Source of the DNA: Verrucomicrobiota bacterium
GTDB lineage: Bacteria > Verrucomicrobiota > Verrucomicrobiia > Opitutales > Opitutaceae
DNA: 64,000 nt
Reading direction: 5' to 3'
NCBI GenBank assembly: GCA_016235555.1
Contig: JACRKC010000099.1
Coordinates: 1-64,000 of the forward strand
The translations under genes and the position numbers were made by a program. The notes beneath the pieces are model-generated. The model was not told where the DNA came from, did not search any database, and saw only the letters and a program-made list of their open reading frames with translations. Below, one piece after another: positions 1 to 64,000 of this stretch; position 1 is the stretch's first letter, and each line of letters opens with the position of its first letter.

Positions 1-131
1 CGGGGGCGCATCTCACTTTCCTGCACAGCGGAGGGGCGCTTTTCCAAGCGCCCACGCCCGGCGGTTGAAAACCGCCGCTCCGTCGCTCTCTCCGCACGGC
101 AAGAAACTGAGCTGCGACCCGAGGCCGGGAG

Positions 132-194
132 AGTAGTGCGGTGATTCAGCCCGCACCGGCCCCGCCAAAGTGCGGGCTGAAGCACCGCACTACT
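132..194. repeat. REP-like inverted pair, 'GTAGTGCGG' type
   Basis: An imperfect long inverted repeat: AGTAGTGCGGTGATTCAGCC on the left and the matching GGCTGAAGCACCGCACTACT on the right. It starts with GTAG and ends with CTAC. Close relatives of the same sequence type lie at 31221-31281 and 48332-48393. Two simple hairpins at about 34-53 and 59-77 precede it. Nothing coding is seen in 1-449. Confidence 0.8.
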
Positions 195-238
195 TCCGAC
201 CCCACCGACCGGTTATCGTGCGAACTTCCGCCAGCCCT

Positions 239-396
239 GGTTCGATGGGGTATAACTCAAACTGATGTCAGTGATTTGTAGCGGCGGTCCATGACCGCCG
301 TCGTTGCGCCAAGGGTATTCGTTCGGCGGTCATAGACCGCCGCTACAACCAGGCAGAAGAGAACTGACCTCAGTTTGAGTTACACTCGGTTCGATG
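239..396. mobile_element. MITE-like composite repeat with terminal inverted repeats and 9-bp flanking direct repeat
   Basis: Element body 248-387 (140 bp). The left end GGGTATAACTCAAACTGATG and the right end (read on the minus strand GAGTGTAACTCAAACTGAGG) are inverted repeats of about 24 bp. Inside lies a REP-like pair with GTAG at 278 and CTAC ending at 346. The flanks 239-247 and 388-396 are both GGTTCGATG, and the match runs two bases further, which looks like a target-site duplication. A second full copy is at 58920-59057 with the same spacing. It encodes no transposase, so it would need one in trans. Confidence 0.75.
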
Positions 397-449
397 GGCG
401 GGCTGGCGAATTCTTGACGGTGGCGCGCGCGGGCCGGCAGGCTCGGCGC

Positions 450-1130
450 ATGTCGTCCTCTGAGGAAGCGCCCGTTGCGAAAAAGAAACTGCCCGTGGTG
501 AAACTGGCGGTGGCGGGAGTCGTGCTCGCGATCGCGGCGGTGTTCCTGCTGCGCGGGGTCGATTTCGTGGCGGTGAAGGAGCGGGCGTTCGCGCTCATCC
601 GCGGAGTGGGGCCGGTGACGTTTTTCTCGGCGATGGCCGTGCTGCCGACATTCGCGGTGCCGATCACGCTGTTCACGATTCCGGCCGGCGAAGCGTTTGC
701 GCCGCAGTTCGGCATGGGTGGCGTGATCGCGATCTGCCTGGCGATCCTGGCGGTCAATCTCGCGCTGACCTACTGGGTGGCGCGTTACGCGGCGCGGCCG
801 CTGCTCACGCGTTTGCTCCAACGCTACGGTTACACCGTGCCGCGGGCGACGCCGGAGAACGCGCTCGCGATCACCGTCGTGATGCGGCTGACGCCCGGCC
901 CGCCCTACGCGGTGCAGGGCTACGTGCTCGGCATCGCGGAGGTGCCGTTCGGGCTCTACATGGTGGGGTCGTGGCTGTGTCAGGCGCCGTATGCCGTCGG
1001 CTTCATCGTGCTCGGGCAGGGCTTGCTCAACGGCAACTTCATGCTCGCGGCCAAGGGGCTGGGCGTGCTGGTGGTCGCCATCTTCGCGGTCCAGTGGTGG
1101 CGGAAGAAAAACGCGAAACGTGAAAACTGA
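450..1130 (+). CDS. VTT-domain (DedA/TVP38-like) inner-membrane protein
   Basis: A 226-residue integral membrane protein of the VTT/SNARE-associated superfamily, which includes the bacterial DedA and YdjX/YdjZ proteins, linked in other bacteria to membrane homeostasis and lipid-carrier movement. A hydrophobic segment at about 16-36 is followed by re-entrant-type segments around 53-110, with the typical stretch LPTFAVPITLFTIPAG and the later RLTPGPPYAVQGYVLG, then a C-terminal helix and a basic tail. An open frame extends upstream into the repeat at 375, but the ATG at 450 is chosen because it precedes a normal short cytoplasmic N-terminus. It lies 40 bp before xseA. Its substrate cannot be told from sequence. 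Confidence 0.8.
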   Translation: MSSSEEAPVAKKKLPVVKLAVAGVVLAIAAVFLLRGVDFVAVKERAFALIRGVGPVTFFSAMAVLPTFAVPITLFTIPAGEAFAPQFGMGGVIAICLAILAVNLALTYWVARYAARPLLTRLLQRYGYTVPRATPENALAITVVMRLTPGPPYAVQGYVLGIAEVPFGLYMVGSWLCQAPYAVGFIVLGQGLLNGNFMLAAKGLGVLVVAIFAVQWWRKKNAKREN

Positions 1131-1170
1131 GCGGCAACGCGAACCCGGTCCGGGCGGGGAGCGCGACCCC

Positions 1171-2460
1171 ATGCTCCGGCCTGAGGCGGGACGCCTCGGC
1201 CACGACCGCGCGGACCGCGTCGAGAGCGTGAGCGAGTTCACGCGGCGCGTGAAGACGCTGCTGGAAAGCGGCATCCGGCCCGGCTGGGTGCGGGGCGAGG
1301 TGTCGAACCTGCGCGCGCAGGCGAGCGGGCACGTCTATTTTTCGCTGAAGGACGCGGGCGCGCAGCTCAGCGCGGTGCTCTTCCGCGGCGATGCGCTGCG
1401 GCAAAGCGTGAAGCTGCGCGACGGGTTGCAGATCGTCGTCTACGGCGAGGTGAGCGTCTACGAGGCGCGCGGACAGTATCAGCTGATCGTGCGCGCGGTG
1501 ATCGAGGACGGGGTGGGGCGGCTGCAGCGCGAGTTCGAGGCGCTGAAGGCGCGGTTGGCTGCGGAGGGGTTGTTCGCCGCGGAAAAAAAGCGCGCGATCC
1601 CCGCGATGCCGGCGTGCGTGGGCTTCATCACATCGCCGACCGGGGCGGCGGTGCAGGATTTTCTGCGCATCCTCACGCGACGCGGCTGGCGTGGGCGCGT
1701 GGTGGTGCTGCCGGCAAAAGTTCAGGGCGAGGGCGCGGCGGCGGAGATGATTGCGATGCTCGAGGTGGCGCGACAGCTGGAAATTTTCGACCTGCTGGTG
1801 ATCGGCCGCGGCGGCGGCAGCATCGAAGATTTGTGGGCATTTAACGAGGAGCCGCTCGTGCGGGCGGTCGCGGCGAGCCCGGTGCCGATCATCTCGGCGG
1901 TGGGGCATGAGATCGATTTCACGCTGTGCGATTTTGCGGCGGATGTGCGGGCGGAGACGCCGAGCGCGGCGGCGGAGTTGATCTCAAGCGGATTCGTCGA
2001 GTGCGCGGAAAGGGCGGGGCGGGCGGGCGAGGCGATGGACGCGGTAATCGAGGCGGCGCTCGCGCGGGCGACCGAACGGCTGGATCACGCGCGGTCGCGG
2101 CTGCGGCTGCTCACGCCCGCGGCGCAGATCGAGCAGGGCTTTTTGCGATTGGACGATTTGTCGAATCGCCTGGGCGCCGCGCTGGGCGTGGCGGTCGAGG
2201 CGAAGCGGCGCCGGCTGACGGAAGCGGCTGCCACGCTGGCGCTGCGCTCGCCGGAGACGCGCGTGCAGATCGAATCGCACCGCCTGCTTGCCCTTTGGAA
2301 GCGGCTGCAGGCGGCGAGCCCGGTGTCGGTGCTCAACCGCGGGTTCGCCATCGTGCGCGACGAGGCGGGAAAACCGGTCGGACGGAAGGCAGCGGTGCGG
2401 AAGGGGCAGCGGCTCGTGAATCAGTTCGCGGATGGCGAGGTGCGGGTGACGGCGGAGTAG
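1171..2460 (+). CDS. xseA: Exodeoxyribonuclease VII large subunit
   Basis: Large subunit of exonuclease VII, which degrades single-stranded DNA from both ends in complex with XseB. The 429 residues show the N-terminal OB-fold (SEFTRRVKTLLES through HVYFSLKDAGAQLSAVLFRG), the central nuclease domain (CVGFITSPTGAAVQDFLRIL, VIGRGGGSIEDLWAFNEE, SAVGHEIDFTLCDF) and the long helical region ending in SVLNRGFAIV. Length fits the family. ATG 1171 is preferred over GTG 1228; the residues between them include LRPEAGRLGH, encoded by a GAGGCGGGACGCCTC hairpin resembling half of the repeat at 56185, so the extreme N-terminus may be repeat-derived. No xseB is visible next to it. Confidence 0.93.
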   Translation: MLRPEAGRLGHDRADRVESVSEFTRRVKTLLESGIRPGWVRGEVSNLRAQASGHVYFSLKDAGAQLSAVLFRGDALRQSVKLRDGLQIVVYGEVSVYEARGQYQLIVRAVIEDGVGRLQREFEALKARLAAEGLFAAEKKRAIPAMPACVGFITSPTGAAVQDFLRILTRRGWRGRVVVLPAKVQGEGAAAEMIAMLEVARQLEIFDLLVIGRGGGSIEDLWAFNEEPLVRAVAASPVPIISAVGHEIDFTLCDFAADVRAETPSAAAELISSGFVECAERAGRAGEAMDAVIEAALARATERLDHARSRLRLLTPAAQIEQGFLRLDDLSNRLGAALGVAVEAKRRRLTEAAATLALRSPETRVQIESHRLLALWKRLQAASPVSVLNRGFAIVRDEAGKPVGRKAAVRKGQRLVNQFADGEVRVTAE

Positions 2461-2475
2461 GGCGGGAGCGGGAGT

Positions 2476-2631
2476 GTAGCGGCGGGCCTCCGTGCCCGCC
2501 GGTTCGGGTTCGTCGAACACTGCCGGACCCGGCGGGCAGGGACGCCCGCCGCTGCTACACCGAGCCGACGCGGGTGATCGCGTTTCTTCAGGTTTCTTCG
2601 ACGTTTTCTGACGTCAGTTTGGGTCACACCC
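2476..2631. repeat. REP-like pair followed by one MITE arm
   Basis: GTAGCGGCGGGCCTCCGTGC at 2476 pairs with the segment ending CGCCCGCCGCTGCTAC at 2558. Then 2608-2631 carries CTGACGTCAGTTTGGGTCAC, the right terminal arm of the MITE-like element seen complete at 248-387; the left arm is missing. A further GTGGACGAGGCGTCTCGCC hairpin lies at 2644-2668. This accounts for most of the gene-free stretch 2461-2793. Confidence 0.7.
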
Positions 2632-2793
2632 TCCGGCTCGGGCGTGGACGAGGCGTCTCGCCTCGTTTTTCAGCATCGGAAGGCCCGCGATCCGAAGCCG
2701 CCGTTCTTCGCCCGCGTTGCCACTCGTCCTCTCGCGCCAGGCCGCGACCGCCGGGCGCTTGTCATCCCCGGCCCGGCGTATTCACTCCGGCGC

Positions 2794-4143
2794 GTGAGCC
2801 CGGCCCCATCTGGCATCCTCCGTCGCGCCCTCGTCAGTCTCGCGTCGCTCGTCATCGGGCACGCCTCCGCCCAACCGCTCGCTTTTCCCGACGCCGAGGG
2901 TTGGGGTCGCCACGCCACGGGCGGTCGCGGCGGCGAGGTCCACGCCGTCACCACGCTGGCCGACTCCGGCCCGGGCTCGCTGCGCGACGCAGTGAGCGCA
3001 CCCGGCCGCACGATTGTCTTCCGCGTGTCCGGCACGATCGACCTCCAGTCCGACCTCGTCGTCCGCCAATCCCACCTCACCATCGCCGGCCAGACCGCAC
3101 CGGGCGACGGCATCTGCTTGCGCCGTTTCCCGCTGCGCATCGACGGCGCGAGCCATCTCGTCATCCGGCACCTCCGGGTGCGCCCGGGCGCCGCGTCCGG
3201 CCAGCCGAATGATGGCATCGAAATTCGCAACGGCCACGACATCATCCTCGATCACTGCTCCGTCAGCTGGTCCGTCGACGAAGCGATCAACACCTGGCAC
3301 GGCGCGAAAAACATCTCCGTCCAATGGTGCCTGATCGCCGAGCCGCTCCACCACAGCGTGCATCCCAAGGGCGCCCACGGCTACGGCGCCTCGTGGGGCG
3401 GCGAACGCGCCAGCTACCACCACAATCTCTTCGCCCATTGCACGGCGCGCGCTCCCAGCGTCGCCGGCAACGACCGCGAGCGCACCGTGCTCATGGACCA
3501 CCGCTGCTCCGTGATCTTCAATTGGGATCACCGCTCCTGCGACGGAAAGCCGGAGAGCATCAACGTCGTGAACAACTACTACAAACCCGGCCCCGCCACC
3601 CGCCCCGACGTGCGCCGCCGCCTCGTGCGCATCGACGATACGCAGGCCCGCTACGGCTACGAATCGGTCTGGTTCATCGACGGCAATGCACTCGAAGGCG
3701 ACGACGCCGTTTCCGCCGACAACTGGCGCGGCGGCGTCGAGTTCGAAGGCCGCACGTCCGCCGCCGTCAACCGCCGCCTCACGCCATTTCCCGTTGCGCC
3801 GGTCACCACCCAGCCCGCGGCCGACGCCTACTCGCTGGTGCTGCGCGATGCGGGCGCGACCCGGCCGCGCCGCGACGCGGTCGACGCCCGCATCGCACGC
3901 GAAGTCGGCACTGGCCGGCCCACCTTCGGCAACGGCATCGTCGATCACCCCGGCCAGGTCGGCGGCTGGCCCGACCTGAAATCCGCGGCAGCGCCCGCCG
4001 ATACCGATGGCGACGGCATGCCCGACGCATGGGAACTCACCCACGGTCTCGACCCGCGCGATCCCGCCGACCGCAACGGGCGCTCGCTTGATCGCACCTA
4101 CACGAATCTCGAGATTTTTCTGAATGGCCTCGCGGCCAACTGA
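2794..4143 (+). CDS. Pectate lyase-like secreted protein (polysaccharide lyase 1 type)
   Basis: Likely cleaves pectate/polygalacturonate by beta-elimination outside the cytoplasm. The GTG at 2794 starts a good signal peptide (basic start, then LVSLASLVIG, cut after HASAQP); the longer frame from 2644 begins inside a repeat and was set aside. The mature protein opens with FPDAEGWGRHATGGRGGEVH and SGPGSLRDAV, the usual start of bacterial pectate-lyase beta-helices, followed by right-handed helix rungs and SYHHNLFAHCTARAPSV. The C-terminus DTDGDGMPDAWELTHGLDP is a calcium-binding-type tail common in these enzymes. 449 residues, normal length. It heads a run of plus-strand carbohydrate genes; the next gene starts 19 bp after it. 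Confidence 0.82.
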   Translation: MSPAPSGILRRALVSLASLVIGHASAQPLAFPDAEGWGRHATGGRGGEVHAVTTLADSGPGSLRDAVSAPGRTIVFRVSGTIDLQSDLVVRQSHLTIAGQTAPGDGICLRRFPLRIDGASHLVIRHLRVRPGAASGQPNDGIEIRNGHDIILDHCSVSWSVDEAINTWHGAKNISVQWCLIAEPLHHSVHPKGAHGYGASWGGERASYHHNLFAHCTARAPSVAGNDRERTVLMDHRCSVIFNWDHRSCDGKPESINVVNNYYKPGPATRPDVRRRLVRIDDTQARYGYESVWFIDGNALEGDDAVSADNWRGGVEFEGRTSAAVNRRLTPFPVAPVTTQPAADAYSLVLRDAGATRPRRDAVDARIAREVGTGRPTFGNGIVDHPGQVGGWPDLKSAAAPADTDGDGMPDAWELTHGLDPRDPADRNGRSLDRTYTNLEIFLNGLAAN

Positions 4144-4162
4144 GGCCTCACAGTCGCGGCCG

Positions 4163-5047
4163 ATGAGTTCTCCCACCGGCGATTCTCCCGCCCTCGGCTT
4201 GATCGGGCTCGGCCTTCTCGGCAGCGCCCTCGCTGAACGCCTGCTCGCCGGCGGTTTCCGTGTCATTGGCTGGGATCTCGATGCGGCCCGCCGCGAAGCG
4301 TTTGCTCGATCCGGCGGTCACGTGGCCGGCGGCGCCGGGGAAGTATTTTCCGCCCCCACCCGGCTCATGCTGAGCCTGCCGTCGCATCGCGAGGTCAACG
4401 CGCTCCTCCGCGACCACGCCGCCGCGGTCCATCCGGGGCTCACCGTGATCGACACCACGACGGGCGATCCCGATTCGTCGGCCGCACTCGCCGCGGAGCT
4501 CGCACGACGCGGCTGCGTCTATCTCGACGCCACCGTCTCCGGCAGCAGCGCGCAGGTGCGCGAGGGCACCGCGGTCCTCATGGTCGGCGGCGACGCGGCG
4601 GCTTTCGCCGCGTGCGCCGATATTTTTTCCCAGCTCGGATGCCAGGCGTTTCACACCGGCCCGGCCGGCTCGGGCGCGAAAATGAAGCTCGTCACCAACA
4701 CCGTGCTCGGCCTCAACCGCGCCGCCCTCGCCGAGGGCCTCGCCCTCGCCCGCGGTCTCGGCCTCGACGCCGCCCAGGCGCTCGCGGTCATGCGCGGCGG
4801 CCCCGCCTACTCGCGCATCATGGACCGCAAGGGCGAGAAGATGCTGCACAGCGAGTTCTCCCCCGAGGCCCGCCTCTCGCAGCACCTCAAGGACGTGCGC
4901 CTCATCGTCGAGCACGGCCGCGCCGCCGGCCTGCCGATGCCGCTCAGCGCCACGCACCGTGCGATCCTCGAGCAAGCCGAGGCCGCCGGGCTCGGCGCCC
5001 TCGATAACAGCGCGATCATCCAAGTGCTGGGCCGCGCGAAACCATAA
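4163..5047 (+). CDS. NAD(P)-dependent beta-hydroxyacid dehydrogenase (3-hydroxyisobutyrate dehydrogenase family)
   Basis: A 294-residue cytosolic oxidoreductase of the 6-phosphogluconate/3-hydroxyisobutyrate dehydrogenase superfamily. The Rossmann motif GLIGLGLLGSALAERLLAGG is at about residues 11-30, followed by the acidic WDLD that reads the ribose. The substrate loop TVSGSSAQVREGTAVLMVGG and the helix carrying the catalytic lysine (GAKMKLVTNTVLGLN) are both present. Family members act on tartronate semialdehyde, 3-hydroxyisobutyrate or related acids; the substrate here is not known. ATG 4163 is chosen because an upstream in-frame ATG overlaps the lyase gene and adds no conserved residues. 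A tartronate-semialdehyde role would pair with the distant glycerate kinase, but that is only inference. Confidence 0.85.
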   Translation: MSSPTGDSPALGLIGLGLLGSALAERLLAGGFRVIGWDLDAARREAFARSGGHVAGGAGEVFSAPTRLMLSLPSHREVNALLRDHAAAVHPGLTVIDTTTGDPDSSAALAAELARRGCVYLDATVSGSSAQVREGTAVLMVGGDAAAFAACADIFSQLGCQAFHTGPAGSGAKMKLVTNTVLGLNRAALAEGLALARGLGLDAAQALAVMRGGPAYSRIMDRKGEKMLHSEFSPEARLSQHLKDVRLIVEHGRAAGLPMPLSATHRAILEQAEAAGLGALDNSAIIQVLGRAKP

Positions 5048-5108
5048 AAAATTTTCCGAAGCATTCGATCAAACCCGCATGACACCAACGCCAACCACGG
5101 CCCCAGTC

Positions 5109-5164
5109 GTAGCCGCGAGCGCCAGCGAGTGGTGGTTCGCCCGCTCGCTGGCGCTCGCAGCTAC
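5109..5164. repeat. REP-like inverted pair
   Basis: GTAGCCGCGAGCGCCAGCGA at the left and GCTGGCGCTCGCAGCTAC at the right form a near-perfect hairpin ending in GTAG/CTAC. The same family type recurs at 8997-9056. It sits between the dehydrogenase and the MFS gene. Confidence 0.8.
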
Positions 5165-5233
5165 CCCAACCAAACCGCAGCATGTTTGCCTGCCGCGGGC
5201 GACCAGGGCTTCGGGGGATCGGCCCTATCGCGA

Positions 5234-6496
5234 ATGACCGCCCCGTCGGCTCCGCTTTCCCGTGGTGCGCGCTACGCGGTCCTCGCCGCGGCGTTCGGCG
5301 CGTTGCTGTTCGACGGCTTCGAACTCGGTCTCATGCCGCTCGCGTCGCTCTCGGTTTCGAAAAGCCTGCTCGGCCCCGGCTACACCCCCATGCTCGGCGG
5401 CGACTGGTTCGCGCGGTTCACGGCCGCGTTGATGTTCGGCGCCGCCGTCGGCGGCATTTTGCTCGGCGCGCTCGGCGATCGCATCGGCCGCGCGCGCGCG
5501 ATGGGCGTGAGCATTTTGTTCTACTCGGTCTTCGCCGGGCTGGGCGCGTGGGTGCAGACCCAGGAACAAATGCTGTGGCTGCGCTTTGTAGTGGGCCTCG
5601 GCGTCGGCGGCGTCTGGCCCAACGCCGTCGCCCTCGTCGCCGAGGCGTGGCCCGACAAGTCGCGCCCCGTCGTCGCCGGGTTGATGGGCGCCGCGATCAA
5701 CTCGGGCATTTTGCTGCTCTCGCAACTCGCCCAGCTCCACCCGGTGACCGCCGATTCGTGGCGCTGGCTGTTCTACATCGCCGCGGTTCCGGCCGCGCTC
5801 GGTCTCGTCGTGCTCGCATTGCTCCCCGAGTCGCCCGCCTGGCTCGCCACGCGCGCAGCCGCGACGCTCGTCGCAAAGAAACCCCCGACCCCGTTGCGCG
5901 AACTCTTCCGCCCGCCCCTCCTGCGCCTCACGCTCGTCGGTATTTTGCTCGGCTCGATTCCGCTCGTGGGCGCGTGGGCCGCCAGCAAGTGGATGATCCC
6001 GTGGGCCGACGAAATCGGCCGCAGCGTGCGCGCCGATTACAAGGCGCTCACGCAGGGTTGGTGGGCCGCCGGTGCGATCCTCGGCAGCCTGATCGGCGCC
6101 CAGGTCGCCGCGCTCGTCGGCCGCCGCATCTCGTATTGCGCGATCAGCATCGGCTCGTTCGGGCTCACGTTCGCGCTGTTTCAGTGGACCGCTCCGTTGC
6201 AGCCGTCGTTTTTCCCCGTCGTGTTCGCGCAAGGACTGGTCGCTACCTTGTTCTTCGGCTGGCTGCCGCTCTACCTGCCGGAACTTTTCCCCACCGCGGT
6301 GCGGGCCACCGGCAGCGGCATCGCCTACAACGTCGGCCGGTTCGCCACTGCCGCGGGCGTGCTCGCCGCCGGCGCCCTTTTCACCCTGCTCGGCGGCCGC
6401 TACCCGGCCGTGGGCGCCACCGCCGCGTGCATCTACGGCCTCGGCGCTTTCGCCATCTGGTTCGCCCCGGAAACCTCCCGCCAATCCCTGCGCTGA
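5234..6496 (+). CDS. MFS transporter
   Basis: A 420-residue major facilitator superfamily permease with about twelve membrane segments. Visible signatures are the loop 2-3 motif GALGDRIGRARAMG, the acid FDGFELGLMPL in helix 1 (reminiscent of sugar/aromatic-acid symporters) and VVGLGVGGVWPNAVALVAE in helix 4. The second half repeats the fold (WWAAGAILGSLIGAQVAALVGRR; FPTAVRATGSGIAYNVGR). The ATG at 5234 is chosen; the frame is open further upstream only because it reads through the REP element at 5109-5164. It precedes DUF6807 by 13 bp, so import of the substrate handled by the neighbouring enzymes is likely. Substrate unknown. Confidence 0.87.
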   Translation: MTAPSAPLSRGARYAVLAAAFGALLFDGFELGLMPLASLSVSKSLLGPGYTPMLGGDWFARFTAALMFGAAVGGILLGALGDRIGRARAMGVSILFYSVFAGLGAWVQTQEQMLWLRFVVGLGVGGVWPNAVALVAEAWPDKSRPVVAGLMGAAINSGILLLSQLAQLHPVTADSWRWLFYIAAVPAALGLVVLALLPESPAWLATRAAATLVAKKPPTPLRELFRPPLLRLTLVGILLGSIPLVGAWAASKWMIPWADEIGRSVRADYKALTQGWWAAGAILGSLIGAQVAALVGRRISYCAISIGSFGLTFALFQWTAPLQPSFFPVVFAQGLVATLFFGWLPLYLPELFPTAVRATGSGIAYNVGRFATAAGVLAAGALFTLLGGRYPAVGATAACIYGLGAFAIWFAPETSRQSLR

Positions 6497-6509
6497 CGCC
6501 CGCCCCACC

Positions 6510-7475
6510 ATGAAACCGCTCGCGCTCGCCCTGCTCGCCGTCTCGCTCGCCGCCACCGCGGCCGAGCCCACGGTCACCTTCACCCGCCAGACCGACCGCG
6601 TGCGCATCGAGATCGGCGGCCGCCACTTCTCCGACTACGTGCACGCCGGCTGGCCCAAGCCTTGTCTCTACCCGATCCTCGACGCCGATGGCACGAGCTA
6701 CACGCGTGATTTCCCGTTCAAGAAGAACCCTGCCGAGGTGCCCGACCACGACTGGCATCGCGGCGTCTGGTTCGCCCACGGCGCGGTGAACGGCCACGAT
6801 CTCTGGCGCGAGTTGCCCGACAAGCAGACCGGCCGCATCGTCCTCGACCAAATCCTCGAGGCGCGCGACGGCCCCACCGGCGTGCTCCGCCTCCGTCAAC
6901 TCTGGCAAACGCACGACGGCCGGACGCTGCTCACCGACGAGACCACGCTGCGCATCACGCGCCACGCCACGGCTACGTTGCTCGATTACGATGTCACGCT
7001 CCGCGCCACGCACGGCGCTGTCACGCTCGGCGACACCGAGGAGGGTTCGATGGCTGTCCGCATCAACGAGGCGCTTCGCGTCACCCACGGCAAGGGCAAG
7101 GACAAGCGCACCGGCACCGGCCACCTCGTGAACGCCGCCGGCGAGCGCGACATCCCCGTCTGGGGCAAGCGCGCCGCGTGGTGCGACGCCTCCGGCCCGC
7201 TGCCCGACGACCGCGTGATCGGCCTCGCGCTGCTCGAGCACCCGCAGAATTTCCGCCACCCCACGTGGTGGCACGCCCGCGATTACGGACTCCTCTCCGC
7301 GAATCCATTCGGCCGGCACGACTTCGAGAAGCTCAAGGATCAACCGACCGCCGGCGACCACGCGATCCCGGCCGGCGGCTCGCTGACGCTGCGCTATCGG
7401 TTCATTTTCCATCGTGGCGACACCGCCACCGCCGACATCCCCGCCCGCTTCCGCGCCTACGCCGCGGAGCGATAA
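6510..7475 (+). CDS. DUF6807 (PmoA-like) family secreted protein
   Basis: 321 residues with a clean signal peptide (MKPLALALLAVSLAATAAEP). The region HAGWPKPCLYPILDADGTSY, then DHDWHRGVWFAHGAVNGHDLW, is the hallmark of the family often annotated as methane-oxygenase PmoA or DUF6807. Such genes are abundant in Planctomycetes and Verrucomicrobia next to Gfo/Idh/MocA genes, and the name does not imply methane oxidation. The conserved His/Asp/Trp cluster could form a sugar or metal site. It lies in a tight run: 13 bp after the MFS gene and 27 bp before the next oxidoreductase. Biochemical role unknown; a periplasmic carbohydrate-processing function is inferred from context. Confidence 0.8.
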   Translation: MKPLALALLAVSLAATAAEPTVTFTRQTDRVRIEIGGRHFSDYVHAGWPKPCLYPILDADGTSYTRDFPFKKNPAEVPDHDWHRGVWFAHGAVNGHDLWRELPDKQTGRIVLDQILEARDGPTGVLRLRQLWQTHDGRTLLTDETTLRITRHATATLLDYDVTLRATHGAVTLGDTEEGSMAVRINEALRVTHGKGKDKRTGTGHLVNAAGERDIPVWGKRAAWCDASGPLPDDRVIGLALLEHPQNFRHPTWWHARDYGLLSANPFGRHDFEKLKDQPTAGDHAIPAGGSLTLRYRFIFHRGDTATADIPARFRAYAAER

Positions 7476-7502
7476 CCCCGATCCGCCCAACGCCTCCCCG
7501 CC

Positions 7503-8957
7503 ATGTCCGCCTATACCCGCCGTCGTTTTCTCACCCGGACCGTTGTCGCCAGCACCTTCGCGTTTCCGTTCGTCCAGCGCGCCCGCGCCGCGGGCAGTCC
7601 CAATGCGGCGATCGCCCTCGCCGTGATCGGCCTCGGCGGCAAGGGCAGGAGCCACGTGAAAAACGTTCTCGCCACCGAGGGCGCACGCCTCACCGCCCTG
7701 TGCGACGTCGACCCCGAGCGGCTCGCCGCCCAGGTGCAGGTCGCCAAGGAGGCCGGCCTCACGCCCTTCGCCACCACCGACGCCCGCAAAATTCTCGAGC
7801 GCACCGACGTGGACGCCGTCATCATCGCCACCCCCAATCACTGGCACGCCACGCTCGCGATCTGGGCCTGCCGCGCCGGCAAGGACGTCTACGTCGAGAA
7901 ACCCGTTTCCCACGACCTCTGGGAAGGCGCGCAACTCGCCGCCGTCGCCCGGCAGACCGGCCGCATCGTGCAGGCCGGCACGCAGTATCGCTCCGACGAA
8001 GGCCTGCGTGCCGCCGCCGCGTGGATCAAGGAGGGGCACATCGGCAAACCCACCTCCGCACACATCGTGTGGTATGAATACCGCCCGTCCATCGGCCGCG
8101 CCGAGCCCCACCGCCCGACCGACCTCGACTACGATCTCTACTGCGGACCGGCCCCGGTGGAGCCGCTCACGCGTCCGAAACTCCACTACGACTGGCATTG
8201 GGTGTGGTCGACCGGCGACGGCGATCTCGGCAACAGCGGCGTCCACCCGATCGACGCGTGCCGCATGCTCGCCGGGCTGACCGGTCTGCCCCGTCGCGCC
8301 CTCTGCCTCGGTGGCCGTTTCGGCGTCGACGATGCCGGCCAGACGCCCAACACCCAGCTCACGCTCCTCGACCATCCCGGTTTCTCGATGCTGGTCGAGA
8401 ACCGCAACCTCCCCGCGAAGAGCGGCCAGAAGGCGATGGATCAGTTCCGCGGCATCCGCGAAGGCATCGCGCTCGACTGCGAGGGCGGCTCGTTCGTCGG
8501 CCTGCGGGGCGGTGGCTGGATTTTCGATCGCGACGGCAAACGTGTCCGCCAGTTCCTCGGCGACGGTGGTGGCAAGCACCTCGCCAACTTCCTCGACGCC
8601 GTCCGTTCCCGCCGCGCCGGCGACCTCAACGCCCCGATCCTCCAGGGTCACTACTCGGCCGTGCTCTGCCACGTCGGCAATCTTTCGTGGCGGCTCGGAA
8701 GCGAGGCTTCCGCCGGCGAATGTCGCGACGCGATCCGTCAACAGCCCGAGGCCGCGACCACGTTCGATCAGCTCCAACGGCATCTGGCGGCCAACAATCT
8801 CGACGCGGCGAAAGCGCGGTTCACTCTCGGCGCCCCCCTCGACCTCGATCCCGCCACCGGCGAGATCACCGCCGCCGGCGAGGCGTCGACGCTCGCCCGT
8901 GCCCGCGCACTCGCTCGCGGCAGCCACCGCACTCCTTACGCCTTCGCACCCGCGTAG
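7503..8957 (+). CDS. Gfo/Idh/MocA family oxidoreductase with Tat signal
   Basis: 484 residues. The N-terminus has a twin-arginine export signal (TRRRFLTRTVVASTFAFPF), so the enzyme probably works in the periplasm with a tightly bound nicotinamide cofactor, like other exported members of the family. Rossmann motif VIGLGGKGRSHVKNVL, then LCDVDPERL, the NHWHATLAIWAC segment and the EKPVSHDL motif carrying the family lysine are all visible. The C-terminal alpha/beta domain includes WSTGDGDLGNSGVHPIDACR. Family members oxidise or reduce sugars; exported ones have been linked to 3-keto-sugar chemistry. It follows DUF6807 closely. The stop codon is TAG within a GTAG tetranucleotide, just before a nest of REP elements. 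Confidence 0.87.
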   Translation: MSAYTRRRFLTRTVVASTFAFPFVQRARAAGSPNAAIALAVIGLGGKGRSHVKNVLATEGARLTALCDVDPERLAAQVQVAKEAGLTPFATTDARKILERTDVDAVIIATPNHWHATLAIWACRAGKDVYVEKPVSHDLWEGAQLAAVARQTGRIVQAGTQYRSDEGLRAAAAWIKEGHIGKPTSAHIVWYEYRPSIGRAEPHRPTDLDYDLYCGPAPVEPLTRPKLHYDWHWVWSTGDGDLGNSGVHPIDACRMLAGLTGLPRRALCLGGRFGVDDAGQTPNTQLTLLDHPGFSMLVENRNLPAKSGQKAMDQFRGIREGIALDCEGGSFVGLRGGGWIFDRDGKRVRQFLGDGGGKHLANFLDAVRSRRAGDLNAPILQGHYSAVLCHVGNLSWRLGSEASAGECRDAIRQQPEAATTFDQLQRHLAANNLDAAKARFTLGAPLDLDPATGEITAAGEASTLARARALARGSHRTPYAFAPA

Positions 8958-8965
8958 TCGCAGCA

Positions 8966-9099
8966 GTAGTGCGGCGACGCCGAGATTTCGTGGGGTGTAG
9001 CCGCGAGCGTGAGTAAGTGGTTTCCGGTCGAGCCACTCGCTCACGCGCGCAGCTACCCGGCGTTGCGCTGTCACGTTTCTTCCGTGGCACCGCACTACT
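8966..9099. repeat. Nested REP-like pairs (one inside another)
   Basis: The outer arms GTAGTGCGGCGACGCC (from 8966) and CCGTGGCACCGCACTACT (to 9099) enclose a separate pair, GTAGCCGCGAGCGTGAG at 8997 and CTCACGCGCGCAGCTAC ending at 9056. The inner one is of the same type as 5109-5164. The arrangement suggests that one element inserted between the two halves of another. Confidence 0.75.
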
Positions 9100-9175
9100 C
9101 CGAATCGAGATGGACCTCATCCGAGCGGCGCGAATCGGGATTTCCAACCGCGGCCCTTCACTGCATGGTGCGGTC

Positions 9176-10582
9176 ATGCGTCCGCTACCCCGCCTCCGCT
9201 TCACCTCCGCCGCCGCCACCGCGATCGCGTTCATCTCCGCCGCATTTCTCGCCGCCGCCGAACCCTCGCCGTGGAAAGCCGGCTTCGCCGCCCGCCAGAT
9301 CACGCCCTCCGAACCGCTCATGCTCGCCGGCTACGCAAGCCGCACGGTGCCGGCGCGCGACGTGGTCGACGATCTTCACGTCAAGGCACTCGCCCTTGAG
9401 GACGCGGCGGGCGGACGCGTCCTGCTCTTCACCGCCGATCTGATTGGCTTTCGCGCCGACTTCACCGAGCCGGCCTGTGCACGCATCACCGCCGCGACCG
9501 GGCTACCGCGCGAACGCATCCTCTTCAACGCCTCGCACACGCATGCCGGTCCCGCGATCATGGTCGGACTCGCGTCGCACTACACCATCAAGGAGGAACA
9601 CGCCAAGCCGCTCATCGCCTACACGCAGCGCTTGCAGGACGACTGCGTGGCGCTGGCCCGCGAAGCGCTCTCCCGCCTCCAGCCCGCGCGCCTCGCGTGG
9701 GGCACCGGCACCGTCAACTTTCCGATGAACCGCCGCGAGTTCACCGACCGCGGTGTCATCCTCGGCGTCAATCCGCGCGGCCCGGTCGACCGCTCCGTGC
9801 CCGTGCTGCGCATCGACGCTCCCGACGGAAAACTGCTCGGCGTCGTGTTCGGCGCCGCGTGCCACAACACGACCTACGGCGCGCGCGACAACCAGATCAG
9901 CGGCGACTTCGCGAGCGCCGCGCAGGCGTTTGTGCAAACCGAATTTCCCGGCGCGCAGGCGATGTTCATGCAAGGCCTCGCCGGCGACGCCAATCCCTAC
10001 CCCAACAGCCTCAACGATCCCGCCAAGCGCCCCGCCGCCGAGATCGCGCGCGAACACGGTGCCTCGCTCGGTCGCGAGGTGAAGCGCGTGCTCGGCCTCG
10101 CGCTCAAACCCGTGCTGGGTCCGCTCCACCCCGCACAGGCCGTCGCCGCGCTGCCGTTGCAGCCGCCGCCTACGCGCGACCAGCTCGAGCACTCCACCGC
10201 CAAGGCCGGATCGACCGACCGCTGGGTGGCCGACCAGATGCTCGCCCGCCTCAAGGCCGGCGAGACTTTGCCCACCCACCACCGCGCACCGGTCACCGTG
10301 TGGCAATTCGGCCGCGACCTCACGCTGGTGTCGCTTCCCGGCGAAGTGGTCGTCGACTATGTGCGCCTGATCGAGGACGCGATCGGGCCCCTCAAGCTCT
10401 GGCTCACCGCCTACGGCAACGACGTGTTCGGCTACGTCCCGTCGGCCCGCGTGCTGCGCGAAGGCGGCTACGAGACCCGCGGCATCTATCACGGTGGCAT
10501 CGGTTACTTCGCGCCGGAGGTTGAGTCGACGTTGGTCAACAAAGTCCGCGATCTCGCCGCCACCGCCGGCCGGCCGCGGTAG
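9176..10582 (+). CDS. Neutral/alkaline ceramidase-like secreted hydrolase
   Basis: 468 residues, starting with a signal peptide (MRPLPRLRF, hydrophobic stretch, cut near AAAEPSP). It matches the N-terminal domain of neutral/alkaline non-lysosomal ceramidases: WKAGFAARQITPSEPLMLAGYASR, LFTADLIGF, and the zinc-site motif FNASHTHAGPAIM, followed by GACHNTTYGARDNQISGDF-like residues. In PVC bacteria this domain is widespread and often substrate-unknown, so amide hydrolysis is inferred. A longer frame from 9017 reads through the nested REP region and was rejected. The stop TAG (10580-10582) is part of the GTAG that begins the next REP element. A paralogue lies tail-to-tail at 10655-12100. Confidence 0.8.
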   Translation: MRPLPRLRFTSAAATAIAFISAAFLAAAEPSPWKAGFAARQITPSEPLMLAGYASRTVPARDVVDDLHVKALALEDAAGGRVLLFTADLIGFRADFTEPACARITAATGLPRERILFNASHTHAGPAIMVGLASHYTIKEEHAKPLIAYTQRLQDDCVALAREALSRLQPARLAWGTGTVNFPMNRREFTDRGVILGVNPRGPVDRSVPVLRIDAPDGKLLGVVFGAACHNTTYGARDNQISGDFASAAQAFVQTEFPGAQAMFMQGLAGDANPYPNSLNDPAKRPAAEIAREHGASLGREVKRVLGLALKPVLGPLHPAQAVAALPLQPPPTRDQLEHSTAKAGSTDRWVADQMLARLKAGETLPTHHRAPVTVWQFGRDLTLVSLPGEVVVDYVRLIEDAIGPLKLWLTAYGNDVFGYVPSARVLREGGYETRGIYHGGIGYFAPEVESTLVNKVRDLAATAGRPR

Positions 10583-10636
10583 GTCGGGCTTTACGCCCGA
10601 CATCACACGTTGTGTCGGGGATAAACCCCGACCTAC
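10579..10636. repeat. REP-like inverted pair at a stop codon
   Basis: GTAGGTCGGGCTTTACGCCC at the left pairs with GGGGATAAACCCCGACCTAC at the right. The first GTAG contains the stop codon of the ceramidase-like gene. The element lies between two convergent genes and could also end transcription. Confidence 0.8.
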
Positions 10637-10654
10637 GCGGAAATCGCCCTTCGC

Positions 10655-12100
10655 TCACTTCGCCACCGTCGCGAGCAGCTTTTTCAGCTCCGCCGTGATC
10701 TTCGTCGACGCCTCGACTTCGAGATAACTGCTGCGCGCGCGCCACGTCTCGTAGCCGCCGAGGCGATGGTGCTCGGGCGTGGGCAGGTAGCCGTTGTAGC
10801 CGTTGGCGAGCGAGATCGTGAAATGCCGGTCGAGCGGTTTCGTCGCTTTCAGATCGAGCCCGATCTCGACGAACACCTCGCACGGGATCGCCGCGACCGT
10901 GAGCCGTCCGATGCGATGCGCCTGGAGTTTCACCGGCACCGTCTCCGGATAGGCCTCGAGCGCGATCGATTCGAGCGCGTAGATCGCCTTGCGGTCGGAG
11001 AACTGGCCGTCGGCATCGCGCTTCGTCGTCGCGACGATCTTCCGCGCCCGCTCAAGGTCCGCCGCATTCGGCCGGCGCACGGCGAGCGCAATGTCGCGCT
11101 CCGCGACCGCCAGCGGCAGCGAGGATTGCCATTGGAGTCCGTCCCACGCGCGCATCGCGGCGTCGCCCACACTCTTCGCGACCGTGGCAATCTGCTCGCC
11201 CGGCGCGCGGCGCGGTGGAGCCAGCGCGGCGTAGTTCACGTTGTTGATGTTGCCGCTCGTGCCGTTGCTCAGGATGCCCACGAACGCAGGCTTGCCCGCA
11301 TAGCGCGCATCGCCCGCGCGCAGCCGCGTCGCAAGCTCCCGGGCAAACACGCCGTAGTAATCGGCTGAAATCGCCGCGAGTCCGCCCACATAGTGCAGGC
11401 TGTAGTTTGCCAGCACCGCGATCGGCCGGCCGTCCGATTTCGCCCGCGCCGCGAGGATCGCGACTTCGGGGTCTGTCGGACCCGCCGGTGCCGTGACCTT
11501 GGGATTCTGGTAGCCGGGGTTCATCCACGCCCGGTCACCCTTGCTGTCGAAGGGATTCTCGTAGCTCTCGCCATCCTTCACGTGCCAGCGGCGGTTGAAC
11601 ACCTGCGTCGGGTCCGCCTCGCCGCCATAGGCGACCTCGGCCGGCTCGAGATTCGCGTGCGCCCGGATGATCGCCTCGGCGATGCGCGCCGGCAGCGCCT
11701 GCACATAGACCGGATCGGCGTCGCTCTGAAACACCGGCGTCATCGTCGCGCACGAGTGCGAATGCGTTGCGCTGATCAACAGGTGCGACGTCGGGAGGCC
11801 CGTCGCCTTCGTCGCGATCGCCTTGGCCGACTCGCAGATTTCGCGCGGAATCATGCAGCAATCGACCACGCAGAACACGAGCGTCGTCGCACCGCTCTGC
11901 ACGGCGAAGGCGCGCGCGTGCATCGGATCGGTGACGGCTTTGGCGAAGGCACCCTTCATGCCGCCGTTGATCGGCGACGGCAGCTGCGTGGGCGTGATGT
12001 CCTGGGCAAAAGCCCCGGCACGAAGGCCGGCGGGAGCGGCGGCCCAGGATGCAACCGTCGCGCAGAGGGAAAAGACAACGAAGCGAAACAACGTAGACAT
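10655..12100 (-). CDS. Neutral/alkaline ceramidase-like secreted hydrolase (second copy)
   Basis: 481 residues with a signal peptide (MSTLFRFVVFSLCATVASWAAAP). It has the same fold as the preceding gene: AGAFAQDITPTQLPSPINGG, then CVVDCCMIPREICE and the His motif LISATHSHSCATMTPVF, then NYSLHYVGGLAAISADYYGVF and the NGTSGNINN loop. Sequence identity to its neighbour is modest, so they are not a recent duplicate. It is the last of three minus-strand genes (DUF1080, cytochrome c giant, this one) separated by 19 and 26 bp, which suggests one transcript. It is followed by the C-terminal ATLLA-type tail and a convergent REP. Exact substrate unknown. Confidence 0.8.
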   Translation of the reverse strand: MSTLFRFVVFSLCATVASWAAAPAGLRAGAFAQDITPTQLPSPINGGMKGAFAKAVTDPMHARAFAVQSGATTLVFCVVDCCMIPREICESAKAIATKATGLPTSHLLISATHSHSCATMTPVFQSDADPVYVQALPARIAEAIIRAHANLEPAEVAYGGEADPTQVFNRRWHVKDGESYENPFDSKGDRAWMNPGYQNPKVTAPAGPTDPEVAILAARAKSDGRPIAVLANYSLHYVGGLAAISADYYGVFARELATRLRAGDARYAGKPAFVGILSNGTSGNINNVNYAALAPPRRAPGEQIATVAKSVGDAAMRAWDGLQWQSSLPLAVAERDIALAVRRPNAADLERARKIVATTKRDADGQFSDRKAIYALESIALEAYPETVPVKLQAHRIGRLTVAAIPCEVFVEIGLDLKATKPLDRHFTISLANGYNGYLPTPEHHRLGGYETWRARSSYLEVEASTKITAELKKLLATVAK

Positions 12101-12126
12101 GGGGTAGGAGGGGGGCTGCCGGCGAT

Positions 12127-15100
12127 TCAGCGCAGCGATTTCAAAAAGGCAAAGAGATCGCTCACGTGCTCGGGCGGCAGTCCTTCAAGGATTTCCTCCG
12201 GCATCAGCGAGCGATTCAGGTAGGCCGTCGTCTGGATTTGTGCGCGCGCGATCCGTCGATCCTCGGCGCCCGGAATCCGCACCACCACCGCGTCGGCCGC
12301 ATCCGTGACGAGAAAGCCATCGAGCACGCTCCCATCGCGCAGCCCGACACGAAACGTCCGGTAGGCGCTCTCCATCGCCGCACTCGGCGTGAGGATGTTG
12401 CGCAGCAGCGCCTCGACGCCGGCATTGCCCACCCCGTCGAGCGGCGGCGCGATCTGTCCGCCCTTCCCGCCCTGCTGGTGGCACGCCAGACAGATGGCGG
12501 TGAACAGTTCCTTGCCGTGCTCGGGATTGCCCCGCGTGTTCGCGAGCGTGCGGAACCGCGCAAACTTCGCCTCCTGCACCGCCGCCTCCGCCGCGGTCAG
12601 TAGCGCGGGCGCATCCTCGGCGACCTCCACGCGCGCGGCACCGTGCAGCGCGCCCCACTCCGCGCCGCCCAACACCCGCACCAATCCGGCGGGACGCGCC
12701 TCGCTCGCCGCCAGGCCGGCGTAGCTCCGGTCGAAATGCTCGCGCACCTCCTTCGGCGAACGCGCCACGCTCCACACGCGAAACTCCATCAACCAGCCGG
12801 CGGTGCCGCCGCCCGGCGGATTCGTCCGCCCGACATCGAGCCCGGCGAAGGTCGCCGTGTCACCCGTCTCGCTGGTCGCGTCCAATTCGCCGTTGAGGAA
12901 GAGCCGGAAGATGCCCTGCGCATCGCGCGTGATCGCGTAGTGGGTCCAGGCCCGCGGCGCCGCCTTCTTTTTCGCGATCACGATGTCGCGCGGACTGTGG
13001 TTCCCGATCCACACACGGAGCTGCGCCGCGTGGAAATTCACATCGAACACCCCCGGCGCGCCGATCAGGCCGTCGACGTTGCTGATGACCGGATCGAGCT
13101 TGGCCCAGCACTCGATGGTGAACGGGCCGCTGAGCGTGAGCTGCGTCGCCGCGTAGTCGTCGTTCGCGCCTGAGAGGCGCAGCGCCCGCCTCGCGTCGCC
13201 GCCGCGCTCTTGCCAAATCGCCGCGACCGTCGCGTCGCTCGGCAACACCGCCCGCAGGCGATCAGCCGTGAGCAAACCAACATCCGCCCGCGCCACCGCG
13301 CCTGTCCGCAGACCGGCCACGATCGCCGACGCTCCATGCGCCGTGCCGGCGAGAGCTTCGAGCGCACGTCCGCGTTGCACGGAGCTGAGCGCCGGCAGCA
13401 ACTGCACCAGCCGCGCCGCCGCGTCCGGCGATTTCGACGCCGCCAGTGCGCCCAAGGCTTCGTCGCGCGCGGCGACCTCACCCGCCTCGCGAGCCACGCG
13501 CTCCAGCAACGCAACCGGTCCTCCGCCGATTTCGCGCAGCGCTCGCACTGCCGCCAACGCCCCCGGCGTCAGTCCGCCGCTGGAAAATCCCTTCGCGACC
13601 AAACCGCCCAGCGCGCCCTCCGTCGCCGCGAGTCGAAACGCGCCCGCCACCTGCGCCCCCAGCAGCTGGTCCTCCGCCACGCTGGACGCCAGCAAGGCGC
13701 CCGCCGCCGCCGCGAGCGGCACGTTGAGCGGCGAGGTATCGAGGCTCGTGCGCAACGCGAGCAGCGCCCGCAACATCGCGGGGCGCGTCGTCGGCCGTTC
13801 CAGCGCCTGCGTCAGTGCATCGCGCACCGCCGGTTCGCCGAAGTGTGCCGCGAGCGCCCGCACCTCCTCATCGCCCAGCGGCCGGTGAAGCTCCAGCGTG
13901 AACCGCGCCAACCGCACCGCCGCCTCGCGTCCACCGATCGCCAGCGTGGCCAGCAGCCGGTTTTCGAGCGGCAGCGCGCGCCCGTCGGCGGAATCCAGCA
14001 TCGCCTGCGTCGCGGCCGGATTCCGCTCCATCGCCCAGCGCGCAAGGTAGCGCTCGAATTCGCGCTCGTAGCGCGGCCACGCCGGCGCCGAGGCCGGCAG
14101 CGACGCACGACCGAGCGCCGCGGCCAGCGCCATCACCCGCGCACTGGCTCCCGGCACGCGCCGCAACGCATCGCCGATGGCGGCACGCACCGACGGATGC
14201 GGATCGTTCACGAGCGGTGCCGCGATCGCGAGAAACTCGGCTTCGGGTCGCGGCTGCGCCGCCAGGCGTGCCGCCTCGTGCCGGACCGGAGGCGCGCCAT
14301 CACCCACCAAGGTCCGGAGCAAGTCCGTGGAAATCGTCGCGATCCCCTCGAGCGCCCACAACGCGCCCAAGCGGCGATCCACCGGCACGGCCCGGTCCGC
14401 GGCGAGTCGCTCCAGTTCGGATGCGATGCCCGTCGTGCGGCGATCCGTGAGTTCGAGCCACGCGAGGCGGGAAATGAGCGCGTTGGGTCCGCCCAGTTGC
14501 GCCACGAGCGCGCGGTCATCGAGCTTCGTCAGGTCCGGCGGCGTGACGCGCGGCTGGTCGCGGTGGCGGATGCGCCAGATGCGGCCGCGGGTCTTGTCGC
14601 GGTCCGGATGCGTGCGCGGCACTTCGTTATGCGAGATGATCTTGTTATACCAATCGACGAAGTAGAGCGCACCGTCCGGGCCGAACTGTATCGCGACCGG
14701 GCGGAACCACTTGTCGTCCGTCGTGAGAAAATCCGGCAGCTTCTCGTAGGTGTAGCGCGTGCCGTCGGCGGTCGGCGTCGCGCGCACGGCGTTGATCGTG
14801 TTGGTGATCGGGTTCGCGAGAAAGAAAACCTTCGCGCCCGCCTCGCTGTCCGGCGCGCCGAAGCGACGGAAGCAGTTATCCCGATCCTCCGCGAGCGCGA
14901 GACCGCTGAGTCCGGTGCCGCCCATCTGCGCCGGCGCGAGCGGCGGCGGCATGAGGGGCTGGTAGGGCCGCAACCGGTCTTTCGAGCCGGTCGCCACCCA
15001 GATGCCCGGCTCGTAGGGAATCACCGGGTAGCCGATGTCGTTCGCCTCCTGCATGAAGGCTTCGCCTTCGCGCGACGTCGTGAGGCCCCAGATGTTGTTG

Positions 15101-15963
15101 GGGCCCGCCGTGAGATTTTCGAACGACGCCCCATCCGCCGTGAAGCGCGCGAGCTTGCACTGGTTGAACACCACCTCAGCCGCGCCATCCGCAAACGTCC
15201 GGCCATCGGGTCGGCGAACCTTCGAGTAGTTGAAGAGCCCCTGCGCGACGAAAATCTGCCCGCCCGGCTGGCGCAGAAACTGGTGCGGAAACAAATGCGA
15301 GTCCTGCGTGCCGAAGCCCGTGAGAATCACCTCGTGCCGGTCGGCGCGGCCATCGCCGTCGGTATCGCGGTAGAGGCGGATGTCGGCCCCGTATTGCACG
15401 ATCGCGCCGTCGCGCCACGGCAGCACACCGAGCGGCATCACGAGCCCGTCGGCAAACACGCGGGGCTTCGCCGCCGCGCCCACGTCGGCGCCATAAACGT
15501 GGTCGAACACCACAACCTTGTCGCGACCGCCCGCAGCAAACAGCGCATCGGACGCCGCCTTTTGCTCGTTGCCGTCGACGGGGTATTCGAGCGCCGTCAT
15601 CGTCCACAGGCGCATGCGCGCGTCGAACGCGAGGCCGACAAATTTGCCGAGTCCCTCCGACTCCGCTGCGACCAACTCCGCCTCGAATCCGGTGGGCAAC
15701 ACAAACGAGCGCCGCTCCTCCTCGGGGGAACGCGGGGCGGAGGCGATCGTGTTGTAGCCGCGCTCGGCGGCGGAGAGCGTGCCCGCGGCACTCAACAACA
15801 ACGCCCAACACCGAACGACCCACCGCCGCGAAAAAGTGCCTGCGCGGGTGGACGGGCACGTCCCGTGCCCGCATGGGCCGACTGTGCGCGATGGGACCAC
15901 GGCGAGAAATGCGGGCACGGGGACGTGCCCGCCCACCCGCACCAGCCGTTCCAACGAAACCAT
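12127..15963 (-). CDS. PVC-type dehydrogenase/HEAT/LamG/cytochrome c multidomain protein
   Basis: 1278 residues. After the N-terminal leader, residues about 70-470 form the PVC 'membrane-bound dehydrogenase' beta-propeller (FVLPTGFEAELVAAESEG, VDWYNKIISHNEVPRTHPDR). Helical HEAT-like repeats follow (about 500-900), then a LamG/concanavalin-like domain (about 920-1080; GPFTIECWAKLDP, AWTHYAITRDAQGIF), and a C-terminal heme domain with CLACH (about 1157). Such proteins are thought to oxidise sugars in the periplasm and pass electrons to the heme. The leader is odd: between MVSLERL and the hydrophobic TFSRRWVVRCWALLLSAAG lie about 33 residues encoded by a palindrome (15844-15940). No ATG or GTG exists downstream of it in the leader. 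It lies 19 bp after DUF1080. Confidence 0.85.
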   Translation of the reverse strand: MVSLERLVRVGGHVPVPAFLAVVPSRTVGPCGHGTCPSTRAGTFSRRWVVRCWALLLSAAGTLSAAERGYNTIASAPRSPEEERRSFVLPTGFEAELVAAESEGLGKFVGLAFDARMRLWTMTALEYPVDGNEQKAASDALFAAGGRDKVVVFDHVYGADVGAAAKPRVFADGLVMPLGVLPWRDGAIVQYGADIRLYRDTDGDGRADRHEVILTGFGTQDSHLFPHQFLRQPGGQIFVAQGLFNYSKVRRPDGRTFADGAAEVVFNQCKLARFTADGASFENLTAGPNNIWGLTTSREGEAFMQEANDIGYPVIPYEPGIWVATGSKDRLRPYQPLMPPPLAPAQMGGTGLSGLALAEDRDNCFRRFGAPDSEAGAKVFFLANPITNTINAVRATPTADGTRYTYEKLPDFLTTDDKWFRPVAIQFGPDGALYFVDWYNKIISHNEVPRTHPDRDKTRGRIWRIRHRDQPRVTPPDLTKLDDRALVAQLGGPNALISRLAWLELTDRRTTGIASELERLAADRAVPVDRRLGALWALEGIATISTDLLRTLVGDGAPPVRHEAARLAAQPRPEAEFLAIAAPLVNDPHPSVRAAIGDALRRVPGASARVMALAAALGRASLPASAPAWPRYEREFERYLARWAMERNPAATQAMLDSADGRALPLENRLLATLAIGGREAAVRLARFTLELHRPLGDEEVRALAAHFGEPAVRDALTQALERPTTRPAMLRALLALRTSLDTSPLNVPLAAAAGALLASSVAEDQLLGAQVAGAFRLAATEGALGGLVAKGFSSGGLTPGALAAVRALREIGGGPVALLERVAREAGEVAARDEALGALAASKSPDAAARLVQLLPALSSVQRGRALEALAGTAHGASAIVAGLRTGAVARADVGLLTADRLRAVLPSDATVAAIWQERGGDARRALRLSGANDDYAATQLTLSGPFTIECWAKLDPVISNVDGLIGAPGVFDVNFHAAQLRVWIGNHSPRDIVIAKKKAAPRAWTHYAITRDAQGIFRLFLNGELDATSETGDTATFAGLDVGRTNPPGGGTAGWLMEFRVWSVARSPKEVREHFDRSYAGLAASEARPAGLVRVLGGAEWGALHGAARVEVAEDAPALLTAAEAAVQEAKFARFRTLANTRGNPEHGKELFTAICLACHQQGGKGGQIAPPLDGVGNAGVEALLRNILTPSAAMESAYRTFRVGLRDGSVLDGFLVTDAADAVVVRIPGAEDRRIARAQIQTTAYLNRSLMPEEILEGLPPEHVSDLFAFLKSLR
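15844..15940. repeat. REP-like pair inside the coding start of the cytochrome c giant
   Basis: GCGGGTGGACGGGCACGTCC at the left and GGACGTGCCCGCCCACCCGC at the right; on each strand the outer end carries GTGG. It covers residues about 8-40 of the host gene in frame, ahead of the hydrophobic signal segment. Confidence 0.78.
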
Positions 15964-15982
15964 GGTGCCAGGCCCGCCTGCG

Positions 15983-16705
15983 CTACTTCGCCGCGGGTGC
16001 GTTCGCCTTCTTTTTCTTGGCGTTCGGATCGCGCGGCTTCGGGTGGCCGACCTTGTCCCACGTGGGCGCGCCCGGGGTCGGCGGTAGTTCCTCGATCGTG
16101 ATGTCCTTCGCCTGCACGCGCGCGATGCCGCCGCTGTGAATCTGGACCGCGACCTTGCCGTCGAGCGCGACGTTCGGATCGGTCTCGGTGTAGTCGACGG
16201 TGGCGACGCCGTTGATCCACGCCCGGATGCGCGGCCCCTCGGCGCGGATGCGATATTCGTTCCACTCGCCCTTCTTCACGGCGTTTTCGCCGGCGTTCGG
16301 ATCGGCGGGCACCGCGATGACCTTGTTGCGGCGTGACTCGTCGTAGAGCTTGCCCCACCAGCCGTCGCCAGCGTCGACCTGATAACCGCTCATCTCGGTG
16401 TCGGCCGGCACCCGCAAGCTGCGGATCTGCACGCCGCTGTTGATCATGCCGGTCTTCGGGTCGCCAGTGAGCTTGATCTTGAGCCGCAGCTCGAAGTTCT
16501 GAAACGACCGCTCCGTCGCGAGGAACTGGTTGCGCGGAATCTTCTCCGTCGTGGAGCCGCCCGTGATGCAGCCGTCGGCCACACTCCACCACTTGAGATC
16601 GCCCTCCCAGCCAGCGAGTGACTTGCCGTCGAAAAGGGAGGCGGGCGCGGCGGCGAGCGAGCAGGCTGCGGCCAGAAGGAACACACCGACGTAACGAAGT
16701 TTCAT
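15983..16705 (-). CDS. DUF1080 (3-keto-disaccharide hydrolase family) secreted protein
   Basis: 240 residues. ATG 16705 opens a good signal peptide (MKLRYVGVFLLAAACSLAAAP). The mature chain starts SLFDGKSLAGWEGDLKWWSV and continues IPRNQFLATERSFQNFELRL, TGMINSGVQIRS, MSGYQVDAGDGWWGKLYDES and GEWNEYRIRAEGPRIRAWING. This is the concanavalin-like DUF1080 fold, a family now named for 3-keto-disaccharide hydrolase activity. The C-terminal tail is lysine-rich (KPRDPNAKKKKANAPAAK). It leads the three-gene minus-strand unit. With the many Gfo/Idh/MocA genes in the window this supports 3-keto-glycoside degradation, by inference. Confidence 0.87.
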   Translation of the reverse strand: MKLRYVGVFLLAAACSLAAAPASLFDGKSLAGWEGDLKWWSVADGCITGGSTTEKIPRNQFLATERSFQNFELRLKIKLTGDPKTGMINSGVQIRSLRVPADTEMSGYQVDAGDGWWGKLYDESRRNKVIAVPADPNAGENAVKKGEWNEYRIRAEGPRIRAWINGVATVDYTETDPNVALDGKVAVQIHSGGIARVQAKDITIEELPPTPGAPTWDKVGHPKPRDPNAKKKKANAPAAK

Positions 16706-16878
16706 GGGGAATAGGGGGTGGCGACGCGCATCGCAGCAAGCGGCCCACTCCGCCGCAATCCGCAAAAACGCCCGCCTGGCGAGCTGACCAATATGCCAAG
16801 CATGACGGCAAGATGAAGCGCGGTCGATCCGGCGCAAAGGAGGCTTGGAATTCGTTCCGGCCGGGGCATCCTGACCAC

Positions 16879-17106
16879 ATGAACCGATTCGATCCGGCGC
16901 ACCACCGCGAAGCGGTTGCCGCTTGGGCGCGCGCGGGCGCGGCCCTCGACCAGTTGCGCCGGCAGGAAATCCGCGAAAGCGATGCGTCCGGGGTGCGCGC
17001 GGTGATACCGACGATGGAACTCATGGATCGGCTCGGCGTGAAAATCTCCGCCGAGACCGGACTGGTCGAGCAGCAGCGCTGGTTCGCCCGGCTCCGACAT
17101 GGCTGA
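16879..17106 (+). CDS. Small conserved-looking protein upstream of a nucleotidyltransferase
   Basis: 75 residues starting at ATG 16879 (MNRFDPAHHREAVAAWARAG, ending GLVEQQRWFARLRHG). No domain recognised. The region is rich in Arg, Ala and Glu and probably helical, with the phrase AVIPTMELMDRLGVKISAET. Its stop overlaps the start of the next gene by 8 bp (ATGGCTGA), so the two are translated together. Toxin-antitoxin systems with an AbiEii-type nucleotidyltransferase usually have a partner gene directly upstream, and this is the obvious candidate, though it lacks the winged-helix look of AbiEi. Confidence 0.6.
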   Translation: MNRFDPAHHREAVAAWARAGAALDQLRRQEIRESDASGVRAVIPTMELMDRLGVKISAETGLVEQQRWFARLRHG

Positions 17107-17668
17107 TCTCCTCGACGCGGCGCGGGAGGTGGACTCGTTCTGCCGACGGCAAGGCTGGCGGCACTGCATCATCGGCGGGCTCGCGCTTCTGCGCTGGGGC
17201 GAGCAGCGCATGACCAAAGACGTCGACATCACCCTGCTGACGGGTTTCGGCCGGGAGGAGGAGTTTGCGGCAGCCTTGCTCGCAACGTTCGAACCGCTCG
17301 TGCCCGATCCGATGAAATTCGCCCTGCACAATCGCGTGCTGCCGGTCCGCACGAGCGCGGGCTTCAAGGCGGACATCGCGTTTGGCGGACTGCCCTTCGA
17401 GGAGAGCACCGTGACACGCGCGACCGATTTTGCCTACGCTGAAAATACCGTGCTGCGCGTTTGCACCGCCGAGGATCTCGTGGTGATGAAGGCGTTCGCC
17501 TCACGTCCGCAGGACTGGATCGATATCGACGGCGTGATCACGCGACAGCAGGGGCGGCTGGACTGGAACCATGTGTTTGCGCACCTCGCGCCCTTGGCAG
17601 AGCTGAAAGAGGCGCCGGAGATCGTGGCGCGGTTGCACGGGATGCGGCAACGCGGCGCGGCAGGATAG
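17099..17668 (+). CDS. AbiEii/MenT-like nucleotidyltransferase
   Basis: 189 residues of the nucleotidyltransferase superfamily. The active-site signature is clear: HCIIGGLALLRWGEQRMTKD followed by VDI, giving Gly-Gly at 26-27 and the metal-binding Asp at 41 and 43. A third acidic site is likely in FKADIAFGGLPFEE. AbiEii-type proteins are toxins that transfer nucleotides to tRNA or other targets and give phage resistance with their partner. Others in this broad group are housekeeping-like orphans. The 8-bp overlap with the upstream 75-residue gene supports a two-gene module. It stands alone on the plus strand between two minus-strand operons. Toxicity is inferred. Confidence 0.72.
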   Translation: MADLLDAAREVDSFCRRQGWRHCIIGGLALLRWGEQRMTKDVDITLLTGFGREEEFAAALLATFEPLVPDPMKFALHNRVLPVRTSAGFKADIAFGGLPFEESTVTRATDFAYAENTVLRVCTAEDLVVMKAFASRPQDWIDIDGVITRQQGRLDWNHVFAHLAPLAELKEAPEIVARLHGMRQRGAAG

Positions 17669-17699
17669 GTGGAGAAATCGGCCGCGAACGGGCGCCCAG

Positions 17700-18998
17700 C
17701 TACCGGCGGGCAAGACTGGCCAGCAACGCCTCGGCGCAGGCGTGCGCGAAGGTGGGGTCGTTGATCTCGACATCGAACTCGCGGACGGGGATGGCGGGGC
17801 GGAGATGCTTCTTCAACGAGGCGAAGAGCGCGGCGTCGGCTTCCGGCGAGTGGAAGGGTTTTCCGGGTGCGCTGATCACGCTGATGGCGCGGAGCGGGAG
17901 GAGGACGGTCACGGGCGCGGTGTAGCGGTTGAGTCTTTCGGCGATGATGCGGCCGAGTTCGGTGCACTCTGCGGGCGTGGTGCGCATGAGAGTGACTTGC
18001 GCGTTGTGCTGGTAGAACGTCCGGCCGGCGAATTTTGCGGGCACGGTCGATGGCTCGCCGAAGTTCACCATGTCGAGGCAGCCGGGTGTGACGATGGCGG
18101 GGATTTTCGCTTTCGCGGTGGCGTCGAGACGCTCGGGGCCGGCGGTGAGCACGCCGCCCACCAACTCGTCGGCCCACTCGGTCGTGGTGATGTCGAGCAC
18201 ACCGGCGACGAGGCCGCTGGCGATGAGCGACTCCATCGCGCGACCGCCGTTGCCCGTGGCGGCGAAAACGAGCACCTCGTAGCCGGCGGCCTCGAGGATT
18301 TTTTTGGCGTCGGTCACGCACGCCGTGGTGTTGCCAAACATGCTGGCGACGATGAGCGGTTTGTCCGGAAGGTCGGGACGGCTCTCCGAGCCGTCCGCGG
18401 CTGCGCCAGTGGTTTCGCCAACGGGGCGGACGGCTCGGAGAGCCGTCCCTACCGTGGCGGCGCGCGTTTCGGCGGCGGTCACCATGCCGCAGATTGCACC
18501 CGCGGCGTTCTCGAAAATCACTCGCGACACGCGGTTGAGCCCGGAGACATCGACGATCGCGGGCATCATCGTGATGTCGGCGGTGCCGACGTAAGGTGCC
18601 ACCTGGCCGCTCGCGAGGGTCGAAACCATGAGCTTCGGAAACCCGATCGGCAGGGCGCGCATCGCGGCGGTCGCGATCGCGGTGCCGCCGCCACCGCCGA
18701 GGGAGACGATGCCGGAAATTTTCTTCTCGGTGGCCAGCCGGGCGACCACCGCGGCGGCGCCGCGCGTCATGAGGGCGACGCATTCGCCGCGATCGCGACG
18801 GGCGAGAATTTCGCGCCACGCGGGATCGCCGGCGGCGGCGAGTTCGTTGGAAGGAATGTCGGGTGCGAGGCCGGGCTCACCGAGGCAACCGGCGTTGATG
18901 AGGAGCGTCGCGAAACCCCGGGCGCGGATCGCCTCGGCGAGGAAGGCGTGCTCCGGGCCTTTCGAGTCGAACGTGCCGAGGATGGCGATGGTGGGCAT
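17700..18998 (-). CDS. Tm-1-like ATP-binding domain protein (UPF0261)
   Basis: 432 residues homologous to the N-terminal half of the plant virus-resistance protein Tm-1 and to bacterial UPF0261. Recognisable parts are TIAILGTFDSKGPEHAFLAE at the start, VSLGGGGGTAIATAAMRALP (nucleotide-binding glycine run), VSTLASGQVAPYVGTADITM, ASMFGNTTACV and TTEWADELVGGVL. The bacterial role is unknown. The C-terminal TIM-barrel half of Tm-1 is represented by a separate gene in the same unit (24113-24994). Residues about 182-209 (VGTALRAVRP to GSESRPDLPDKP) are encoded by a REP palindrome and have no counterpart in the family as I know it. It is last in the minus-strand unit, 100 bp after the ThuA protein. 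Confidence 0.88.
   Translation of the reverse strand: MPTIAILGTFDSKGPEHAFLAEAIRARGFATLLINAGCLGEPGLAPDIPSNELAAAGDPAWREILARRDRGECVALMTRGAAAVVARLATEKKISGIVSLGGGGGTAIATAAMRALPIGFPKLMVSTLASGQVAPYVGTADITMMPAIVDVSGLNRVSRVIFENAAGAICGMVTAAETRAATVGTALRAVRPVGETTGAAADGSESRPDLPDKPLIVASMFGNTTACVTDAKKILEAAGYEVLVFAATGNGGRAMESLIASGLVAGVLDITTTEWADELVGGVLTAGPERLDATAKAKIPAIVTPGCLDMVNFGEPSTVPAKFAGRTFYQHNAQVTLMRTTPAECTELGRIIAERLNRYTAPVTVLLPLRAISVISAPGKPFHSPEADAALFASLKKHLRPAIPVREFDVEINDPTFAHACAEALLASLARR
18371..18453. repeat. REP-like pair inserted in frame in the Tm-1-like gene
   Basis: Left arm GGTCGGGACGGCTCTCCGAG and right arm CTCGGAGAGCCGTCCCTACC; 28-nt arms with a single mismatch. The minus-strand reading begins GGTAGGGACGG, so one outer end carries GTAG. 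The open frame of the gene runs straight through. Confidence 0.85.
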
Positions 18999-19022
18999 GG
19001 GGTGAAAAGGCTGAGGGTCCGA

Positions 19023-19106
19023 AGGACTGAAAGGCTGAAACCCGAACTTCGAGTCGAGGCGATGAAGGCTTGGTTCAGCCCTTCAGCTTTTCAGTCATTC
19101 AGTCCT
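19023..19106. repeat. Long imperfect hairpin of the 'GGACTGAAAGGCTGAA' type
   Basis: AGGACTGAAAGGCTGAAA at the left pairs with TTCAGCTTTTCAGTCATTCA at the right. It overlaps the stop of the ThuA gene at its right end. It may serve as a processing or stop signal between the ThuA and Tm-1-like genes. Confidence 0.6.
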
Positions 19107-22100
19107 TTTTCGCCACCCACTTCACCGCATTCGTCAGCAGCATCTTGTAGGCGGGAAGGTCGTGGACGCGTTCGTCGTGGCCGATGGTGAGGCCGACGAT
19201 GCGGGCCTTGTCGTGCTTCGTGAGCCACACCACCGGGTGCGGTTTCTTGAATTTGATCGAGGGCGAGGTCTCCGCGAGCACGTCGATCGGCGCGGTGCCG
19301 GGCGGGATCTTCTCCGGCTCCGCGTTGATGTAGTAGAGTTCATCCTCGATCTCGAACGTCGGCGGCACGCCCTTGAGGATCGGGTGGTCGGGCTTGAGGG
19401 CGATGACGGAGTATTTGCCGAGCTTGTCGTGACCGCGCGCGCCGCCGCCGACGATCTTCGCGTTGAGTTCGGGCCAGTTCGGGTAGGCATACCACGTGCC
19501 GGGATGCAGCATGATGAGGCCCTTGCCCGCGGCGGCGAAGGCCATGACGGCTTTGCGGTAGGCGGGCGTGTCGAAGAACATGCGGTTGACGCTGATCACG
19601 GCGACATCGGCCTCGGCGAGCGCGGCCGGCGCCTGATCGCGGTCTTCGGTGTAATGGACTGAGTAGCCCGCCGCACGGAGCGTCGCGGCGTCGGTGGCGC
19701 CGAAGAACTCGGCGAACTTGTGCGAGCTGCCGCCGGTGACGATGAGGACGCGGGTCTTGCCCGGCTCCCATTTCACGGGCTCGGTCGCGGGCAGCGGGCG
19801 GTCGTTGCGGCCACCCTCTTTTGGTCCCTCGGTGGGTGCGGCAGCCTTGGTGGCCGGGTTGGCCACCTGCGCGGCCGCGTTCGCCACCGACGCGGCAGCA
19901 GGAGCCGGTGCGGTCGAGCGGATGAACGCGAGGAGGTCGCGCAGCGTCTCGGCGCCGAGGTTTTCGAAACCCTCGGGCATGAGCGAGCGGCGCGTGTTCT
20001 CGCGCGTGGCAATATCCTCAACCTTGATCTCGGTGTCGCCGGCTTGGTTGCGCAGCGCGAGCACACCGGTCGTTTCACGGACAATTACGCCGGTGAAAGT
20101 CTCGCCCTTCTTGGTCGTGACGTTCCATTGCCAGTAGTTCGGCTCCACGACGCGATTGGGGTCGACGATACTCGTCAGCAACTCGGCCGTCGGATGGGCG
20201 CCGATGCCGGCGAGCGGCGTGCCGACATCGCGGACGCCAAGGTCGCCGAGCTTGTGGCAGACGGCGCAGACGCCGGTGAAAAGCGCTTTGCCCTTTGCGA
20301 TATCGCCGGGCTTGTCGACCTCGGGGAGGAGCTTCGCGATCGCGTCGTCCTTCTCCTTCGAGCTGGCGTGGCCGGCGCCGAGGACGACAGCGGCCTCGCG
20401 GGCGACGCGGGTTGTCGGATGCGTGCGGAGCCGGGCGATGTTGCCCGGCCCGAGGGCGGCCGGAGTGATGCGGTTGGCGCTGATGGCGGCGACGAGGGCG
20501 AGCGCGGTTTCCGGGCGCTTGAGGATTTGTTCGAAGATGGCGGAGGACTTGGACTCGACGAAGGCGTTGATGAGGAGATCGGAGACATCGCGAGGCGGGA
20601 GTTCGCCGAGGGTGGCGAGGAGAGAGTTGCGCATATCGTCGGGCGTCGAAGCGTCGCCGAGCAGCGCACCGACTTTCGCCAACGCCTTGGTCCGCTGGCT
20701 GGGCACCGCGACGAGGGCGGTGGCGATTTCGGCCCGACGCGCGCTCGGCGTCTTCGGATCCACCAGATCGCCGACGACACGTTGCGCGGCCTCAGTGATC
20801 TGGTCTTTGAGCGCGCCGGCTCTGTCCCACTTCGCCGCGAGGGCGACAGCCGCGGCGGCTGAATCGGGAGCAGCGAGGAGTTTCGTCAGGGCAGAGAGAG
20901 TCGCTGCATCCGGTGCGGGCAGTTGATCCGCACGCAACGCGAGGGCGCGCACGACCCCCGCCACAACCGGGCCGGGGTAAGCAGCCGCCACCTGCACGAG
21001 ACGGGCGGCTTCAGCCGGGGCGACCGACGCGGCCAGCGCGCTCACAAAGCCTGAGAGTTTTGATGCCTCCGGATGGGCGAGAGCATCGGCAATGTAATCG
21101 GTGGCGTGTTCGCTCGCGGCGGCGGCGAGTGCGGTGCGAGTCCAATCATCGGACGCGGCGACGTAGTCACGGAGAACGGCGGCACGCTGCGCGGCGGTGG
21201 TCGCGGCGCGGGCCTGGTCATACTTCGCGAGCGCGGCGCTGCCCATCGGGCGGGAAAGTTTGGTGAGCTCCGGAGCCCCGGCGAAATTCTCCTGCGCGAG
21301 GCGCAGCGCCGTCTTTTTCACGTGGGCGTTGGGGCTCGTCTCGATCGTGCGGATGAGGGCGGCGAGGTTTTTCCGGTCGAGCACGGGCACCTCGAGTTTC
21401 TTCGCCTCCTTGTGCTGCACCTTCCAGATGCGGGCGAAATAGTGGTCGCGGTCGGGGCGGACGGCGGCGTTGGCGGGGCTGTGCTGCGGGCCGCGCGTGT
21501 CGTTGTGGATCACGGCCTGGTTGTAGAAGTCGACGACGTAGAGCGCGCCGTCGGGGCCGACGCGGTTCTCGATCGGGCGGAACCAGAGGTCGGTGCTGCG
21601 CATGAACTCGGTCTGCTCGCGGCCGGCTTCCTTCTCCACGCGGTAGGTGACGCCGTCGGGGCGCACGAACTGGTGGTGCACGATATTGAGCGTCGGCTCG
21701 GTGGTGAAGTAGCTGTAGTTCCACTTCGCGGGCCACGCGCCGCCCTCGTAGATCGCGCAGCCCGCGGCGGCGGTGAAGTTGCCCACCTGATCGATCTGCA
21801 CGTAGGCCTGCTCGGGCCACGACATCGCGGGGTAGGACCTTTGATTCGTGATCATCCCCTTCCACGAGGTCACGCCGGGAAGTTTGGCTTTCGCCAGCAC
21901 GCTCTCGGGGAGCACGGTGTGGAAAAAAACGGTGCCACTCGTGGGCTGCGTCCAGAACACCTGGCCGTCCCACGTGATGTCGAGGCCCCAGGTGTTGCCG
22001 CCGCGGCTGGAGAAATTCTCGAAGGCGGAGCCGTCGGGTTTGAAGCGCACGACGCCGCTGCCGTCGGGGCCGAATTTCTTCGTGCCGTCGCCGGACGTGA

Positions 22101-23502
22101 CGTCGCCGCGCGAGTAGCCGTGCGTGGCGTAGATCCAACCATCGAGGCCCCAGCGGAGGTTGTTGATGACGGCGTGGGTGTCGTTGATACCGAGGCCGGT
22201 GTAGAGCTTGGTGCGGCGGTCGCACACGCCGTCGCCGTCCGTGTCTTCGAGATACCAGATGTCGGGCGAGCACGCCGCGATGACGCCGTTTTTGTAGAAG
22301 ACGAAACTCGTAACGAGTTCGAGCTTGTCGGCGAAGACGTGTTTCTGGTCCATGATGCCGTCGCCATTGGTGTCGGTGAGGATCGAGATGCGGTCCTCGG
22401 GGTCGCGGTCGACGCGGGCGCCGCGGAGCGAGCCGCTGTCTTTCCACGGTGCGGCGTTGGGCGCGCGGCGGCCGTTGGGATATTCGGGAGTCTCGCAGAC
22501 CCAGAGGCGGCCGCGCTCGTCCCAGTCGATGTTCATGACCTTGTTGATAAGCGGCTCGGAGGCGACGAGGCTCATGGTGAACTCGGGGTGAATCTCGATC
22601 CTGGCGGCGGCTTTCGTCGGCGCGGTGGGACCGCCGGCGACGTAGCGGAGACCGTCGCCGAGTTCCTCGGGGCGGCAGAGTTCGTCGACGTTGGTGCGCT
22701 GGCCGGCCCACGCGATGGCGCGGAGGAGGATGGCGCGGTAGTTGGCGCGATTGAAGTTTTCGTAGAGGTGGCCGGGGATGGAGACGAACGCACGGTAGGG
22801 CTTGGTGCCGCCGGCGACGGTGCGCTCGTAGGTCCAGATCTGCGGCTGGATGTCGTAAATGTTGACGCCCTTGCGCTGCGCGACGGCCTCGGCGGCGCGG
22901 GCCTGCGCATCGCGGTTGCCGCGGCCACCGGTGTCGATCGATTTCGGGGTGTAGGAGACGGCGAGCACGCGCGCCTCGGGCAGCACGTCCATGTCGTAAT
23001 AGATCTCGTCGTCCATGCCCCAATTCGAGGCGCCGCGGGAAACCGGGTGATCGCGGTCGGTGAAGTAGAGGTGCATCGGCGCCTCGAGCCACCTGGTGGT
23101 GCCGAAGCGCCACGAGCCGCCCATGATGGACTTGAACCAATCGGGATCGCGCGAGACGGCGCCGGCGTGGAGTGCGATGATGCCGCCGCCGCGGGCGAGG
23201 AAGGCGTTGAGGTTGGCGCGGTCGGTGGCGTCGGGGATGTTGCCACCCTCCTGCGCGTGGATGACGAGCACGTCGGTCTCGGCGAGCTGCGCGGCGGTGG
23301 GAAAGGTGTTGCCGCCGGAGGCGACGGCGCCGCGGGCGTTGAGGAGCGGCACCCACTCGGCGAGGAAGCGCGGATGGTCGTGCTGGCCGGGGCCGTGGGA
23401 CTTCGGGCCGGAGCGGATGAAGACGCGCAGCGGCGCGTCAGCGGCGGACACGGACAATGCGGCGGAGAGTGAAAGCGCGGCGAGAGCGAGGAGGCGTTTC
23501 AT
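19099..23502 (-). CDS. Double-ThuA / dehydrogenase / HEAT / cytochrome c giant
   Basis: 1467 residues with a signal peptide (MKRLLALAALSLSAALSVSA). Residues about 25-270 are a ThuA domain (DVLVIHAQEGGNIPDATDRA, GGGIIALHAGAVSRDPDWF). About 305-690 is the PVC dehydrogenase propeller (FTMSLVASEPLINKVMNIDW, YVVDFYNQAVIHNDTRG). Helical repeats span about 700-1060, and the heme domain with CAVCH sits near 1077. A second ThuA domain follows at about 1245-1467 (TRVLIVTGGSSHKF, GLIMLHPGTWYAYPNWPELN). ThuA proteins interconvert trehalose and its 3-keto form in rhizobia, so the protein could bind and oxidise a sugar in the periplasm. Two different ThuA domains at opposite ends is unusual. It is part of the minus-strand unit headed by the PEP-hydrolase gene. 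Confidence 0.87.
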   Translation of the reverse strand: MKRLLALAALSLSAALSVSAADAPLRVFIRSGPKSHGPGQHDHPRFLAEWVPLLNARGAVASGGNTFPTAAQLAETDVLVIHAQEGGNIPDATDRANLNAFLARGGGIIALHAGAVSRDPDWFKSIMGGSWRFGTTRWLEAPMHLYFTDRDHPVSRGASNWGMDDEIYYDMDVLPEARVLAVSYTPKSIDTGGRGNRDAQARAAEAVAQRKGVNIYDIQPQIWTYERTVAGGTKPYRAFVSIPGHLYENFNRANYRAILLRAIAWAGQRTNVDELCRPEELGDGLRYVAGGPTAPTKAAARIEIHPEFTMSLVASEPLINKVMNIDWDERGRLWVCETPEYPNGRRAPNAAPWKDSGSLRGARVDRDPEDRISILTDTNGDGIMDQKHVFADKLELVTSFVFYKNGVIAACSPDIWYLEDTDGDGVCDRRTKLYTGLGINDTHAVINNLRWGLDGWIYATHGYSRGDVTSGDGTKKFGPDGSGVVRFKPDGSAFENFSSRGGNTWGLDITWDGQVFWTQPTSGTVFFHTVLPESVLAKAKLPGVTSWKGMITNQRSYPAMSWPEQAYVQIDQVGNFTAAAGCAIYEGGAWPAKWNYSYFTTEPTLNIVHHQFVRPDGVTYRVEKEAGREQTEFMRSTDLWFRPIENRVGPDGALYVVDFYNQAVIHNDTRGPQHSPANAAVRPDRDHYFARIWKVQHKEAKKLEVPVLDRKNLAALIRTIETSPNAHVKKTALRLAQENFAGAPELTKLSRPMGSAALAKYDQARAATTAAQRAAVLRDYVAASDDWTRTALAAAASEHATDYIADALAHPEASKLSGFVSALAASVAPAEAARLVQVAAAYPGPVVAGVVRALALRADQLPAPDAATLSALTKLLAAPDSAAAAVALAAKWDRAGALKDQITEAAQRVVGDLVDPKTPSARRAEIATALVAVPSQRTKALAKVGALLGDASTPDDMRNSLLATLGELPPRDVSDLLINAFVESKSSAIFEQILKRPETALALVAAISANRITPAALGPGNIARLRTHPTTRVAREAAVVLGAGHASSKEKDDAIAKLLPEVDKPGDIAKGKALFTGVCAVCHKLGDLGVRDVGTPLAGIGAHPTAELLTSIVDPNRVVEPNYWQWNVTTKKGETFTGVIVRETTGVLALRNQAGDTEIKVEDIATRENTRRSLMPEGFENLGAETLRDLLAFIRSTAPAPAAASVANAAAQVANPATKAAAPTEGPKEGGRNDRPLPATEPVKWEPGKTRVLIVTGGSSHKFAEFFGATDAATLRAAGYSVHYTEDRDQAPAALAEADVAVISVNRMFFDTPAYRKAVMAFAAAGKGLIMLHPGTWYAYPNWPELNAKIVGGGARGHDKLGKYSVIALKPDHPILKGVPPTFEIEDELYYINAEPEKIPPGTAPIDVLAETSPSIKFKKPHPVVWLTKHDKARIVGLTIGHDERVHDLPAYKMLLTNAVKWVAKKD

Positions 23503-23517
23503 GGGGAGGGTTTTTGA

Positions 23518-23588
23518 GAACCACGAAACACACGAAATACACGAAAGGCTGAGAGGGGCTTTCGTGGGTTTGGTGTGTTTCGTGGTTT
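23518..23588. repeat. 'CACGAAACACACGAAATACACG' hairpin repeat
   Basis: AACCACGAAACACACGAAAT at the left pairs with the right arm ending TTTGGTGTGTTTCGTGGTTT. A sister copy is at 42024-42109. It lies between the cupin and ThuA genes, upstream of the ThuA start. Confidence 0.75.
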
Positions 23589-23595
23589 CTTTGGT

Positions 23596-24045
23596 TCAGA
23601 GGCGCGTCTGGCAGACGGGGAGGTTTTGGCGGAGGGATGCCCACGGTCCCTGCGCGGACACGTCCTGCGGATCGGGGGCGGCGGCGAGGTCGGCGGGGAG
23701 CTTCGCGGGCGAGAGGATGGCGAGGAACACGAGCGGCTCGGCATGGGGGTTGTAGGTCGCGTGGATCGTGCCAGCGGGGATGTGCGCCATCTCGCCCGCG
23801 CTCAGGATGCGGTGCTCGGTGCCGACCCACTGCTCGGCGCGGCCATAGACGACGTAGATGATCTCCTCGCGATGCGGATGGAAATGGAACGGATGGCAGT
23901 GCATCGGATCCATGTTGGCGCGGACGAGCAGGAGTTTTTCGGCGGCGACAAGGTCGGGACGGCAAAGCCACTCGTTGTTGGTCCACGCGTTGGGCTCGCG
24001 CAGGGCGTCGGCGATCTGGACGAAACGGCGGTCGGAGGGGGACAT
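23596..24045 (-). CDS. Cupin-domain protein
   Basis: 149 residues, a single small cupin barrel. The metal-site motif is MHCHPFHFHPHREEIIYVVY (about 48-67), followed by the second motif HIPAGTIHATYNPHAEPLVF. No signal peptide is seen, so it is probably cytoplasmic. ATG 24045 is preferred over a start 5 codons upstream because MSPSDRRFVQIADAL is a typical opening. Cupins of this size bind a metal and either isomerise or sense a sugar or acid. It lies 67 bp after the PEP-hydrolase gene in the same direction, with a hairpin between. Ligand unknown. Confidence 0.8.
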   Translation of the reverse strand: MSPSDRRFVQIADALREPNAWTNNEWLCRPDLVAAEKLLLVRANMDPMHCHPFHFHPHREEIIYVVYGRAEQWVGTEHRILSAGEMAHIPAGTIHATYNPHAEPLVFLAILSPAKLPADLAAAPDPQDVSAQGPWASLRQNLPVCQTRL

Positions 24046-24052
24046 GGATTGA

Positions 24053-24114
24053 AACCGCAAAGAACGCAGAGGTCGCAGAGAATCTACTTTGCGCGCTTTG
24101 CGTTCCTTGCGGTT
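24053..24114. repeat. 'AACCGCAAAGAACGCAGAGG' hairpin repeat
   Basis: AACCGCAAAGAACGCAGAGG at the left and GCGCTTTGCGTTCCTTGCGG at the right fold back. It fills the 67-bp space between the PEP-hydrolase and cupin genes; its right arm touches the stop codon of the former. Confidence 0.7.
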
Positions 24115-24994
24115 AGTTTTTCAGGCGTTTCGTGGCGGGGACTTTCAGCGATTTGAATTTCCGCGTGAGGTCGGTGAGGGACTGCTCGACGCCCATGCGT
24201 TCGAGGCTGCTGGCGCCGACGAAGCCGACACAGTCCGTCCCGGCGATGACGCGCGCGGCGTCCTCGGGCGTGTTGATCGGGCCGCCGTGGCAGAGGAAGA
24301 AGATGTCCTTCCGCACGGCGCGGGCGGCGTCGATGATGTTTTGGGTGACTTTGAGCGTGTGCGGCCAGCTCACGACGGCGTTCTTCACGCCGATGCTGCC
24401 ACCGACGGTCGTGCCGACGTGCGCGATGATTGCGTCGGCGCCGGCCTTGGCCATCTCGGCGGCTTCCTCGGGCGAGCCGACGTAGACGATCGAGAAGAGA
24501 TCCATGCGGCGCGCGAGGGCGACCATCTCGTATTCCTTCTTCACGCTCATGCCCGTCTCTTCGAGCACACCGCGGAAATGGCCGTCGACGATCGTGTGCG
24601 TGGGGAAATTGTTCACGCCGGAGAAGCCCATTTCCTTCACCTGGCCGAGCCAGTGCCACATGCGGCGGCGCGGGTCGGTGGCGTGCACGCCGCAGATGAC
24701 GGGAACCTCCTCAACCACGGGCAGCACCTCGAACTCGCCGATCTCCATCGCGATGGCGTTGGCGTCGCCGTAGGCCATCATGCCGGCGGTGGAGCCGTGG
24801 CCCATCATGCGGAAGCGGCCGCTGTTGTAGATGATGATGAGATCGGCGCCGCCTTTCTCGATGAACTTGGCGCTGATGCCGGTGCCGGCACCGGCGGCGA
24901 TGATCGCCTGCTTCTTCTTCAGCGTGGCGGCGAGGCGTTCGCGCACTTCCTCGCGCGTGTAAGGGTTTCCTTTTCCGGTCCAGGGATTGGGCAT
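24113..24994 (-). CDS. Phosphoenolpyruvate hydrolase-family TIM-barrel protein (C-terminal half of Tm-1)
   Basis: 293 residues. ATG 24994 (MPNPWTGKGNPYTREEVRER) is preferred; longer frames enter the upstream control region. The TIM barrel shows AAGAGTGISAKFIEKGGADL, IIIYNSGRFRMMGHGSTAGM, VPVICGVHATDPRR, GVNNFPTHTIVDGHFR and AIIAHVGTTVGGSIG. This is the PEP-hydrolase/TIM-barrel signal-transduction family that also forms the C-terminal half of plant Tm-1. Its biological substrate is not settled. It heads the unit cupin, double-ThuA, Tm-1-like. A 30-bp motif shared with two TonB-receptor promoters lies 104 bp upstream of the start. Confidence 0.85.
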   Translation of the reverse strand: MPNPWTGKGNPYTREEVRERLAATLKKKQAIIAAGAGTGISAKFIEKGGADLIIIYNSGRFRMMGHGSTAGMMAYGDANAIAMEIGEFEVLPVVEEVPVICGVHATDPRRRMWHWLGQVKEMGFSGVNNFPTHTIVDGHFRGVLEETGMSVKKEYEMVALARRMDLFSIVYVGSPEEAAEMAKAGADAIIAHVGTTVGGSIGVKNAVVSWPHTLKVTQNIIDAARAVRKDIFFLCHGGPINTPEDAARVIAGTDCVGFVGASSLERMGVEQSLTDLTRKFKSLKVPATKRLKN

Positions 24995-25098
24995 GACGAA
25001 GGGAGTGAGGGAATGAGGGAGAGTGGGAGTAAGGGGCGGGCGAGCGGTCGGAGGGGGACGGACACGCTGCGCGGGGGGAGCCGCCATGAAAAGAACGG

Positions 25099-25128
25099 GC
25101 CGCACACATTCAACAGACGAATTTGCAC
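25099..25128 (-). promoter_or_regulatory. Shared 30-bp upstream motif, copy A
   Basis: Read toward the PEP-hydrolase gene it is GTGCAAATTCGTCTGTTGAA followed by TGTGTGCGGC. It matches copy B (30247-30276) at 25 of 30 positions and copy C (45078-45107) almost as well. All three have the same orientation to the gene, 60-105 bp before the start. Likely an operator or promoter-linked site. Confidence 0.65.
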
Positions 25129-25178
25129 CCGCTAGCCTCCAGTGCATCTCAGTTTCCTACAAAGTGTCCGCCCCACGG

Positions 25179-25259
25179 GGTGGGCCGGGCGCTCCGCGCA
25201 CCGCCAGATCGCTGCGGTCTCTGTGCGCCTTTGGCCGCCCGCGGAGCGGATGGCCCACC
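25179..25259. repeat. Imperfect inverted repeat with GTGG ends
   Basis: GGTGGGCCGGGCGCTCCGCG at the left and GCGGAGCGGATGGCCCACC at the right. A related half is at 36323-36345. It occupies most of the space 25129-25322 between copy A of the 30-bp motif and the sulfatase stop; no gene is seen there. Confidence 0.65.
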
Positions 25260-25322
25260 TTTCGACAGGCGGCAAGAGAGTGACATACTCCCTCAACCAC
25301 CGGGCGCGCCTCGACAGACAGC

Positions 25323-26930
25323 TTAATTGTAGGCGGTCGGCGTCTTCACGCCTTTCGGCACCGCCTTCACCCGCAACGCCCAGTCGTGCCACGCCTGGTT
25401 GAGCCGGGCGACGATGTCCGGGTGCTCGGCGGCGACGTTGTGCAACTCGGTGCGGTCGGTGACGACATTGTAAAGCTCCCATTGGAACTCGCCGTAGCGG
25501 GCCGTGGCCTTCCAATCGCCCCAGCGGACGGCGCAGTTGTTGGAGTGCTCGAAGAAGAGAAACTCCGCCGCCGGCCGAGACCCCGCGGTGAAGAACGGCG
25601 CGAGAGTGCGGCCCTCCATCGGGTGGATCAGCTCGCTGGCGAACATCGCCGGATATTTCGCCCCGGCGAGCTCGACGAAGGTCGGCATGAAATCGATCAC
25701 GTGCGCGGGATCGCGGACGAACGTCCCGGCGAGCCGCGACGCGATGCCCTTCGGCCAGTGCGCGATGCAGGGCGCGGCGATGCCGCCTTCGGTGGGGTTG
25801 TTCTTGTAGAGGCGGAACGGCGTGTCGGACACGTTCGCCCAGCCGCGACCGTAGGAGATGGAGCCGGCCTTGTCGGGGTTGTTGATGTCGGCGAAGGCGC
25901 CGCCGCCCAACTCGCTGTAGGGCTCGGCGCACGCGCCGTTGTCGGACAGAAACACGATGAGCGTGTTGTCGAGTCGCTGCGTGCGCTCGAGGTAAGCGAG
26001 CAATTTGCCGACGTTCTCATCGAGGCTATGCACCTGCGCAGCGTAGACGGCCATGCGGTAGTCGGCCTCCTTCTGCTGCGCCGCGGGCACGTTGCTCCAG
26101 GGGCGCACTTTCTCGTCGCGCGGCGAGAGCGCGAGCGACGCGGGGAAAAGTCCCATCTCGATCTGGCGGCGAAAACGCTGCGCGCGCATCTCGTCCCAGC
26201 CGGCGAGGTAGCGGCCGGCGAATTTCTTGATGTCGGATTCCTTCGCGTGGAGCGGCCAGTGCGGGGCGTTGAAGGCGAGATAGAGGAAGAACGGCGCGCC
26301 GTCCTTCGCCGCATCGACAAACTCGATCGCTTTGTCGGTGAAGGCATCGGTCGTGTAATACGTCGCGGGATCGGGCGGAGGGAGCGACGCGTCGTCGAGG
26401 GTGAGGCCACGCTCGCCGCTCGGTTTGAAGTAGCTGAAGGCGCCCGCGAGGCTGCCGTAGTAGCGCTCGAAGCCGCGCTGCGCCGGCCGCTGCTCGGGCG
26501 CTTCGCTGCCGAGGTGCCACTTGCCGGTCATGTAGGTGTGGTAGCCGGCCGTCCGCAGCACCTCGGCGATCGTGACGCAGTTGCGGTTGATGTGCCCGCG
26601 GTAGCCGTCGACACCGAAGTCGAAGCGGACGCGGCCCTCCGACACCATCATGCCGACGCCGGTTTGGTGCTGATAAAGGCCGGTGAGCAGCGACGCGCGC
26701 GTGGGGCAGCAACGCGAGGTGTTGTAGAACTGCGTGAACCGGATGCCGCCGCGCGCCAGCCGGTCGAGATTCGGTGTGTGGATCTCCGACCCGTAGCAGC
26801 CGAGATCGGAGAAGCCCAGGTCGTCGGCGAGGATGACGACGATGTTGGGACGCGGTGCGGGAGCGGCCGTGGCAGAAGTGGTCACCGTGAGGAGCGCGAT
26901 GGCGAGAAGAGCGAAAAGGAGCGAGCGCAT
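25323..26930 (-). CDS. Arylsulfatase-type sulfatase (formylglycine-dependent)
   Basis: 535 residues with a signal peptide (MRSLLFALLAIALLTVTTSATA). Metal site ADD at about 35-37 in PNIVVILADDLGFSDLGCYG. The sulfatase signature CCPTRASLLTG begins at Cys74, which must be converted to formylglycine. Further motifs are TGKWHLG, LSDNGACAEPYSELG and, near the end, the substrate-facing loops typical of S1 sulfatases. It should remove sulfate esters from glycans in the periplasm or at the surface. It lies 101 bp downstream of a TonB receptor on the same strand, echoing the pair at 45167-49903. A formylglycine-generating enzyme is not in the window. Confidence 0.9.
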   Translation of the reverse strand: MRSLLFALLAIALLTVTTSATAAPAPRPNIVVILADDLGFSDLGCYGSEIHTPNLDRLARGGIRFTQFYNTSRCCPTRASLLTGLYQHQTGVGMMVSEGRVRFDFGVDGYRGHINRNCVTIAEVLRTAGYHTYMTGKWHLGSEAPEQRPAQRGFERYYGSLAGAFSYFKPSGERGLTLDDASLPPPDPATYYTTDAFTDKAIEFVDAAKDGAPFFLYLAFNAPHWPLHAKESDIKKFAGRYLAGWDEMRAQRFRRQIEMGLFPASLALSPRDEKVRPWSNVPAAQQKEADYRMAVYAAQVHSLDENVGKLLAYLERTQRLDNTLIVFLSDNGACAEPYSELGGGAFADINNPDKAGSISYGRGWANVSDTPFRLYKNNPTEGGIAAPCIAHWPKGIASRLAGTFVRDPAHVIDFMPTFVELAGAKYPAMFASELIHPMEGRTLAPFFTAGSRPAAEFLFFEHSNNCAVRWGDWKATARYGEFQWELYNVVTDRTELHNVAAEHPDIVARLNQAWHDWALRVKAVPKGVKTPTAYN

Positions 26931-27031
26931 GGGGGCGGAACTATTCACCACGGATGGCACGGATTGAGGTGGGACTGAGGAGGGGCAGATAGATTGCTTC
27001 GTCGCTGCGCGCCTCGCAATGACCGCCGTTT

Positions 27032-30000
27032 TTAGAACGTGCCCTTCACGCCGAAGGTCCAGAGGGCGGCGAAGTCGGTGGACTGACGGAAGCGGGCGCT
27101 GGCGGGGGTCTGCGGGCCGTAGATCACGATGCGCTCGGTCTGGTCGTTCACGTTGCGGAGGTTGAAAAAGAACACGAGGCTGCGGCGCAGTGCCACTTCA
27201 CCGAGGACGTCGATGTAGAGGCGGTCGTCGCGCCAGTTGTAGATCGACGGGCCGATGCGGTCGGTGCCCGTCGCGGTGACGGCGCCCTGGCGGCGCTGGC
27301 CCTGATAGTTGAAGTTCACGCGGAGATTGTAGCGCGGACGCGTGAGGCTGATGCCCCAGTTGGCGCCCTTCGGTTGGTAACCAGAGAAGAAATCGGCGGC
27401 GCCGCCGGTGACGCGCTGGCGGCTCAAGTTGCCGAAGACCTGGACGCCGCGCGCCCATTGCGGGAGAAAGGTGAGGGCCTGCTTGTAGTTGATATCGAAG
27501 CCCTCGACGCGAGTGGAGTCCGCGAGGTTATACTGCGTGGCGACGTCGTATTTGCCGTAGACGGCGGGATCGAGGCCGTAGAGCGCGAGGAATTCGGACG
27601 TGGGCGCGGCGTTGTTCTGCGCCCAGAAATTCTGGAAGTCGCGGCGGAACGCGCCTGCTGAGAGGACACCGACGCCGGGGAAATAATACTCGAGGCGCAC
27701 CATCTTGGTGCGCGCCGTCCAAGGTTTGATGCCGATGTTGGCCACGGTGGTGACGTTGGTGGGCGAAGCCTGCGACTCGGTGTCCGGAAGCGTGACGCCG
27801 CCGGTGTAGAGATCGAAATTCGGGCGGCCGATGGAGTGATAGTAGGCCGCGCGCGCGGTGAGGTTTTCGCGGAGCGCGTAGCTGGCGTTGAGGCTCGGGA
27901 ACAGCGTGAGGTATTCCTTCTTCGCCTTTGTGCCGCGGAAGATACGCGTGAGCTGCGCGGAGGCGAGGGCGTCGGACGTGATGGCGACGGGGCGGCCGTT
28001 GGTGCCGAGAATGACGCGGCCGGAGGCGTCGCGCTGGTAGTTGCGCGTGGGATCGTTGAGCGGACCCTGGCCGTCGATGTTGGTTTGCTCGGCGCGGAGA
28101 CCGCCGACGAATTTCAGGCGGTTGTCGAGGAAGGCGGCGTCGCCGCGGAGGAAGGCGGCGGAGATCATTTCGCGAGCGAAGCGCGAGTTGTTGACTTTGG
28201 AAATGTAGTTGGTGGCGGCGTTGGTGGTGAACTGCGCGGGGTTCGCCTGGAAGAACTGATAAAGGCCGTCGTTGCCCACGCGCTGGGTGAGCGGGAAACC
28301 GAACGGCGCCGTTTCCTGCGAGAGCGACGGATCGAGGAAGCGCGCGGCGGAATCGTCGTTGCCGACGGGCGTGGTGCTGGCTCGGCCGTCGGCGCCGACG
28401 AAGTTGTAGGTCGGCTGGTTGAAGGCGTTGTCGCGCTGGGAGACGAGCCAGTTGAGGCCGGCCTTCAGCGAGAACGGGACGGCACCGCGAAAATCACGGC
28501 CGGCCGTGAAGGTGACATTGCGGCGGAGATCGGCGATGACGCTCTCGGTGCTGTTGGCGGTGGCGAGCGAGTAGGAGGAAAGGCTGTAGGGATCGACGAC
28601 GGCGCCCGTGGTGCCATCAGTGACGGTGATGCGCTCGGGCCGGCCGGGGTAGTCGGGCTGGATATCGTCGAAGGCGATCGTGAGGCCGGTGCGGCGGGTG
28701 GTGGCGTTGAAGAAACGGCCGACCTGCACGTCGACGTGGTTGTTGACGTTGGAGGAGTAGCTGGCGGCGGACTCGAATTTCCAGACCGGGCCGCGGTGAT
28801 ACCAGAACAGCGTGGGCATGGCGGTTTTGTTGACGCGCTCGCGGCCCTCGATGGCGAGGTTGAGCTCGGCGGTGCCGACGCGGCTGCGCGTGGACGTGAG
28901 CGAGAAGCCGGCGGGATCGACCTGGTTGATCTGAAACGCGAGGGCCTTGTTGAGGTAGCCGATGGTCGTGCGCGCGGCGTGGAAGCCGACCGAGATGCGG
29001 TCGTGTTGGGTGAGTCGGAAGTCGAGCGTGATGCCGAGCGAGAGGCGCGTGGTGAACTTGCCGCCGTCCTCGACGGAATACCGCGAGAGATAGGGCAGGT
29101 CGGGCGTCGTGTGCGGAAATGCGACGCCATTGGTGATCGCGCTGGCGCCGCGCCAGAGGGCGACGGGCGTGTCCTGCGAGGAGAACTGCGAGGCGGAGCC
29201 GGCGGAGATGGTGTAACCGAAGGACTTGTTCACCGGCGCGGAGTAGCTGAAATCGGCGCCGGGGCGGATCTTGTTCGTGGCGTGGCCGCGCGGGCCGGGT
29301 GTGGCGCTGAGGCTCTTGTTGTTGTCCCGCATGAGCGCGGAGAGCGAGTAGTTGAAGAGCGGCTTGGTGCGCTCAAAGGCGCTGCGCGGGACGAGATTCA
29401 CGGTGCCGGCGAGGGCGGAGCCGGGCGACTCGGCGGTGGGCGAATACTCGAGTTCGACGCGGGAGAGATTGTTGGTGGAAAAGAAATCCATGTTGAACGA
29501 GCGGCCGCGGCCGCCGTCGCCGCTGGAGCTGGCCATGCTGAGGCCGCCGAGCGTGACGGGGACGTTGTCGGGCGGAACGCCGTTGATGGAGATGGAGCGG
29601 GCGTTGCCGCCGACGTAGTCGACCGAGACGCCGGGGAGGAACTTGAGAAACTCGCCGATGTTGCCTTCGGCGACGGCGCCGAACTCCTCGGTCGAGACGA
29701 CGTTCTTGATGCTGGAGGCCACGCGCTGCTCGTTGATCGCGTAGGCGGCGCCGTCCATTTCGCGGGACGAAGCGACGGTGAATTGCGACAGACGCACGAT
29801 GTCTTCGCCGCCCTTCGCGGCGCCGGGCTCGGTCGCGCTGGTGAGCTTGAAGTCGTGCGGCGTCACTGCGCCGGCGGTCACGGCCACGGTGGCGCTCTCC
29901 GCGCGCAGACCCGTGTAGAAAGTGACCACGCGGGCGTTGCCGGCGGGCACGCCGTCGAGGCGATACGAGCCGTCGGACGCGGTGAACGTCGTGAGCGCGG

Positions 30001-30175
30001 TGCCCTCCACCGTGAGGCGCACGTTTTCGAGATAGGCGTCGCGACCAGCGTGCAACACCCGACCTTCGATCGCGCCGGTGGCGGCCTGGGCTCGAAGCGC
30101 GGCGGGCAGCACCGAGAAGACCAGACCGAGAAGCAGCGCCCGGGCGCGGCCGGACGAAAAAGGCGACGAGTTCAT
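27032..30175 (-). CDS. TonB-dependent outer-membrane receptor
   Basis: 1047 residues. After the signal peptide (cut near ALRAQA) a carboxypeptidase-regulatory-like domain occupies about 33-110 (GAIEGRVLHAGRDAYLENVR, FTASDGSYRLDGVPAGNARV). The plug follows at about 150-285 (YAINEQRVASSIKNVVSTEE, FLKFLPGVSVDYVGGNARSI), then the 22-strand barrel ending in the terminal phenylalanine of ALWTFGVKGTF. Such receptors import large substrates using TonB energy; with a sulfatase directly downstream, sulfated oligosaccharides are likely. It is a clear paralogue of the receptor at 45167. ATG 30175 is chosen because upstream residues are not signal-like. Copy B of the 30-bp motif lies 72 bp upstream, shared with the divergent AraC-type gene. 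Confidence 0.9.
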   Translation of the reverse strand: MNSSPFSSGRARALLLGLVFSVLPAALRAQAATGAIEGRVLHAGRDAYLENVRLTVEGTALTTFTASDGSYRLDGVPAGNARVVTFYTGLRAESATVAVTAGAVTPHDFKLTSATEPGAAKGGEDIVRLSQFTVASSREMDGAAYAINEQRVASSIKNVVSTEEFGAVAEGNIGEFLKFLPGVSVDYVGGNARSISINGVPPDNVPVTLGGLSMASSSGDGGRGRSFNMDFFSTNNLSRVELEYSPTAESPGSALAGTVNLVPRSAFERTKPLFNYSLSALMRDNNKSLSATPGPRGHATNKIRPGADFSYSAPVNKSFGYTISAGSASQFSSQDTPVALWRGASAITNGVAFPHTTPDLPYLSRYSVEDGGKFTTRLSLGITLDFRLTQHDRISVGFHAARTTIGYLNKALAFQINQVDPAGFSLTSTRSRVGTAELNLAIEGRERVNKTAMPTLFWYHRGPVWKFESAASYSSNVNNHVDVQVGRFFNATTRRTGLTIAFDDIQPDYPGRPERITVTDGTTGAVVDPYSLSSYSLATANSTESVIADLRRNVTFTAGRDFRGAVPFSLKAGLNWLVSQRDNAFNQPTYNFVGADGRASTTPVGNDDSAARFLDPSLSQETAPFGFPLTQRVGNDGLYQFFQANPAQFTTNAATNYISKVNNSRFAREMISAAFLRGDAAFLDNRLKFVGGLRAEQTNIDGQGPLNDPTRNYQRDASGRVILGTNGRPVAITSDALASAQLTRIFRGTKAKKEYLTLFPSLNASYALRENLTARAAYYHSIGRPNFDLYTGGVTLPDTESQASPTNVTTVANIGIKPWTARTKMVRLEYYFPGVGVLSAGAFRRDFQNFWAQNNAAPTSEFLALYGLDPAVYGKYDVATQYNLADSTRVEGFDINYKQALTFLPQWARGVQVFGNLSRQRVTGGAADFFSGYQPKGANWGISLTRPRYNLRVNFNYQGQRRQGAVTATGTDRIGPSIYNWRDDRLYIDVLGEVALRRSLVFFFNLRNVNDQTERIVIYGPQTPASARFRQSTDFAALWTFGVKGTF

Positions 30176-30246
30176 ATTGGGGTTGGCGCGCAAGGCAGCG
30201 GCGCGGTGGAAAATACTCCGGAATGATCCGCGCCCCGGCAACGTCC

Positions 30247-30276
30247 GGCCTCACACATTCACGCGACGATTTTGCA
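30247..30276 (-). promoter_or_regulatory. Shared 30-bp upstream motif, copy B
   Basis: Read toward the receptor it is GTGCAAAATCGTCGCGTGAA followed by TGTGTGAGGC. It sits in the 163-bp divergent region between the TonB receptor and the AraC-type regulator, 72 bp from the first and 63 bp from the second start. It shares CATGTG at its left edge with copy C. Confidence 0.68.
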
Positions 30277-30338
30277 CATGGGCGGGAGGAAAAGGAACGT
30301 TGCGAGCGGCGGAGCGGCGGCGTTGGCTCGGGCTCGCG

Positions 30339-31178
30339 ATGCTTACCACCTGGCAGGAAACCACGATCGACGGGCCGCGCACGCGGCGGTGGTCGCTGGA
30401 CCGGCGCGAGTGCCCGGAACTGGCGGCGCATCGGATCGCGTGGCTCGGGCTCGACGTGGTGCATGCGCCGTATCGCCGCGTGCGGCTGGCGCCGTCGGGG
30501 AGTTTTCTGCTCGCGACCTTGGAGGGCGAAGGACGCGTGTGGCTCGAGGGCCGCTGGCAGCGCGTCGGGCCGGGCGCGGTGTGCCTCGCGCCGCCGCGGG
30601 TGCTCAACGCCTTTCACGCGGTCCCGGGCAAACCGTGGCACTTCGCCTGGATGCGCTACGAGGAATCGGCCGGGCTGCGTCCGCTGGTGGGCGCCAATTC
30701 GCCGCTGCGCCTCGCCACCGGCGCCGAGGACATCGGCCGCGTGCTGCAAGGCCTGCGCGCCGAGTGGGAAGGCGGACGCAGCGCCGCGCTCGTCCATCAC
30801 TGGGTGAGTCTGGCGCATGGCCACCTGGCGCGCTGGGCGCGGCCGTGGCACGGCGACTCCCGCATCGGCGAACTCTGGGCGGCGGTCGCCGCCGATCTGC
30901 CGGCGGATTGGAAACTCTCCACGCTCGCGCTGCGCTGCCGCCTCAGCACCGAGCATCTGCGGCGCGTGTGCCGGCGCGAACTCGGCCGCACGCCGATGGA
31001 GCACGTGACCTACATGCGCATGCAGCACGCGCAGGAGCTGCTCGAGGAGCGCGACGACAAACTCGAGGCCATCGCCCCGCTGGTGGGTTATCACAGCGCG
31101 GTGGTGTTTTCGCGGGCGTTCGTGCGCTGCGTGGGGATGACGCCGTCGCAGTATCGCGAGCGCCGCCGGCCGGGCTAA
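30339..31178 (+). CDS. AraC-family transcriptional regulator
   Basis: 279 residues. The N-terminal cupin-like ligand domain contains SGSFLLATLEGEGRVWLEGR and GAVCLAPPRVLNAFHAVPGK. The C-terminal AraC DNA-binding domain (about 180-279) has both helix-turn-helix units: LSTLALRCRLSTEHLRRVCR, then GYHSAVVFSRAFVRCVGMTP ending SQYRERR. The ATG at 30339 is chosen over open frame further upstream because the cupin domain begins just after it. It is divergent from a TonB receptor, the usual place for a local activator, and probably senses a sugar or breakdown product. It is the best candidate to bind the 30-bp motif, but this is inference. Confidence 0.88.
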   Translation: MLTTWQETTIDGPRTRRWSLDRRECPELAAHRIAWLGLDVVHAPYRRVRLAPSGSFLLATLEGEGRVWLEGRWQRVGPGAVCLAPPRVLNAFHAVPGKPWHFAWMRYEESAGLRPLVGANSPLRLATGAEDIGRVLQGLRAEWEGGRSAALVHHWVSLAHGHLARWARPWHGDSRIGELWAAVAADLPADWKLSTLALRCRLSTEHLRRVCRRELGRTPMEHVTYMRMQHAQELLEERDDKLEAIAPLVGYHSAVVFSRAFVRCVGMTPSQYRERRRPG

Positions 31179-31220
31179 TGACCGGGCCGCGCGGATTGAA
31201 CGGACAGCGAAAGGCTCGGG

Positions 31221-31281
31221 GTAGCACGGTGCTTCAGCCCGCGGCTCAGCGGAAACAGTGCGGGCTGAAGCACCGCACTCC
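31221..31281. repeat. REP-like inverted pair
   Basis: GTAGCACGGTGCTTCAGCCC at the left and GGGCTGAAGCACCGCACTCC at the right. Same type as 132-194 and 48332-48393. The rest of the gene-free stretch 31179-31564 shows no convincing gene; a short minus-strand frame around 31330-31440 lacks a start. Confidence 0.8.
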
Positions 31282-31564
31282 TTTTCGGGCGTCGTCGGAA
31301 TCGTGCGCGAGACTTGATCGAGCCAACACGCGGCTACTCGGTGGTCACGATCTGTTCGGCCACCACGAGCGTCTCGCGGAGGTTCGGATAGGCGACCGCG
31401 CAGACCCGCTGCAGGTCTGGCAACGCGCGAAAGGCATTTCCGTCGACAAACTGTCACCGCTGCGGCACTTCCCCGGCATGCGCGCTCGTTTGACCGCCGA
31501 TGTTATGCGACACAACCCGCAGAGTCGCGTGTCGCTCAATCGATGTTAGGCCACTTCGCACGCG

Positions 31565-31894
31565 ATGAGTAAATTCGACGCATCCCAGATTCAGTGGCGC
31601 GAGCCGTGGCACGCCATCGCACCTGCCTACGCCGCGAAGGCCGAGGCAGAGATTCACCGCGAGATGTGCGCCGGACACGTTTTGTTTCGACGTTCCGTCA
31701 CGGCTGTCGGCTATCGCCAAGATTGCGATGATGTCTTGTTCTATCTTGGAGAGTCAGCACCGAGTTTTGCTGTTGTGCATCTCAGCTATCAGCGAGAGAC
31801 GAGGCCAGAGTGGCCGAGCACGACGCTTTACGATACGCTCACCGCGTGGCTCGAGCAGTGTCTCATTCCAGACGCGGAGGAGTTTGCCACATGA
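31565..31894 (+). CDS. Conserved small hypothetical protein
   Basis: 109 residues (MSKFDASQIQWREPWHAIAP to LIPDAEEFAT). It resembles a widespread small cytosolic family with the pattern W-R-x-P-W near the start, R-x-x-C-D-D-V-L-F in the middle and F-A-V-V-H-L-S-Y before a W-P-x-T-x-x-Y-D segment; here these read QWREPW, RQDCDDVLFYLGES, SFAVVHLSYQ and EWPSTTLYDTL. No function is known to me. Its base composition is less GC-rich than the neighbouring metabolic genes, in keeping with the accessory segment that starts here. Confidence 0.65.
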   Translation: MSKFDASQIQWREPWHAIAPAYAAKAEAEIHREMCAGHVLFRRSVTAVGYRQDCDDVLFYLGESAPSFAVVHLSYQRETRPEWPSTTLYDTLTAWLEQCLIPDAEEFAT

Positions 31895-32058
31895 CAACGT
31901 GGCCTGACATGGGATTAAGCGACAGCGGTGTGACGCAGGCCCGATGAGGCACATCTCACCCAGAAATTCCCACGAACGACACCGCAAGTGATGCATCGAG
32001 CCCAGGTCGAGCCGGTCACGCCCGCATCAAACCAGCGCACCGTTCCGCTCTTCCTCCC

Positions 32059-32412
32059 ATGACCATCAAACACCGCATCTTCACGACGCCCGTCGCCAAG
32101 GTTTATCCCTACTACCTCGCCAAGGCGGAGAAGAAGGGGCGCACGCCGGCGGAGGTCGACGCCATCATCTGCTGGCTGACGGGCTACACCCCGCGGCAGC
32201 TCGCGGCGCAGCTGAAGAAGCAGACAAACTTCGAGACGTTCTTCCAGAAAGCGCCCAAGCCCAATCCGGCGCGAAAGCAGATCACGGGCACGATCTGCGG
32301 CGTGCGGATCGAAGCGATCGCGGAACCGACGATGCGAGAGATCCGCTATCTCGACAAACTGGTCGACGAATTGGCCAAGGGGAAGGCGTTGGAAAAGATT
32401 CTGCGGGGCTGA
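32059..32412 (+). CDS. DUF2200 family protein
   Basis: 117 residues, nearly the full length of the DUF2200 family. Diagnostic phrases are [40 protein letters not shown] and the later [20 protein letters not shown]. The protein is basic, without signal peptide or membrane segment, so cytosolic. Function is unknown; members occur singly in many bacteria and move readily. The ATG at 32059 follows a short spacer and starts the conserved block. No co-oriented partner lies within 100 bp. Confidence 0.85.
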
Positions 32413-32468
32413 AAAACGGCAAAGGAGAGGGCTGAGACCAACGTCCCGTAGCTTTCGGACTTTCCGTT

Positions 32469-32590
32469 GTAGGCCCGCCCGCTGGGGGGCCAGCCCGGCC
32501 ACGAGCGCCGGCTCTACCGTCCAGATGCCAAGGGCGAGTGGCATCAGCCACGACTGCGAGCTGTCGTGGACGAGGCGTCCCGCCTCGTCG
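32469..32590. repeat. Two REP-like elements in a gene-free stretch
   Basis: GTAGGCCCGCCCGCTGGGG at 32469 pairs loosely with GAGCGCCGGCTCTAC ending at 32517. GTGGACGAGGCGTCCCGCC at 32566 is a single hairpin of the type also found at 36401 and 56210. No gene is seen in 32413-32990; the remaining bases are unexplained. Confidence 0.65.
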
Positions 32591-32990
32591 ATGGCGGAAA
32601 AGTGAGCGGCGCTGCTATGATGGCGGAAGGGTCAGCGGGAAAAGAGTCAGAAGTAGGGATTAGGTGCGGGATGAAGTGACGGAGGACTTTTCCTTCAAAG
32701 CGGATTGGGGGTTGGGGTTGGTTGGGGGCGCCTGGGCGGCGGTCGATGCGGAGTGTCTCACGTCCCGAACCTGGACCGGCGGTCGTCCAAGTTAACCTGC
32801 GATCCGCGCGTGGTGGGGCCAGCGCATGATGCTGTGTGCAATAGTGGAGAGCGAAAGGGACGGAGTGCAGCGGCACCATCTACAGCGCGGGGGTTGAGCC
32901 CAAGGGCGGGTCCGTGCGCGCTTGCACTCCGAAAGTCGGTCCGCGCTGGGCGGGGAGCTTCCGGCGGAAAAGGGGGCGGGTTGGTTCAAC

Positions 32991-34094
32991 TCAGGCGGTC
33001 ACCTCCGCGGGGACGATGAGGTGGAGTTTCGCCGGCGTGGTCTGCTGGGTGGCCAGGCGCCACAGGTCGACGGCGAGCTTGCGCGCGGCGGCCACGGCGA
33101 GTTTGCGCCGGGCGGCCCCGCGCGCGAGCCCGGCCACCAGGGCCCGCACCGGCGGATAGTCCGGTTGCCAGCGCACCAGCCGCCAGACCAGTTCGATGAG
33201 CAACGCGCGCACCGCGGGTTGCCGTGCCGGCTTGCCTGCCTCTGGCGGGTTGATGCAGCCGTCGCGTTTGCGCCCGCCGCTTTGCTGCACCCAGGGACAC
33301 AACCCGGTGTAACTGGAAACCTGGCGGCGGTTCTTGAACCGCGCCCAGTCGCAGACTTCGAGCAGGAGCAGCATCCAGGTGAGGGCGCCGACCGCCTTGG
33401 GCAGCGTCTTCGGCGCGGCCGCCACCAGCGTCTGGCGCCGGGCCTTTTCCTGCGGATCGAGCACGAGCAGCACCGCGCGCATGAGTTCGAGTTCCGTCAC
33501 GAGCCAGGGCGCGAGCGTGGGCGCAAGCGCCTGCCACCGACGCGCGGTCCACCACTGGCCGCGGACGTGGTGGCCATGGCAGAGCAACAGGCTGCGGCCG
33601 CGCGCCTCCCACTGGTGGCGGCTGTGTTTCAACTGGTCGCGGGTGCGGCCGGCGGCGCGGGCCTGCTCCTGCGCTGCCGTCGGCACGGTGACGACGGTGA
33701 ACGCCTTCGTGTGGCCCCGCACGTAGCGGTCGAGCCGGTCGGTCAACGCGGTGGCGTCCAGGTTGTCGGTCTTCCGCCGGCGGCCGTCGCCGAGCGCCTC
33801 GGGCGCGACGACGTAGTTGGTCGCGCCAGCCGCGAGCAGCGCGCGGTGCAACCCGTAACCGCACGGGCCGGCCTCGTAGCAGGCGTAGACCTGGCGCCCC
33901 GCGGCGACCAGCCCGCGCGCGAGGGTGAGCAGCTCGGCCGGGAGCATCTTCTGGGGCCGGTGCGGCAGCGCCCCGTCGAGTTGCACGCACACGACGACGT
34001 CGCGCGCATGCAGATCCAGCCCCAGTTTGATCGTTTCAGCCTTGGTTTCGACCAGGCGGGTGAGCAGTTTCGTAACGTTAGTATTGTTTGTCAT
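32991..34094 (-). CDS. IS110-family transposase
   Basis: 367 residues. The N-terminal RuvC-like DEDD domain shows IKLGLDLHARDVVVCVQLDG (first Asp), YACYEAGPCGYGLHRAL (Glu) and RKTDNLDATALTDRLDR (two Asp). The C-terminal transposase_20-type domain contains NRRQVSSYTGLCPWVQQSGG and the conserved serine region. IS110 elements move through a circular intermediate with a bridge RNA encoded in the flanking end and leave no typical inverted repeats, so I cannot place the element ends. The bridge RNA would lie in the flanks: 34095-34157 or 32900-32990. The gene is intact and points away from the heparinase gene, whose start is 64 bp from its own. Confidence 0.9.
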   Translation of the reverse strand: MTNNTNVTKLLTRLVETKAETIKLGLDLHARDVVVCVQLDGALPHRPQKMLPAELLTLARGLVAAGRQVYACYEAGPCGYGLHRALLAAGATNYVVAPEALGDGRRRKTDNLDATALTDRLDRYVRGHTKAFTVVTVPTAAQEQARAAGRTRDQLKHSRHQWEARGRSLLLCHGHHVRGQWWTARRWQALAPTLAPWLVTELELMRAVLLVLDPQEKARRQTLVAAAPKTLPKAVGALTWMLLLLEVCDWARFKNRRQVSSYTGLCPWVQQSGGRKRDGCINPPEAGKPARQPAVRALLIELVWRLVRWQPDYPPVRALVAGLARGAARRKLAVAAARKLAVDLWRLATQQTTPAKLHLIVPAEVTA

Positions 34095-34157
34095 AGCGGC
34101 AGACAAGTTCGGTGGCTTTCGCCCGCCTGTCCGCCTTCATGGCATCTACCTCAAACC

Positions 34158-36317
34158 ATGAAACCTCGAGTCCGACTCTTGCGCCTTCTGTGTCTTCTTG
34201 CGGCCATCCCTGCTCTGGCCCTCGCCGCGTCCGACCCCGCCTCCGTCGCCCGCCGTGAGCCAGCCGAATCGGTCCCCGCCAAGGCCCCGCGCACCCTCGT
34301 CCTCGCCGGCCGCCTCGACGCCTTCCGCGCCTACTGCACCACCGGCGCCGGCGCGAAGCCCTTCGCAAAAATCCGCGCCGACCTCGACGCGAAATACCTC
34401 GCGCTCTCCTTCCCCGCCGAGCCCATCACCTACGGCGATCCGTCGCCCTCGAAGCGCGACTCCGACAAAGCCGACAAGTGGCGCGCCGTGCAGGACCAGT
34501 GCGGCATCGTCACCGGCATCGCCGAAGCCGCCACCCTCTGCTGGCTCGTTACCGGCGAGGAGAAATACCTCACCAAAGCAAAGGAGTTTCTCCTCGGCGC
34601 CTGCGCCTGGCACTTTGCTCCCGACTGGAAATCCGGCGCCGTCGTCGGCGCGACCGACATCTACTACAACGACGAGGGCCACTTCCGCCTCTGGCGCAAA
34701 CTCCCGCTCATCTACGACCAGATCCGCGACCGTCTCACGCCCGCCGAGAAGAAAACCGTCCTCGATCACTTCCGCATCCGCGGCCAGCGCTCCGCCGAGT
34801 GGATTGAAAAGGAAGGCGCCATCTCGAAGGTCACCCGCAACTCCATCGACTCCGACCTCTCGTCGCACCCGGTGCGCTTCATGCCGATGACCGGCCTTGC
34901 CGGCCTCGCGCTCTGGGACGACCTCCCCGAGGCGCGCGAGTGGTGGGCCTACGCCTACAAGTTCTACCGCGACCAGTTCACCCCGTGGGGCGGTGACGAC
35001 GGCGGCTGGGGCGAGGGCAACGCCTACTGGCGCGGCACGATCGAACACGCCGCGTTTCAGGACACGCTCCTCTCCATCGGCGACCCGCTCGCCTACGCCT
35101 CCACCTTCTGGAAAAACTCCCCGCTCTTCTGCGTCTACCACGTGCAGCCCTACCTGCACACCACGTTCGGCGACACCTCCAACGCCGGCCACTTCAACCT
35201 CGAGCCCGCCACCGCCGACTACTTCGAACACCTCGCCCGCGTGCAGCAAAACGGCTTCTTCCGCAGCTACGCCGCGCTCTGCACCGACCCGCGCCCGCCA
35301 CCGCTCGAAAAAGGTCTCACCGGCCTCGACCGCACCTACCCGATCGCCGCCGAGTTTCTCCTCCGCAATTTCATCGCCGCCGAAAAACCGCTCCCGCCCG
35401 CGCGCCCGCTCACCGAGCTGCCGCCGAACCGCTTCTTCCGCGACGTCGGCTGGGTTTCGCTGCACAGCGCGCTCGGCCGCCCGGCCGACGACATCCACGT
35501 CACGTTCAAGGCGTCGCCCTACGGCTCGTTCAGCCACAGCCACGCCGACCAAGGCGCCTTCATCCTCAACGCCTACGGCGAGAGCCTCGCCATCAACTCC
35601 GCCTACCGCGAATTCCACAATTCCCCGCACCACGACCAGTGGACGCGCCAGACCAAATCGAAAAACCTCCTCCTCCTCGACGGCACCGGTCAGCTCCCGA
35701 AGTCCAAAAAATCCACCGGCAAAATCACGCGCTACGAAGAGCAGCCGCGCTACGTGTGGACCACCGGCGACGCCACCACCGCCTACGCCGCCGCGCAGAA
35801 GGACAAGAAGAACGTCCAGCGCGTGACGCGCGACCTCGTGTTCATCGACTCACGCTACGTCGTCCTCCGCGACCGCGTCGTCCTCGCCACGCCCGCGAAA
35901 CTCTCGTGGCTCCTCCACGCCGAAAAATCGCTCACGTGGGACGCCACCCGCTCGACCGCGACGATCGTCGGCCCCGCCGGCAAAGCCACGCTCACCGCCC
36001 AAGTCATCGCCCCCGGCATCGAGTGGCACACGAGCGTGACCGACCAGTTTCCCGTCCCCGTCGATCCAAAATACGCGAAAGAGGGCATGAACGCCGCCTT
36101 CATCACCGGCACGTGGCACAACCAGCAACACCTCACCGCCGAAACCACGACCGCCGCGAAAGAGTTCACCGTTTACACCGTCCTCTGGCCCGAGCGCGGC
36201 GCAAAACCCGCGACCGCGACCGCCACCCTAACGCTCGACGGCACCCTCACGCTCTCCCGCCCCGACGGAAAGACCGATCACTTCACGCTCACCGACACGG
36301 CACTCGCCCTCAAATAA
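34158..36317 (+). CDS. Heparinase II/III-family polysaccharide lyase (DUF4962-like)
   Basis: 719 residues with a signal peptide (MKPRVRLLRLLCLLAAIPALALA). An N-terminal alpha/alpha toroid spans about 60-400 (GIVTGIAEAATLCWLVTGEE, RDQFTPWGGDDGGWGEGNAYW). The C-terminal beta-sandwich starts around FRDVGWVSLHSALG and holds the lyase motif GSFSHSHADQGAFILNAYGE. The family cleaves uronic-acid polysaccharides such as heparin-like, alginate or ulvan chains; substrate unresolved. The same frame is open far upstream, across the antisense of the IS110 gene, but ATG 34158 is followed at once by a signal peptide. An IS110 gene starts 64 bp upstream in the other direction, so the native promoter may have been displaced. 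Confidence 0.87.
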   Translation: MKPRVRLLRLLCLLAAIPALALAASDPASVARREPAESVPAKAPRTLVLAGRLDAFRAYCTTGAGAKPFAKIRADLDAKYLALSFPAEPITYGDPSPSKRDSDKADKWRAVQDQCGIVTGIAEAATLCWLVTGEEKYLTKAKEFLLGACAWHFAPDWKSGAVVGATDIYYNDEGHFRLWRKLPLIYDQIRDRLTPAEKKTVLDHFRIRGQRSAEWIEKEGAISKVTRNSIDSDLSSHPVRFMPMTGLAGLALWDDLPEAREWWAYAYKFYRDQFTPWGGDDGGWGEGNAYWRGTIEHAAFQDTLLSIGDPLAYASTFWKNSPLFCVYHVQPYLHTTFGDTSNAGHFNLEPATADYFEHLARVQQNGFFRSYAALCTDPRPPPLEKGLTGLDRTYPIAAEFLLRNFIAAEKPLPPARPLTELPPNRFFRDVGWVSLHSALGRPADDIHVTFKASPYGSFSHSHADQGAFILNAYGESLAINSAYREFHNSPHHDQWTRQTKSKNLLLLDGTGQLPKSKKSTGKITRYEEQPRYVWTTGDATTAYAAAQKDKKNVQRVTRDLVFIDSRYVVLRDRVVLATPAKLSWLLHAEKSLTWDATRSTATIVGPAGKATLTAQVIAPGIEWHTSVTDQFPVPVDPKYAKEGMNAAFITGTWHNQQHLTAETTTAAKEFTVYTVLWPERGAKPATATATLTLDGTLTLSRPDGKTDHFTLTDTALALK

Positions 36318-36381
36318 CCGCCGGTGGGCCGTGCGCTCCGCGCGCGGCCAACGCAGCCACGGGGCATATCTAAATTTTCTG

Positions 36382-36430
36382 ACTGAGTCGGGACGCCTCA
36401 GCCACGTGGACGAGGCGTCCCGCCTCGTTG
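36382..36430. repeat. REP-like pair, 'GAGGCGGGACGCCTC' type
   Basis: CTGAGTCGGGACGCCTCAG followed by CCACGTGG and then ACGAGGCGTCCCGCCTCG: two hairpins back to back, with GTGG at the centre. A close relative is at 56185-56235, with the same flanking words (CTGACTGA before). Confidence 0.78.
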
Positions 36431-36516
36431 ATTGCGGTAAGTTGGGATACGCCAATAGCCAAGTGGTCTGTCGAATGCGCCCTTGCGGCAATGAGTGCAA
36501 GAGCTAGGCTCGCCCC

Positions 36517-36729
36517 ATGAGCATCGCCGAACTTAGCCAGCTCCCCCCGACGGAGAAGCTCAAAATCATTGAGACTCTCTGGAGCGATCTCGCGGCGGAA
36601 GATTCGTTCGAAAGCCCGGCGTGGCACAACGAGGAACTGCGCAAAACCGAGGCCGACCTCACCGCCGGCCGCGTCGAGATTCTCGACTGGGAGGATGCCA
36701 AAAAAGAACTCCGTAGCCGGTTCGAATAA
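36517..36729 (+). CDS. Addiction-module antitoxin component (TIGR02574-type)
   Basis: 70 residues (MSIAELSQLPPTEKLKIIET to EDAKKELRSRFE). This is the small helical family of putative addiction-module components: the phrases LPPTEKLKIIETLWSDLA, SPAWHNEELRKTEADLTAGR and DWEDAKKELRSRF are typical. Members neutralise a RelE/ParE-type toxin encoded directly downstream. Here the downstream toxin gene is broken (36726-37200), so the antitoxin is probably a leftover. Its stop codon region reads GAATAAAG, where an ATGA overlap with the toxin start would be expected. Confidence 0.85.
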   Translation: MSIAELSQLPPTEKLKIIETLWSDLAAEDSFESPAWHNEELRKTEADLTAGRVEILDWEDAKKELRSRFE

Positions 36730-37200
36730 AGGTCCGGATTCTCCGCCCGGCGCTTGATGATATCGCAGTGGGCCGCGAGTTCCACGAACCGCAGCACCCG
36801 GCGTCGGCGACTATTTCTTCGACAGCATCTTCACTACTGTGTCTCGCGAAATAGGGTGGCAGAGAGTTCGGCGGTTCGGGGAGCGCACCCGTCTCGGGTG
36901 CTCGTGTCGGCGTCTCGCCGACACCTCCGAAATCCTCGGCGAGACGCCGAGGACAGCCCGCGGGACGCGGGCGCTCCCCGAACCACCACCGTCACTCGAC
37001 TATGCGAACCCCAGTAAGTCGATCCACTCGCGTTTCACAGCGGAGTCGATCGCGTCCAATTGGGTTTCCGCCGAACACTGGCGCGGCGCTTTCCCTACGC
37101 CATCTACTATCGAATCCCAGGCGCCGAGTGGTCGTGCAGCGCATACTCGAATGTCGACGGAATCCGCGCTGGATTCGAGACACACTACGAAAGGGCGACT
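36726..37200 (+). pseudogene. Decayed RelE/ParE-type toxin, split by a palindromic insertion
   Basis: Three pieces of one toxin are visible in different frames. First, KVRILRPALDDIAVGREFHE from the antitoxin stop. Then, after a frameshift near 36800, GVGDYFFDSIFTTVSRE. Finally, after the 112-bp inverted repeat at 36873-36984 and more indels, LGFRRTLARRFPYAIYYRIP and the C-terminal NVDGIRAGFE. These are the ordered hallmarks of ParE-like toxins that pair with this antitoxin family. The start codon also appears lost (ATA overlapping the antitoxin TAA). The last piece is in frame with the next gene. Confidence 0.75.
36873..36984. repeat. 112-bp inverted repeat inside the decayed toxin gene
   Basis: Ends GGTTCGGGGAGCG and CGCTCCCCGAACC are perfect inverted repeats. 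Internal hairpins GTGTCGGCGTCTCGCCGACA and CCTCGGCGAGACGCCGAGG fold separately. Its outer ends do not carry GTAG, so it may be a different family from the other palindromes. It interrupts the toxin reading. Confidence 0.8.
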
Positions 37201-37221
37201 GAATATCTCGAACCTTGGCCC

Positions 37222-37518
37222 ATGAACAACCGAGACAGGTTCTCACCAGTCTGGCCGGCCTTTGCGGCACTCGCGTTTTCAAGTGCCGCGACCATCCTGA
37301 TCGGGCTTGGCCATCGCGGAAAGTTTACTCCACCGGGTCCCATCCTGCCGTTCATCGACGCCCTCAAGGTTTTTGCAGCGATGTGCCTCGTGACGTTTGT
37401 GATCTTCTACATCCTGCGATTGCTGGGCGTGCGATTTCGGTGGCTCGGCGAACCCGAAACCGAACACACGAGTCGAAAAAGGGGCAAGCGGATGAACCAG
37501 AAAGGAAGGAAATCTTGA
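37222..37518 (+). CDS. Small membrane protein, unknown
   Basis: 98 residues from ATG 37222 (MNNRDRFSPVWPAFAALAFS). Two likely membrane helices: about 12-28 (AFAALAFSSAATILIGL) and about 48-68 (VFAAMCLVTFVIFYILRLLG). The C-terminus is a basic tail (RKRGKRMNQKGRKS). I do not recognise a family. The frame upstream is open and continuous with the toxin remnant, so a fusion reading is possible but the ATG is followed by a plausible full protein. It lies in the AT-richer accessory segment. Confidence 0.5.
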   Translation: MNNRDRFSPVWPAFAALAFSSAATILIGLGHRGKFTPPGPILPFIDALKVFAAMCLVTFVIFYILRLLGVRFRWLGEPETEHTSRKRGKRMNQKGRKS

Positions 37519-37623
37519 CTTCATTTTTCCATTGGCCGGGTTCACGCGACGCGCGGAAGCTGTAGCCAAGAAAACCACCGATCACCCACCAGATCTCTTC
37601 CTCGCTTGGCGAGCGTCCTCCCC

Positions 37624-39006
37624 CTACACCCCCGCCACTTCCCAACCGGTCCGATACGTGCGGCGGAGCAGTTGGTTGGCTTCGGGTGAATTCGTCACTC
37701 GCGCACGCGCCGCATCCCACCGGAGCGTCGTGTCCGGCGTGCGCACGGCCACGGTGCCGAGGATGATCGCCTCGGCCATCGGACCCGTCTGACCGAAGTG
37801 TGACTCCGGTTGCTGGCCGCTGATGCAGCCGTCGACGAAGTGGTGATAGTGGTTGCGCGGCTCGAAATTCGTCCGCGCGTGGGAGGCGAACTTCTCCCGC
37901 GGAAGCAGCCGCGCCCCTGACGTGTGCGGCAGCAGCAGCGCCCCTTCGGTGCCGAGCACGATCGCGGCCTCGCCCGGGTAGGTCTTGAAACCGTCCGCGC
38001 GCGCGAGCGCCTGCGCCTCTTCGGGCGGAAACTTGTCGCCATCATACCATTCGACCGTCAGCTCCGGACCGGCCGTAAGCGTGTTGCCGGGAAACACCCA
38101 CGTGATGTGGTTCATCTGCGGCCAGGTGTCGGCCCGCCGGGCGGGCGAGTCACGCCACGACTTCTGCACGTCAGCCGTCACGCTCAGCGGCGCAGTCAGC
38201 CCGAGGCCTTTCCACACGGCGTCGAAAATGTGGCAGCCAATGTCGCCCGACCAACCGGTGCCGAAGTCGAGCCACGAGCGCCACAATTGCGGATGATAGA
38301 TCTTCGGTGCGTAGGGCCGCACCGGCGCCGTGCCGAGCCATAGATCCCACGCCAGCGCATCGGGCGCCCGCACCGGCTCCGCCGGCCGCGGGCCGGCGAG
38401 GCGGTAGCGCTCGACCGCCCCTTCGCGATTCGAGCAGAGGATCACGCGCCGCACTTTGCCGATCGCGCCTTCCCGCAGCCACTGCACGGCCTGGCGGTCG
38501 CCGGCGCCCGATGCGAACTGCGTGCCGAGCTGCGTGATCACGCCGGTCTCCTTCGCCGTGCTGGCCACCGCGCGGCACTCGGCCACGTCGTGGCACAGCG
38601 GCTTCTGGCAGTAAACGTGCTTGGCCGCGCGCATCGCCGGCAACGCGATCGCCGCGTGCATGTGATCGGGCACGGACACGTTGACCGAGTCCACCTGATC
38701 GCCCTCCTTCGCGAACATCTCGCGCCAGTCCGTGTAGCGTCGCGCCCCGGGCACGAGCGCCGCAGCTTTTTCGAGATTGCCGCGATCCACATCGCACAAC
38801 GCGACGATCTGGCAGCGCGGGTGCGACAGGAAGTTCTTCAGGTCGTTGGCGCCCATCCCGCCCACGCCGATGCACGCGTGCTGGAGTTTTTCGTTGGGCG
38901 CGATGCGACGCGGACGGCGCGCCGTGGTGGCGCAACCGGGCATCAGCGACCAGGCGCCGGCAGCGGCGGCAGTTTGGAGGAAGTGGCGGCGAGTAAGGCG
39001 GGGCAT
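37624..39006 (-). CDS. Gfo/Idh/MocA oxidoreductase, Tat-exported
   Basis: 460 residues starting MPRLTRRHFLQTAAAAGAWS, a twin-arginine signal whose hydrophobic part ends in SLMPGC, resembling a lipobox, so it may be membrane-anchored. The Rossmann motif CIGVGGMGANDLKNFL is followed by ALCDVDRGNLEKA, then VSVPDHMHAAIALPAMRAAK and the QKPLCHDVAEC segment where family members have E-K-P (here Q-K-P). The second domain carries WSGDIGCHIFDAVWKGLGL. The exported form suggests periplasmic sugar redox chemistry, as for the gene at 7503. It is convergent with the accessory segment and lies upstream of no obvious partner. Confidence 0.87.
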   Translation of the reverse strand: MPRLTRRHFLQTAAAAGAWSLMPGCATTARRPRRIAPNEKLQHACIGVGGMGANDLKNFLSHPRCQIVALCDVDRGNLEKAAALVPGARRYTDWREMFAKEGDQVDSVNVSVPDHMHAAIALPAMRAAKHVYCQKPLCHDVAECRAVASTAKETGVITQLGTQFASGAGDRQAVQWLREGAIGKVRRVILCSNREGAVERYRLAGPRPAEPVRAPDALAWDLWLGTAPVRPYAPKIYHPQLWRSWLDFGTGWSGDIGCHIFDAVWKGLGLTAPLSVTADVQKSWRDSPARRADTWPQMNHITWVFPGNTLTAGPELTVEWYDGDKFPPEEAQALARADGFKTYPGEAAIVLGTEGALLLPHTSGARLLPREKFASHARTNFEPRNHYHHFVDGCISGQQPESHFGQTGPMAEAIILGTVAVRTPDTTLRWDAARARVTNSPEANQLLRRTYRTGWEVAGV

Positions 39007-39150
39007 GACCGGGAGCAGGATGACAGGGTGCGCCGCTGGTCCGGACGTCGGCGTCGGACTCACACGCCAGACTCAAACCAGCGGACGAGTCCCAACGCCG
39101 ACACATCTCGCCCCGCCACGCAATGGCTGAGTCACGTCCGCCTCCGGCCC

Positions 39151-39219
39151 GGATGTAACTCAAACGATGTCAGCTCTCGAATGCCTCGGTTGTAGCGGCG
39201 GGCCTCCCTGCCCGCCGCC
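39151..39219. repeat. Left half of the MITE-like element plus one REP hairpin
   Basis: GGATGTAACTCAAACGATGT is the left terminal arm; the next ~30 bases to GTAGCGGCGG (39192) closely match, on the other strand, the right half of the full copy at 58920-59057. The right half is missing and the element ends in a single hairpin just before the stop of the oxidoreductase gene. Confidence 0.75.
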
Positions 39220-39234
39220 ACGACGGAGCACTTT

Positions 39235-40404
39235 TCAATACTTCGGGAACTTCAGCCACTTCGCGCCGGCTTTGCCGGACTTGATCGACGTCTCGATGAA
39301 CGCCATGCCGGCGAGGCCGTCGTCGATCGTCGGGAAATCGTAGCCTGCCTTCGGCGCTTTGCGGCCTTCGATCGAGTCGGCGATCGCGGTGGCGGCGCTG
39401 CGGTAGACGTTCGCGAACGCCTCGATGAAGCCCTCCGGATGCGCGAACGGCGTGCGAATCGCGCCTTTCGCGGCGTCGCAGTGATAACCGTTGCCGCGGC
39501 GGTGGATTTGCTGCGGGGCGTCGTGCTTCTTCCAGATGAGTTCGTTCGGGTTTTCCTGGAACCACTGGAGCGAGCCCTTGGTGCCCCAGACGCGGATGTT
39601 GATGTTGTTTTCGTCGCCGCTCGAAATCTGCGAGGCGAACAGGATGCCCTTCACGCCGCCGCTCCAGCGCACGAGGCAGTTGCCGTCGTCGTCGAGCAGG
39701 CGGCCGGGGATGAAGGTGGACATCTCGGCGCAGATTTCCTCGACCTCGAGGCCGGTGATGTAGCGCGCGAGGTTGTGCGCGTGGGTGCCGATGTCGCCCA
39801 TGCAGTTCGAGACGCCGGAGACGTTCGGGTCCATGCGCCAGTTGGCGATCTTGCTGATCGTGCCGGCTTCGAGGGCGCTGATAGCGTAGCCCTGCGGGTA
39901 TTCGACGACGATCTTGGTGAGCTGGCCGAGCTTGCCGGTGCGCACCCAGTCGCGTGCTTCCTTCACCATTGGGTAACCAGTGTAGTTGTGCGTGAGCGCA
40001 AAGACCTTGCTGCTCTGCTTCACGACTTCGCGGAGTTTGAGGCCTTCCTTCAGGGAGAAACACAGCGGCTTGTCACACACGACGTGGAAGCCGGCCTCGA
40101 GGAACGTCTTCGCGACCGCGGCGTGCGTGTTGTTGCGCGTGACGATCGAGACGAAGTCGATGCGCTGGTCGGCGGGGAGGGCGGCCTCGGCCTTCGCCAT
40201 TTCCTGGTAGGTGGCGTAAACGCGCTTCGGGTCGAGGAAGAGGTCGGCGCCGGAGGCTTTCGACTTTTCGGGGTCGGCCGAGAAGCAGCCGGCGACGAGA
40301 TCGATCTCGCCATCGAGGCGGGCGGCCATGCGGTGGACGGAGCCGATAAAGGCGCCACGGCCGCCGCCGACCATGCCCATGCGGAGTTTGCGATTGAGTT
40401 TCAT
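39235..40404 (-). CDS. Gfo/Idh/MocA family oxidoreductase (cytoplasmic)
   Basis: 389 residues, no export signal. N-terminal Rossmann fold GMVGGGRGAFIGSVHRMAAR and VAGCFSADPEKSKASGADLF, then NNTHAAVAKTFLEAGFHVVC and DKPLCFSLKEGLKL, the family lysine motif. The second domain has NCMGDIGTHAHNLARYITGL with the usual Asp/His pair for proton transfer. A long insertion typical of the subfamily with ALTHNYTGYPMVKEARDWVR follows. The start at ATG 40404 is supported by the immediate Rossmann strand. Substrate probably a sugar or inositol derivative. It faces the same way as the oxidoreductase and isomerase upstream and may be co-expressed. Confidence 0.88.
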   Translation of the reverse strand: MKLNRKLRMGMVGGGRGAFIGSVHRMAARLDGEIDLVAGCFSADPEKSKASGADLFLDPKRVYATYQEMAKAEAALPADQRIDFVSIVTRNNTHAAVAKTFLEAGFHVVCDKPLCFSLKEGLKLREVVKQSSKVFALTHNYTGYPMVKEARDWVRTGKLGQLTKIVVEYPQGYAISALEAGTISKIANWRMDPNVSGVSNCMGDIGTHAHNLARYITGLEVEEICAEMSTFIPGRLLDDDGNCLVRWSGGVKGILFASQISSGDENNINIRVWGTKGSLQWFQENPNELIWKKHDAPQQIHRRGNGYHCDAAKGAIRTPFAHPEGFIEAFANVYRSAATAIADSIEGRKAPKAGYDFPTIDDGLAGMAFIETSIKSGKAGAKWLKFPKY

Positions 40405-40501
40405 AGTGGGGAAAGATGAGAGACGATTGATGGCGATCAACAAAGTGACGTGGCGGGAATTTGTGGCGAGGTCCGCTCTGGACGCCTATTTGGCTATTTC
40501 T

Positions 40502-40873
40502 TCACGGTGCAGCTTGGCAATCGACGTGAAAGTCACAGTCGAGCGCCAAAATCATTTTCAACTCTTTTTTTGAAAAGGACAAAGCGCACTGCGAATCATA
40601 CGTGTAGGTGATCGAGAGCGTAAAATACTCCCCACCTGCATTACGCATAGCGTCTCTGAACTTGGCAACACGCTCGTAAATCCAGGCAATCTTCGCAGGC
40701 TCTTCTTCAGGCGCATCGAAGCCAGCAGAGCCGTATGGCACGGGAACTCCGCGATAGCGACCGATCTTTCCGATAACACCTGGATCGTGTGAATTGGAGA
40801 ACTGTGCTGGCACTTTGGACGGAGTGAATCGTTCGCCACAGACGCTGAAACTTACTTGGGTGCGGACAATCAT
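40502..40873 (-). CDS. Hypothetical protein, DUF4279-like
   Basis: 123 residues from ATG 40873 (MIVRTQVSFSVCGERFTPSK). The pattern SFSVCGERFTP, then HDPGVIGKIGRYRGVPVPYG, and later ITYTYDSQCALSFSKKELKM resembles small DUF4279-type proteins seen in polymorphic-toxin immunity sets and elsewhere. No signal peptide or membrane helix. Its codon use is clearly less GC-biased than its neighbours, which suggests recent arrival between two oxidoreductase genes. No toxin partner is seen. Identification is tentative. Confidence 0.55.
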   Translation of the reverse strand: MIVRTQVSFSVCGERFTPSKVPAQFSNSHDPGVIGKIGRYRGVPVPYGSAGFDAPEEEPAKIAWIYERVAKFRDAMRNAGGEYFTLSITYTYDSQCALSFSKKELKMILALDCDFHVDCQAAP

Positions 40874-40918
40874 CTTCGCCCCAGGGTCTGGATTTTTTGA
40901 TTTTTCGTCCGGTCTCAA

Positions 40919-42001
40919 TCAGAGCGCCACCGGCTTCCCCGTCGCTGCCGACTTGTAAGCTCCGTCGATGATCTTCATGAGCGAGAGCGCCTGGTCGGGG
41001 GTGTTGAGCGGTTTTTCGGTGCCTTCGAGCACGCGCACGAAATTCATCGCGGAACGCACGCGGCCCATCGTTTCGTCGGCGGGGACGATGATGTCGCGGT
41101 TCACGTGGCGGCCGTTTTCGAGCGTGTAGAGCTGGCACGCGTCGATCGCGGTGTTGTCGAGGCCGTCGATGCCGAAGAGGCGACGGACGAGGCCGCCGGC
41201 CTTCGTGCCTTGGAACGTGACCGAGACTTCCTCGCGTTGATTCATCTCGGCCCACGACACGGCGAGCGACATCGACTGGCCGCTCTTGAACGTGACGAAG
41301 CCGTGCGCGGCGGCCTCGACGTCGGTCGTGCCCTTCGCGACATCGGGAATGCCCCACGGGCCCTTGAAGGCCTTGTTGTCGATGTTGTCCGAGTAGGTGC
41401 GCGCGAGGATGTGCGCGGGCTCGGGGTAGCCCATGAAGTAGAGGCCGAGGTCGACCATGTGGAGGAGGTCGATGAGCGGGCCGCCGCCGGAGAGTGCCTT
41501 GGTGGTGAACCAGCCGCCGAAGCCCGGGATGCCGGCGCGGCGGATCCATTTCGCCTGGCAGGTGTTGATGGTGCCGACGGTGCCGGCCTTGATGTATTCC
41601 ATCATCGCGTAGCTCTCGGGGCGGGCGCGGTTGTTGAAATTGAACATCAGCGTTTTCTTCGCCTTCGCGGCGACGGCCTGCATCTTCGCCATTTCCTTGG
41701 CGCTGAGCGCGGGCGGCTTTTCGCAGAAGACGTGCTTGCCGGCCTTGAGGGCCTGGAGCGCGAGCGGCGCGTGGAATTTGTTCGGCACGATCACCGAGAC
41801 GGCGTCGAGATCCTTCTCGGCGGCGAGCATCTCGGCGACGTCGCCGTAGACTTTGCCGATGCCGTGCTTGGCGGCGGATTTCTCCGCGGCGGCCTTGTTG
41901 ACGTCAGCGAGGGCGACGATGTCGGCGCCGGCTTCGCGAAAACCTTTGGCGTGGTAGGCGGCCATGCCGCCCGCACCGATGATGGCGATTTTGATGCTCA
42001 T
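40919..42001 (-). CDS. Gfo/Idh/MocA family oxidoreductase (cytoplasmic)
   Basis: 360 residues. Starts MSIKIAIIGAGGMAAYHAKG, an N-terminal Rossmann motif, then IVALADVNKAAAEKSAAKHG. The catalytic-lysine motif is CEKPPALSAKEMAKMQA at about 93-109, followed by MFNFNNRARPESYAMMEYIK. The C-terminal domain includes GGGPLIDLLHMVDLGLYFMG with the conserved Asp and His. It is 120 bp downstream of a sugar phosphate isomerase/epimerase in the same direction, a very common pairing in inositol and keto-sugar catabolism. The space between holds a strong hairpin repeat. Substrate unknown. Confidence 0.88.
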   Translation of the reverse strand: MSIKIAIIGAGGMAAYHAKGFREAGADIVALADVNKAAAEKSAAKHGIGKVYGDVAEMLAAEKDLDAVSVIVPNKFHAPLALQALKAGKHVFCEKPPALSAKEMAKMQAVAAKAKKTLMFNFNNRARPESYAMMEYIKAGTVGTINTCQAKWIRRAGIPGFGGWFTTKALSGGGPLIDLLHMVDLGLYFMGYPEPAHILARTYSDNIDNKAFKGPWGIPDVAKGTTDVEAAAHGFVTFKSGQSMSLAVSWAEMNQREEVSVTFQGTKAGGLVRRLFGIDGLDNTAIDACQLYTLENGRHVNRDIIVPADETMGRVRSAMNFVRVLEGTEKPLNTPDQALSLMKIIDGAYKSAATGKPVAL

Positions 42002-42023
42002 GGAATGAAGAGGAAGAAGGAGG

Positions 42024-42109
42024 AACCACGAAATACACGAAACACACGAAAGGAATACACGGGCTCAGAGGAGCTGAGTTCTTTCGTGTATTTCGTGTGT
42101 TTCGTGGTT
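42024..42109. repeat. 'CCACGAAATACACGAAACAC' hairpin repeat
   Basis: AACCACGAAATACACGAAAC at the left and ATTTCGTGTGTTTCGTGGTT at the right form a long hairpin. Same family as 23518-23588. It lies between the isomerase and the oxidoreductase genes. Confidence 0.78.
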
Positions 42110-42121
42110 CAAAAAAACCGA

Positions 42122-43156
42122 CTACCGATCGAACTGCGCGTCGAAGACGATCGCGCTCGAGGGGAAGTCGACTTTGCGGACGAAGGCGGCGGCTTCGGTG
42201 GCGCCGTGGATGCGGTCCATGCGGCTGTCTTCCCACTCGACGGAGAGCGGGCCGCGGTAGCCGACGTCGTTGAGGGCGACGATGATCTCCTCGAAGTTGA
42301 TGTCGCCGTGGCCGAGCGAGCGGAAATCCCAATAGCGACTCGGGTGGCCGAAGCTCACGTGGCCGCCGAACACGCCCACCGTGCCGTCGCCGTGGCCCCA
42401 CCACACGTCCTTCATGTGGCAGTGGTAGATGCGGTCGCCGAACTTGCGGATGAACTTCACGTAGTCGACGCCTTGGTAGCCAAGGTGCGAGGGGTCGTAG
42501 TTGAAGCCGAAGCGCTTGTGGCCCTTGACCGCATCGATCGCGCGGCGGGTGCTGGCGATGTCGAACGCGATCTCGGTCGGGTGGACTTCAAGGCCGAAGT
42601 TGACGTTGACCTTGTCGAACGCCTCGAGGATCGGGCCGAAGCGGCGGCCGAAATCATCGAAGCCCTTCTGCCAGTATTCCTGGGAGGTGGGCGGGAAGGC
42701 GTAGATCGAGTGCCAGATGCTGGAGCCGGTGAAGCCGTTGACGACCGCCGGAAAATCGTCGGCGCTCTTGCGGCCGGGCTTGGCGTCGAAGAACGCCCGG
42801 GCGGCCTTGCCCGCGGTGATCATCTTCTTCGCGGCGCGCTTGCGGACGCCCTCGGGCTCGCCGTCGCCCCACACATCGGGCGGAAGGATGGACTGGTGGC
42901 GCGCGTCGATGTTGTCGCAGATGGCCTGGCCGACGAGGTGGCTCGAGATGGCGTAGCAGGTGAGGCCGTTGGAGCGGAGGAGCGACCACTTGTCGTGGAC
43001 GTATTTCTTGCTCGAGACGGCGGCATCCACGTCGAAGTGGTCGCCCCAGCAGGCGAGTTCGACGCCGTCGTAGCCCATCTTTTTGACCATGGGCAGGAGT
43101 TTCTCGAGGGGAAGGTCGGCCCACTGGCCGGTGAACAGGGTGACTGGACGTGGCAT
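42122..43156 (-). CDS. Sugar phosphate isomerase/epimerase (xylose isomerase-like TIM barrel)
   Basis: 344 residues from ATG 43156 ([20 protein letters not shown]). An AP-endonuclease-2 fold: [20 protein letters not shown], later [17 protein letters not shown] with the metal Glu and His, [19 protein letters not shown] with Asp and His, and [11 protein letters not shown] with the His-x-His-x-Lys metal motif. Cytosolic, no signal. Members isomerise or epimerise keto-sugars and inosose or dehydrate them. It precedes a Gfo/Idh/MocA gene (120 bp) and likely works on its product. A longer frame upstream is open through the CCGCGGAT repeat and was rejected. Confidence 0.87.
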
Positions 43157-43305
43157 GATGAGGGAGGTTTGAGAGCGAAACGGGGTAGCGAAGCGGATCG
43201 CGACTTTCGCCGCGCGACGCAGAGGCGGCAAGCGGAAAGGTTTTTGGGCGCGGCTGGGCCTTGGGCAAAGGAGCCGCAACCGAGGTCATACCCAGGCGAT
43301 TTTTT

Positions 43306-43383
43306 GACCGCGGATTGCGCGGATACCGCGGATAAAGGCAGGGAAATCTCGGGCCATCCGCGCCATCTGCGTAATCCGCGGTC
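43306..43383. repeat. 'GACCGCGGATTGCGCGGATA' hairpin repeat
   Basis: GACCGCGGATTGCGCGGATA at the left and CTGCGTAATCCGCGGTC at the right. It fills part of the gene-free stretch 43157-43518 between two divergent isomerase genes. Near 43482-43509 a second half-repeat of the kind 'GTTCATCCGGGTCCATCTG' runs up to the next gene start. No control site could be made out. Confidence 0.7.
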
Positions 43384-43518
43384 AGAGGATTGAAACGATC
43401 GTCGCAGGGCGGGCGCATGTTCTGAGGTGGTGCACAAACCGCCCCAACTGCCCCGTCTCGAACTGCGCGGAGCCAATTCTCTGTGTTCATCCGGGTCCAT
43501 CTGTGGTTAACCCGCCGC

Positions 43519-44313
43519 GTGCTCCGTTGTATTTCCACCCTCGGTTGTCCGGACTTTTCGCTCGATGAGACGCTGGCGCTCGCGGCGCGGCATGGGCTCG
43601 CGGCGGTGGAGATCCGCGCGCTGGGCGGCACGGTGGAGCTGCCGCGCTATTTCGCGGGGCAGTTTGGGGCGCCGGAGGCGCTCGCCGCGCAAATGCGCGG
43701 AGCGACGGTGAGGGTCGCGGCGCTCGATACGTCGCTCAAGCTGGCGGGCGCGGCACCGGGCGACCGCGAGGCGTTTCTCGCCTACGTGCCGTGGGCGGAG
43801 GCGCTCGGCGCGCGGTGGCTGCGGGTGTTCGACGGGGGAAAGGCGGGCGACGCGGCGGAGCTGATCGCGATGGCGGAAACCGTGCGTTGGTGGCGCGACG
43901 TGCGCCGCGCGAACGGTTGGGCGGCGGATATTTTCATCGAGACGCACGACTCGCTTTTCACCGCGGATGCGATCAACCGCTTCCGGTCGCACGCGCCCGG
44001 CACGGCGATCCTGTGGGATTCGCACCACACGTGGAAGAAGGGTGGGGAGGACCCGGTCGCGACGTGGCGGGCCATCCGCGATGGCGTGGTGCATGTGCAC
44101 GTGAAGGACAGCATCAGCGTGCCGAGCGCAAAGCATCCGTTCACCTACGTGCTGCCCGGCGATGGCGAGTTTCCGATCGCCCCGCTGCTCGCGGCGCTGC
44201 GGGCGGATGGGTTTGGTGGGCTCGTGAGCTTGGAGTGGGAGCGGCTGTGGCATCCCTATCTGCCGTCGCTGGACGAGGCACTCACGGTCGCGCGGGCGCG
44301 GGCTTGGTGGTGA
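43519..44313 (+). CDS. Sugar phosphate isomerase/epimerase (second, xylose isomerase-like)
   Basis: 264 residues. GTG at 43519 starts the first barrel strand (VLRCISTLGCPDFSLDETLA); a GTG 36 bases upstream lies in a repeat and was rejected. Barrel motifs: HGLAAVEIRALGGTVELPRY, ADIFIETHDSLFTADAINR (metal Glu), ILWDSHHTWKKGGEDP (Asp/His) and VVHVHVKDSISVPSAKHPF (His-x-His-x-Lys). It ends FGGLVSLEWERLWHPYLPSL then DEALTVARARAWW. A diverged second copy of this last segment lies 600 bp downstream (44920-44977), on the other side of a two-gene toxin-antitoxin-like cassette, which suggests an insertion at the 3' end. It is divergent from the isomerase at 42122. Confidence 0.83.
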   Translation: MLRCISTLGCPDFSLDETLALAARHGLAAVEIRALGGTVELPRYFAGQFGAPEALAAQMRGATVRVAALDTSLKLAGAAPGDREAFLAYVPWAEALGARWLRVFDGGKAGDAAELIAMAETVRWWRDVRRANGWAADIFIETHDSLFTADAINRFRSHAPGTAILWDSHHTWKKGGEDPVATWRAIRDGVVHVHVKDSISVPSAKHPFTYVLPGDGEFPIAPLLAALRADGFGGLVSLEWERLWHPYLPSLDEALTVARARAWW

Positions 44314-44317
44314 TGAT

Positions 44318-44641
44318 TCAGCCGAGCACGGAAAATGTGCCCGCAGTCAGGGTGGGAAGCAGCGCGAGTAGCTTCGGCATCAAGTGGCGGGTGTCGGCGA
44401 GCCGATTGGATGGTGCACGTAATGCGACGACTGCCAGCGGCAGCCCTTCGAGCAGCCGGCGCCGGTCGTGCGCCATCGCGTTGTCCATGGTGATCAACAC
44501 ATCGAATTGCCGGCTTGCGCGGTCGATCAGCGCGCCGTTCTTCGTTCCTGCCCAGCCGATCAGGGGCACCGAGCAGACTTCGTGGCCGGGGAGTTCGCGA
44601 CCCAGCCGCCAGTCGAGATTCTCATCGAGGAGAATCCGCAT
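44318..44641 (-). CDS. DUF5615 PIN-like protein (probable toxin)
   Basis: 107 residues. DUF5615 proteins are compact PIN-like nucleases: the start MRILLDENLDWRLGRELPG supplies the first acidic pair, FDVLITMDNAM the second Asp, and the end has SNRLADTRHLMPKLLALLP. The stop is 4 bp from that of the convergent isomerase. It is 3 bp downstream of a DUF433 gene, the usual antitoxin-like partner, so the pair forms a type II-like module. Toxicity not shown by sequence. Confidence 0.82.
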   Translation of the reverse strand: MRILLDENLDWRLGRELPGHEVCSVPLIGWAGTKNGALIDRASRQFDVLITMDNAMAHDRRRLLEGLPLAVVALRAPSNRLADTRHLMPKLLALLPTLTAGTFSVLG

Positions 44642-44644
44642 GGC

Positions 44645-44857
44645 CTACGCAGGCTCGAGGATGTGCGCTCGCGACTCCTCCAGCACCGCGATCACTTGTT
44701 CGCGCTGCACACTGGGAAACCCGGTCAGGAAATCGTCGATCGTCTCACCCGCCTCAAGGTGATCGAAGAGGCTCCGGACCGGCACTCGCGTGCCCACAAA
44801 CACGCGTTCGCCTCCGAGGATATCGGGATCGGAGATCGTGACGCCGCCGGCTTTCAT
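44645..44857 (-). CDS. DUF433 family protein (probable antitoxin)
   Basis: 70 residues. DUF433 pattern: ITISDPDILGG-type start (here VTISDPDILGGERVFVGTRV), then PVRSLFDHLEAGETIDDFLT and FPSVQREQVIAVLEESR, a helix-turn-helix-like arrangement related to VapB-type antitoxins. The stop lies 3 bp before the start of the DUF5615 gene. The pair probably regulates its own promoter upstream (about 44858-44915), but no clear operator is visible. Confidence 0.85.
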   Translation of the reverse strand: MKAGGVTISDPDILGGERVFVGTRVPVRSLFDHLEAGETIDDFLTGFPSVQREQVIAVLEESRAHILEPA

Positions 44858-44919
44858 GCTTTGGAAGCTACCCGAGAATCGAATTGCGACAAGCGCGGAT
44901 TGGATTGAATGGCGCTTCC

Positions 44920-44977
44920 GCGTCTCCCACCGCTCGACGAGGCGCTGACGGTGGCGCAGGCGCGCGGGTGGTGGTAG
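44920..44977 (+). pseudogene. Diverged copy of the isomerase 3' end
   Basis: In frame it reads RLPPLDEALTVAQARGWW followed by TAG, matching the end of the gene at 43519 (YLPSLDEALTVARARAWW). At DNA level it is about three-quarters identical. No start or other part of the gene is present. It sits directly outside the DUF433/DUF5615 cassette, and its stop codon is the TAG of the next REP element. Confidence 0.75.
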
Positions 44978-45041
44978 CGGCCGACGTGAGGAGGCCGGAG
45001 AACGCGCGGCATGCGGCCGGCCTCCTCACGTCGGCCGCTAC
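44974..45041. repeat. REP-like inverted pair
   Basis: GTAGCGGCCGACGTGAGGAG at the left and TCCTCACGTCGGCCGCTAC at the right; near-perfect. It begins with the stop codon of the isomerase remnant. It precedes copy C of the 30-bp motif by 36 bp. Confidence 0.85.
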
Positions 45042-45077
45042 GACGATCGCGCAGCGAGATGAAAGTCGCGCGTTCAT

Positions 45078-45107
45078 GTGGAAAATCGTCGGACGGATGT
45101 GTGCGGC
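45078..45107 (+). promoter_or_regulatory. Shared 30-bp upstream motif, copy C
   Basis: GTGGAAAATCGTCGGACGGA then TGTGTGCGGC, same orientation to its gene as copies A and B, ending 59 bp before the receptor ATG. Extra shared bases on both sides (CATGTG at the left; CTT a few bases after the right end) support a real site. Confidence 0.66.
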
Positions 45108-45166
45108 TCGCTCTTGGCTGCCGCGGACAATGGGCGCAGGTGTCGGCTGACACCCAAGTCAACCCC

Positions 45167-48100
45167 ATGCGTGCACACCTGCTTCTCCGTCGCGGTCCGT
45201 CGGCGTTTTTCGGACTGCTGCTCAGCCTGATCGTCACCGCCGTTGCGCTCCGCGCTCAGCCCGGTGCCGCCACCGGCACGATTGAGGGCCGCGTGTTCAA
45301 TCCCGCCAACAACACCTACGTCGAGCGCGCGCGGCTCACGGTCGCCGGCACGAACCTCGAGGCGTTTTCGGACGCCGACGGCAACTACCGCCTCGACGGC
45401 GTGCCGGCGGGCACGGCCACGGTGAACGCGTTTCGCACCGGCCTTCCCCTGACCACGGCCACCGTGCAGGTCGTCGCCGGCACCCCCGCGCAGCTTACGA
45501 TCAATCTCGGCAAGGCCGACGACGCCGTCGTGAAGCTCGACGCCTTCGTCGTCGAATCCAAGAGCATGGATGGCGCGGCGATCGCCATCAACGAGCAGCG
45601 CTTCTCCTCGCAGATGAAGACCGTGGTCGGCGCCGATGAGTTTGGCCAGGTGGCCGAGGGCAACGCCGCCGAGTTCATGAAATTCCTTCCGGGCGTCGCG
45701 ATCGAGAACGGCGGCGGCAACGCGCGAAACATCTACCTCAACGGCGCGCCCACGAACAACGTCCCCGTGACCGTGGCGGGCCTCGATCTCGCGAGCGCGG
45801 GCGTCGGCGGCATGGGCCGCGCCGTTGCGATGGACATGGTTTCGATCAACAACGTTTCGCGCATCGAGATCGTGCAATCGCCCACACCGGAGTCGCCGGG
45901 CAGCGCGCTCGCCGGTTCGGTCAACATGGTTCCGCGCAGCGCGTTTGAGCGGCTGAAGCCCGAGTTCAACGGCAGTGCGTTCGTGATGATGCGCGACAGC
46001 GAGCACGAACTCGGCAAGACGCCGGGCCCGACGCACAAGGAGACCTACAAGTGGCACCCGGGCTTCGACCTGGCCTACACCGTGCCGGTCAACAAGCGCT
46101 TCGGCTTCGCGCTCTCGTTCAATCACTCCACGCAGTATTCCCCGCAGGACTGGGTCGGCCTCACGTGGCGCGGCACCAACGGGGCGATCGACGCCAACTA
46201 CGCGCCGACGACGCCCGACAAACCCTACCTGACCAACTACTCCTACCGCGACGACACGAAGGAAACCGGCCGCACCTCGCTGGGCGTGAGCTTCGACTAC
46301 CGACTCACCGATCGCGACCGCATCTCGGTCGCGTATCAGAGCACGCAGAACTACGTCGATTTCTTCGCGCGCCAGTTCAACTTCAACATCCAGCGCGCGC
46401 TCTCCGGCAATTTCGGCCCGACCTTCACGCGTGGCGACACCGGCGCGCCCGCCACGGCCTCGTATGGCAACGTGCAGGTGACCAACAACGCCATCTATCG
46501 CTCGAACCGCACCGACATGCCGACGCTCACATGGATCCACAACGGCCCCACCTGGCGATTCGAGGGCGGCTTTGGCTACTCACGCGCGAGCAACGTCGAT
46601 CGCGACACCGAGTTCGGCTTCCTTCAGGGCGCCACCGCCACCCGCGGCCGCCTGCGGGTGAACTTCGACGACGTCACCTACCTGCGCCCCGGCATGATCA
46701 CCGTGCTCGACGATGCCAACGGCCAGGCCCTCGATCCCTACCGGCTCGACAACAAGGCGCTCACGACCGCCGCCTCGAATCCGCGCATCTTCCGCGACTA
46801 CCGCAAGAGCGCTTACCTGAACAGCACGCGCCGCTTCGATTGGTCCGTCCCGGTCACGATCAAGACGGGCCTCGACCTGCGCATCGGGCAGCGCGACGCG
46901 TTTGGCGGCACGACCACCTTCACCTACGTCGGCGCCGACGGCGTCGCCGCGCCCACGCCCAACACCCCCGTCGGCAACGACAATGGCGCCGGCCCCTTTC
47001 TCGACGAGAGCTTCTCGCAGCGCACGCCGCCTTGGGGCTTTACCCGCACCGATTGGATGAGTGCGAAGAAAATCTACGCGGCCTACACCGCCCGCCCGGC
47101 GAACTTCACGATCAACCCGGTCGACGTCTACAACAGCTACACCAACCTCTCGAAGCGCGCGGAGGAAAAGATCTCGGCCGGTTACGTGCGGTTCGATGCC
47201 GCGTTTTTCGAGCGCCGCCTGAACATCACCACCGGCCTGCGCGCCGAGCAGACCAACATCGACGCCTACGGCCCGCTCAACAATCCCGTCGGCAACTTGC
47301 AAAAAGACGCGCAAGGCCGGCCCATCCGCGGCACGACGATCTTCCCGGCCGCCAGCCTCGACGCGCGCAAACTCATCCTCCTCGAGCGCGGCGCCCACGT
47401 GCAGAAGGAATATCTCCGCTACTTCCCGAGCCTGAACGCGAACTACTCGATCCGGCCCAACCTGATCGCGCGCGGCGCCTACTACTGGTCGGTAGGCCGG
47501 CCCGATTTCAATCAATACGCCGGCGGTGTCACGCTGCCCGACCTCACCGCGACGCCCGATCCCAACACCGCCGCCGGCCGCATCACGGTCAACAATGTCG
47601 GCATCAAGCCGTGGAAGGCTGAGAGCTACAAGCTGCGCCTCGAATATTATTTCGAGAAAGTCGGGCAGGTTTCGATCGGCGGGTTCCGCCGCACGTTCTC
47701 GAATTTCTGGCGGCAACAGCAGGTGACGCCGACGCCGGAGTTCTACGAAAACTTCGGCATCGATCCGACCACCTACGGCAACTACCAGTTTTTCACCGAT
47801 GTGAACCAGCCCGGGACTTATACGCTCAACGGGTTCGAGACGGACTATCGGCAGGCGCTCACGTTTCTGCCCAATTGGGCGCGCGGCGTGCAGGTGTTCG
47901 GCAATGTGTCGCTCATCCACGAGTCCGGCGCGGTGCTCGGCAGCACGGCGTTTGCGGGATTCGTGCCCCGCGTGATCAACTGGGGCGTGAGCCTCACGCG
48001 GCCGAAATTCAACGTGCGCGTGAACGTGAACTTCCGCGGCCGCCAGCGGCTCGGCGCTGTGACTGGTGCCGGCGTCGAGTCGGGCACTTACCGCTACGCC

Positions 48101-48298
48101 GCACCGCGCCGCTACGTGGATCTCGTGGGCGAGTATCACCTCACCCGCCGCTACTCGCTCTTCATGAACCTCCGCAACCTCAACGATGCGTGGGAGACGT
48201 TTGAAGTCTACGGCCCGAACACGCCCGGCTACGCCAAGCTGGCCAACATCACGGATTTTCATCCGCTGTGGACGTTCGGGGTCAAAGGGCGTTTCTAG
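45167..48298 (+). CDS. TonB-dependent outer-membrane receptor (paralogue of the one at 27032)
   Basis: 1043 residues. Signal peptide MRAHLLLRRGPSAFFGLLLS with cleavage near ALRAQPG; carboxypeptidase-regulatory-like domain (GTIEGRVFNPANNTYVERAR, FSDADGNYRLDGVPAGTATV); plug (AIAINEQRFSSQMKTVVGAD, EFMKFLPGVAIENGGGNARN); barrel ending LWTFGVKGRF. The plug closely parallels the receptor at 27032. ATG 45167 is chosen because it begins the signal peptide; the frame is open upstream through the 30-bp motif. A sulfatase starts 6 bp after the stop, so the two are surely co-transcribed. Likely imports sulfated oligosaccharides. Confidence 0.9.
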   Translation: MRAHLLLRRGPSAFFGLLLSLIVTAVALRAQPGAATGTIEGRVFNPANNTYVERARLTVAGTNLEAFSDADGNYRLDGVPAGTATVNAFRTGLPLTTATVQVVAGTPAQLTINLGKADDAVVKLDAFVVESKSMDGAAIAINEQRFSSQMKTVVGADEFGQVAEGNAAEFMKFLPGVAIENGGGNARNIYLNGAPTNNVPVTVAGLDLASAGVGGMGRAVAMDMVSINNVSRIEIVQSPTPESPGSALAGSVNMVPRSAFERLKPEFNGSAFVMMRDSEHELGKTPGPTHKETYKWHPGFDLAYTVPVNKRFGFALSFNHSTQYSPQDWVGLTWRGTNGAIDANYAPTTPDKPYLTNYSYRDDTKETGRTSLGVSFDYRLTDRDRISVAYQSTQNYVDFFARQFNFNIQRALSGNFGPTFTRGDTGAPATASYGNVQVTNNAIYRSNRTDMPTLTWIHNGPTWRFEGGFGYSRASNVDRDTEFGFLQGATATRGRLRVNFDDVTYLRPGMITVLDDANGQALDPYRLDNKALTTAASNPRIFRDYRKSAYLNSTRRFDWSVPVTIKTGLDLRIGQRDAFGGTTTFTYVGADGVAAPTPNTPVGNDNGAGPFLDESFSQRTPPWGFTRTDWMSAKKIYAAYTARPANFTINPVDVYNSYTNLSKRAEEKISAGYVRFDAAFFERRLNITTGLRAEQTNIDAYGPLNNPVGNLQKDAQGRPIRGTTIFPAASLDARKLILLERGAHVQKEYLRYFPSLNANYSIRPNLIARGAYYWSVGRPDFNQYAGGVTLPDLTATPDPNTAAGRITVNNVGIKPWKAESYKLRLEYYFEKVGQVSIGGFRRTFSNFWRQQQVTPTPEFYENFGIDPTTYGNYQFFTDVNQPGTYTLNGFETDYRQALTFLPNWARGVQVFGNVSLIHESGAVLGSTAFAGFVPRVINWGVSLTRPKFNVRVNVNFRGRQRLGAVTGAGVESGTYRYAAPRRYVDLVGEYHLTRRYSLFMNLRNLNDAWETFEVYGPNTPGYAKLANITDFHPLWTFGVKGRF

Positions 48299-48304
48299 TT
48301 CACC

Positions 48305-49903
48305 ATGCACGGTTTTATTCATCTGCCGAAAAGTAGCGCGGTGCTTCAGCCCGCGCTCGTGTGGCGCCAGTGCGGGCTGAAGCACCGCACCACGGGAAAA
48401 CCTTCGCCGGCCTGGTTGGCCGCGTTGGCGCTGGTATTTGTGGCCGCCCTCCACGCGGCCACGCCACCCGCGCGTCCGCACATCCTCTTCCTCGCCGTCG
48501 ACGACCTGAAGCCCACCATCGGGGCCTACGGCGACCGCGTCGCCCGGACGCCCAACCTCGACCGTCTCGCCGCGCGCGGCGTGCTCTTCTCCAATGCCTA
48601 TTGCAACCAGGCCGTGTGCGCCGCCTCGCGCAACACGCTCCTCACCGGCTCCCGCTGCACCACGCTCGGCATCTACAACCTCGCGACGAATTTCCGCCGC
48701 GCCGTGCCCGATGCCGTCACGCTCCCGCAGTATTTCATGCGCCACGGCTACCGCACCGAGGGCATGGGCAAGATTTTCCACGTCGGCCACGGCAACTCCG
48801 ACGATCCCGCCTCGTGGTCCGTGCCCTTCCTCAAGGACAACGTGGTCGACTACGCGCTCCCCGCGAGCACCGACGGCGGCCAGCTCACGCGCGAGGCCGC
48901 GCTCTTCGGCAACTCCAAGCCCGCCGGCGTGCCCATCGGCCAGCTCCCGCGCGGCGCCGCGTGGGAAAACGCAGAGCTCCCCGACACCGCCTACGCCGAC
49001 TCGCGCATCGCCACCCACGCTATCGCCGCCCTCCGCCGCGCCAAGGACCAGCCCGCCGAGCCGCTCTTCCTCGCCGTCGGCTTCGTGCGCCCGCACCTGC
49101 CGTTCTCCGTGCCGAAGAAATACTGGGACCTCTACGACCGCGCCACGCTCCCGCTCGCTACGCGCCGCACGCCGCCCGACGGCGCGCCGCCCTACGCCGG
49201 CAAGACCCTCGGCGAACTCAACAACTACAAACCGTTCCCCGTCGATCCGCCGCTCACCGAGGAGCACGAACGCACCGCCATCCACGGCTACTACGCCAGC
49301 GTCTCCTACATGGACGCCCAGCTCGGCCGCGTGCTCGACGAACTCGACCGCCTCAATCTTGCCGCCAACACCGTCATCGTCCTCTGGAGCGACCACGGCT
49401 GGCACCTCGGCGACCACGGCATGTGGACGAAGCACACCAATTACGAGGAGGCGAACCACATCCCGCTCCTCATCGTCGCCCCCGGCGTCGCGCGCCCCGG
49501 CATGCGCACCGCCGCGATGACCGAGACGGTCGACCTCTATCCCACGCTCGCCGAACTCGCCGGCCTGCCCGCGCCCCAAGTGCCGCAGACGATCGATGGC
49601 CGCAGCCTCGTCCCTGTGCTGCGCGACCCCGCCGCGAGCGTGAAGGACCACATCGTGCACGTCTTCCCGCGCAACGCCCCGGCCCGCGGCGGTGAACTCC
49701 TCGGCCGCGCCGTGCGCACCGCGCGCTACCGCCTCGTGGAGTGGAAAAAAATCGGCGCCGCCGACCCCGCCGACCTCGAACTCTACGACTACGTCGCCGA
49801 CCCGCTCGAAACGAAAAACCTCGCCGCCGCCCAACCCGAAGTCGTCGCCCGGCTGCGCGCCCTCCTCGCCCAGCACCCCGAGCCCCGCCCGGTCGTGCGG
49901 TAG
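48305..49903 (+). CDS. Sulfatase (iduronate-2-sulfatase-like)
   Basis: 532 residues. The metal site VDD is at 65-67 in LFLAVDDLKPTIGAYGD; the signature CAASRNTLLTG starts at Cys105, the formylglycine site. LWSDHGWHLGDHGMWTKHTN and the C-terminal ELYDYVADPLETKNLA are typical of iduronate-2-sulfatase-like (S1_7) enzymes. The N-terminus is odd: MHGFIHLPK, then about 21 residues encoded by a REP palindrome, then a hydrophobic export segment (AWLAALALVFVAALHAA). Either the insertion lengthened the signal peptide n-region or an unusual TTG start downstream of it is used. It follows the TonB receptor by 6 bp. Confidence 0.87.
   Translation: MHGFIHLPKSSAVLQPALVWRQCGLKHRTTGKPSPAWLAALALVFVAALHAATPPARPHILFLAVDDLKPTIGAYGDRVARTPNLDRLAARGVLFSNAYCNQAVCAASRNTLLTGSRCTTLGIYNLATNFRRAVPDAVTLPQYFMRHGYRTEGMGKIFHVGHGNSDDPASWSVPFLKDNVVDYALPASTDGGQLTREAALFGNSKPAGVPIGQLPRGAAWENAELPDTAYADSRIATHAIAALRRAKDQPAEPLFLAVGFVRPHLPFSVPKKYWDLYDRATLPLATRRTPPDGAPPYAGKTLGELNNYKPFPVDPPLTEEHERTAIHGYYASVSYMDAQLGRVLDELDRLNLAANTVIVLWSDHGWHLGDHGMWTKHTNYEEANHIPLLIVAPGVARPGMRTAAMTETVDLYPTLAELAGLPAPQVPQTIDGRSLVPVLRDPAASVKDHIVHVFPRNAPARGGELLGRAVRTARYRLVEWKKIGAADPADLELYDYVADPLETKNLAAAQPEVVARLRALLAQHPEPRPVVR
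48332..48393. repeat. REP-like pair inside the 5' end of the sulfatase gene
   Basis: AGTAGCGCGGTGCTTCAGCC at the left and GGGCTGAAGCACCGCACCAC at the right. Same type as 132-194 and 31221-31281. It codes in frame for residues about 10-30 of the sulfatase. Confidence 0.83.
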
Positions 49904-49974
49904 AGGGTGTTCGCTGCCTGCGGCAGGGCGGTCTGTGACCCGCTCTGCGGACGGGGAAGAATTTTCGAACGCAA

Positions 49975-49998
49975 GGGCAGGTTAAAGACCTGCCCTAC
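49975..49998. repeat. Single REP hairpin giving the 3' end of the DUF2264 gene
   Basis: GGGCAGGTTAAAGACCTGCC then CTAC, which on the minus strand starts GTAGGGCAGG. On that strand it encodes the last residues SRAGL and the TAA stop of the DUF2264 gene. Related pair at 59108-59177. Confidence 0.75.
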
Positions 49999-51973
49999 TT
50001 TCTGGGAGCGACCAGTGGGAGATTTCCCAGGGGCCGAGTTTCGGGTGCGTGAGTTTCCAGACGCCGGCGGTGGCGGAGATGATTTGCCATGGGGCGGACT
50101 CGGCGCGGTCGGTGCCGGACCACGAGAGCGCGGCGAGCGTGACGGGCGAAGTGAGGCGGGCGGTTTTGGCGACAGGCGTGACGTGGTAGGGCGCGGCGAC
50201 GTGGCGGCGTTCGGCGGTGTCGTCGAGGCGTGTGTCCCATTCGGTGGTGGTGAGGCCGGTGAGGGGTTGAAGGACGGTGCCGCGGGAGTCGGAGGAAAAA
50301 TAGGTAGGGGCGGCTGTCCCAGCCGCCCTGGGCTGTGGTGTGGACTGGAACTCAGGCCGGCTGCGGAGAGCCGGCCCCACCTCCGTGAGCGGCAGCGCGA
50401 AACCGCCGACGCGGAGCACGACGGGCTGACGCGGGGTGACGTGGTGGACGTGGAGGAGCCAGCCGGCGCGCCAGAAGACGAACGACTCCACGCCGGTGTT
50501 CACCTGGCCGGTTTTGAAGCCGAGGTTGTAGGTGTAGCCGAGATGCGACTCGTCCATCTCCACGGGCACGGTCGAGTGGCGGCCGAAGATGCGGCCGTCG
50601 TCGAGTTGCGCGGTGAGCGCGCTGTCGAAGGAAAAGTTGGTGATCTCCGGGAACGCGTAGGTGAAGTGGACGCCGGTGCGGTAGGAGAGTTTGGACCATT
50701 TCCACGCACCGTAACGGAGCTGCGTGTTGCCGACCATGGAGCCGGCGTTGAGGATCTCGATGTCGCCGGTGGGCGTGCTGCGCGTGACGAGGCCGGGGGC
50801 GCGCATGACGTGGACAAAACCGCCGGGGCGCTCGGCGGGCAGCGGCTGCTCGGGGGCGGTCCAGAACGCGTGCGCCGGCGGCAGGAGGAGCGGCGTGAAA
50901 CCCTTCGCGGCCCAGTAAGGAGAGGCGGCGCACGAGTAGGGCTCCATGATCTTGTCGAAGCGATCGGTGAAGCCGAGGTTGAGGCAGCCCTGCTCCTGGT
51001 AGATCGGGCGCGAAAGGAAGAAGTCGAGGTTGCGCGTGCAGAGGCGGCGCAGCATCCCGGGCGCGAGCTCGGTGGCGTTTTCAGCGAGGGCGAGGCCGAA
51101 GACGTTGAGGCAGTTGAAGCGGTAGCAGATCGAGCGACCGAAGGCGGGGTGCTCGCCGCTCGCGGCGAAGAAGTGCTGGTAGTCGCGGGCGTAAAGCCGG
51201 CCCCATTCGCGCCAGCGCGTGGCGCGCGCTTCGTCGTCGGCGCCGTGAAGGTGCGACCACATCAGGCCGTAGAAATGGAAGGCGTAGGCGTTGTAGTGAT
51301 CGTAGGCTTGGTTGATGCCGTCCTCGAACCAGCCGCCGCCGCGGTGCATGGTCTCGAGCTGGTTCAGGTGGGCGGTGATGACGGCGCGATCGGTGCGGTG
51401 GGCGTAGCCGTGCTGCCCGAGAAACTCGAGGATGTGCACGGACATGAAGAGGTGGTTGTTGTTGACGATGCCGCCGCCGCGGCACGACGCGAACCAGCGC
51501 GCGACCTGATCTTTTTCGGCGCGGGTAAGCGGGTCCCAAAGATCGCGCGGCGCGAGTTGGAGCGCGATCGACATGAGGCCCATCTCGACGTGGTGCTGGT
51601 GGAAGCTGGCGTCGGGGCCCCAGTAGTGCGGCGACGCGGGGTCGCTGCCGGCGACGAGGCCGGCGCGGAACCACGCGGCGATGGCCTGGCGAAACGCGTG
51701 GTCGTCGGGGTAAGTGGCACGGGTCTCCCGACCCGTGGGGTTGGCGGGTGCTTGGGATTCACGGGTCGGGAGACCCGTGCCACTTTCACTTTGCAGATAA
51801 AACGCGGCGAGGGTGAGCGGACGCGCGAAACTCTCAAGGCGGTCGGCCTGCTTGTCGTGGTCGCTGGCGGGACCGGCGATGGCGAGGTCGGCGGCGCCGG
51901 GGCGCATGAGCGCGGCGAGCGGCTCCAGGAGTTTCTTCGCGGCGAGCTGCCAGTGGCGGTAGGGCGTTGGCAT
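49982..51973 (-). CDS. DUF2264 family protein carrying three REP-derived segments
   Basis: 663 residues, no export signal. DUF2264 proteins are alpha/alpha-barrel enzymes related to unsaturated-uronidase and hydrolase families: MPTPYRHWQLAAKKLLEPLA, HYWGPDASFHQHHVEMGLMS, FASCRGGGIVNNNHLFMSVH, GGWFEDGINQAYDHYNAYAF and the late WRAGWLLHVHHVTPRQPVVL. Two stretches are encoded by palindromes and look foreign: residues about 64-87 (SGTGLPTRESQAPANPTGRE) and about 531-557 (VGPALRSRPEFQ to AAPTYF). A third hairpin supplies the C-terminal residues and stop. The reading frame is intact, so the protein is probably made. Role inferred as oligosaccharide breakdown. Confidence 0.83.
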   Translation of the reverse strand: MPTPYRHWQLAAKKLLEPLAALMRPGAADLAIAGPASDHDKQADRLESFARPLTLAAFYLQSESGTGLPTRESQAPANPTGRETRATYPDDHAFRQAIAAWFRAGLVAGSDPASPHYWGPDASFHQHHVEMGLMSIALQLAPRDLWDPLTRAEKDQVARWFASCRGGGIVNNNHLFMSVHILEFLGQHGYAHRTDRAVITAHLNQLETMHRGGGWFEDGINQAYDHYNAYAFHFYGLMWSHLHGADDEARATRWREWGRLYARDYQHFFAASGEHPAFGRSICYRFNCLNVFGLALAENATELAPGMLRRLCTRNLDFFLSRPIYQEQGCLNLGFTDRFDKIMEPYSCAASPYWAAKGFTPLLLPPAHAFWTAPEQPLPAERPGGFVHVMRAPGLVTRSTPTGDIEILNAGSMVGNTQLRYGAWKWSKLSYRTGVHFTYAFPEITNFSFDSALTAQLDDGRIFGRHSTVPVEMDESHLGYTYNLGFKTGQVNTGVESFVFWRAGWLLHVHHVTPRQPVVLRVGGFALPLTEVGPALRSRPEFQSTPQPRAAGTAAPTYFSSDSRGTVLQPLTGLTTTEWDTRLDDTAERRHVAAPYHVTPVAKTARLTSPVTLAALSWSGTDRAESAPWQIISATAGVWKLTHPKLGPWEISHWSLPESRAGL
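50303..50381. repeat. REP-like pair in frame in the DUF2264 gene (C-terminal part)
   Basis: Left hairpin GGTAGGGGCGGCTGTCCCAG with CCGCC, right hairpin GGCCGGCTGCGGAGAGCCGG then CCCCACC. Outer ends carry GTAG and GTGG. It covers residues about 531-557. Confidence 0.8.
51713..51784. repeat. Perfect 25-nt inverted repeat in frame in the DUF2264 gene
   Basis: AGTGGCACGGGTCTCCCGAC begins the left arm and GTCGGGAGACCCGTGCCACT ends the right arm; the 25-nt arms are exact. Total length 72, a multiple of three. Outer ends carry GTGG. It encodes 24 residues of the host protein. Confidence 0.88.
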
Positions 51974-52019
51974 CGGAAAAGAAGAAAGAAGAAACGACGG
52001 AAAGTAGAAACGAGTGAAC

Positions 52020-53030
52020 TCAGGTGGAGAAGTCGTAGACCTCGGGAGTGATGACGGCTTCGAGCGGGCGGCCTTCGGCGTAGGCGCGGAGATTTTTCAG
52101 CGCGAAGGCACCGGCGTCGGGATAGCGGTCGATCGTGGGACCGGCGATGTGCGGCGTGAGGTTGACGTGCGGGAGCGCGCGGAAGCCGCTGCCGGCGGGA
52201 AGCGGTTCGTCGGTGTAAACGTCGAGGCCGATGGCGATTTTTTTCTCCTGCGCGAGGCGGAGGAGGGCGGCTTCGTCGACGACGGCGCCGCGGCCGACAT
52301 TCACGAACACGCCGCCGGGGCGGATGAGGCGGAGAATCTTTTCCGTGACGACGCCGGTGGTCGCGGGGATGAGGGGGGCGAGTTCGACGATGATTTCGTT
52401 CTCGGCGAACAGCGCTTCGAGCGAGGCGGCGCGTTCGACGCCATGGGCGCGGGCGAGGTCGGCGGTGAGGTCGGGCGCGAGGGCGGTGATGGGGCAGCCC
52501 CAGGGTTTGAGGAGGGTGACGAGCTCGCGGGCGACGGGGCCGAAGCCGTGGATGCCGACGGTGCGGCCAAAGAGCGAGCGGGCGTCGGTGAGGCCGTTTT
52601 TCCACGCGGCGTGACCGGGTTGGTGCATCGCGATGGCCCAGTGCGAGGTGTTGCGCAGGCAGGCGAGGATGTGGAAGAGCGCGCACTCGGCGACGGTGCG
52701 GCTGATCGAGGCGCCCCAGTTGGTGACGAGGAGGCCGCGCTCGAGGTGGGCGCGCGTGACGAGGCGCTTCACGGAACCGGCGACGTAGCAGACGTAGCGC
52801 AGGCGGGGCGGAAGCGCGTCGGGCAGGAGCGGGGTCTTCCAGCACGCGAGGAGGACCTCGGGGTCGGTGGCGGCGAGTTCGCGGGCCAGCGCGGCGGTGT
52901 CGATCCCGGTGGGGTCGAGCAAGCGGTGAGAGGCGGCCAGCCTGGCGACCTGGCCGAGCATGGGTTCGGGAAAAAATTCCCGCACCTCCGTGGGCGTGAG
53001 AACGGCGAGCAGTGAAGCGGGACGGGACAT
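52020..53030 (-). CDS. D-isomer-specific 2-hydroxyacid dehydrogenase
   Basis: 336 residues, cytosolic. The NAD-binding strand reads TVGIHGFGPVARELVTLL, with the catalytic Arg in VFVNVGRGAVVDEAALLRLA, the acidic residue in LDVYTDEPLP and the catalytic His in VNLTPHIAGPT. The N-terminal flanking domain is split as usual, with LRYVCYVAGSVKRLVTRAHL. The motif HGFG replaces the more common GLGNIG, a known subfamily variant. Substrate not predictable (phosphoglycerate, glyoxylate or aldonate types). It lies 46 bp upstream of DUF2264 in the same direction. Confidence 0.87.
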   Translation of the reverse strand: MSRPASLLAVLTPTEVREFFPEPMLGQVARLAASHRLLDPTGIDTAALARELAATDPEVLLACWKTPLLPDALPPRLRYVCYVAGSVKRLVTRAHLERGLLVTNWGASISRTVAECALFHILACLRNTSHWAIAMHQPGHAAWKNGLTDARSLFGRTVGIHGFGPVARELVTLLKPWGCPITALAPDLTADLARAHGVERAASLEALFAENEIIVELAPLIPATTGVVTEKILRLIRPGGVFVNVGRGAVVDEAALLRLAQEKKIAIGLDVYTDEPLPAGSGFRALPHVNLTPHIAGPTIDRYPDAGAFALKNLRAYAEGRPLEAVITPEVYDFST

Positions 53031-53146
53031 GACGGCGGAGACGGACTAGGGACCAAGGACCAGGGACCAGAGACTGATCGGAATGCTGGCAAGGAACCGC
53101 GATAGGTGCGGGGACAGCGGTCGCTGGTCCTTGGTCTTTGGTCCTT

Positions 53147-54319
53147 TCATGCGGGCGGGAGGCACTCGAGGATTTCGGCGCGGGGCGCGGGTGCAAACGT
53201 CACGGGACCGAGGGCGGCGGGAAGGAAGATTTTGTCGAACTGGCGCAGGCGGTGCGACTCGCCGCCGGCACTGACAGTGACCTCGCCGGCGGTGACGATG
53301 GCGATGGCGGCGCTGGTTTCATCCTTAACCACGGGCGCGGCGAGGTGGGACTTCCGCACGCAGAAACAATCGGTTTGCGCCGGCCCGATGAGTTCGTCCT
53401 GCCAGGAACCGGGGGCGAGTTCGCGCAGACGGCGCGGCCGGCAGCGCACGCGCGTGTCGAGGTCCGCGGCGGTGAGCGGGGCGAAGTTGAAAATATCCAG
53501 GCAGAAATCGATCCCGCGGTTCATGAAGCGGGCGGACTCGGGCAGCACGTAGCCGGCGCGTTCGAATTCGAAGCGGACGACGAGGTCGCTGGGCTCCTGG
53601 ATCTCCACCATGAAGACGCCCGCGCCGAGGGCGTGCGGGGTGCCGCCGGGGATGATGAACGTGTCGCCGGGGCGGACGGGGATTTTGTCGAAGCAGGCTT
53701 CGATGGCGGCGAGGTCCTGCGCCTCGATCATGGCGCGGAGGGCGGCGCGGGAGGGCGGGCGTTGGAAGCCGACGTAGATGTAGCCGGTCGGTTCGCCCGG
53801 AGCGGCGGGGTTCGGCGACCCCGCCCTACAACTCAGGACGTGGTAGGCTTCGGTCTTGCCGCTGGGGGCGGCGAGGAAGCGCTGGGCGAACTCGCGCGTG
53901 GGATGAACCTGGAAATGCAGACGCGTGCCGCTATCCAGGAACTTCACGAGGAGCTGCGGTTGCGCGCCGAGCTTCTTCACGTGGTCGGCGCCGAGGAAAT
54001 ACGCGGGGTCGCTGGCGAGGAGTGCGGCGAAATCGCGCGGGGCCGGGTCGTGGCCGACGAGCACCTGCGAGATGCCGGGAGAAGTTGAGGGATGAGAGTT
54101 GAGGGTTGAGAGCGCAGCCTCCGGCGGATTCACGGCGCGGGTGGTCGAGGCGATCCAGTCCTCGGCGAAATGGGTGTCGGCGGGGGCGGACGCGGAAAGC
54201 GCGTTGGGGTCAACGCGCTCCACCGGCTGCGCGGCGAGCGCGTCGAGCGTGCGGCCGCCGGGGTAGGTGCGCCAGACGCGGTTGGGCGGGAGGCGGAGGA
54301 TTTTGCCGCGGTGGTTCAT
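53147..54319 (-). CDS. Class I mannose-6-phosphate isomerase-like protein
   Basis: 390 residues, cupin-type zinc isomerase. Motifs: QLLVKFLDSGTRLHFQVHPT (zinc ligands Gln and His), GDTFIIPGGTPHALGAGVFM and EIQEPSDLVVRFEFERAGYV. The start ATG overlaps the stop of the sodium symporter by four bases (ATGA), so the two are translationally coupled. Two odd inserts: ALSTLNSHPSTSPG near residues 68-82, from a CTCAACxCTCA-type run, and SCRAGSPNPAAPGEP around 160-176, encoded by a REP hairpin at 53802-53829. It may act on fructose/mannose phosphates or another sugar phosphate supplied by the symporter. Confidence 0.85.
   Translation of the reverse strand: MNHRGKILRLPPNRVWRTYPGGRTLDALAAQPVERVDPNALSASAPADTHFAEDWIASTTRAVNPPEAALSTLNSHPSTSPGISQVLVGHDPAPRDFAALLASDPAYFLGADHVKKLGAQPQLLVKFLDSGTRLHFQVHPTREFAQRFLAAPSGKTEAYHVLSCRAGSPNPAAPGEPTGYIYVGFQRPPSRAALRAMIEAQDLAAIEACFDKIPVRPGDTFIIPGGTPHALGAGVFMVEIQEPSDLVVRFEFERAGYVLPESARFMNRGIDFCLDIFNFAPLTAADLDTRVRCRPRRLRELAPGSWQDELIGPAQTDCFCVRKSHLAAPVVKDETSAAIAIVTAGEVTVSAGGESHRLRQFDKIFLPAALGPVTFAPAPRAEILECLPPA
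53802..53829. repeat. Single REP hairpin in frame in the mannose-6-phosphate isomerase gene
   Basis: GCGGCGGGGTTCGGCGACCC then CGCCCTAC; on the minus strand it begins GTAGGGCGGGG. It encodes part of SCRAGSPNPAAPG between the conserved TEAYHVL and TGYIYVGF. Confidence 0.75.
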
Positions 54320-56079
54320 GCGGAGACGGCTTCGGCGCGAGTGCGGCGGGCGGCGGCGAGCAGCGCCCAGCCGACGGCGGCGACGACACCACCGCAGCCG
54401 AGAAACGCGAGGCGGCCGAGGGCGGGGTTGGGAATAAGGGCGAGCAGCGCGACGAACGCGCCATACGCGAGACAGAGCCAGCCGACGACGGAGGACTGGC
54501 GGGCGTCGTTGGCGTTGTGGGCGCCTTCCTCCTTCGCGAAATCGACGGGCGTGCGCAGGCGCGTGAAGAACTCGTCGATCTGGGTCTTCTCCGCGGCGGT
54601 GGCGCGGGACCAAAAGAGTTTGGTGGCGACGAACCACGTGGAGCAGAGGGCGACGTTGCCGAAGAGCTCGATGGATTGGCGCCAGTATTCGCGGGCGGCG
54701 GCGTCGAGCGGATGCGCGATGCCGAAGACGCCGGCGGCCCATTCGGGCGTGAGTTTCTCGGTGATGAAGAGCGAGCTCAGGAAGCCGACGACGACAGTGC
54801 TCCACGCGGACCACGGCGGGGTGTGTTTCACGAGCAGGCCGAGGAAGAGCGGCACGATGATCGGGATGCCGATGAGAATGCTGAGGCGCTGGGTGAGCTG
54901 GAAGAGCGTGAGGTTTTTCAACTGGCTCATCTGGAGGGCGACGAGGATGACGAGGGCGCCGAAGATCACCGTGACGACTTTGCCGACGACGAGCAGGTGG
55001 CGGTCGGTGGCGTGGGGCTTGAGGACGGGTTGGTAGAAATTCTTGATGAAGAAGCCGGTGTTTTTGTTCAGGCCCGAGTCCATCGAGGACATCGTGGCGG
55101 CGAAGATGCCGCTCACGAGCAGGCCCATCATGCCGACGGGCATCACGTCGCGCGCGATGGCAATGAAAGCGGCTTCCTCCGGGTTCTTGAGCGTGGGGAA
55201 CACGGCGCGCAGGTCCGGGAAGCGGATCGCGGCGAACATCGGCGGCAGGAACCAGATCACGATGCCGAGCAGGAAGAGCGTGGCGCCGAGGAAGCCGGCC
55301 CAGCGGGCGTGACGGCTGTCTTTGACGCAGAGGTAGCGGTTGGCGTCGGCGAGATTGTTGGTGGTGTGGAGTTGCTTGAGCAGCATGGCGACGCACCAGA
55401 GGCCGAGAAATTCCTTCGAAAAAACCTGCCCGAGATCGAGGTGATGCGCGGGAGCGTGGGAGAGGAAGCCGCCGAAGCCGCCGACCTTGATGAGTCCGAG
55501 CACGGTGACGGCGAGGCACACGGGCATGAGGATGAGCACCTGGATGAAATCGCTCGCGAGGACCGCCCAGCTCCCGCCGACGAGCGCCATCACGAGCACG
55601 ACGGCGCCGGTGACGATGATGGTGAGCGAAAGGTCGACGCCGAAGACGGCCGAGAAAAACACGGCGAGGGAGTTGAGCCAGATGCCGGCCTGGAGGAGAC
55701 CGAAGGGGAGCTGGGTCCAGGTGAAAAACTGCTCGCTGACGCGGCCGAAGCGGTGGCGGATGGCCTCGACGCCGGTGACGACGCGGAGCTGGCGGAAGCG
55801 CGGGGCGAAGTGCAGGGCGTTGAGCGCGAAGCCGAAGGCGTTGCCGAGGTAGATGATCATGATCGGCCAGCCGTCGGCGTAGGCCTTGCTCGCGGCGCCG
55901 GTGAAGGTCCACGCGCTGAACTGCACCATGAACGCAGAGCCGCCGACCATCCACCAGAGGGCCTTGCCGCCGCCGCGGAAGTAATCGGAGACGTTGGTCA
56001 CGAACCGGCGGAAGACCCAGCTGATCGCCAGCATGTAGCCGAAGTAGAAGACGAGGACGGCGTAGTCGTAGCGTGTCAT
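54316..56079 (-). CDS. Sodium:solute symporter (SSS family)
   Basis: 587 residues with about thirteen membrane helices. MTRYDYAVLVFYFGYMLAIS opens helix 1; the SSS core motifs SDYFRGGGKALWWMVGGSAF, FSAWTFTGAASKAYADG and SGIFAATMSSMDSGLNKNTG (sodium-site helix 8) are clear. It should import a sugar or related solute with Na+. Its last codon overlaps the isomerase start, so import and isomerisation are coupled. It is followed upstream by a LacI-type regulator on the same strand and a DUF1343 muramidase-like lipoprotein, which hints at amino-sugar or cell-wall sugar salvage; this is inference. Confidence 0.9.
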   Translation of the reverse strand: MTRYDYAVLVFYFGYMLAISWVFRRFVTNVSDYFRGGGKALWWMVGGSAFMVQFSAWTFTGAASKAYADGWPIMIIYLGNAFGFALNALHFAPRFRQLRVVTGVEAIRHRFGRVSEQFFTWTQLPFGLLQAGIWLNSLAVFFSAVFGVDLSLTIIVTGAVVLVMALVGGSWAVLASDFIQVLILMPVCLAVTVLGLIKVGGFGGFLSHAPAHHLDLGQVFSKEFLGLWCVAMLLKQLHTTNNLADANRYLCVKDSRHARWAGFLGATLFLLGIVIWFLPPMFAAIRFPDLRAVFPTLKNPEEAAFIAIARDVMPVGMMGLLVSGIFAATMSSMDSGLNKNTGFFIKNFYQPVLKPHATDRHLLVVGKVVTVIFGALVILVALQMSQLKNLTLFQLTQRLSILIGIPIIVPLFLGLLVKHTPPWSAWSTVVVGFLSSLFITEKLTPEWAAGVFGIAHPLDAAAREYWRQSIELFGNVALCSTWFVATKLFWSRATAAEKTQIDEFFTRLRTPVDFAKEEGAHNANDARQSSVVGWLCLAYGAFVALLALIPNPALGRLAFLGCGGVVAAVGWALLAAARRTRAEAVSA

Positions 56080-56118
56080 GGGGTTGGCGGCGGGGCGTGG
56101 CGGGGGAGCCAGCAGGGC

Positions 56119-56133
56119 TTAATAATTATAAAA
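56119..56133 (-). promoter_or_regulatory. Possible -10 region of the symporter gene
   Basis: A rare AT-rich tract in this GC-rich sequence; on the minus strand it contains TATAAT at 56130-56125, 46 bases before the symporter ATG. No convincing -35 box is seen at 16-18 bp upstream. Confidence 0.35.
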
Positions 56134-56184
56134 TGCCAAGGGGAAAAACGGTGGGTCGAGCTGCTGGGAGCATCTCAGTGTTCT

Positions 56185-56235
56185 GACTGAGGCGGGACGC
56201 CTCAGCCACGTGGACGAGGCGTCCCGCCTCGTCGA
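56185..56235. repeat. REP-like pair, 'GAGGCGGGACGCCTC' type
   Basis: ACTGAGGCGGGACGCCTCAG followed by CCACGTGG and ACGAGGCGTCCCGCCTCG. Twin of 36382-36430. It lies in the space 56080-56388, which holds no gene; a run of the form GGATTCTTCGCTGCGCTCAG near 56340 is a further repeat-like word. Confidence 0.78.
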
Positions 56236-56388
56236 TGGCAGAAAAGTGAGATGCGCTCGAGTCGCGGCCCGCCATTCTAGCGCAGCGAAAAACTCAGCGG
56301 GACTGCTTTGTTGGAGAGCGGCTTCGGACATCCTGCTGGATTCTTCGCTGCGCTCAGAATGACAAACCAAGCCATGCAGCGACCGGCC

Positions 56389-57435
56389 CTACTGGGCCGG
56401 GCCGGTGGTGTCGCCCACGAAGAGTTGGGCCGGGAGCATGAGGTCGGTGAAGCCGGCGTCGTCGCCGGAGCCGCCGTCGATCACGAGGCGGGCGGCGGCT
56501 TCGCCGAGTTTTTCGGGATTGGAGCCGGCGGCGGTGATGCGCGGCGTGCCCTCGGTGGCGACGGGCGAGAGATCGGCGCTGGCGACGCTGACCTCCGCCG
56601 GCACCTGCCAGCCCTCGCGTTCGAGCGCGCGCACGGCGCCGGAGGCCATGAGGGTGTTGTAGGCGATGAACGCGGTCGGAAAGTCGCGTCGTTTGGCGTG
56701 GGGCAGGAGTGCGGCGACGGCCTCGACGCCCTCGGCACGGTCGCCCTCCTTGAGTTTCACCGTGTAGCGCGGGTCGAGCTTCAGGCCGACGCCGGCGAGG
56801 GCGGACTCAAGCGCTTGGAGGCGCGCTTCGTGTCGACCGAGGCCGACGTTGCCACCGAGCCACGCGAAGCGGCGATGGCCGAGGCCGTGGAGGTGTTGCA
56901 CGAGCGATTCGAGGGCCTGCGGCTCGTTGCCGAGGACGGAGTGGCAGAGGCCGGGGTAGCGCGCGGAGACGGCGACGAGGCGCAGGCCGAGGCGGCGGAG
57001 TTTGTCGAGGAAGGGGCGCTGCACCTCGCCGATGAGGACGATGCCTTGATACTGGTGGCCGGCGGGGAACTGGCGGTGGAGCTTGGCGATGTCGAGCTGG
57101 TCCTCGGCGCCGATGAAGACGGTGTGGTATTCGCGGGCGCCGAGCGCGGTGTGCAGGCCGTGCTGCACGTGGCCGAAATACATCGCGGGGGTGTTGAGCC
57201 GCAGGGGTGCGCGGAGGATCACGCCCACCTGCCGGGGCTGCGCGGCGGGCGACGCGGCGAGGTGCATGCCTTTCGGGTGATAGCCGCGCTTCACCGCATG
57301 ATCCCAGATGCGGTCGTAGGTGTCGGCGTTGATGCCGGAGCGGCGGCCGTTGAGGACGAGCGAGACGAGGGCCTGCGAGATGCCGAGCTCGTGGGCGAGC
57401 TGGGTCTGCGAAATTTTCTTGGCGGGGCGAGGCAC
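56389..57435 (-). CDS. LacI-family transcriptional repressor
   Basis: 348 residues. LacI helix-turn-helix at about 9-30 (SQTQLAHELGISQALVSLVL, then NGRRSGINADTYDRI), hinge, and periplasmic-binding-protein-like ligand domain (GVILRAPLRLNTPAMYFGHV, GIVLIGEVQRPFLDKLRRLG, PTAFIAYNTLMASGAVRALE, ITAAGSNPEKLGEAAARLVI). The start ATG abuts the first of two palindromic operators (57436-57488), so the protein very probably represses itself. It lies between the symporter/isomerase pair and the DUF1343 gene, all on the same strand, and likely controls them. The natural effector is unknown. Confidence 0.9.
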   Translation of the reverse strand: MPRPAKKISQTQLAHELGISQALVSLVLNGRRSGINADTYDRIWDHAVKRGYHPKGMHLAASPAAQPRQVGVILRAPLRLNTPAMYFGHVQHGLHTALGAREYHTVFIGAEDQLDIAKLHRQFPAGHQYQGIVLIGEVQRPFLDKLRRLGLRLVAVSARYPGLCHSVLGNEPQALESLVQHLHGLGHRRFAWLGGNVGLGRHEARLQALESALAGVGLKLDPRYTVKLKEGDRAEGVEAVAALLPHAKRRDFPTAFIAYNTLMASGAVRALEREGWQVPAEVSVASADLSPVATEGTPRITAAGSNPEKLGEAAARLVIDGGSGDDAGFTDLMLPAQLFVGDTTGPAQ

Positions 57436-57458
57436 AGGTTTTCGCTAGGCGAAAACCT
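57436..57458. promoter_or_regulatory. LacI-type operator 1
   Basis: Perfect 23-bp palindrome: AGGTTTTCGC, TAG, GCGAAAACCT. It ends exactly at the lacI-type gene start codon on the minus strand, so binding would block the ribosome-entry region and transcription. No Shine-Dalgarno site is possible elsewhere in the gap. Confidence 0.8.
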
Positions 57459-57465
57459 AAATCCC

Positions 57466-57488
57466 GGGTTTTAGCGAAGCAAAAACCT
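57466..57488. promoter_or_regulatory. LacI-type operator 2
   Basis: GGGTTTTAGC, GAA, GCAAAAACCT: the same palindrome with two mismatches, centred 30 bp from operator 1 (about three helical turns). It overlaps the stop codon of the upstream DUF1343 gene. Confidence 0.72.
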
Positions 57489-58854
57489 AACGGTAGATCC
57501 AGAAGCGCTTGCTCTGCTCCTGGTAGATCCGCGCCTGCTCGCGCCAGGTGCGCAGCCACGCGTCGATGTCGATGTTGCGGCCTTTGGCGACGAGATCGTT
57601 GTAGAACGCGGTCGAGCCCATCAGGTGCAGGAAGAGGCTGCGTTTCTCCGTGGTCGCGGCGGCGAAGGGATTTTTCGGCTCCAGTTTACAGGCGAGCTTC
57701 ATCATCCAGAAACTCAGCTCGGTCGGGCGCCACGCGTCGTAGTCGGCGATTTCGAGATAAAGGCCGGTGCCGGCCTGGCCGGTCTTGGCGTTGGGCACGC
57801 TGATGCGGCTGAGGCGCACGCCGGCGAGCGGCAGCGGGCGGAGTTCTTTCTCCAGCGCGTCGGCCCTGGCGGCGCGGTGCGACACGCCGCGAAAGGCGTG
57901 CTGGTTGCTCACGCCGTGACTGAAGCCGCCGAGTTCGCAGCCGAGCCCGGTCATCGGGTAACCTTTCACGGCCTCGAAATCCTGGACCATCGGTGAGGTG
58001 GCGACCCACGTCAGGCCGGTCTCGGACCAGCGCATGGCGCGCGTCCAGCCGCGCATGGGGACGACGGTGAGTTTGCCTTTGGTGCGCGCGGCTTCGGGCA
58101 CGGAATACGGACCGGCGGCCTCGGGTGCCTCCTTGGCCATGCGGGCGAGCTCACCCATCGTGAGGCCGTGCACGTAGGGCACGCGCCACGCGCCGACGTA
58201 GCTCATCTGGTTGGCGTCCATCGGCGGGCCGTCGGCCTTGAGGCCGCCGAGGGGGTTGGGACGGTCGAGCACGATGCACTCGACGCCATTTTCAAAGCAC
58301 GCGATGAGCGCGAGCTTCAGCGCGCTGATGAACGTGTAGCTGCGCGTGCCGATGTCCTGGAGGTCGATCACGAGTGCATCGAGATCCTTGAGCTGGGTCT
58401 TGGTGGGCTTGCGCGACTTGCCGTCGTAGAGCGAGCGGACGGGCAGGCCGGTGCGCTTGTCGGTGTAGTCGGTGTAGTTCTTGCCGGCGGGAAATTCGTT
58501 GTTGATCCCGTGCTCGACGGCGAAGAGGGCGACGAGCTTCACGCCCGGGGCGCGGCGCAGCACATCGGAGGTGCGTTCGCCGCGGCGGTTGACGCCGGCG
58601 GGGTGCGTGAGCAGGCCGTGGCGCTTGCCTTGGACCGTGGCGAAGCCCTCGGCCGCGAGCCCGTCGATGCCGAGCAGCACGGGGCCGGGGGCGGGGGCGG
58701 GGGTCGGCGTCGCAAGCGATGGCTGCGGCGTGAACAACGGCGCCGCGGGCCTGGCTGCGGGCGGCTTGTTGGCGCTGCACCCGGCGAGGGCGAGCAGCGG
58801 CGCGAGCAACGGAAGAAACTTCCGCACGGAAAAAACGTGAGCGGCTCCAGCCAT
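57487..58854 (-). CDS. DUF1343 lipoprotein (NamZ-type exo-beta-N-acetylmuramidase family)
   Basis: 455 residues. ATG 58854 opens a lipoprotein signal (KFLPLLAPLLALAGC, lipobox LAGC), then a Pro/Ala-rich linker (PAARPAAPLFTPQPSLATPT). The DUF1343 domain reads GLLTHPAGVNRRGERTSDVL, ALFAVEHGINNEFPAG, LVIDLQDIGTRSYTFISALK, IVLDRPNPLGGLKADGPPMD and GLTMGELARMAKE. Bacterial NamZ enzymes of this family remove N-acetylmuramic acid from muropeptide chains. Its distance to the lacI-type gene is 51 bp with two operators between. With a symporter nearby it suggests peptidoglycan-sugar salvage, though no murQ is visible. Confidence 0.86.
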   Translation of the reverse strand: MAGAAHVFSVRKFLPLLAPLLALAGCSANKPPAARPAAPLFTPQPSLATPTPAPAPGPVLLGIDGLAAEGFATVQGKRHGLLTHPAGVNRRGERTSDVLRRAPGVKLVALFAVEHGINNEFPAGKNYTDYTDKRTGLPVRSLYDGKSRKPTKTQLKDLDALVIDLQDIGTRSYTFISALKLALIACFENGVECIVLDRPNPLGGLKADGPPMDANQMSYVGAWRVPYVHGLTMGELARMAKEAPEAAGPYSVPEAARTKGKLTVVPMRGWTRAMRWSETGLTWVATSPMVQDFEAVKGYPMTGLGCELGGFSHGVSNQHAFRGVSHRAARADALEKELRPLPLAGVRLSRISVPNAKTGQAGTGLYLEIADYDAWRPTELSFWMMKLACKLEPKNPFAAATTEKRSLFLHLMGSTAFYNDLVAKGRNIDIDAWLRTWREQARIYQEQSKRFWIYR

Positions 58855-58910
58855 GAATCTGAGAGAGATGCCACGCCGCGCGCCGCGGTCACGCTGAAAA
58901 GCGGGCGGGT

Positions 58911-59066
58911 TGTTCACCGGGGTGTGACTCAAACTGAGGTCAGTAATTTGGCGGCGGTCTATGACCGCCGAACGAATGCCCGTGGCGCCACGCCGGCGGT
59001 CATAGACCGCCGCTACAACCGAGGCATTCGAGAACTACCTCAGTTTGAGTTACACCCTGCTCACCC
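58911..59066. mobile_element. Second full MITE-like composite repeat
   Basis: Element body 58920-59057. The left end GGGTGTGACTCAAACTGAGG and the right end (minus strand GGGTGTAACTCAAACTGAGG) match the copy at 248-387 with identical spacing. Flanks 58911-58919 (TGTTCACCG) and 59058-59066 (TGCTCACCC) agree at 7 of 9 positions, consistent with an older target duplication. An inner GCGGCGGTCTATGACCGCC pair is of REP type. Confidence 0.75.
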
Positions 59067-59107
59067 GACGAGGCAGTCGTGAACTTTGCGCGAGGCGGTG
59101 CACGGGA

Positions 59108-59177
59108 GTAGGGCAGGTCTGCGACCTGCCCGGCGAACATTCACCGCGTGAAAAGGCAGGTCACAGACCTGCCCTAC
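59108..59177. repeat. REP-like inverted pair
   Basis: GTAGGGCAGGTCTGCGACCT at the left and AGGTCACAGACCTGCCCTAC at the right. Same type as 49975-49998. With the MITE-like copy it fills the gene-free stretch 58855-59220. Confidence 0.82.
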
Positions 59178-59220
59178 CTCGGAGTCCGTCCGTCTTCTCG
59201 AACAAAGTGCATGACTGCTT

Positions 59221-60375
59221 TTAGCGCGCGAACGCCTGCGACACCGCCTTCGCGAGATTCGCAGATGCTGAGCGCAACGCCTCGGCGAGGGGCTGGCCCG
59301 GCGGCGTGATGGCGTGGACGGCGAGGCGGTCGCGCGTCGAGGCCGTCACGGCGCCGGCGAAGACGTGGACTTGTTTGCCGAGGGCGAGCGCGCGGGCGGC
59401 GACGGCGCCGGGGCCTTTGCCGCTGAGCGAGCTTTCGTCGAAGCGGCCTTCGCCGGTGATCACGAGGTCGGCGGCGGCGGCACGGTGCTCGACGTCGAGC
59501 CAGGCGCTCACGAGATCGAAACCGGGGAGGAGTTTGGCGCGCGCGGCGGCCATCAGACCGAAGGAGATGCCGCCGGCGGCGCCGGCGCCGGGGGTGTCCA
59601 TGAGCGCATCGGGCTGGCCGGCGTGCAGGCACAGCAGCAGCGCCAGGCGTGCGCTCTCGTGATCGAGGCGAGGGAGGTCCTCGGGGCGGAGGCCTTTTTG
59701 CGGGCCGTAGACGGCGGCGGCGCCACGCGGGCCGAGGAGGGGATTGGTCACGTCGCAGGCGATGCGGATGGGCGGGAGCGTCGCGGGGACGCTGCCGGCG
59801 AAGCGCGTGCCGCGATTCCAGCGCGCGGGAATTGGCGGCGAGATTTTCTGGCCGTCGCGCTCGACGAGCGGGAGGCCGAGGGCGCTCAGCGCGCCGAGAC
59901 CAAGGTCGTGCGTGGCGCTGCCGCCCACGCCGAGGAGGATGGCGGCGGCCTGGGCTTCGGCGGCGGCGTGGATCAGTTCGCCGGTGCCGAGCGTGGTGGT
60001 CTGCCAGGGGTCGCGTTGATCCAGCGGCAGCAGCGCGAGGCCGCTGGCGGCGGCCATTTCGATGACGGCGACCTCGCCGGTGGCGTGGTCGAGGCCGAGC
60101 TGCGCGCGGGCGGCGGCCGGGATTTTCGCGCTGCGCACGAAGCCGATCGGGGCGTCGACGCGGCCTCCGCGCGGTCCGGTCACGGGGATTTTTCTCAATT
60201 CGCCGCCGGCGGCGGCGGTGAGGATCTCGCAAAAGCCCTCGCCGCCATCGGCGAGCGGGCAGAGGTCGAGCGTCCAGTCGGGGTGCGCGCGACGCAGGGC
60301 GAAAGCGGCGATCTCGCACGCGGCGGGGGCGGTGAGGGAGTCTTTGAATTTGTCGAAGGCGAGGAGGACGCGCAT
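59221..60375 (-). CDS. Glycerate kinase (GarK/GlxK type)
   Basis: 384 residues of the glycerate-2-kinase family II. Starts MRVLLAFDKFKDSLTAPAAC with the phosphate-binding K-D-S-L element; LCPLADGGEGFCEILTAAAG, then GVGGSATHDLGLGALSALGL and DLVITGEGRFDESSLSGKGP are diagnostic. It phosphorylates D-glycerate to 2-phosphoglycerate, an exit from tartronate-semialdehyde and glyoxylate routes; a dehydrogenase of the right family is at 4163, but far away. It follows the third TonB receptor by 216 bp on the same strand. Confidence 0.9.
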   Translation of the reverse strand: MRVLLAFDKFKDSLTAPAACEIAAFALRRAHPDWTLDLCPLADGGEGFCEILTAAAGGELRKIPVTGPRGGRVDAPIGFVRSAKIPAAARAQLGLDHATGEVAVIEMAAASGLALLPLDQRDPWQTTTLGTGELIHAAAEAQAAAILLGVGGSATHDLGLGALSALGLPLVERDGQKISPPIPARWNRGTRFAGSVPATLPPIRIACDVTNPLLGPRGAAAVYGPQKGLRPEDLPRLDHESARLALLLCLHAGQPDALMDTPGAGAAGGISFGLMAAARAKLLPGFDLVSAWLDVEHRAAAADLVITGEGRFDESSLSGKGPGAVAARALALGKQVHVFAGAVTASTRDRLAVHAITPPGQPLAEALRSASANLAKAVSQAFAR

Positions 60376-60564
60376 CGGGGAAAAGCTAGATGGATTGCCG
60401 CGTCGTCCCGCAAGGCGGGACTACTCGCAATGACAAAAAGGACGCGGCGCTCCGCGGAATGACACGAAATTGCGCACGGGACGTCCCGCTTCTCCCGAAG
60501 CGGGCTGCGGTGAGGGAAAAAGGCGCGGCGAGGGCGCCGCGTCCCCCGCTGGCAGTCGTCGAAT

Positions 60565-60591
60565 GCGGGCGCGGGGACGCGCCCGCCCACC
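60565..60591. repeat. Single REP hairpin directly after a TonB receptor
   Basis: GCGGGCGCGGGGACGCGCCC then GCCCACC; minus strand begins GGTGGGCGGGC. It adjoins the receptor stop codon with no gap, so could act as an RNA end-protecting or stop structure. Scattered words such as GTCCCGCAAGGCGGGAC (60401 on) fill the rest of 60376-60591. Confidence 0.65.
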
Positions 60592-63500
60592 TCAGAACGA
60601 GCCAGTCACGCCCGCGGTGAAGGTGAAGCCGAGATTGTTCGCGATCTGGAAATTGCTCCACGCGGGCGCACCGTCGACGACGCGCCAGCGGGTTTTCTGG
60701 GCGTTGGTGATGTTGCGGCCGGAGAGGAAGAGTTTGGCCCAGCGCGTGACGCCGAATTCGAGGTTGAAGTCCACGGCGGTGTAGGGCGGATAGAAACGGT
60801 CGCCGCGGATGGCGGGATTCGTGGCGCTGGCGGCGATGTCCTCGCGCTGGCGGTAGACGCGGCCGTAGCGGATGACGCCGAGGTTGGCGCCGATCTTGCC
60901 GCGGCGGTAGCCGAGGGAGGCCTTGAGCTGGTTTTCGTAGTAGTTCTGAAAATCGCCGCTGATGTTGCCGTTGGTGTAACTGAAGCGGGCGAGGTGGTTG
61001 TGGTTGAAGCTGCCGGTGACGTTGAAGCCGCGCAGCGCGGAGGGCAGCCAGCGGTCGAGGGGCTGGCGCACGGAGAGTTCCTCGCCATTGATCTGGCCGA
61101 TGCCTTGGTTGAGCCAGGTGGTCGCCTGGAAATTGAGGAACGTGGGCTCGAGATCGAGGGCGGCGAGCTTGGCGGGCGTGTCGAGCAACTCGGTCTGCTG
61201 CACCTGCACGTTTTTGATGTCTTTCACGAAGCCGCCGAGCGTGATGACGCCGCCCTGCGCGGTGTAGTATTCGAGGTGAGCCTCGTAGTTGCTGGCGACC
61301 CACGGCTTGAGCGCGGGCTTCGGGCGGTTGACGGAGCCGAGGGCGACATTGGCGAACGGGCCGGTGGTGACGGGGTCGAAGTTGAAGGTGGTGCTCGGAA
61401 TGATGGCGCGGCCGAAACGGTTTTTCGCCTGCGTCTTCGCGAAGCCGGCGCGGAGGATCAGGTTTTCGCGGAGGCTGTAGTTGAGCTGGAGGCTGGGGAA
61501 CCAGCCGTCGTTGCTGCCGTGGCCGGTGGCGCCCTTGCGGACGTAGCGGACCATGTTGCCGGCGAGCGTGCCGTCGACGAGGCCCTGGCGCGTGACGTAA
61601 CGGGAGCCGCGGTCGAGGCTGCCGAGCGCGTCGGCGTCGGCCCGCTCGTAGCGCACGCCGCCGGAGTAGGTGAGGCGGTTCTGGAAAAACGCGCCGCTGA
61701 ACTCGAGCCACGGGGCGTAGGTCTTTTCGTTCACCTCGTAGGGTTCGACGGTCGTGAAGCGGAACGACTCGGCGTCGCGCAACTGGAACCAATCGGGGTG
61801 CTGCTGGTAGAGCTGGTAGAGGCGGCGCATCGAGACGCGGGTCACGGCGGGGAAATCATAATACGCATCGCGCTCGGGCAGGGTGTTGACGGCGGCGATC
61901 TGGCCCGCGTGGTCGTCGGCGGTCTGCGCGATGTGATCGGCGCCGACAAACGTGTAGATTTTCGCATCGTAGTTCTGCACGTTGCGGAACAGCTCGTCGT
62001 AATCGTAACCGAGGCGCACGGCGAACGGATTGCCGGCGAGCGAGAAGGTGCGCTTCACCTTCAGGCGCAGCGCGCCGATGCTCTCGTTGGTCTTGCCGGG
62101 GCGCGAGACGGCGCCGCCGATCGTCATGGTGGAGGGATCCTGCCAGTTGAGTTCGGGGCCGAGCGTGGTCTGGCCGGTGGCGGCGGCGTAGGACTTGATG
62201 GTGCGGGCGTTGAACTGATCGCCGATGTCGCGAAAGTTGACCGTGAGGAGCTGGCGTGAGCCCGCGGTGCCGGTGCCGACGCCGGTGAGCGGGAGGCCGG
62301 AGCCGTTGAAGGTGTTGCTGCCAAAGAAGCCGTCGTCGGTGTCGCGGAAGATGTGCTTCGACATCGAGAACGAGCCCGCGGCGTTGACGAGCCAGTCGCG
62401 GTGGCGCCACTCGGCCTCGGCGGCGTTGGTGAAGGTGTCCTTCACGCCGTTGCGCCAGGCCTCGCGCAGATCGTAGCGGATGGAGCCGGTGCCGAGGTTG
62501 CCGTAGACGTTGCGCTGGTCGTTGGTGCCGGGCGAGCCGAGCGGGGTGTCGAGCACCGCGGCGGTGACGGCGGTGCTCTGCGCGCCGGTCAGCCAGTTGA
62601 ACCGGACGTCGTCGCCGGCGCGTTCCTGATAGCGGCTGCCGCTGAGCGAATACGAGAGGCGCAGTCCGCGCACGGGCCGCCAGTCGAGTTTCACGGAGGC
62701 GGCGTCGGTCACGTCCTGCTTCGGATTGTCGTGGATGCCCTCGGTGAACGCGGCGGGATTCAGCACGCTCACGGTGGTGAGCGGCCGGCCGGCGGCGAGG
62801 CGGGCTTTGGCGGCGGCGGCCTGGTCGGCGTTGCCGAAATTGACCGTGGGGAACGACCAGTGCACGCGGCCGAGCACGTCGTTGTGGTTGAACGTGACCG
62901 CGTAGCCGAAGGTCTTGGACACCGGGTCGGTCCAGGTGAGCTTGAAGTTCGGGCGCCAGCCGGGGAGGCGCGTGTCGCGGATGCCGGCGCGGCTGCCGAG
63001 GCCGAGCGATTCGTGGTCGGTCGTGAACAGCGCCTGGTAGGTGAACCGGCGGCGGTCGGCCTCGAAGGCGGAGCGGCGCACCATGTTGACGGAGCCGCCG
63101 ATGGCGTTGGCGCTGTCCTCGGGCGTGCGGAGCTTGCGGACCTCCACGCGGGCGATGTCCGCGGCCGAGGCGCCCATCATCTCGAAGTTCCGGTCGCGGT
63201 TGCTGGTGCCGAGCGTCGCGGTGGAGGCGGAAGCCACCGGCATGTTGTCGAAGCGGATCTCGGTGTTGACGGCGTCGAGGCCGCGCACGCTGACGCCGAC
63301 GATGTTGTTGGCGAAATACTCCACGCTCACGCCGGGCAGCCACTTCATGAGTTCGCCGGGATTCGAGTCGGGGATCGTGCCGAACTGATCCGCGGAGATG
63401 ACGCTCTTCTGGCCGAGCGCCATGCGCTGCTCGTTGACGGCGATGGCGGCGGCGTCGGTCTCCTTCACGGCCTGGACGACGAATTGGTCGAGGCGCACGG

Positions 63501-63876
63501 TCTCATCCGTGGTGCCGTAACGGCCGACGCTCGTGAGCTTCACGTCCTGCTGCACGACCTGGCCGGGCGCGACGGTGACGGGGATATCCTTTTCGTCGAG
63601 GCCGGTGAAAAACACGCGCAACGTGATCGCCCCGGCGGGCACGGCGGCGAGCTGGTAGGTGCCGTCCTCGCCCGTGAAGGCGACGAGGTTGGTGCCTTTG
63701 ACGGAGACGCGGGCGTTGTTGAGCCGGTCGCCGGTGACGAGGTGCTGCACGCGGCCCTCGATGGTGCCGGTCGCCCGTTCGACGGGCTCAGGCCGGGCGG
63801 ATTGGGCGCGGGCAACGGCGGCGAGGAGCAGGACGGAAGCAAAAAAACAGGGAAGGAGTAGTCGGAGGGTTTTCAT
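60592..63876 (-). CDS. TonB-dependent outer-membrane receptor (third)
   Basis: 1094 residues from ATG 63876. Signal peptide MKTLRLLLPCFFASVLLLAA with cleavage near VARAQS; carboxypeptidase-regulatory-like domain (GTIEGRVQHLVTGDRLNNAR, FTGEDGTYQLAAVPAGAITL); plug (AIAVNEQRMALGQKSVISAD, LMKWLPGVSVEYFANNIVGV); barrel ending FTFTAGVTGSF with the usual terminal Phe. It belongs to a different branch from the receptors at 27032 and 45167 and does not have the 30-bp motif upstream. It is upstream of glycerate kinase. Its natural ligand is unknown. The start is preferred because a signal peptide follows at once. Confidence 0.9.
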   Translation of the reverse strand: MKTLRLLLPCFFASVLLLAAVARAQSARPEPVERATGTIEGRVQHLVTGDRLNNARVSVKGTNLVAFTGEDGTYQLAAVPAGAITLRVFFTGLDEKDIPVTVAPGQVVQQDVKLTSVGRYGTTDETVRLDQFVVQAVKETDAAAIAVNEQRMALGQKSVISADQFGTIPDSNPGELMKWLPGVSVEYFANNIVGVSVRGLDAVNTEIRFDNMPVASASTATLGTSNRDRNFEMMGASAADIARVEVRKLRTPEDSANAIGGSVNMVRRSAFEADRRRFTYQALFTTDHESLGLGSRAGIRDTRLPGWRPNFKLTWTDPVSKTFGYAVTFNHNDVLGRVHWSFPTVNFGNADQAAAAKARLAAGRPLTTVSVLNPAAFTEGIHDNPKQDVTDAASVKLDWRPVRGLRLSYSLSGSRYQERAGDDVRFNWLTGAQSTAVTAAVLDTPLGSPGTNDQRNVYGNLGTGSIRYDLREAWRNGVKDTFTNAAEAEWRHRDWLVNAAGSFSMSKHIFRDTDDGFFGSNTFNGSGLPLTGVGTGTAGSRQLLTVNFRDIGDQFNARTIKSYAAATGQTTLGPELNWQDPSTMTIGGAVSRPGKTNESIGALRLKVKRTFSLAGNPFAVRLGYDYDELFRNVQNYDAKIYTFVGADHIAQTADDHAGQIAAVNTLPERDAYYDFPAVTRVSMRRLYQLYQQHPDWFQLRDAESFRFTTVEPYEVNEKTYAPWLEFSGAFFQNRLTYSGGVRYERADADALGSLDRGSRYVTRQGLVDGTLAGNMVRYVRKGATGHGSNDGWFPSLQLNYSLRENLILRAGFAKTQAKNRFGRAIIPSTTFNFDPVTTGPFANVALGSVNRPKPALKPWVASNYEAHLEYYTAQGGVITLGGFVKDIKNVQVQQTELLDTPAKLAALDLEPTFLNFQATTWLNQGIGQINGEELSVRQPLDRWLPSALRGFNVTGSFNHNHLARFSYTNGNISGDFQNYYENQLKASLGYRRGKIGANLGVIRYGRVYRQREDIAASATNPAIRGDRFYPPYTAVDFNLEFGVTRWAKLFLSGRNITNAQKTRWRVVDGAPAWSNFQIANNLGFTFTAGVTGSF

Positions 63877-64000
63877 GGGGCGAAGGGGTGGGAGCGACGG
63901 CCTGTAAAATATCGGCCGGGTGATTGGAGAACTGATCTCCACCTTACCTGCCGGTCAAGAGGGTGGGAATGGATAATGCCAGAACCTTCATGGATAAAAT
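63877..64000 (-). other. Upstream region of the third TonB receptor
   Basis: 124 bases to the window edge. The 30-bp motif of the other receptors is absent. I see no clear promoter boxes and no gene; any regulatory signal may lie beyond the window. Confidence 0.5.

Follow-up and report, generated by a model that had tools for sequence, protein, structure and literature searches.

Translated REP elements in a DUF2264 gene of a Verrucomicrobiota bacterium and their apparent recurrence in the same protein loops across genera

A single DUF2264 gene in a 64,000-nucleotide stretch of a Verrucomicrobiota genome carries three REP segments that are translated as part of one open frame. The stretch, referred to here as the window, spans positions 1-64000 of contig C65 in an assembly of 8.03 Mb and 140 contigs. 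With a probability of roughly 0.85, we propose that GTAG/GTGG REPs, two of them as REPINs, entered the gene in the lineage of the window organism, hitting it nearly at random and surviving in frame in a flexible loop or tail. The REPs were most likely moved by REP-associated tyrosine transposases (RAYTs). Such enzymes would move REPs or REPINs into genes at roughly random positions, and the majority of the copies that land in coding DNA would disappear again. Purifying selection would spare the in-frame copies that sit in permissive loops or in the tail, where they may be close to neutral.

The same analysis suggests a wider pattern. Proteins of the Opitutaceae probably possess recurrent landing loops for REPs, in which a few loops of housekeeping and metabolic proteins have been colonised independently, genus after genus, by each genome's own repeat family. 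If true, these loops would amount to a natural insertion mutagenesis that maps loop permissiveness, and they would give mobile DNA a way of writing new protein sequence.

Results

Three REP segments are read in one frame

The gene and its inserts are listed in Table 1. All five units in the gene are short palindromes with a GTAG or GTGG foot, as in GTAG-type REPs. Segments 1 and 2 are opposite-orientation doublets and thus have the form of REPINs, while segment 3 is a single unit.

Table 1. Position of the DUF2264 gene and its REP segments in the window
Feature	Coordinates	Strand	Description
DUF2264 host gene	49982..51973	-	663 aa, one open frame; Pfam PF10022
REP doublet (REPIN) 1	51712..51785	.	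oppositely oriented GTGGCACGGGTCTCCCGACCCGTG units; net +69 nt vs L010
REP doublet 2	50304..50380	.	two different facing hairpins, of GTAGGGGCGGCTGTCCC and GTGGGGCCGGCTCTCC type; net +39 nt vs L010
Single REP (segment 3)	49974..49998	-	GTAG-foot hairpin; encodes last residues and TAA stop

An earlier note, made from the letters of the window, had described three REP-like segments in this gene, all keeping the frame. Both statements hold, as the units belong to GTAG/GTGG-foot families that are repeated in the genome, and all segments are read in the single frame. The exact 25-nt inverted repeat that it placed at 51713-51784 is indeed perfect, with arms that are one base longer (51712-51737 and 51760-51785; 26 nt each, 100% complementary, 22-nt spacer). 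Its two-hairpin pair near 50303-50381 proved to be two different hairpins that face each other. The hairpin said to supply the last residues and the stop codon does so: the gene ends in AGT AGG GCA GGT CTT TAA, and the final residues and the stop lie within the REP.

The orthologue of highest identity, L010 (78%), lacks segments 1 and 2 and has a different C-terminus, SLPALT instead of SLPESRAGL. Both internal sites are hence found empty, as the note had proposed to check. The second doublet measures 77 nt with a net gain of 39 nt, so about 13 native codons were replaced rather than the doublet being plainly added. The segment-1 insert occurs in 0/53 other non-redundant orthologues (of 94 loci, 37 duplicates and 4 short ones were removed, which left these 53 and the window gene). 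One of them, L059, has a different REP-like hairpin with a stem of 7 in the same loop. We also looked, in L010 and the orthologue set, for the same residues in repeat-free orthologues, and this is not what they contain.

Two further family-supported REP units lie in frame in the window, one at 18428-18452 in the ORF of a UPF0261 protein and one at 53804-53829 in another ORF. A conserved operator-like palindrome of another type (e.g. TTTGTAACGTAATACGTTACAAAT in L052) is located directly after the DUF2264 stop and before the next gene in L049, L050, L051, L052, L053 and L056.

The host gene looks functional

The host protein scores 311.6 bits against Pfam DUF2264 (PF10022; cut-off 25) and is thus a member of this family; an NCBIfam search with the protein assigned no family. 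Its AlphaFold model has a mean pLDDT of 84. In a search with this model, the best structural matches for the barrel part are a GH154 beta-galactosidase and a beta-D-glucuronate dehydratase. Polysaccharide lyases rank next and cover more of the host chain. The predicted function is like that of a sugar enzyme.

Comparison with L010 yields a dN of 0.106 and a dS of 0.71, and dN/dS against four other orthologues is 0.14-0.20. The host protein deviates at 1/137 columns that are conserved to at least 95%, and nine other orthologues deviate at 0-3. These values led us to reject decay elsewhere in the gene, which the note had named as a possible objection, and the coding sequence is under purifying selection.

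In the model, insert 1 lies between helices 40-61 and 89-110, with residues 67-87 below pLDDT 50. Insert 2 connects strands 527-529 and 557-559 (block means 65-78), and the tail that contains segment 3 averages 48. The model thus places insert 1 in a disordered loop, insert 2 in a loop between strands and segment 3 in the tail, in line with the fold check that had been suggested. Because these parts are flexible, the host gene still looks functional despite three inserts. The note had called the insertions tolerated, perhaps selected. Tolerance is supported by the empty sites, the purifying selection on the gene and the low-confidence loops and tail. Selection for the inserts finds no support, because copies in relatives decay with the frame open (second arm in L067, first arm in L051).

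REP families are mainly extragenic

Hairpins with a GTRG foot and a stem of at least 8 number 271 in a 1.264-Mb sample of the genome, compared with 23 in one shuffled copy. Of the single feet, GTAG accounts for 129 and GTGG for 142, and control feet for 28 to 87 each. Plain hairpin counts within the window proved uninformative (19 real, 10-14 in three shuffles). A BLAST search of the whole genome gave, among the matches listed, 87 for segment 1 and 53 for segment 2, each including the query itself and with many places listed twice, once per strand. The segment-3 family was observed in the 1.264-Mb sample. All three segments are supported by families and occur in many copies in the genome. In the sample, each of the eight largest REP families comprises 20 to 48 units.

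Requiring family support retained 178/289 clusters. At least one flank is scored noncoding, by our own codon model and threshold, in 139 of these; 15 lie between divergent flanks, 6 lie between same-strand coding flanks that do not form one frame, and 18 are in one open coding frame. The families are therefore mainly extragenic, and the DUF2264 copies are exceptions. An initial tally of 76 in-frame clusters was discarded because it included chance hairpins (a stem-7 scan gave 397 real and 65 shuffled), and was replaced by the 18 family-supported ones.

These 18 clusters are spread over 13 ORFs, which by Pfam include UvrA (four clusters), a topoisomerase, an SNF2 protein, MnmA, LeuRS and the UPF0261 protein of the window, among others. 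They form 8 same-ORF pairs; length-weighted placement gives 0.28 on average, and 0/20,000 simulations reach 8. Multiple REPs per gene are therefore a pattern of tolerant genes. Three segments in one gene, which the note had found striking, do exceed uniform placement, but are not unique, given the four clusters in the UvrA ORF.

RAYT genes as candidate movers

The genome contains ten Y1 transposase matches. One of these genes, L047, is open over 240 aa and sits between doublets of the insert-1 family. It scores 76.9 bits against the REP-associated tyrosine transposase family NF047646, just under the cut-off of 80, and L045 and L046 score above it. Among the families of the three segments, a flanking RAYT was seen for that of insert 1, with L047 just under the cut-off. 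Each of the RAYT genes L045, L046 and L047 (contigs C79, C139 and C109) has REP units of a different family on its flanks, and the three so represent separate REPtrons in one genome.

By analogy, RAYTs would have moved the REPs of the DUF2264 gene through a putative cleavage and strand transfer. This would be consistent with work on TnpAREP (PMC8266576) and on REPINs (PMC3116915). TnpAREP of E. coli is reported to cut at CT dinucleotides, with the foot as supposed guide (PMC8266576).

REPs recur at site 2 of DUF2264 orthologues

REP doublets are present at site 2 in L049, L052, L051 and L102 of genus g63 and in L065 and L067 of g59; L014 (g21) has a single REP unit in the same loop. The stem sequences differ among the inserts of the window gene, g63, g59 and g21. 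A scan of 54 DUF2264 coding sequences for stems of at least 8 gave 13 hits, every one of them located at site 1 or 2. The LPLxx codons immediately precede the foot in 7/7 doublet carriers, the window gene included.

When the insert columns are excluded from the tree, the site-2 carriers fall in scattered places. The nearest relatives of the window gene (L010, L054 and L060) all lack the doublet, as does L072, which is nearest to L065 and L067. We infer at least four independent entries at site 2, namely in the window genome, in g63, in L065/L067 and in L014. L050, in which native-looking codons fold in a REP-like manner, is not counted as an independent event.

We then consider the repeats of the host genomes. 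For a shared pattern, we counted 114 copies in G176, 23 in G175, 16 in G094, 12 in G092 and 5 in G000. It is present in 1 to 8 copies in G161, G174, G169 and G171, and in 0 copies in G025, G096 and G020; the reversed pattern, used as a control, gives 0 in all twelve genomes. The L014 unit has 47 occurrences in G020, compared with 2 control hits. The units of L051 and L102 were left out of these searches.

The orthologue set contains some unexpected records. L069, from a record named Aporhodopirellula aestuarii and thus a planctomycete by name, is 62% identical and nested among the others in the tree, a possible transfer between phyla. L076 and L091, from MAG records titled Akkermansia muciniphila, carry the DUF2264 gene and group with an Opitutaceae-type genus; their titles may be wrong.

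In other proteins, too, REPs recur within the same loops

Five further REP-bearing genes were taken from the window genome: UvrA, which has the most clusters and a published precedent, and four others from the list of 13 ORFs. Genomes were aligned for 30 of 49 with a match for UvrA, 36 of 55 for MnmA, 30 of 56 for the topoisomerase, 30 of 48 for LeuRS and 30 of 44 for SNF2. In MnmA, six other genomes, each from another genus (L227, L234, L237, L239, L244 and L285), have REP hairpins of several sequences confined to a single stretch of 13 residues. Of these, L285 is a biased hit because its locus was fetched for a match split near the REP loop; L285 and L286, two of the six extra MnmA loci, were chosen in this way. 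In UvrA, one loop contains REP hairpins in four other genera (L196, L202, L203 and L208), and inspection by eye shows weaker traces in L206, L214 and L216. The matching SNF2 loop has them in two others (L322 and L337). The remaining two genes gave matches below the stem-8 rule: for the topoisomerase only L258, whose unit is of the same family and has decayed, and for LeuRS only L297, with a doublet of 7-bp stems (length by eye).

Over the six genes in other genomes, 26/33 hits that pass the rule (stem of at least 8) lie within segments occupied in the window genome (margin of 10 aa), compared with 3.0 expected by length. The 33 are not independent events: each doublet gives two hits, sister genomes are among those counted, and two of the hits, L050 and L221, are in doubt; the latter (UvrA, one mismatch) is scored inside a segment and is probably due to chance. 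Chance alone would give 9.7 hits in 533 kb, against the 7/33 seen outside the occupied segments. The signal is carried by DUF2264, MnmA, UvrA and the SNF2 protein, with the topoisomerase and LeuRS as weaker matches.

In sequences without REPs, the DUF2264 loops rank 2 and 3 of 32 for length variability when five distant orthologues are left out, and the MnmA loop ranks 1 of 4. That these loops are among the most length-variable is one of the points in favour of loop tolerance. For UvrA, two sites take ranks 1 and 2 of 38, in a ranking from which the main UvrA loop is absent. The third UvrA site (16 of 38) and the topoisomerase REPIN loop (17 of 27) speak against our explanation; tolerance is therefore not always visible as length variation. 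That the same loops are reused by differing repeats suggests that protein structure is the main factor deciding whether an insert survives in a gene.

As an additional observation, contig C1 of G003 carries REPs in both the UvrA and the SNF2 loop.

Discussion

The precise entry at site 2 poses the question whether RAYTs have a local target preference and hit the same codons repeatedly, with loop tolerance being secondary. In the seven doublet carriers, which represent at least three lineages, the foot comes directly after LPLxx and is preceded by AG in 7/7, and CT cleavage guided by the foot would agree with such a preference. We nevertheless consider it unlikely as the main cause, since UvrA entry points differ by several codons within the loop, L014 enters site 2 at a different codon, and the upstream bases show only a weak bias in 247 REP units that lie outside in-frame clusters (most common base 45% G at -1, 33% A at -2). 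Still, the entry point after LPLxx is tighter than loop tolerance alone suggests, and tolerance does not explain it fully.

The identical position and doublet architecture in several genera could also stem from a single ancient insertion at site 2 that was inherited and lost many times, and the weak support for branching inside g63 (46, 47) leaves some room for this. We regard this scenario as very improbable, as the carriers are scattered in the tree, and insert-free lineages from clades far apart have a native motif close to RSDPG in common, and repeated loss would not bring such a motif back. Moreover, the inserts resemble the REP families of their own hosts, judging by the pattern-rich G176, G175, G094 and G092, the insert-free G025 and G096 without a copy, and the L014 unit in G020; this last argument is weakened by G169, which is doublet-free yet has 5 pattern hits. 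Finally, the inserts may be favoured, with the peptide or the mRNA/DNA hairpin being useful to the gene. Clustering in few genes and the reuse of loops across genera would fit, and Di Nocera et al. considered it unlikely that REPs had reached repair genes fortuitously (PMC3733652). Sequence, length and number of the inserts differ between relatives, however, copies decay, and most sampled orthologues do without them, which makes a benefit highly improbable. Near-random insertion by RAYTs followed by survival in permissive loops thus remains our preferred explanation. Because one protein occurs in nature with no, one or several inserts, the question whether they are neutral, targeted or useful is now testable.

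Intragenic GTAG REPs were reported in 2013 by Di Nocera et al. (PMC3733652), who found in-frame copies in many genes of several bacteria and the largest number in Opitutus terrae, where GTGG is the foot of a major family. Both O. terrae uvrA genes have double insertions, REP ends supply stop codons, and flexible linkers or loops are already proposed there for in-frame REPs. The DUF2264 inserts resemble these elements in their GTAG feet, in occurring as singles and dimers, in their in-frame copies and in the REP-supplied stop. What we add to that report is a DUF2264 gene from another genome that holds three REPs, together with its empty sites in relatives, a model of the protein structure and the loop reuse seen in a comparison across many genera. 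While in-gene GTAG REPs are thus known, their recurrence in the same loops across genera looks new: we found no report of it in the open-licence papers searched. The nearest is a remark on recB of two Xanthomonas species, the sole one on a shared site in the sections of PMC3733652 considered here, which place the REPs of other genes at different sites. The 2013 listing went genome by genome; many genera are now sequenced, which allows filled and empty sites to be compared directly.

Like the REPINs of Bertels and Rainey (2011; PMC3116915), the doublets are REP pairs in opposite orientation that would act as a mobile unit, and the family of doublet 1 flanks the RAYT gene L047. Unlike those REPINs, which are described as extragenic, the doublets here are translated. 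The sections of PMC12306157 considered here make no mention of in-frame copies. As with Rickettsia palindromic elements, palindromic repeats are kept in frame inside many proteins (PMC3733652). Going by that paper's description of these elements, RPE-4 and RPE-6 are set apart by their CGTC tag; this tag was not found in the units of the DUF2264 gene, whose feet are GTAG or GTGG.

Besides the REPs, an AT-rich repeat is seemingly translated in several proteins (peptides such as ENRKSKIENPKS and NQKSEIENQK), namely in the UvrA loop of L199, an SNF2 ORF (C82:29986-32463) and a UvrA ORF (C108:102228-108311), and may represent a second class of in-gene repeat.
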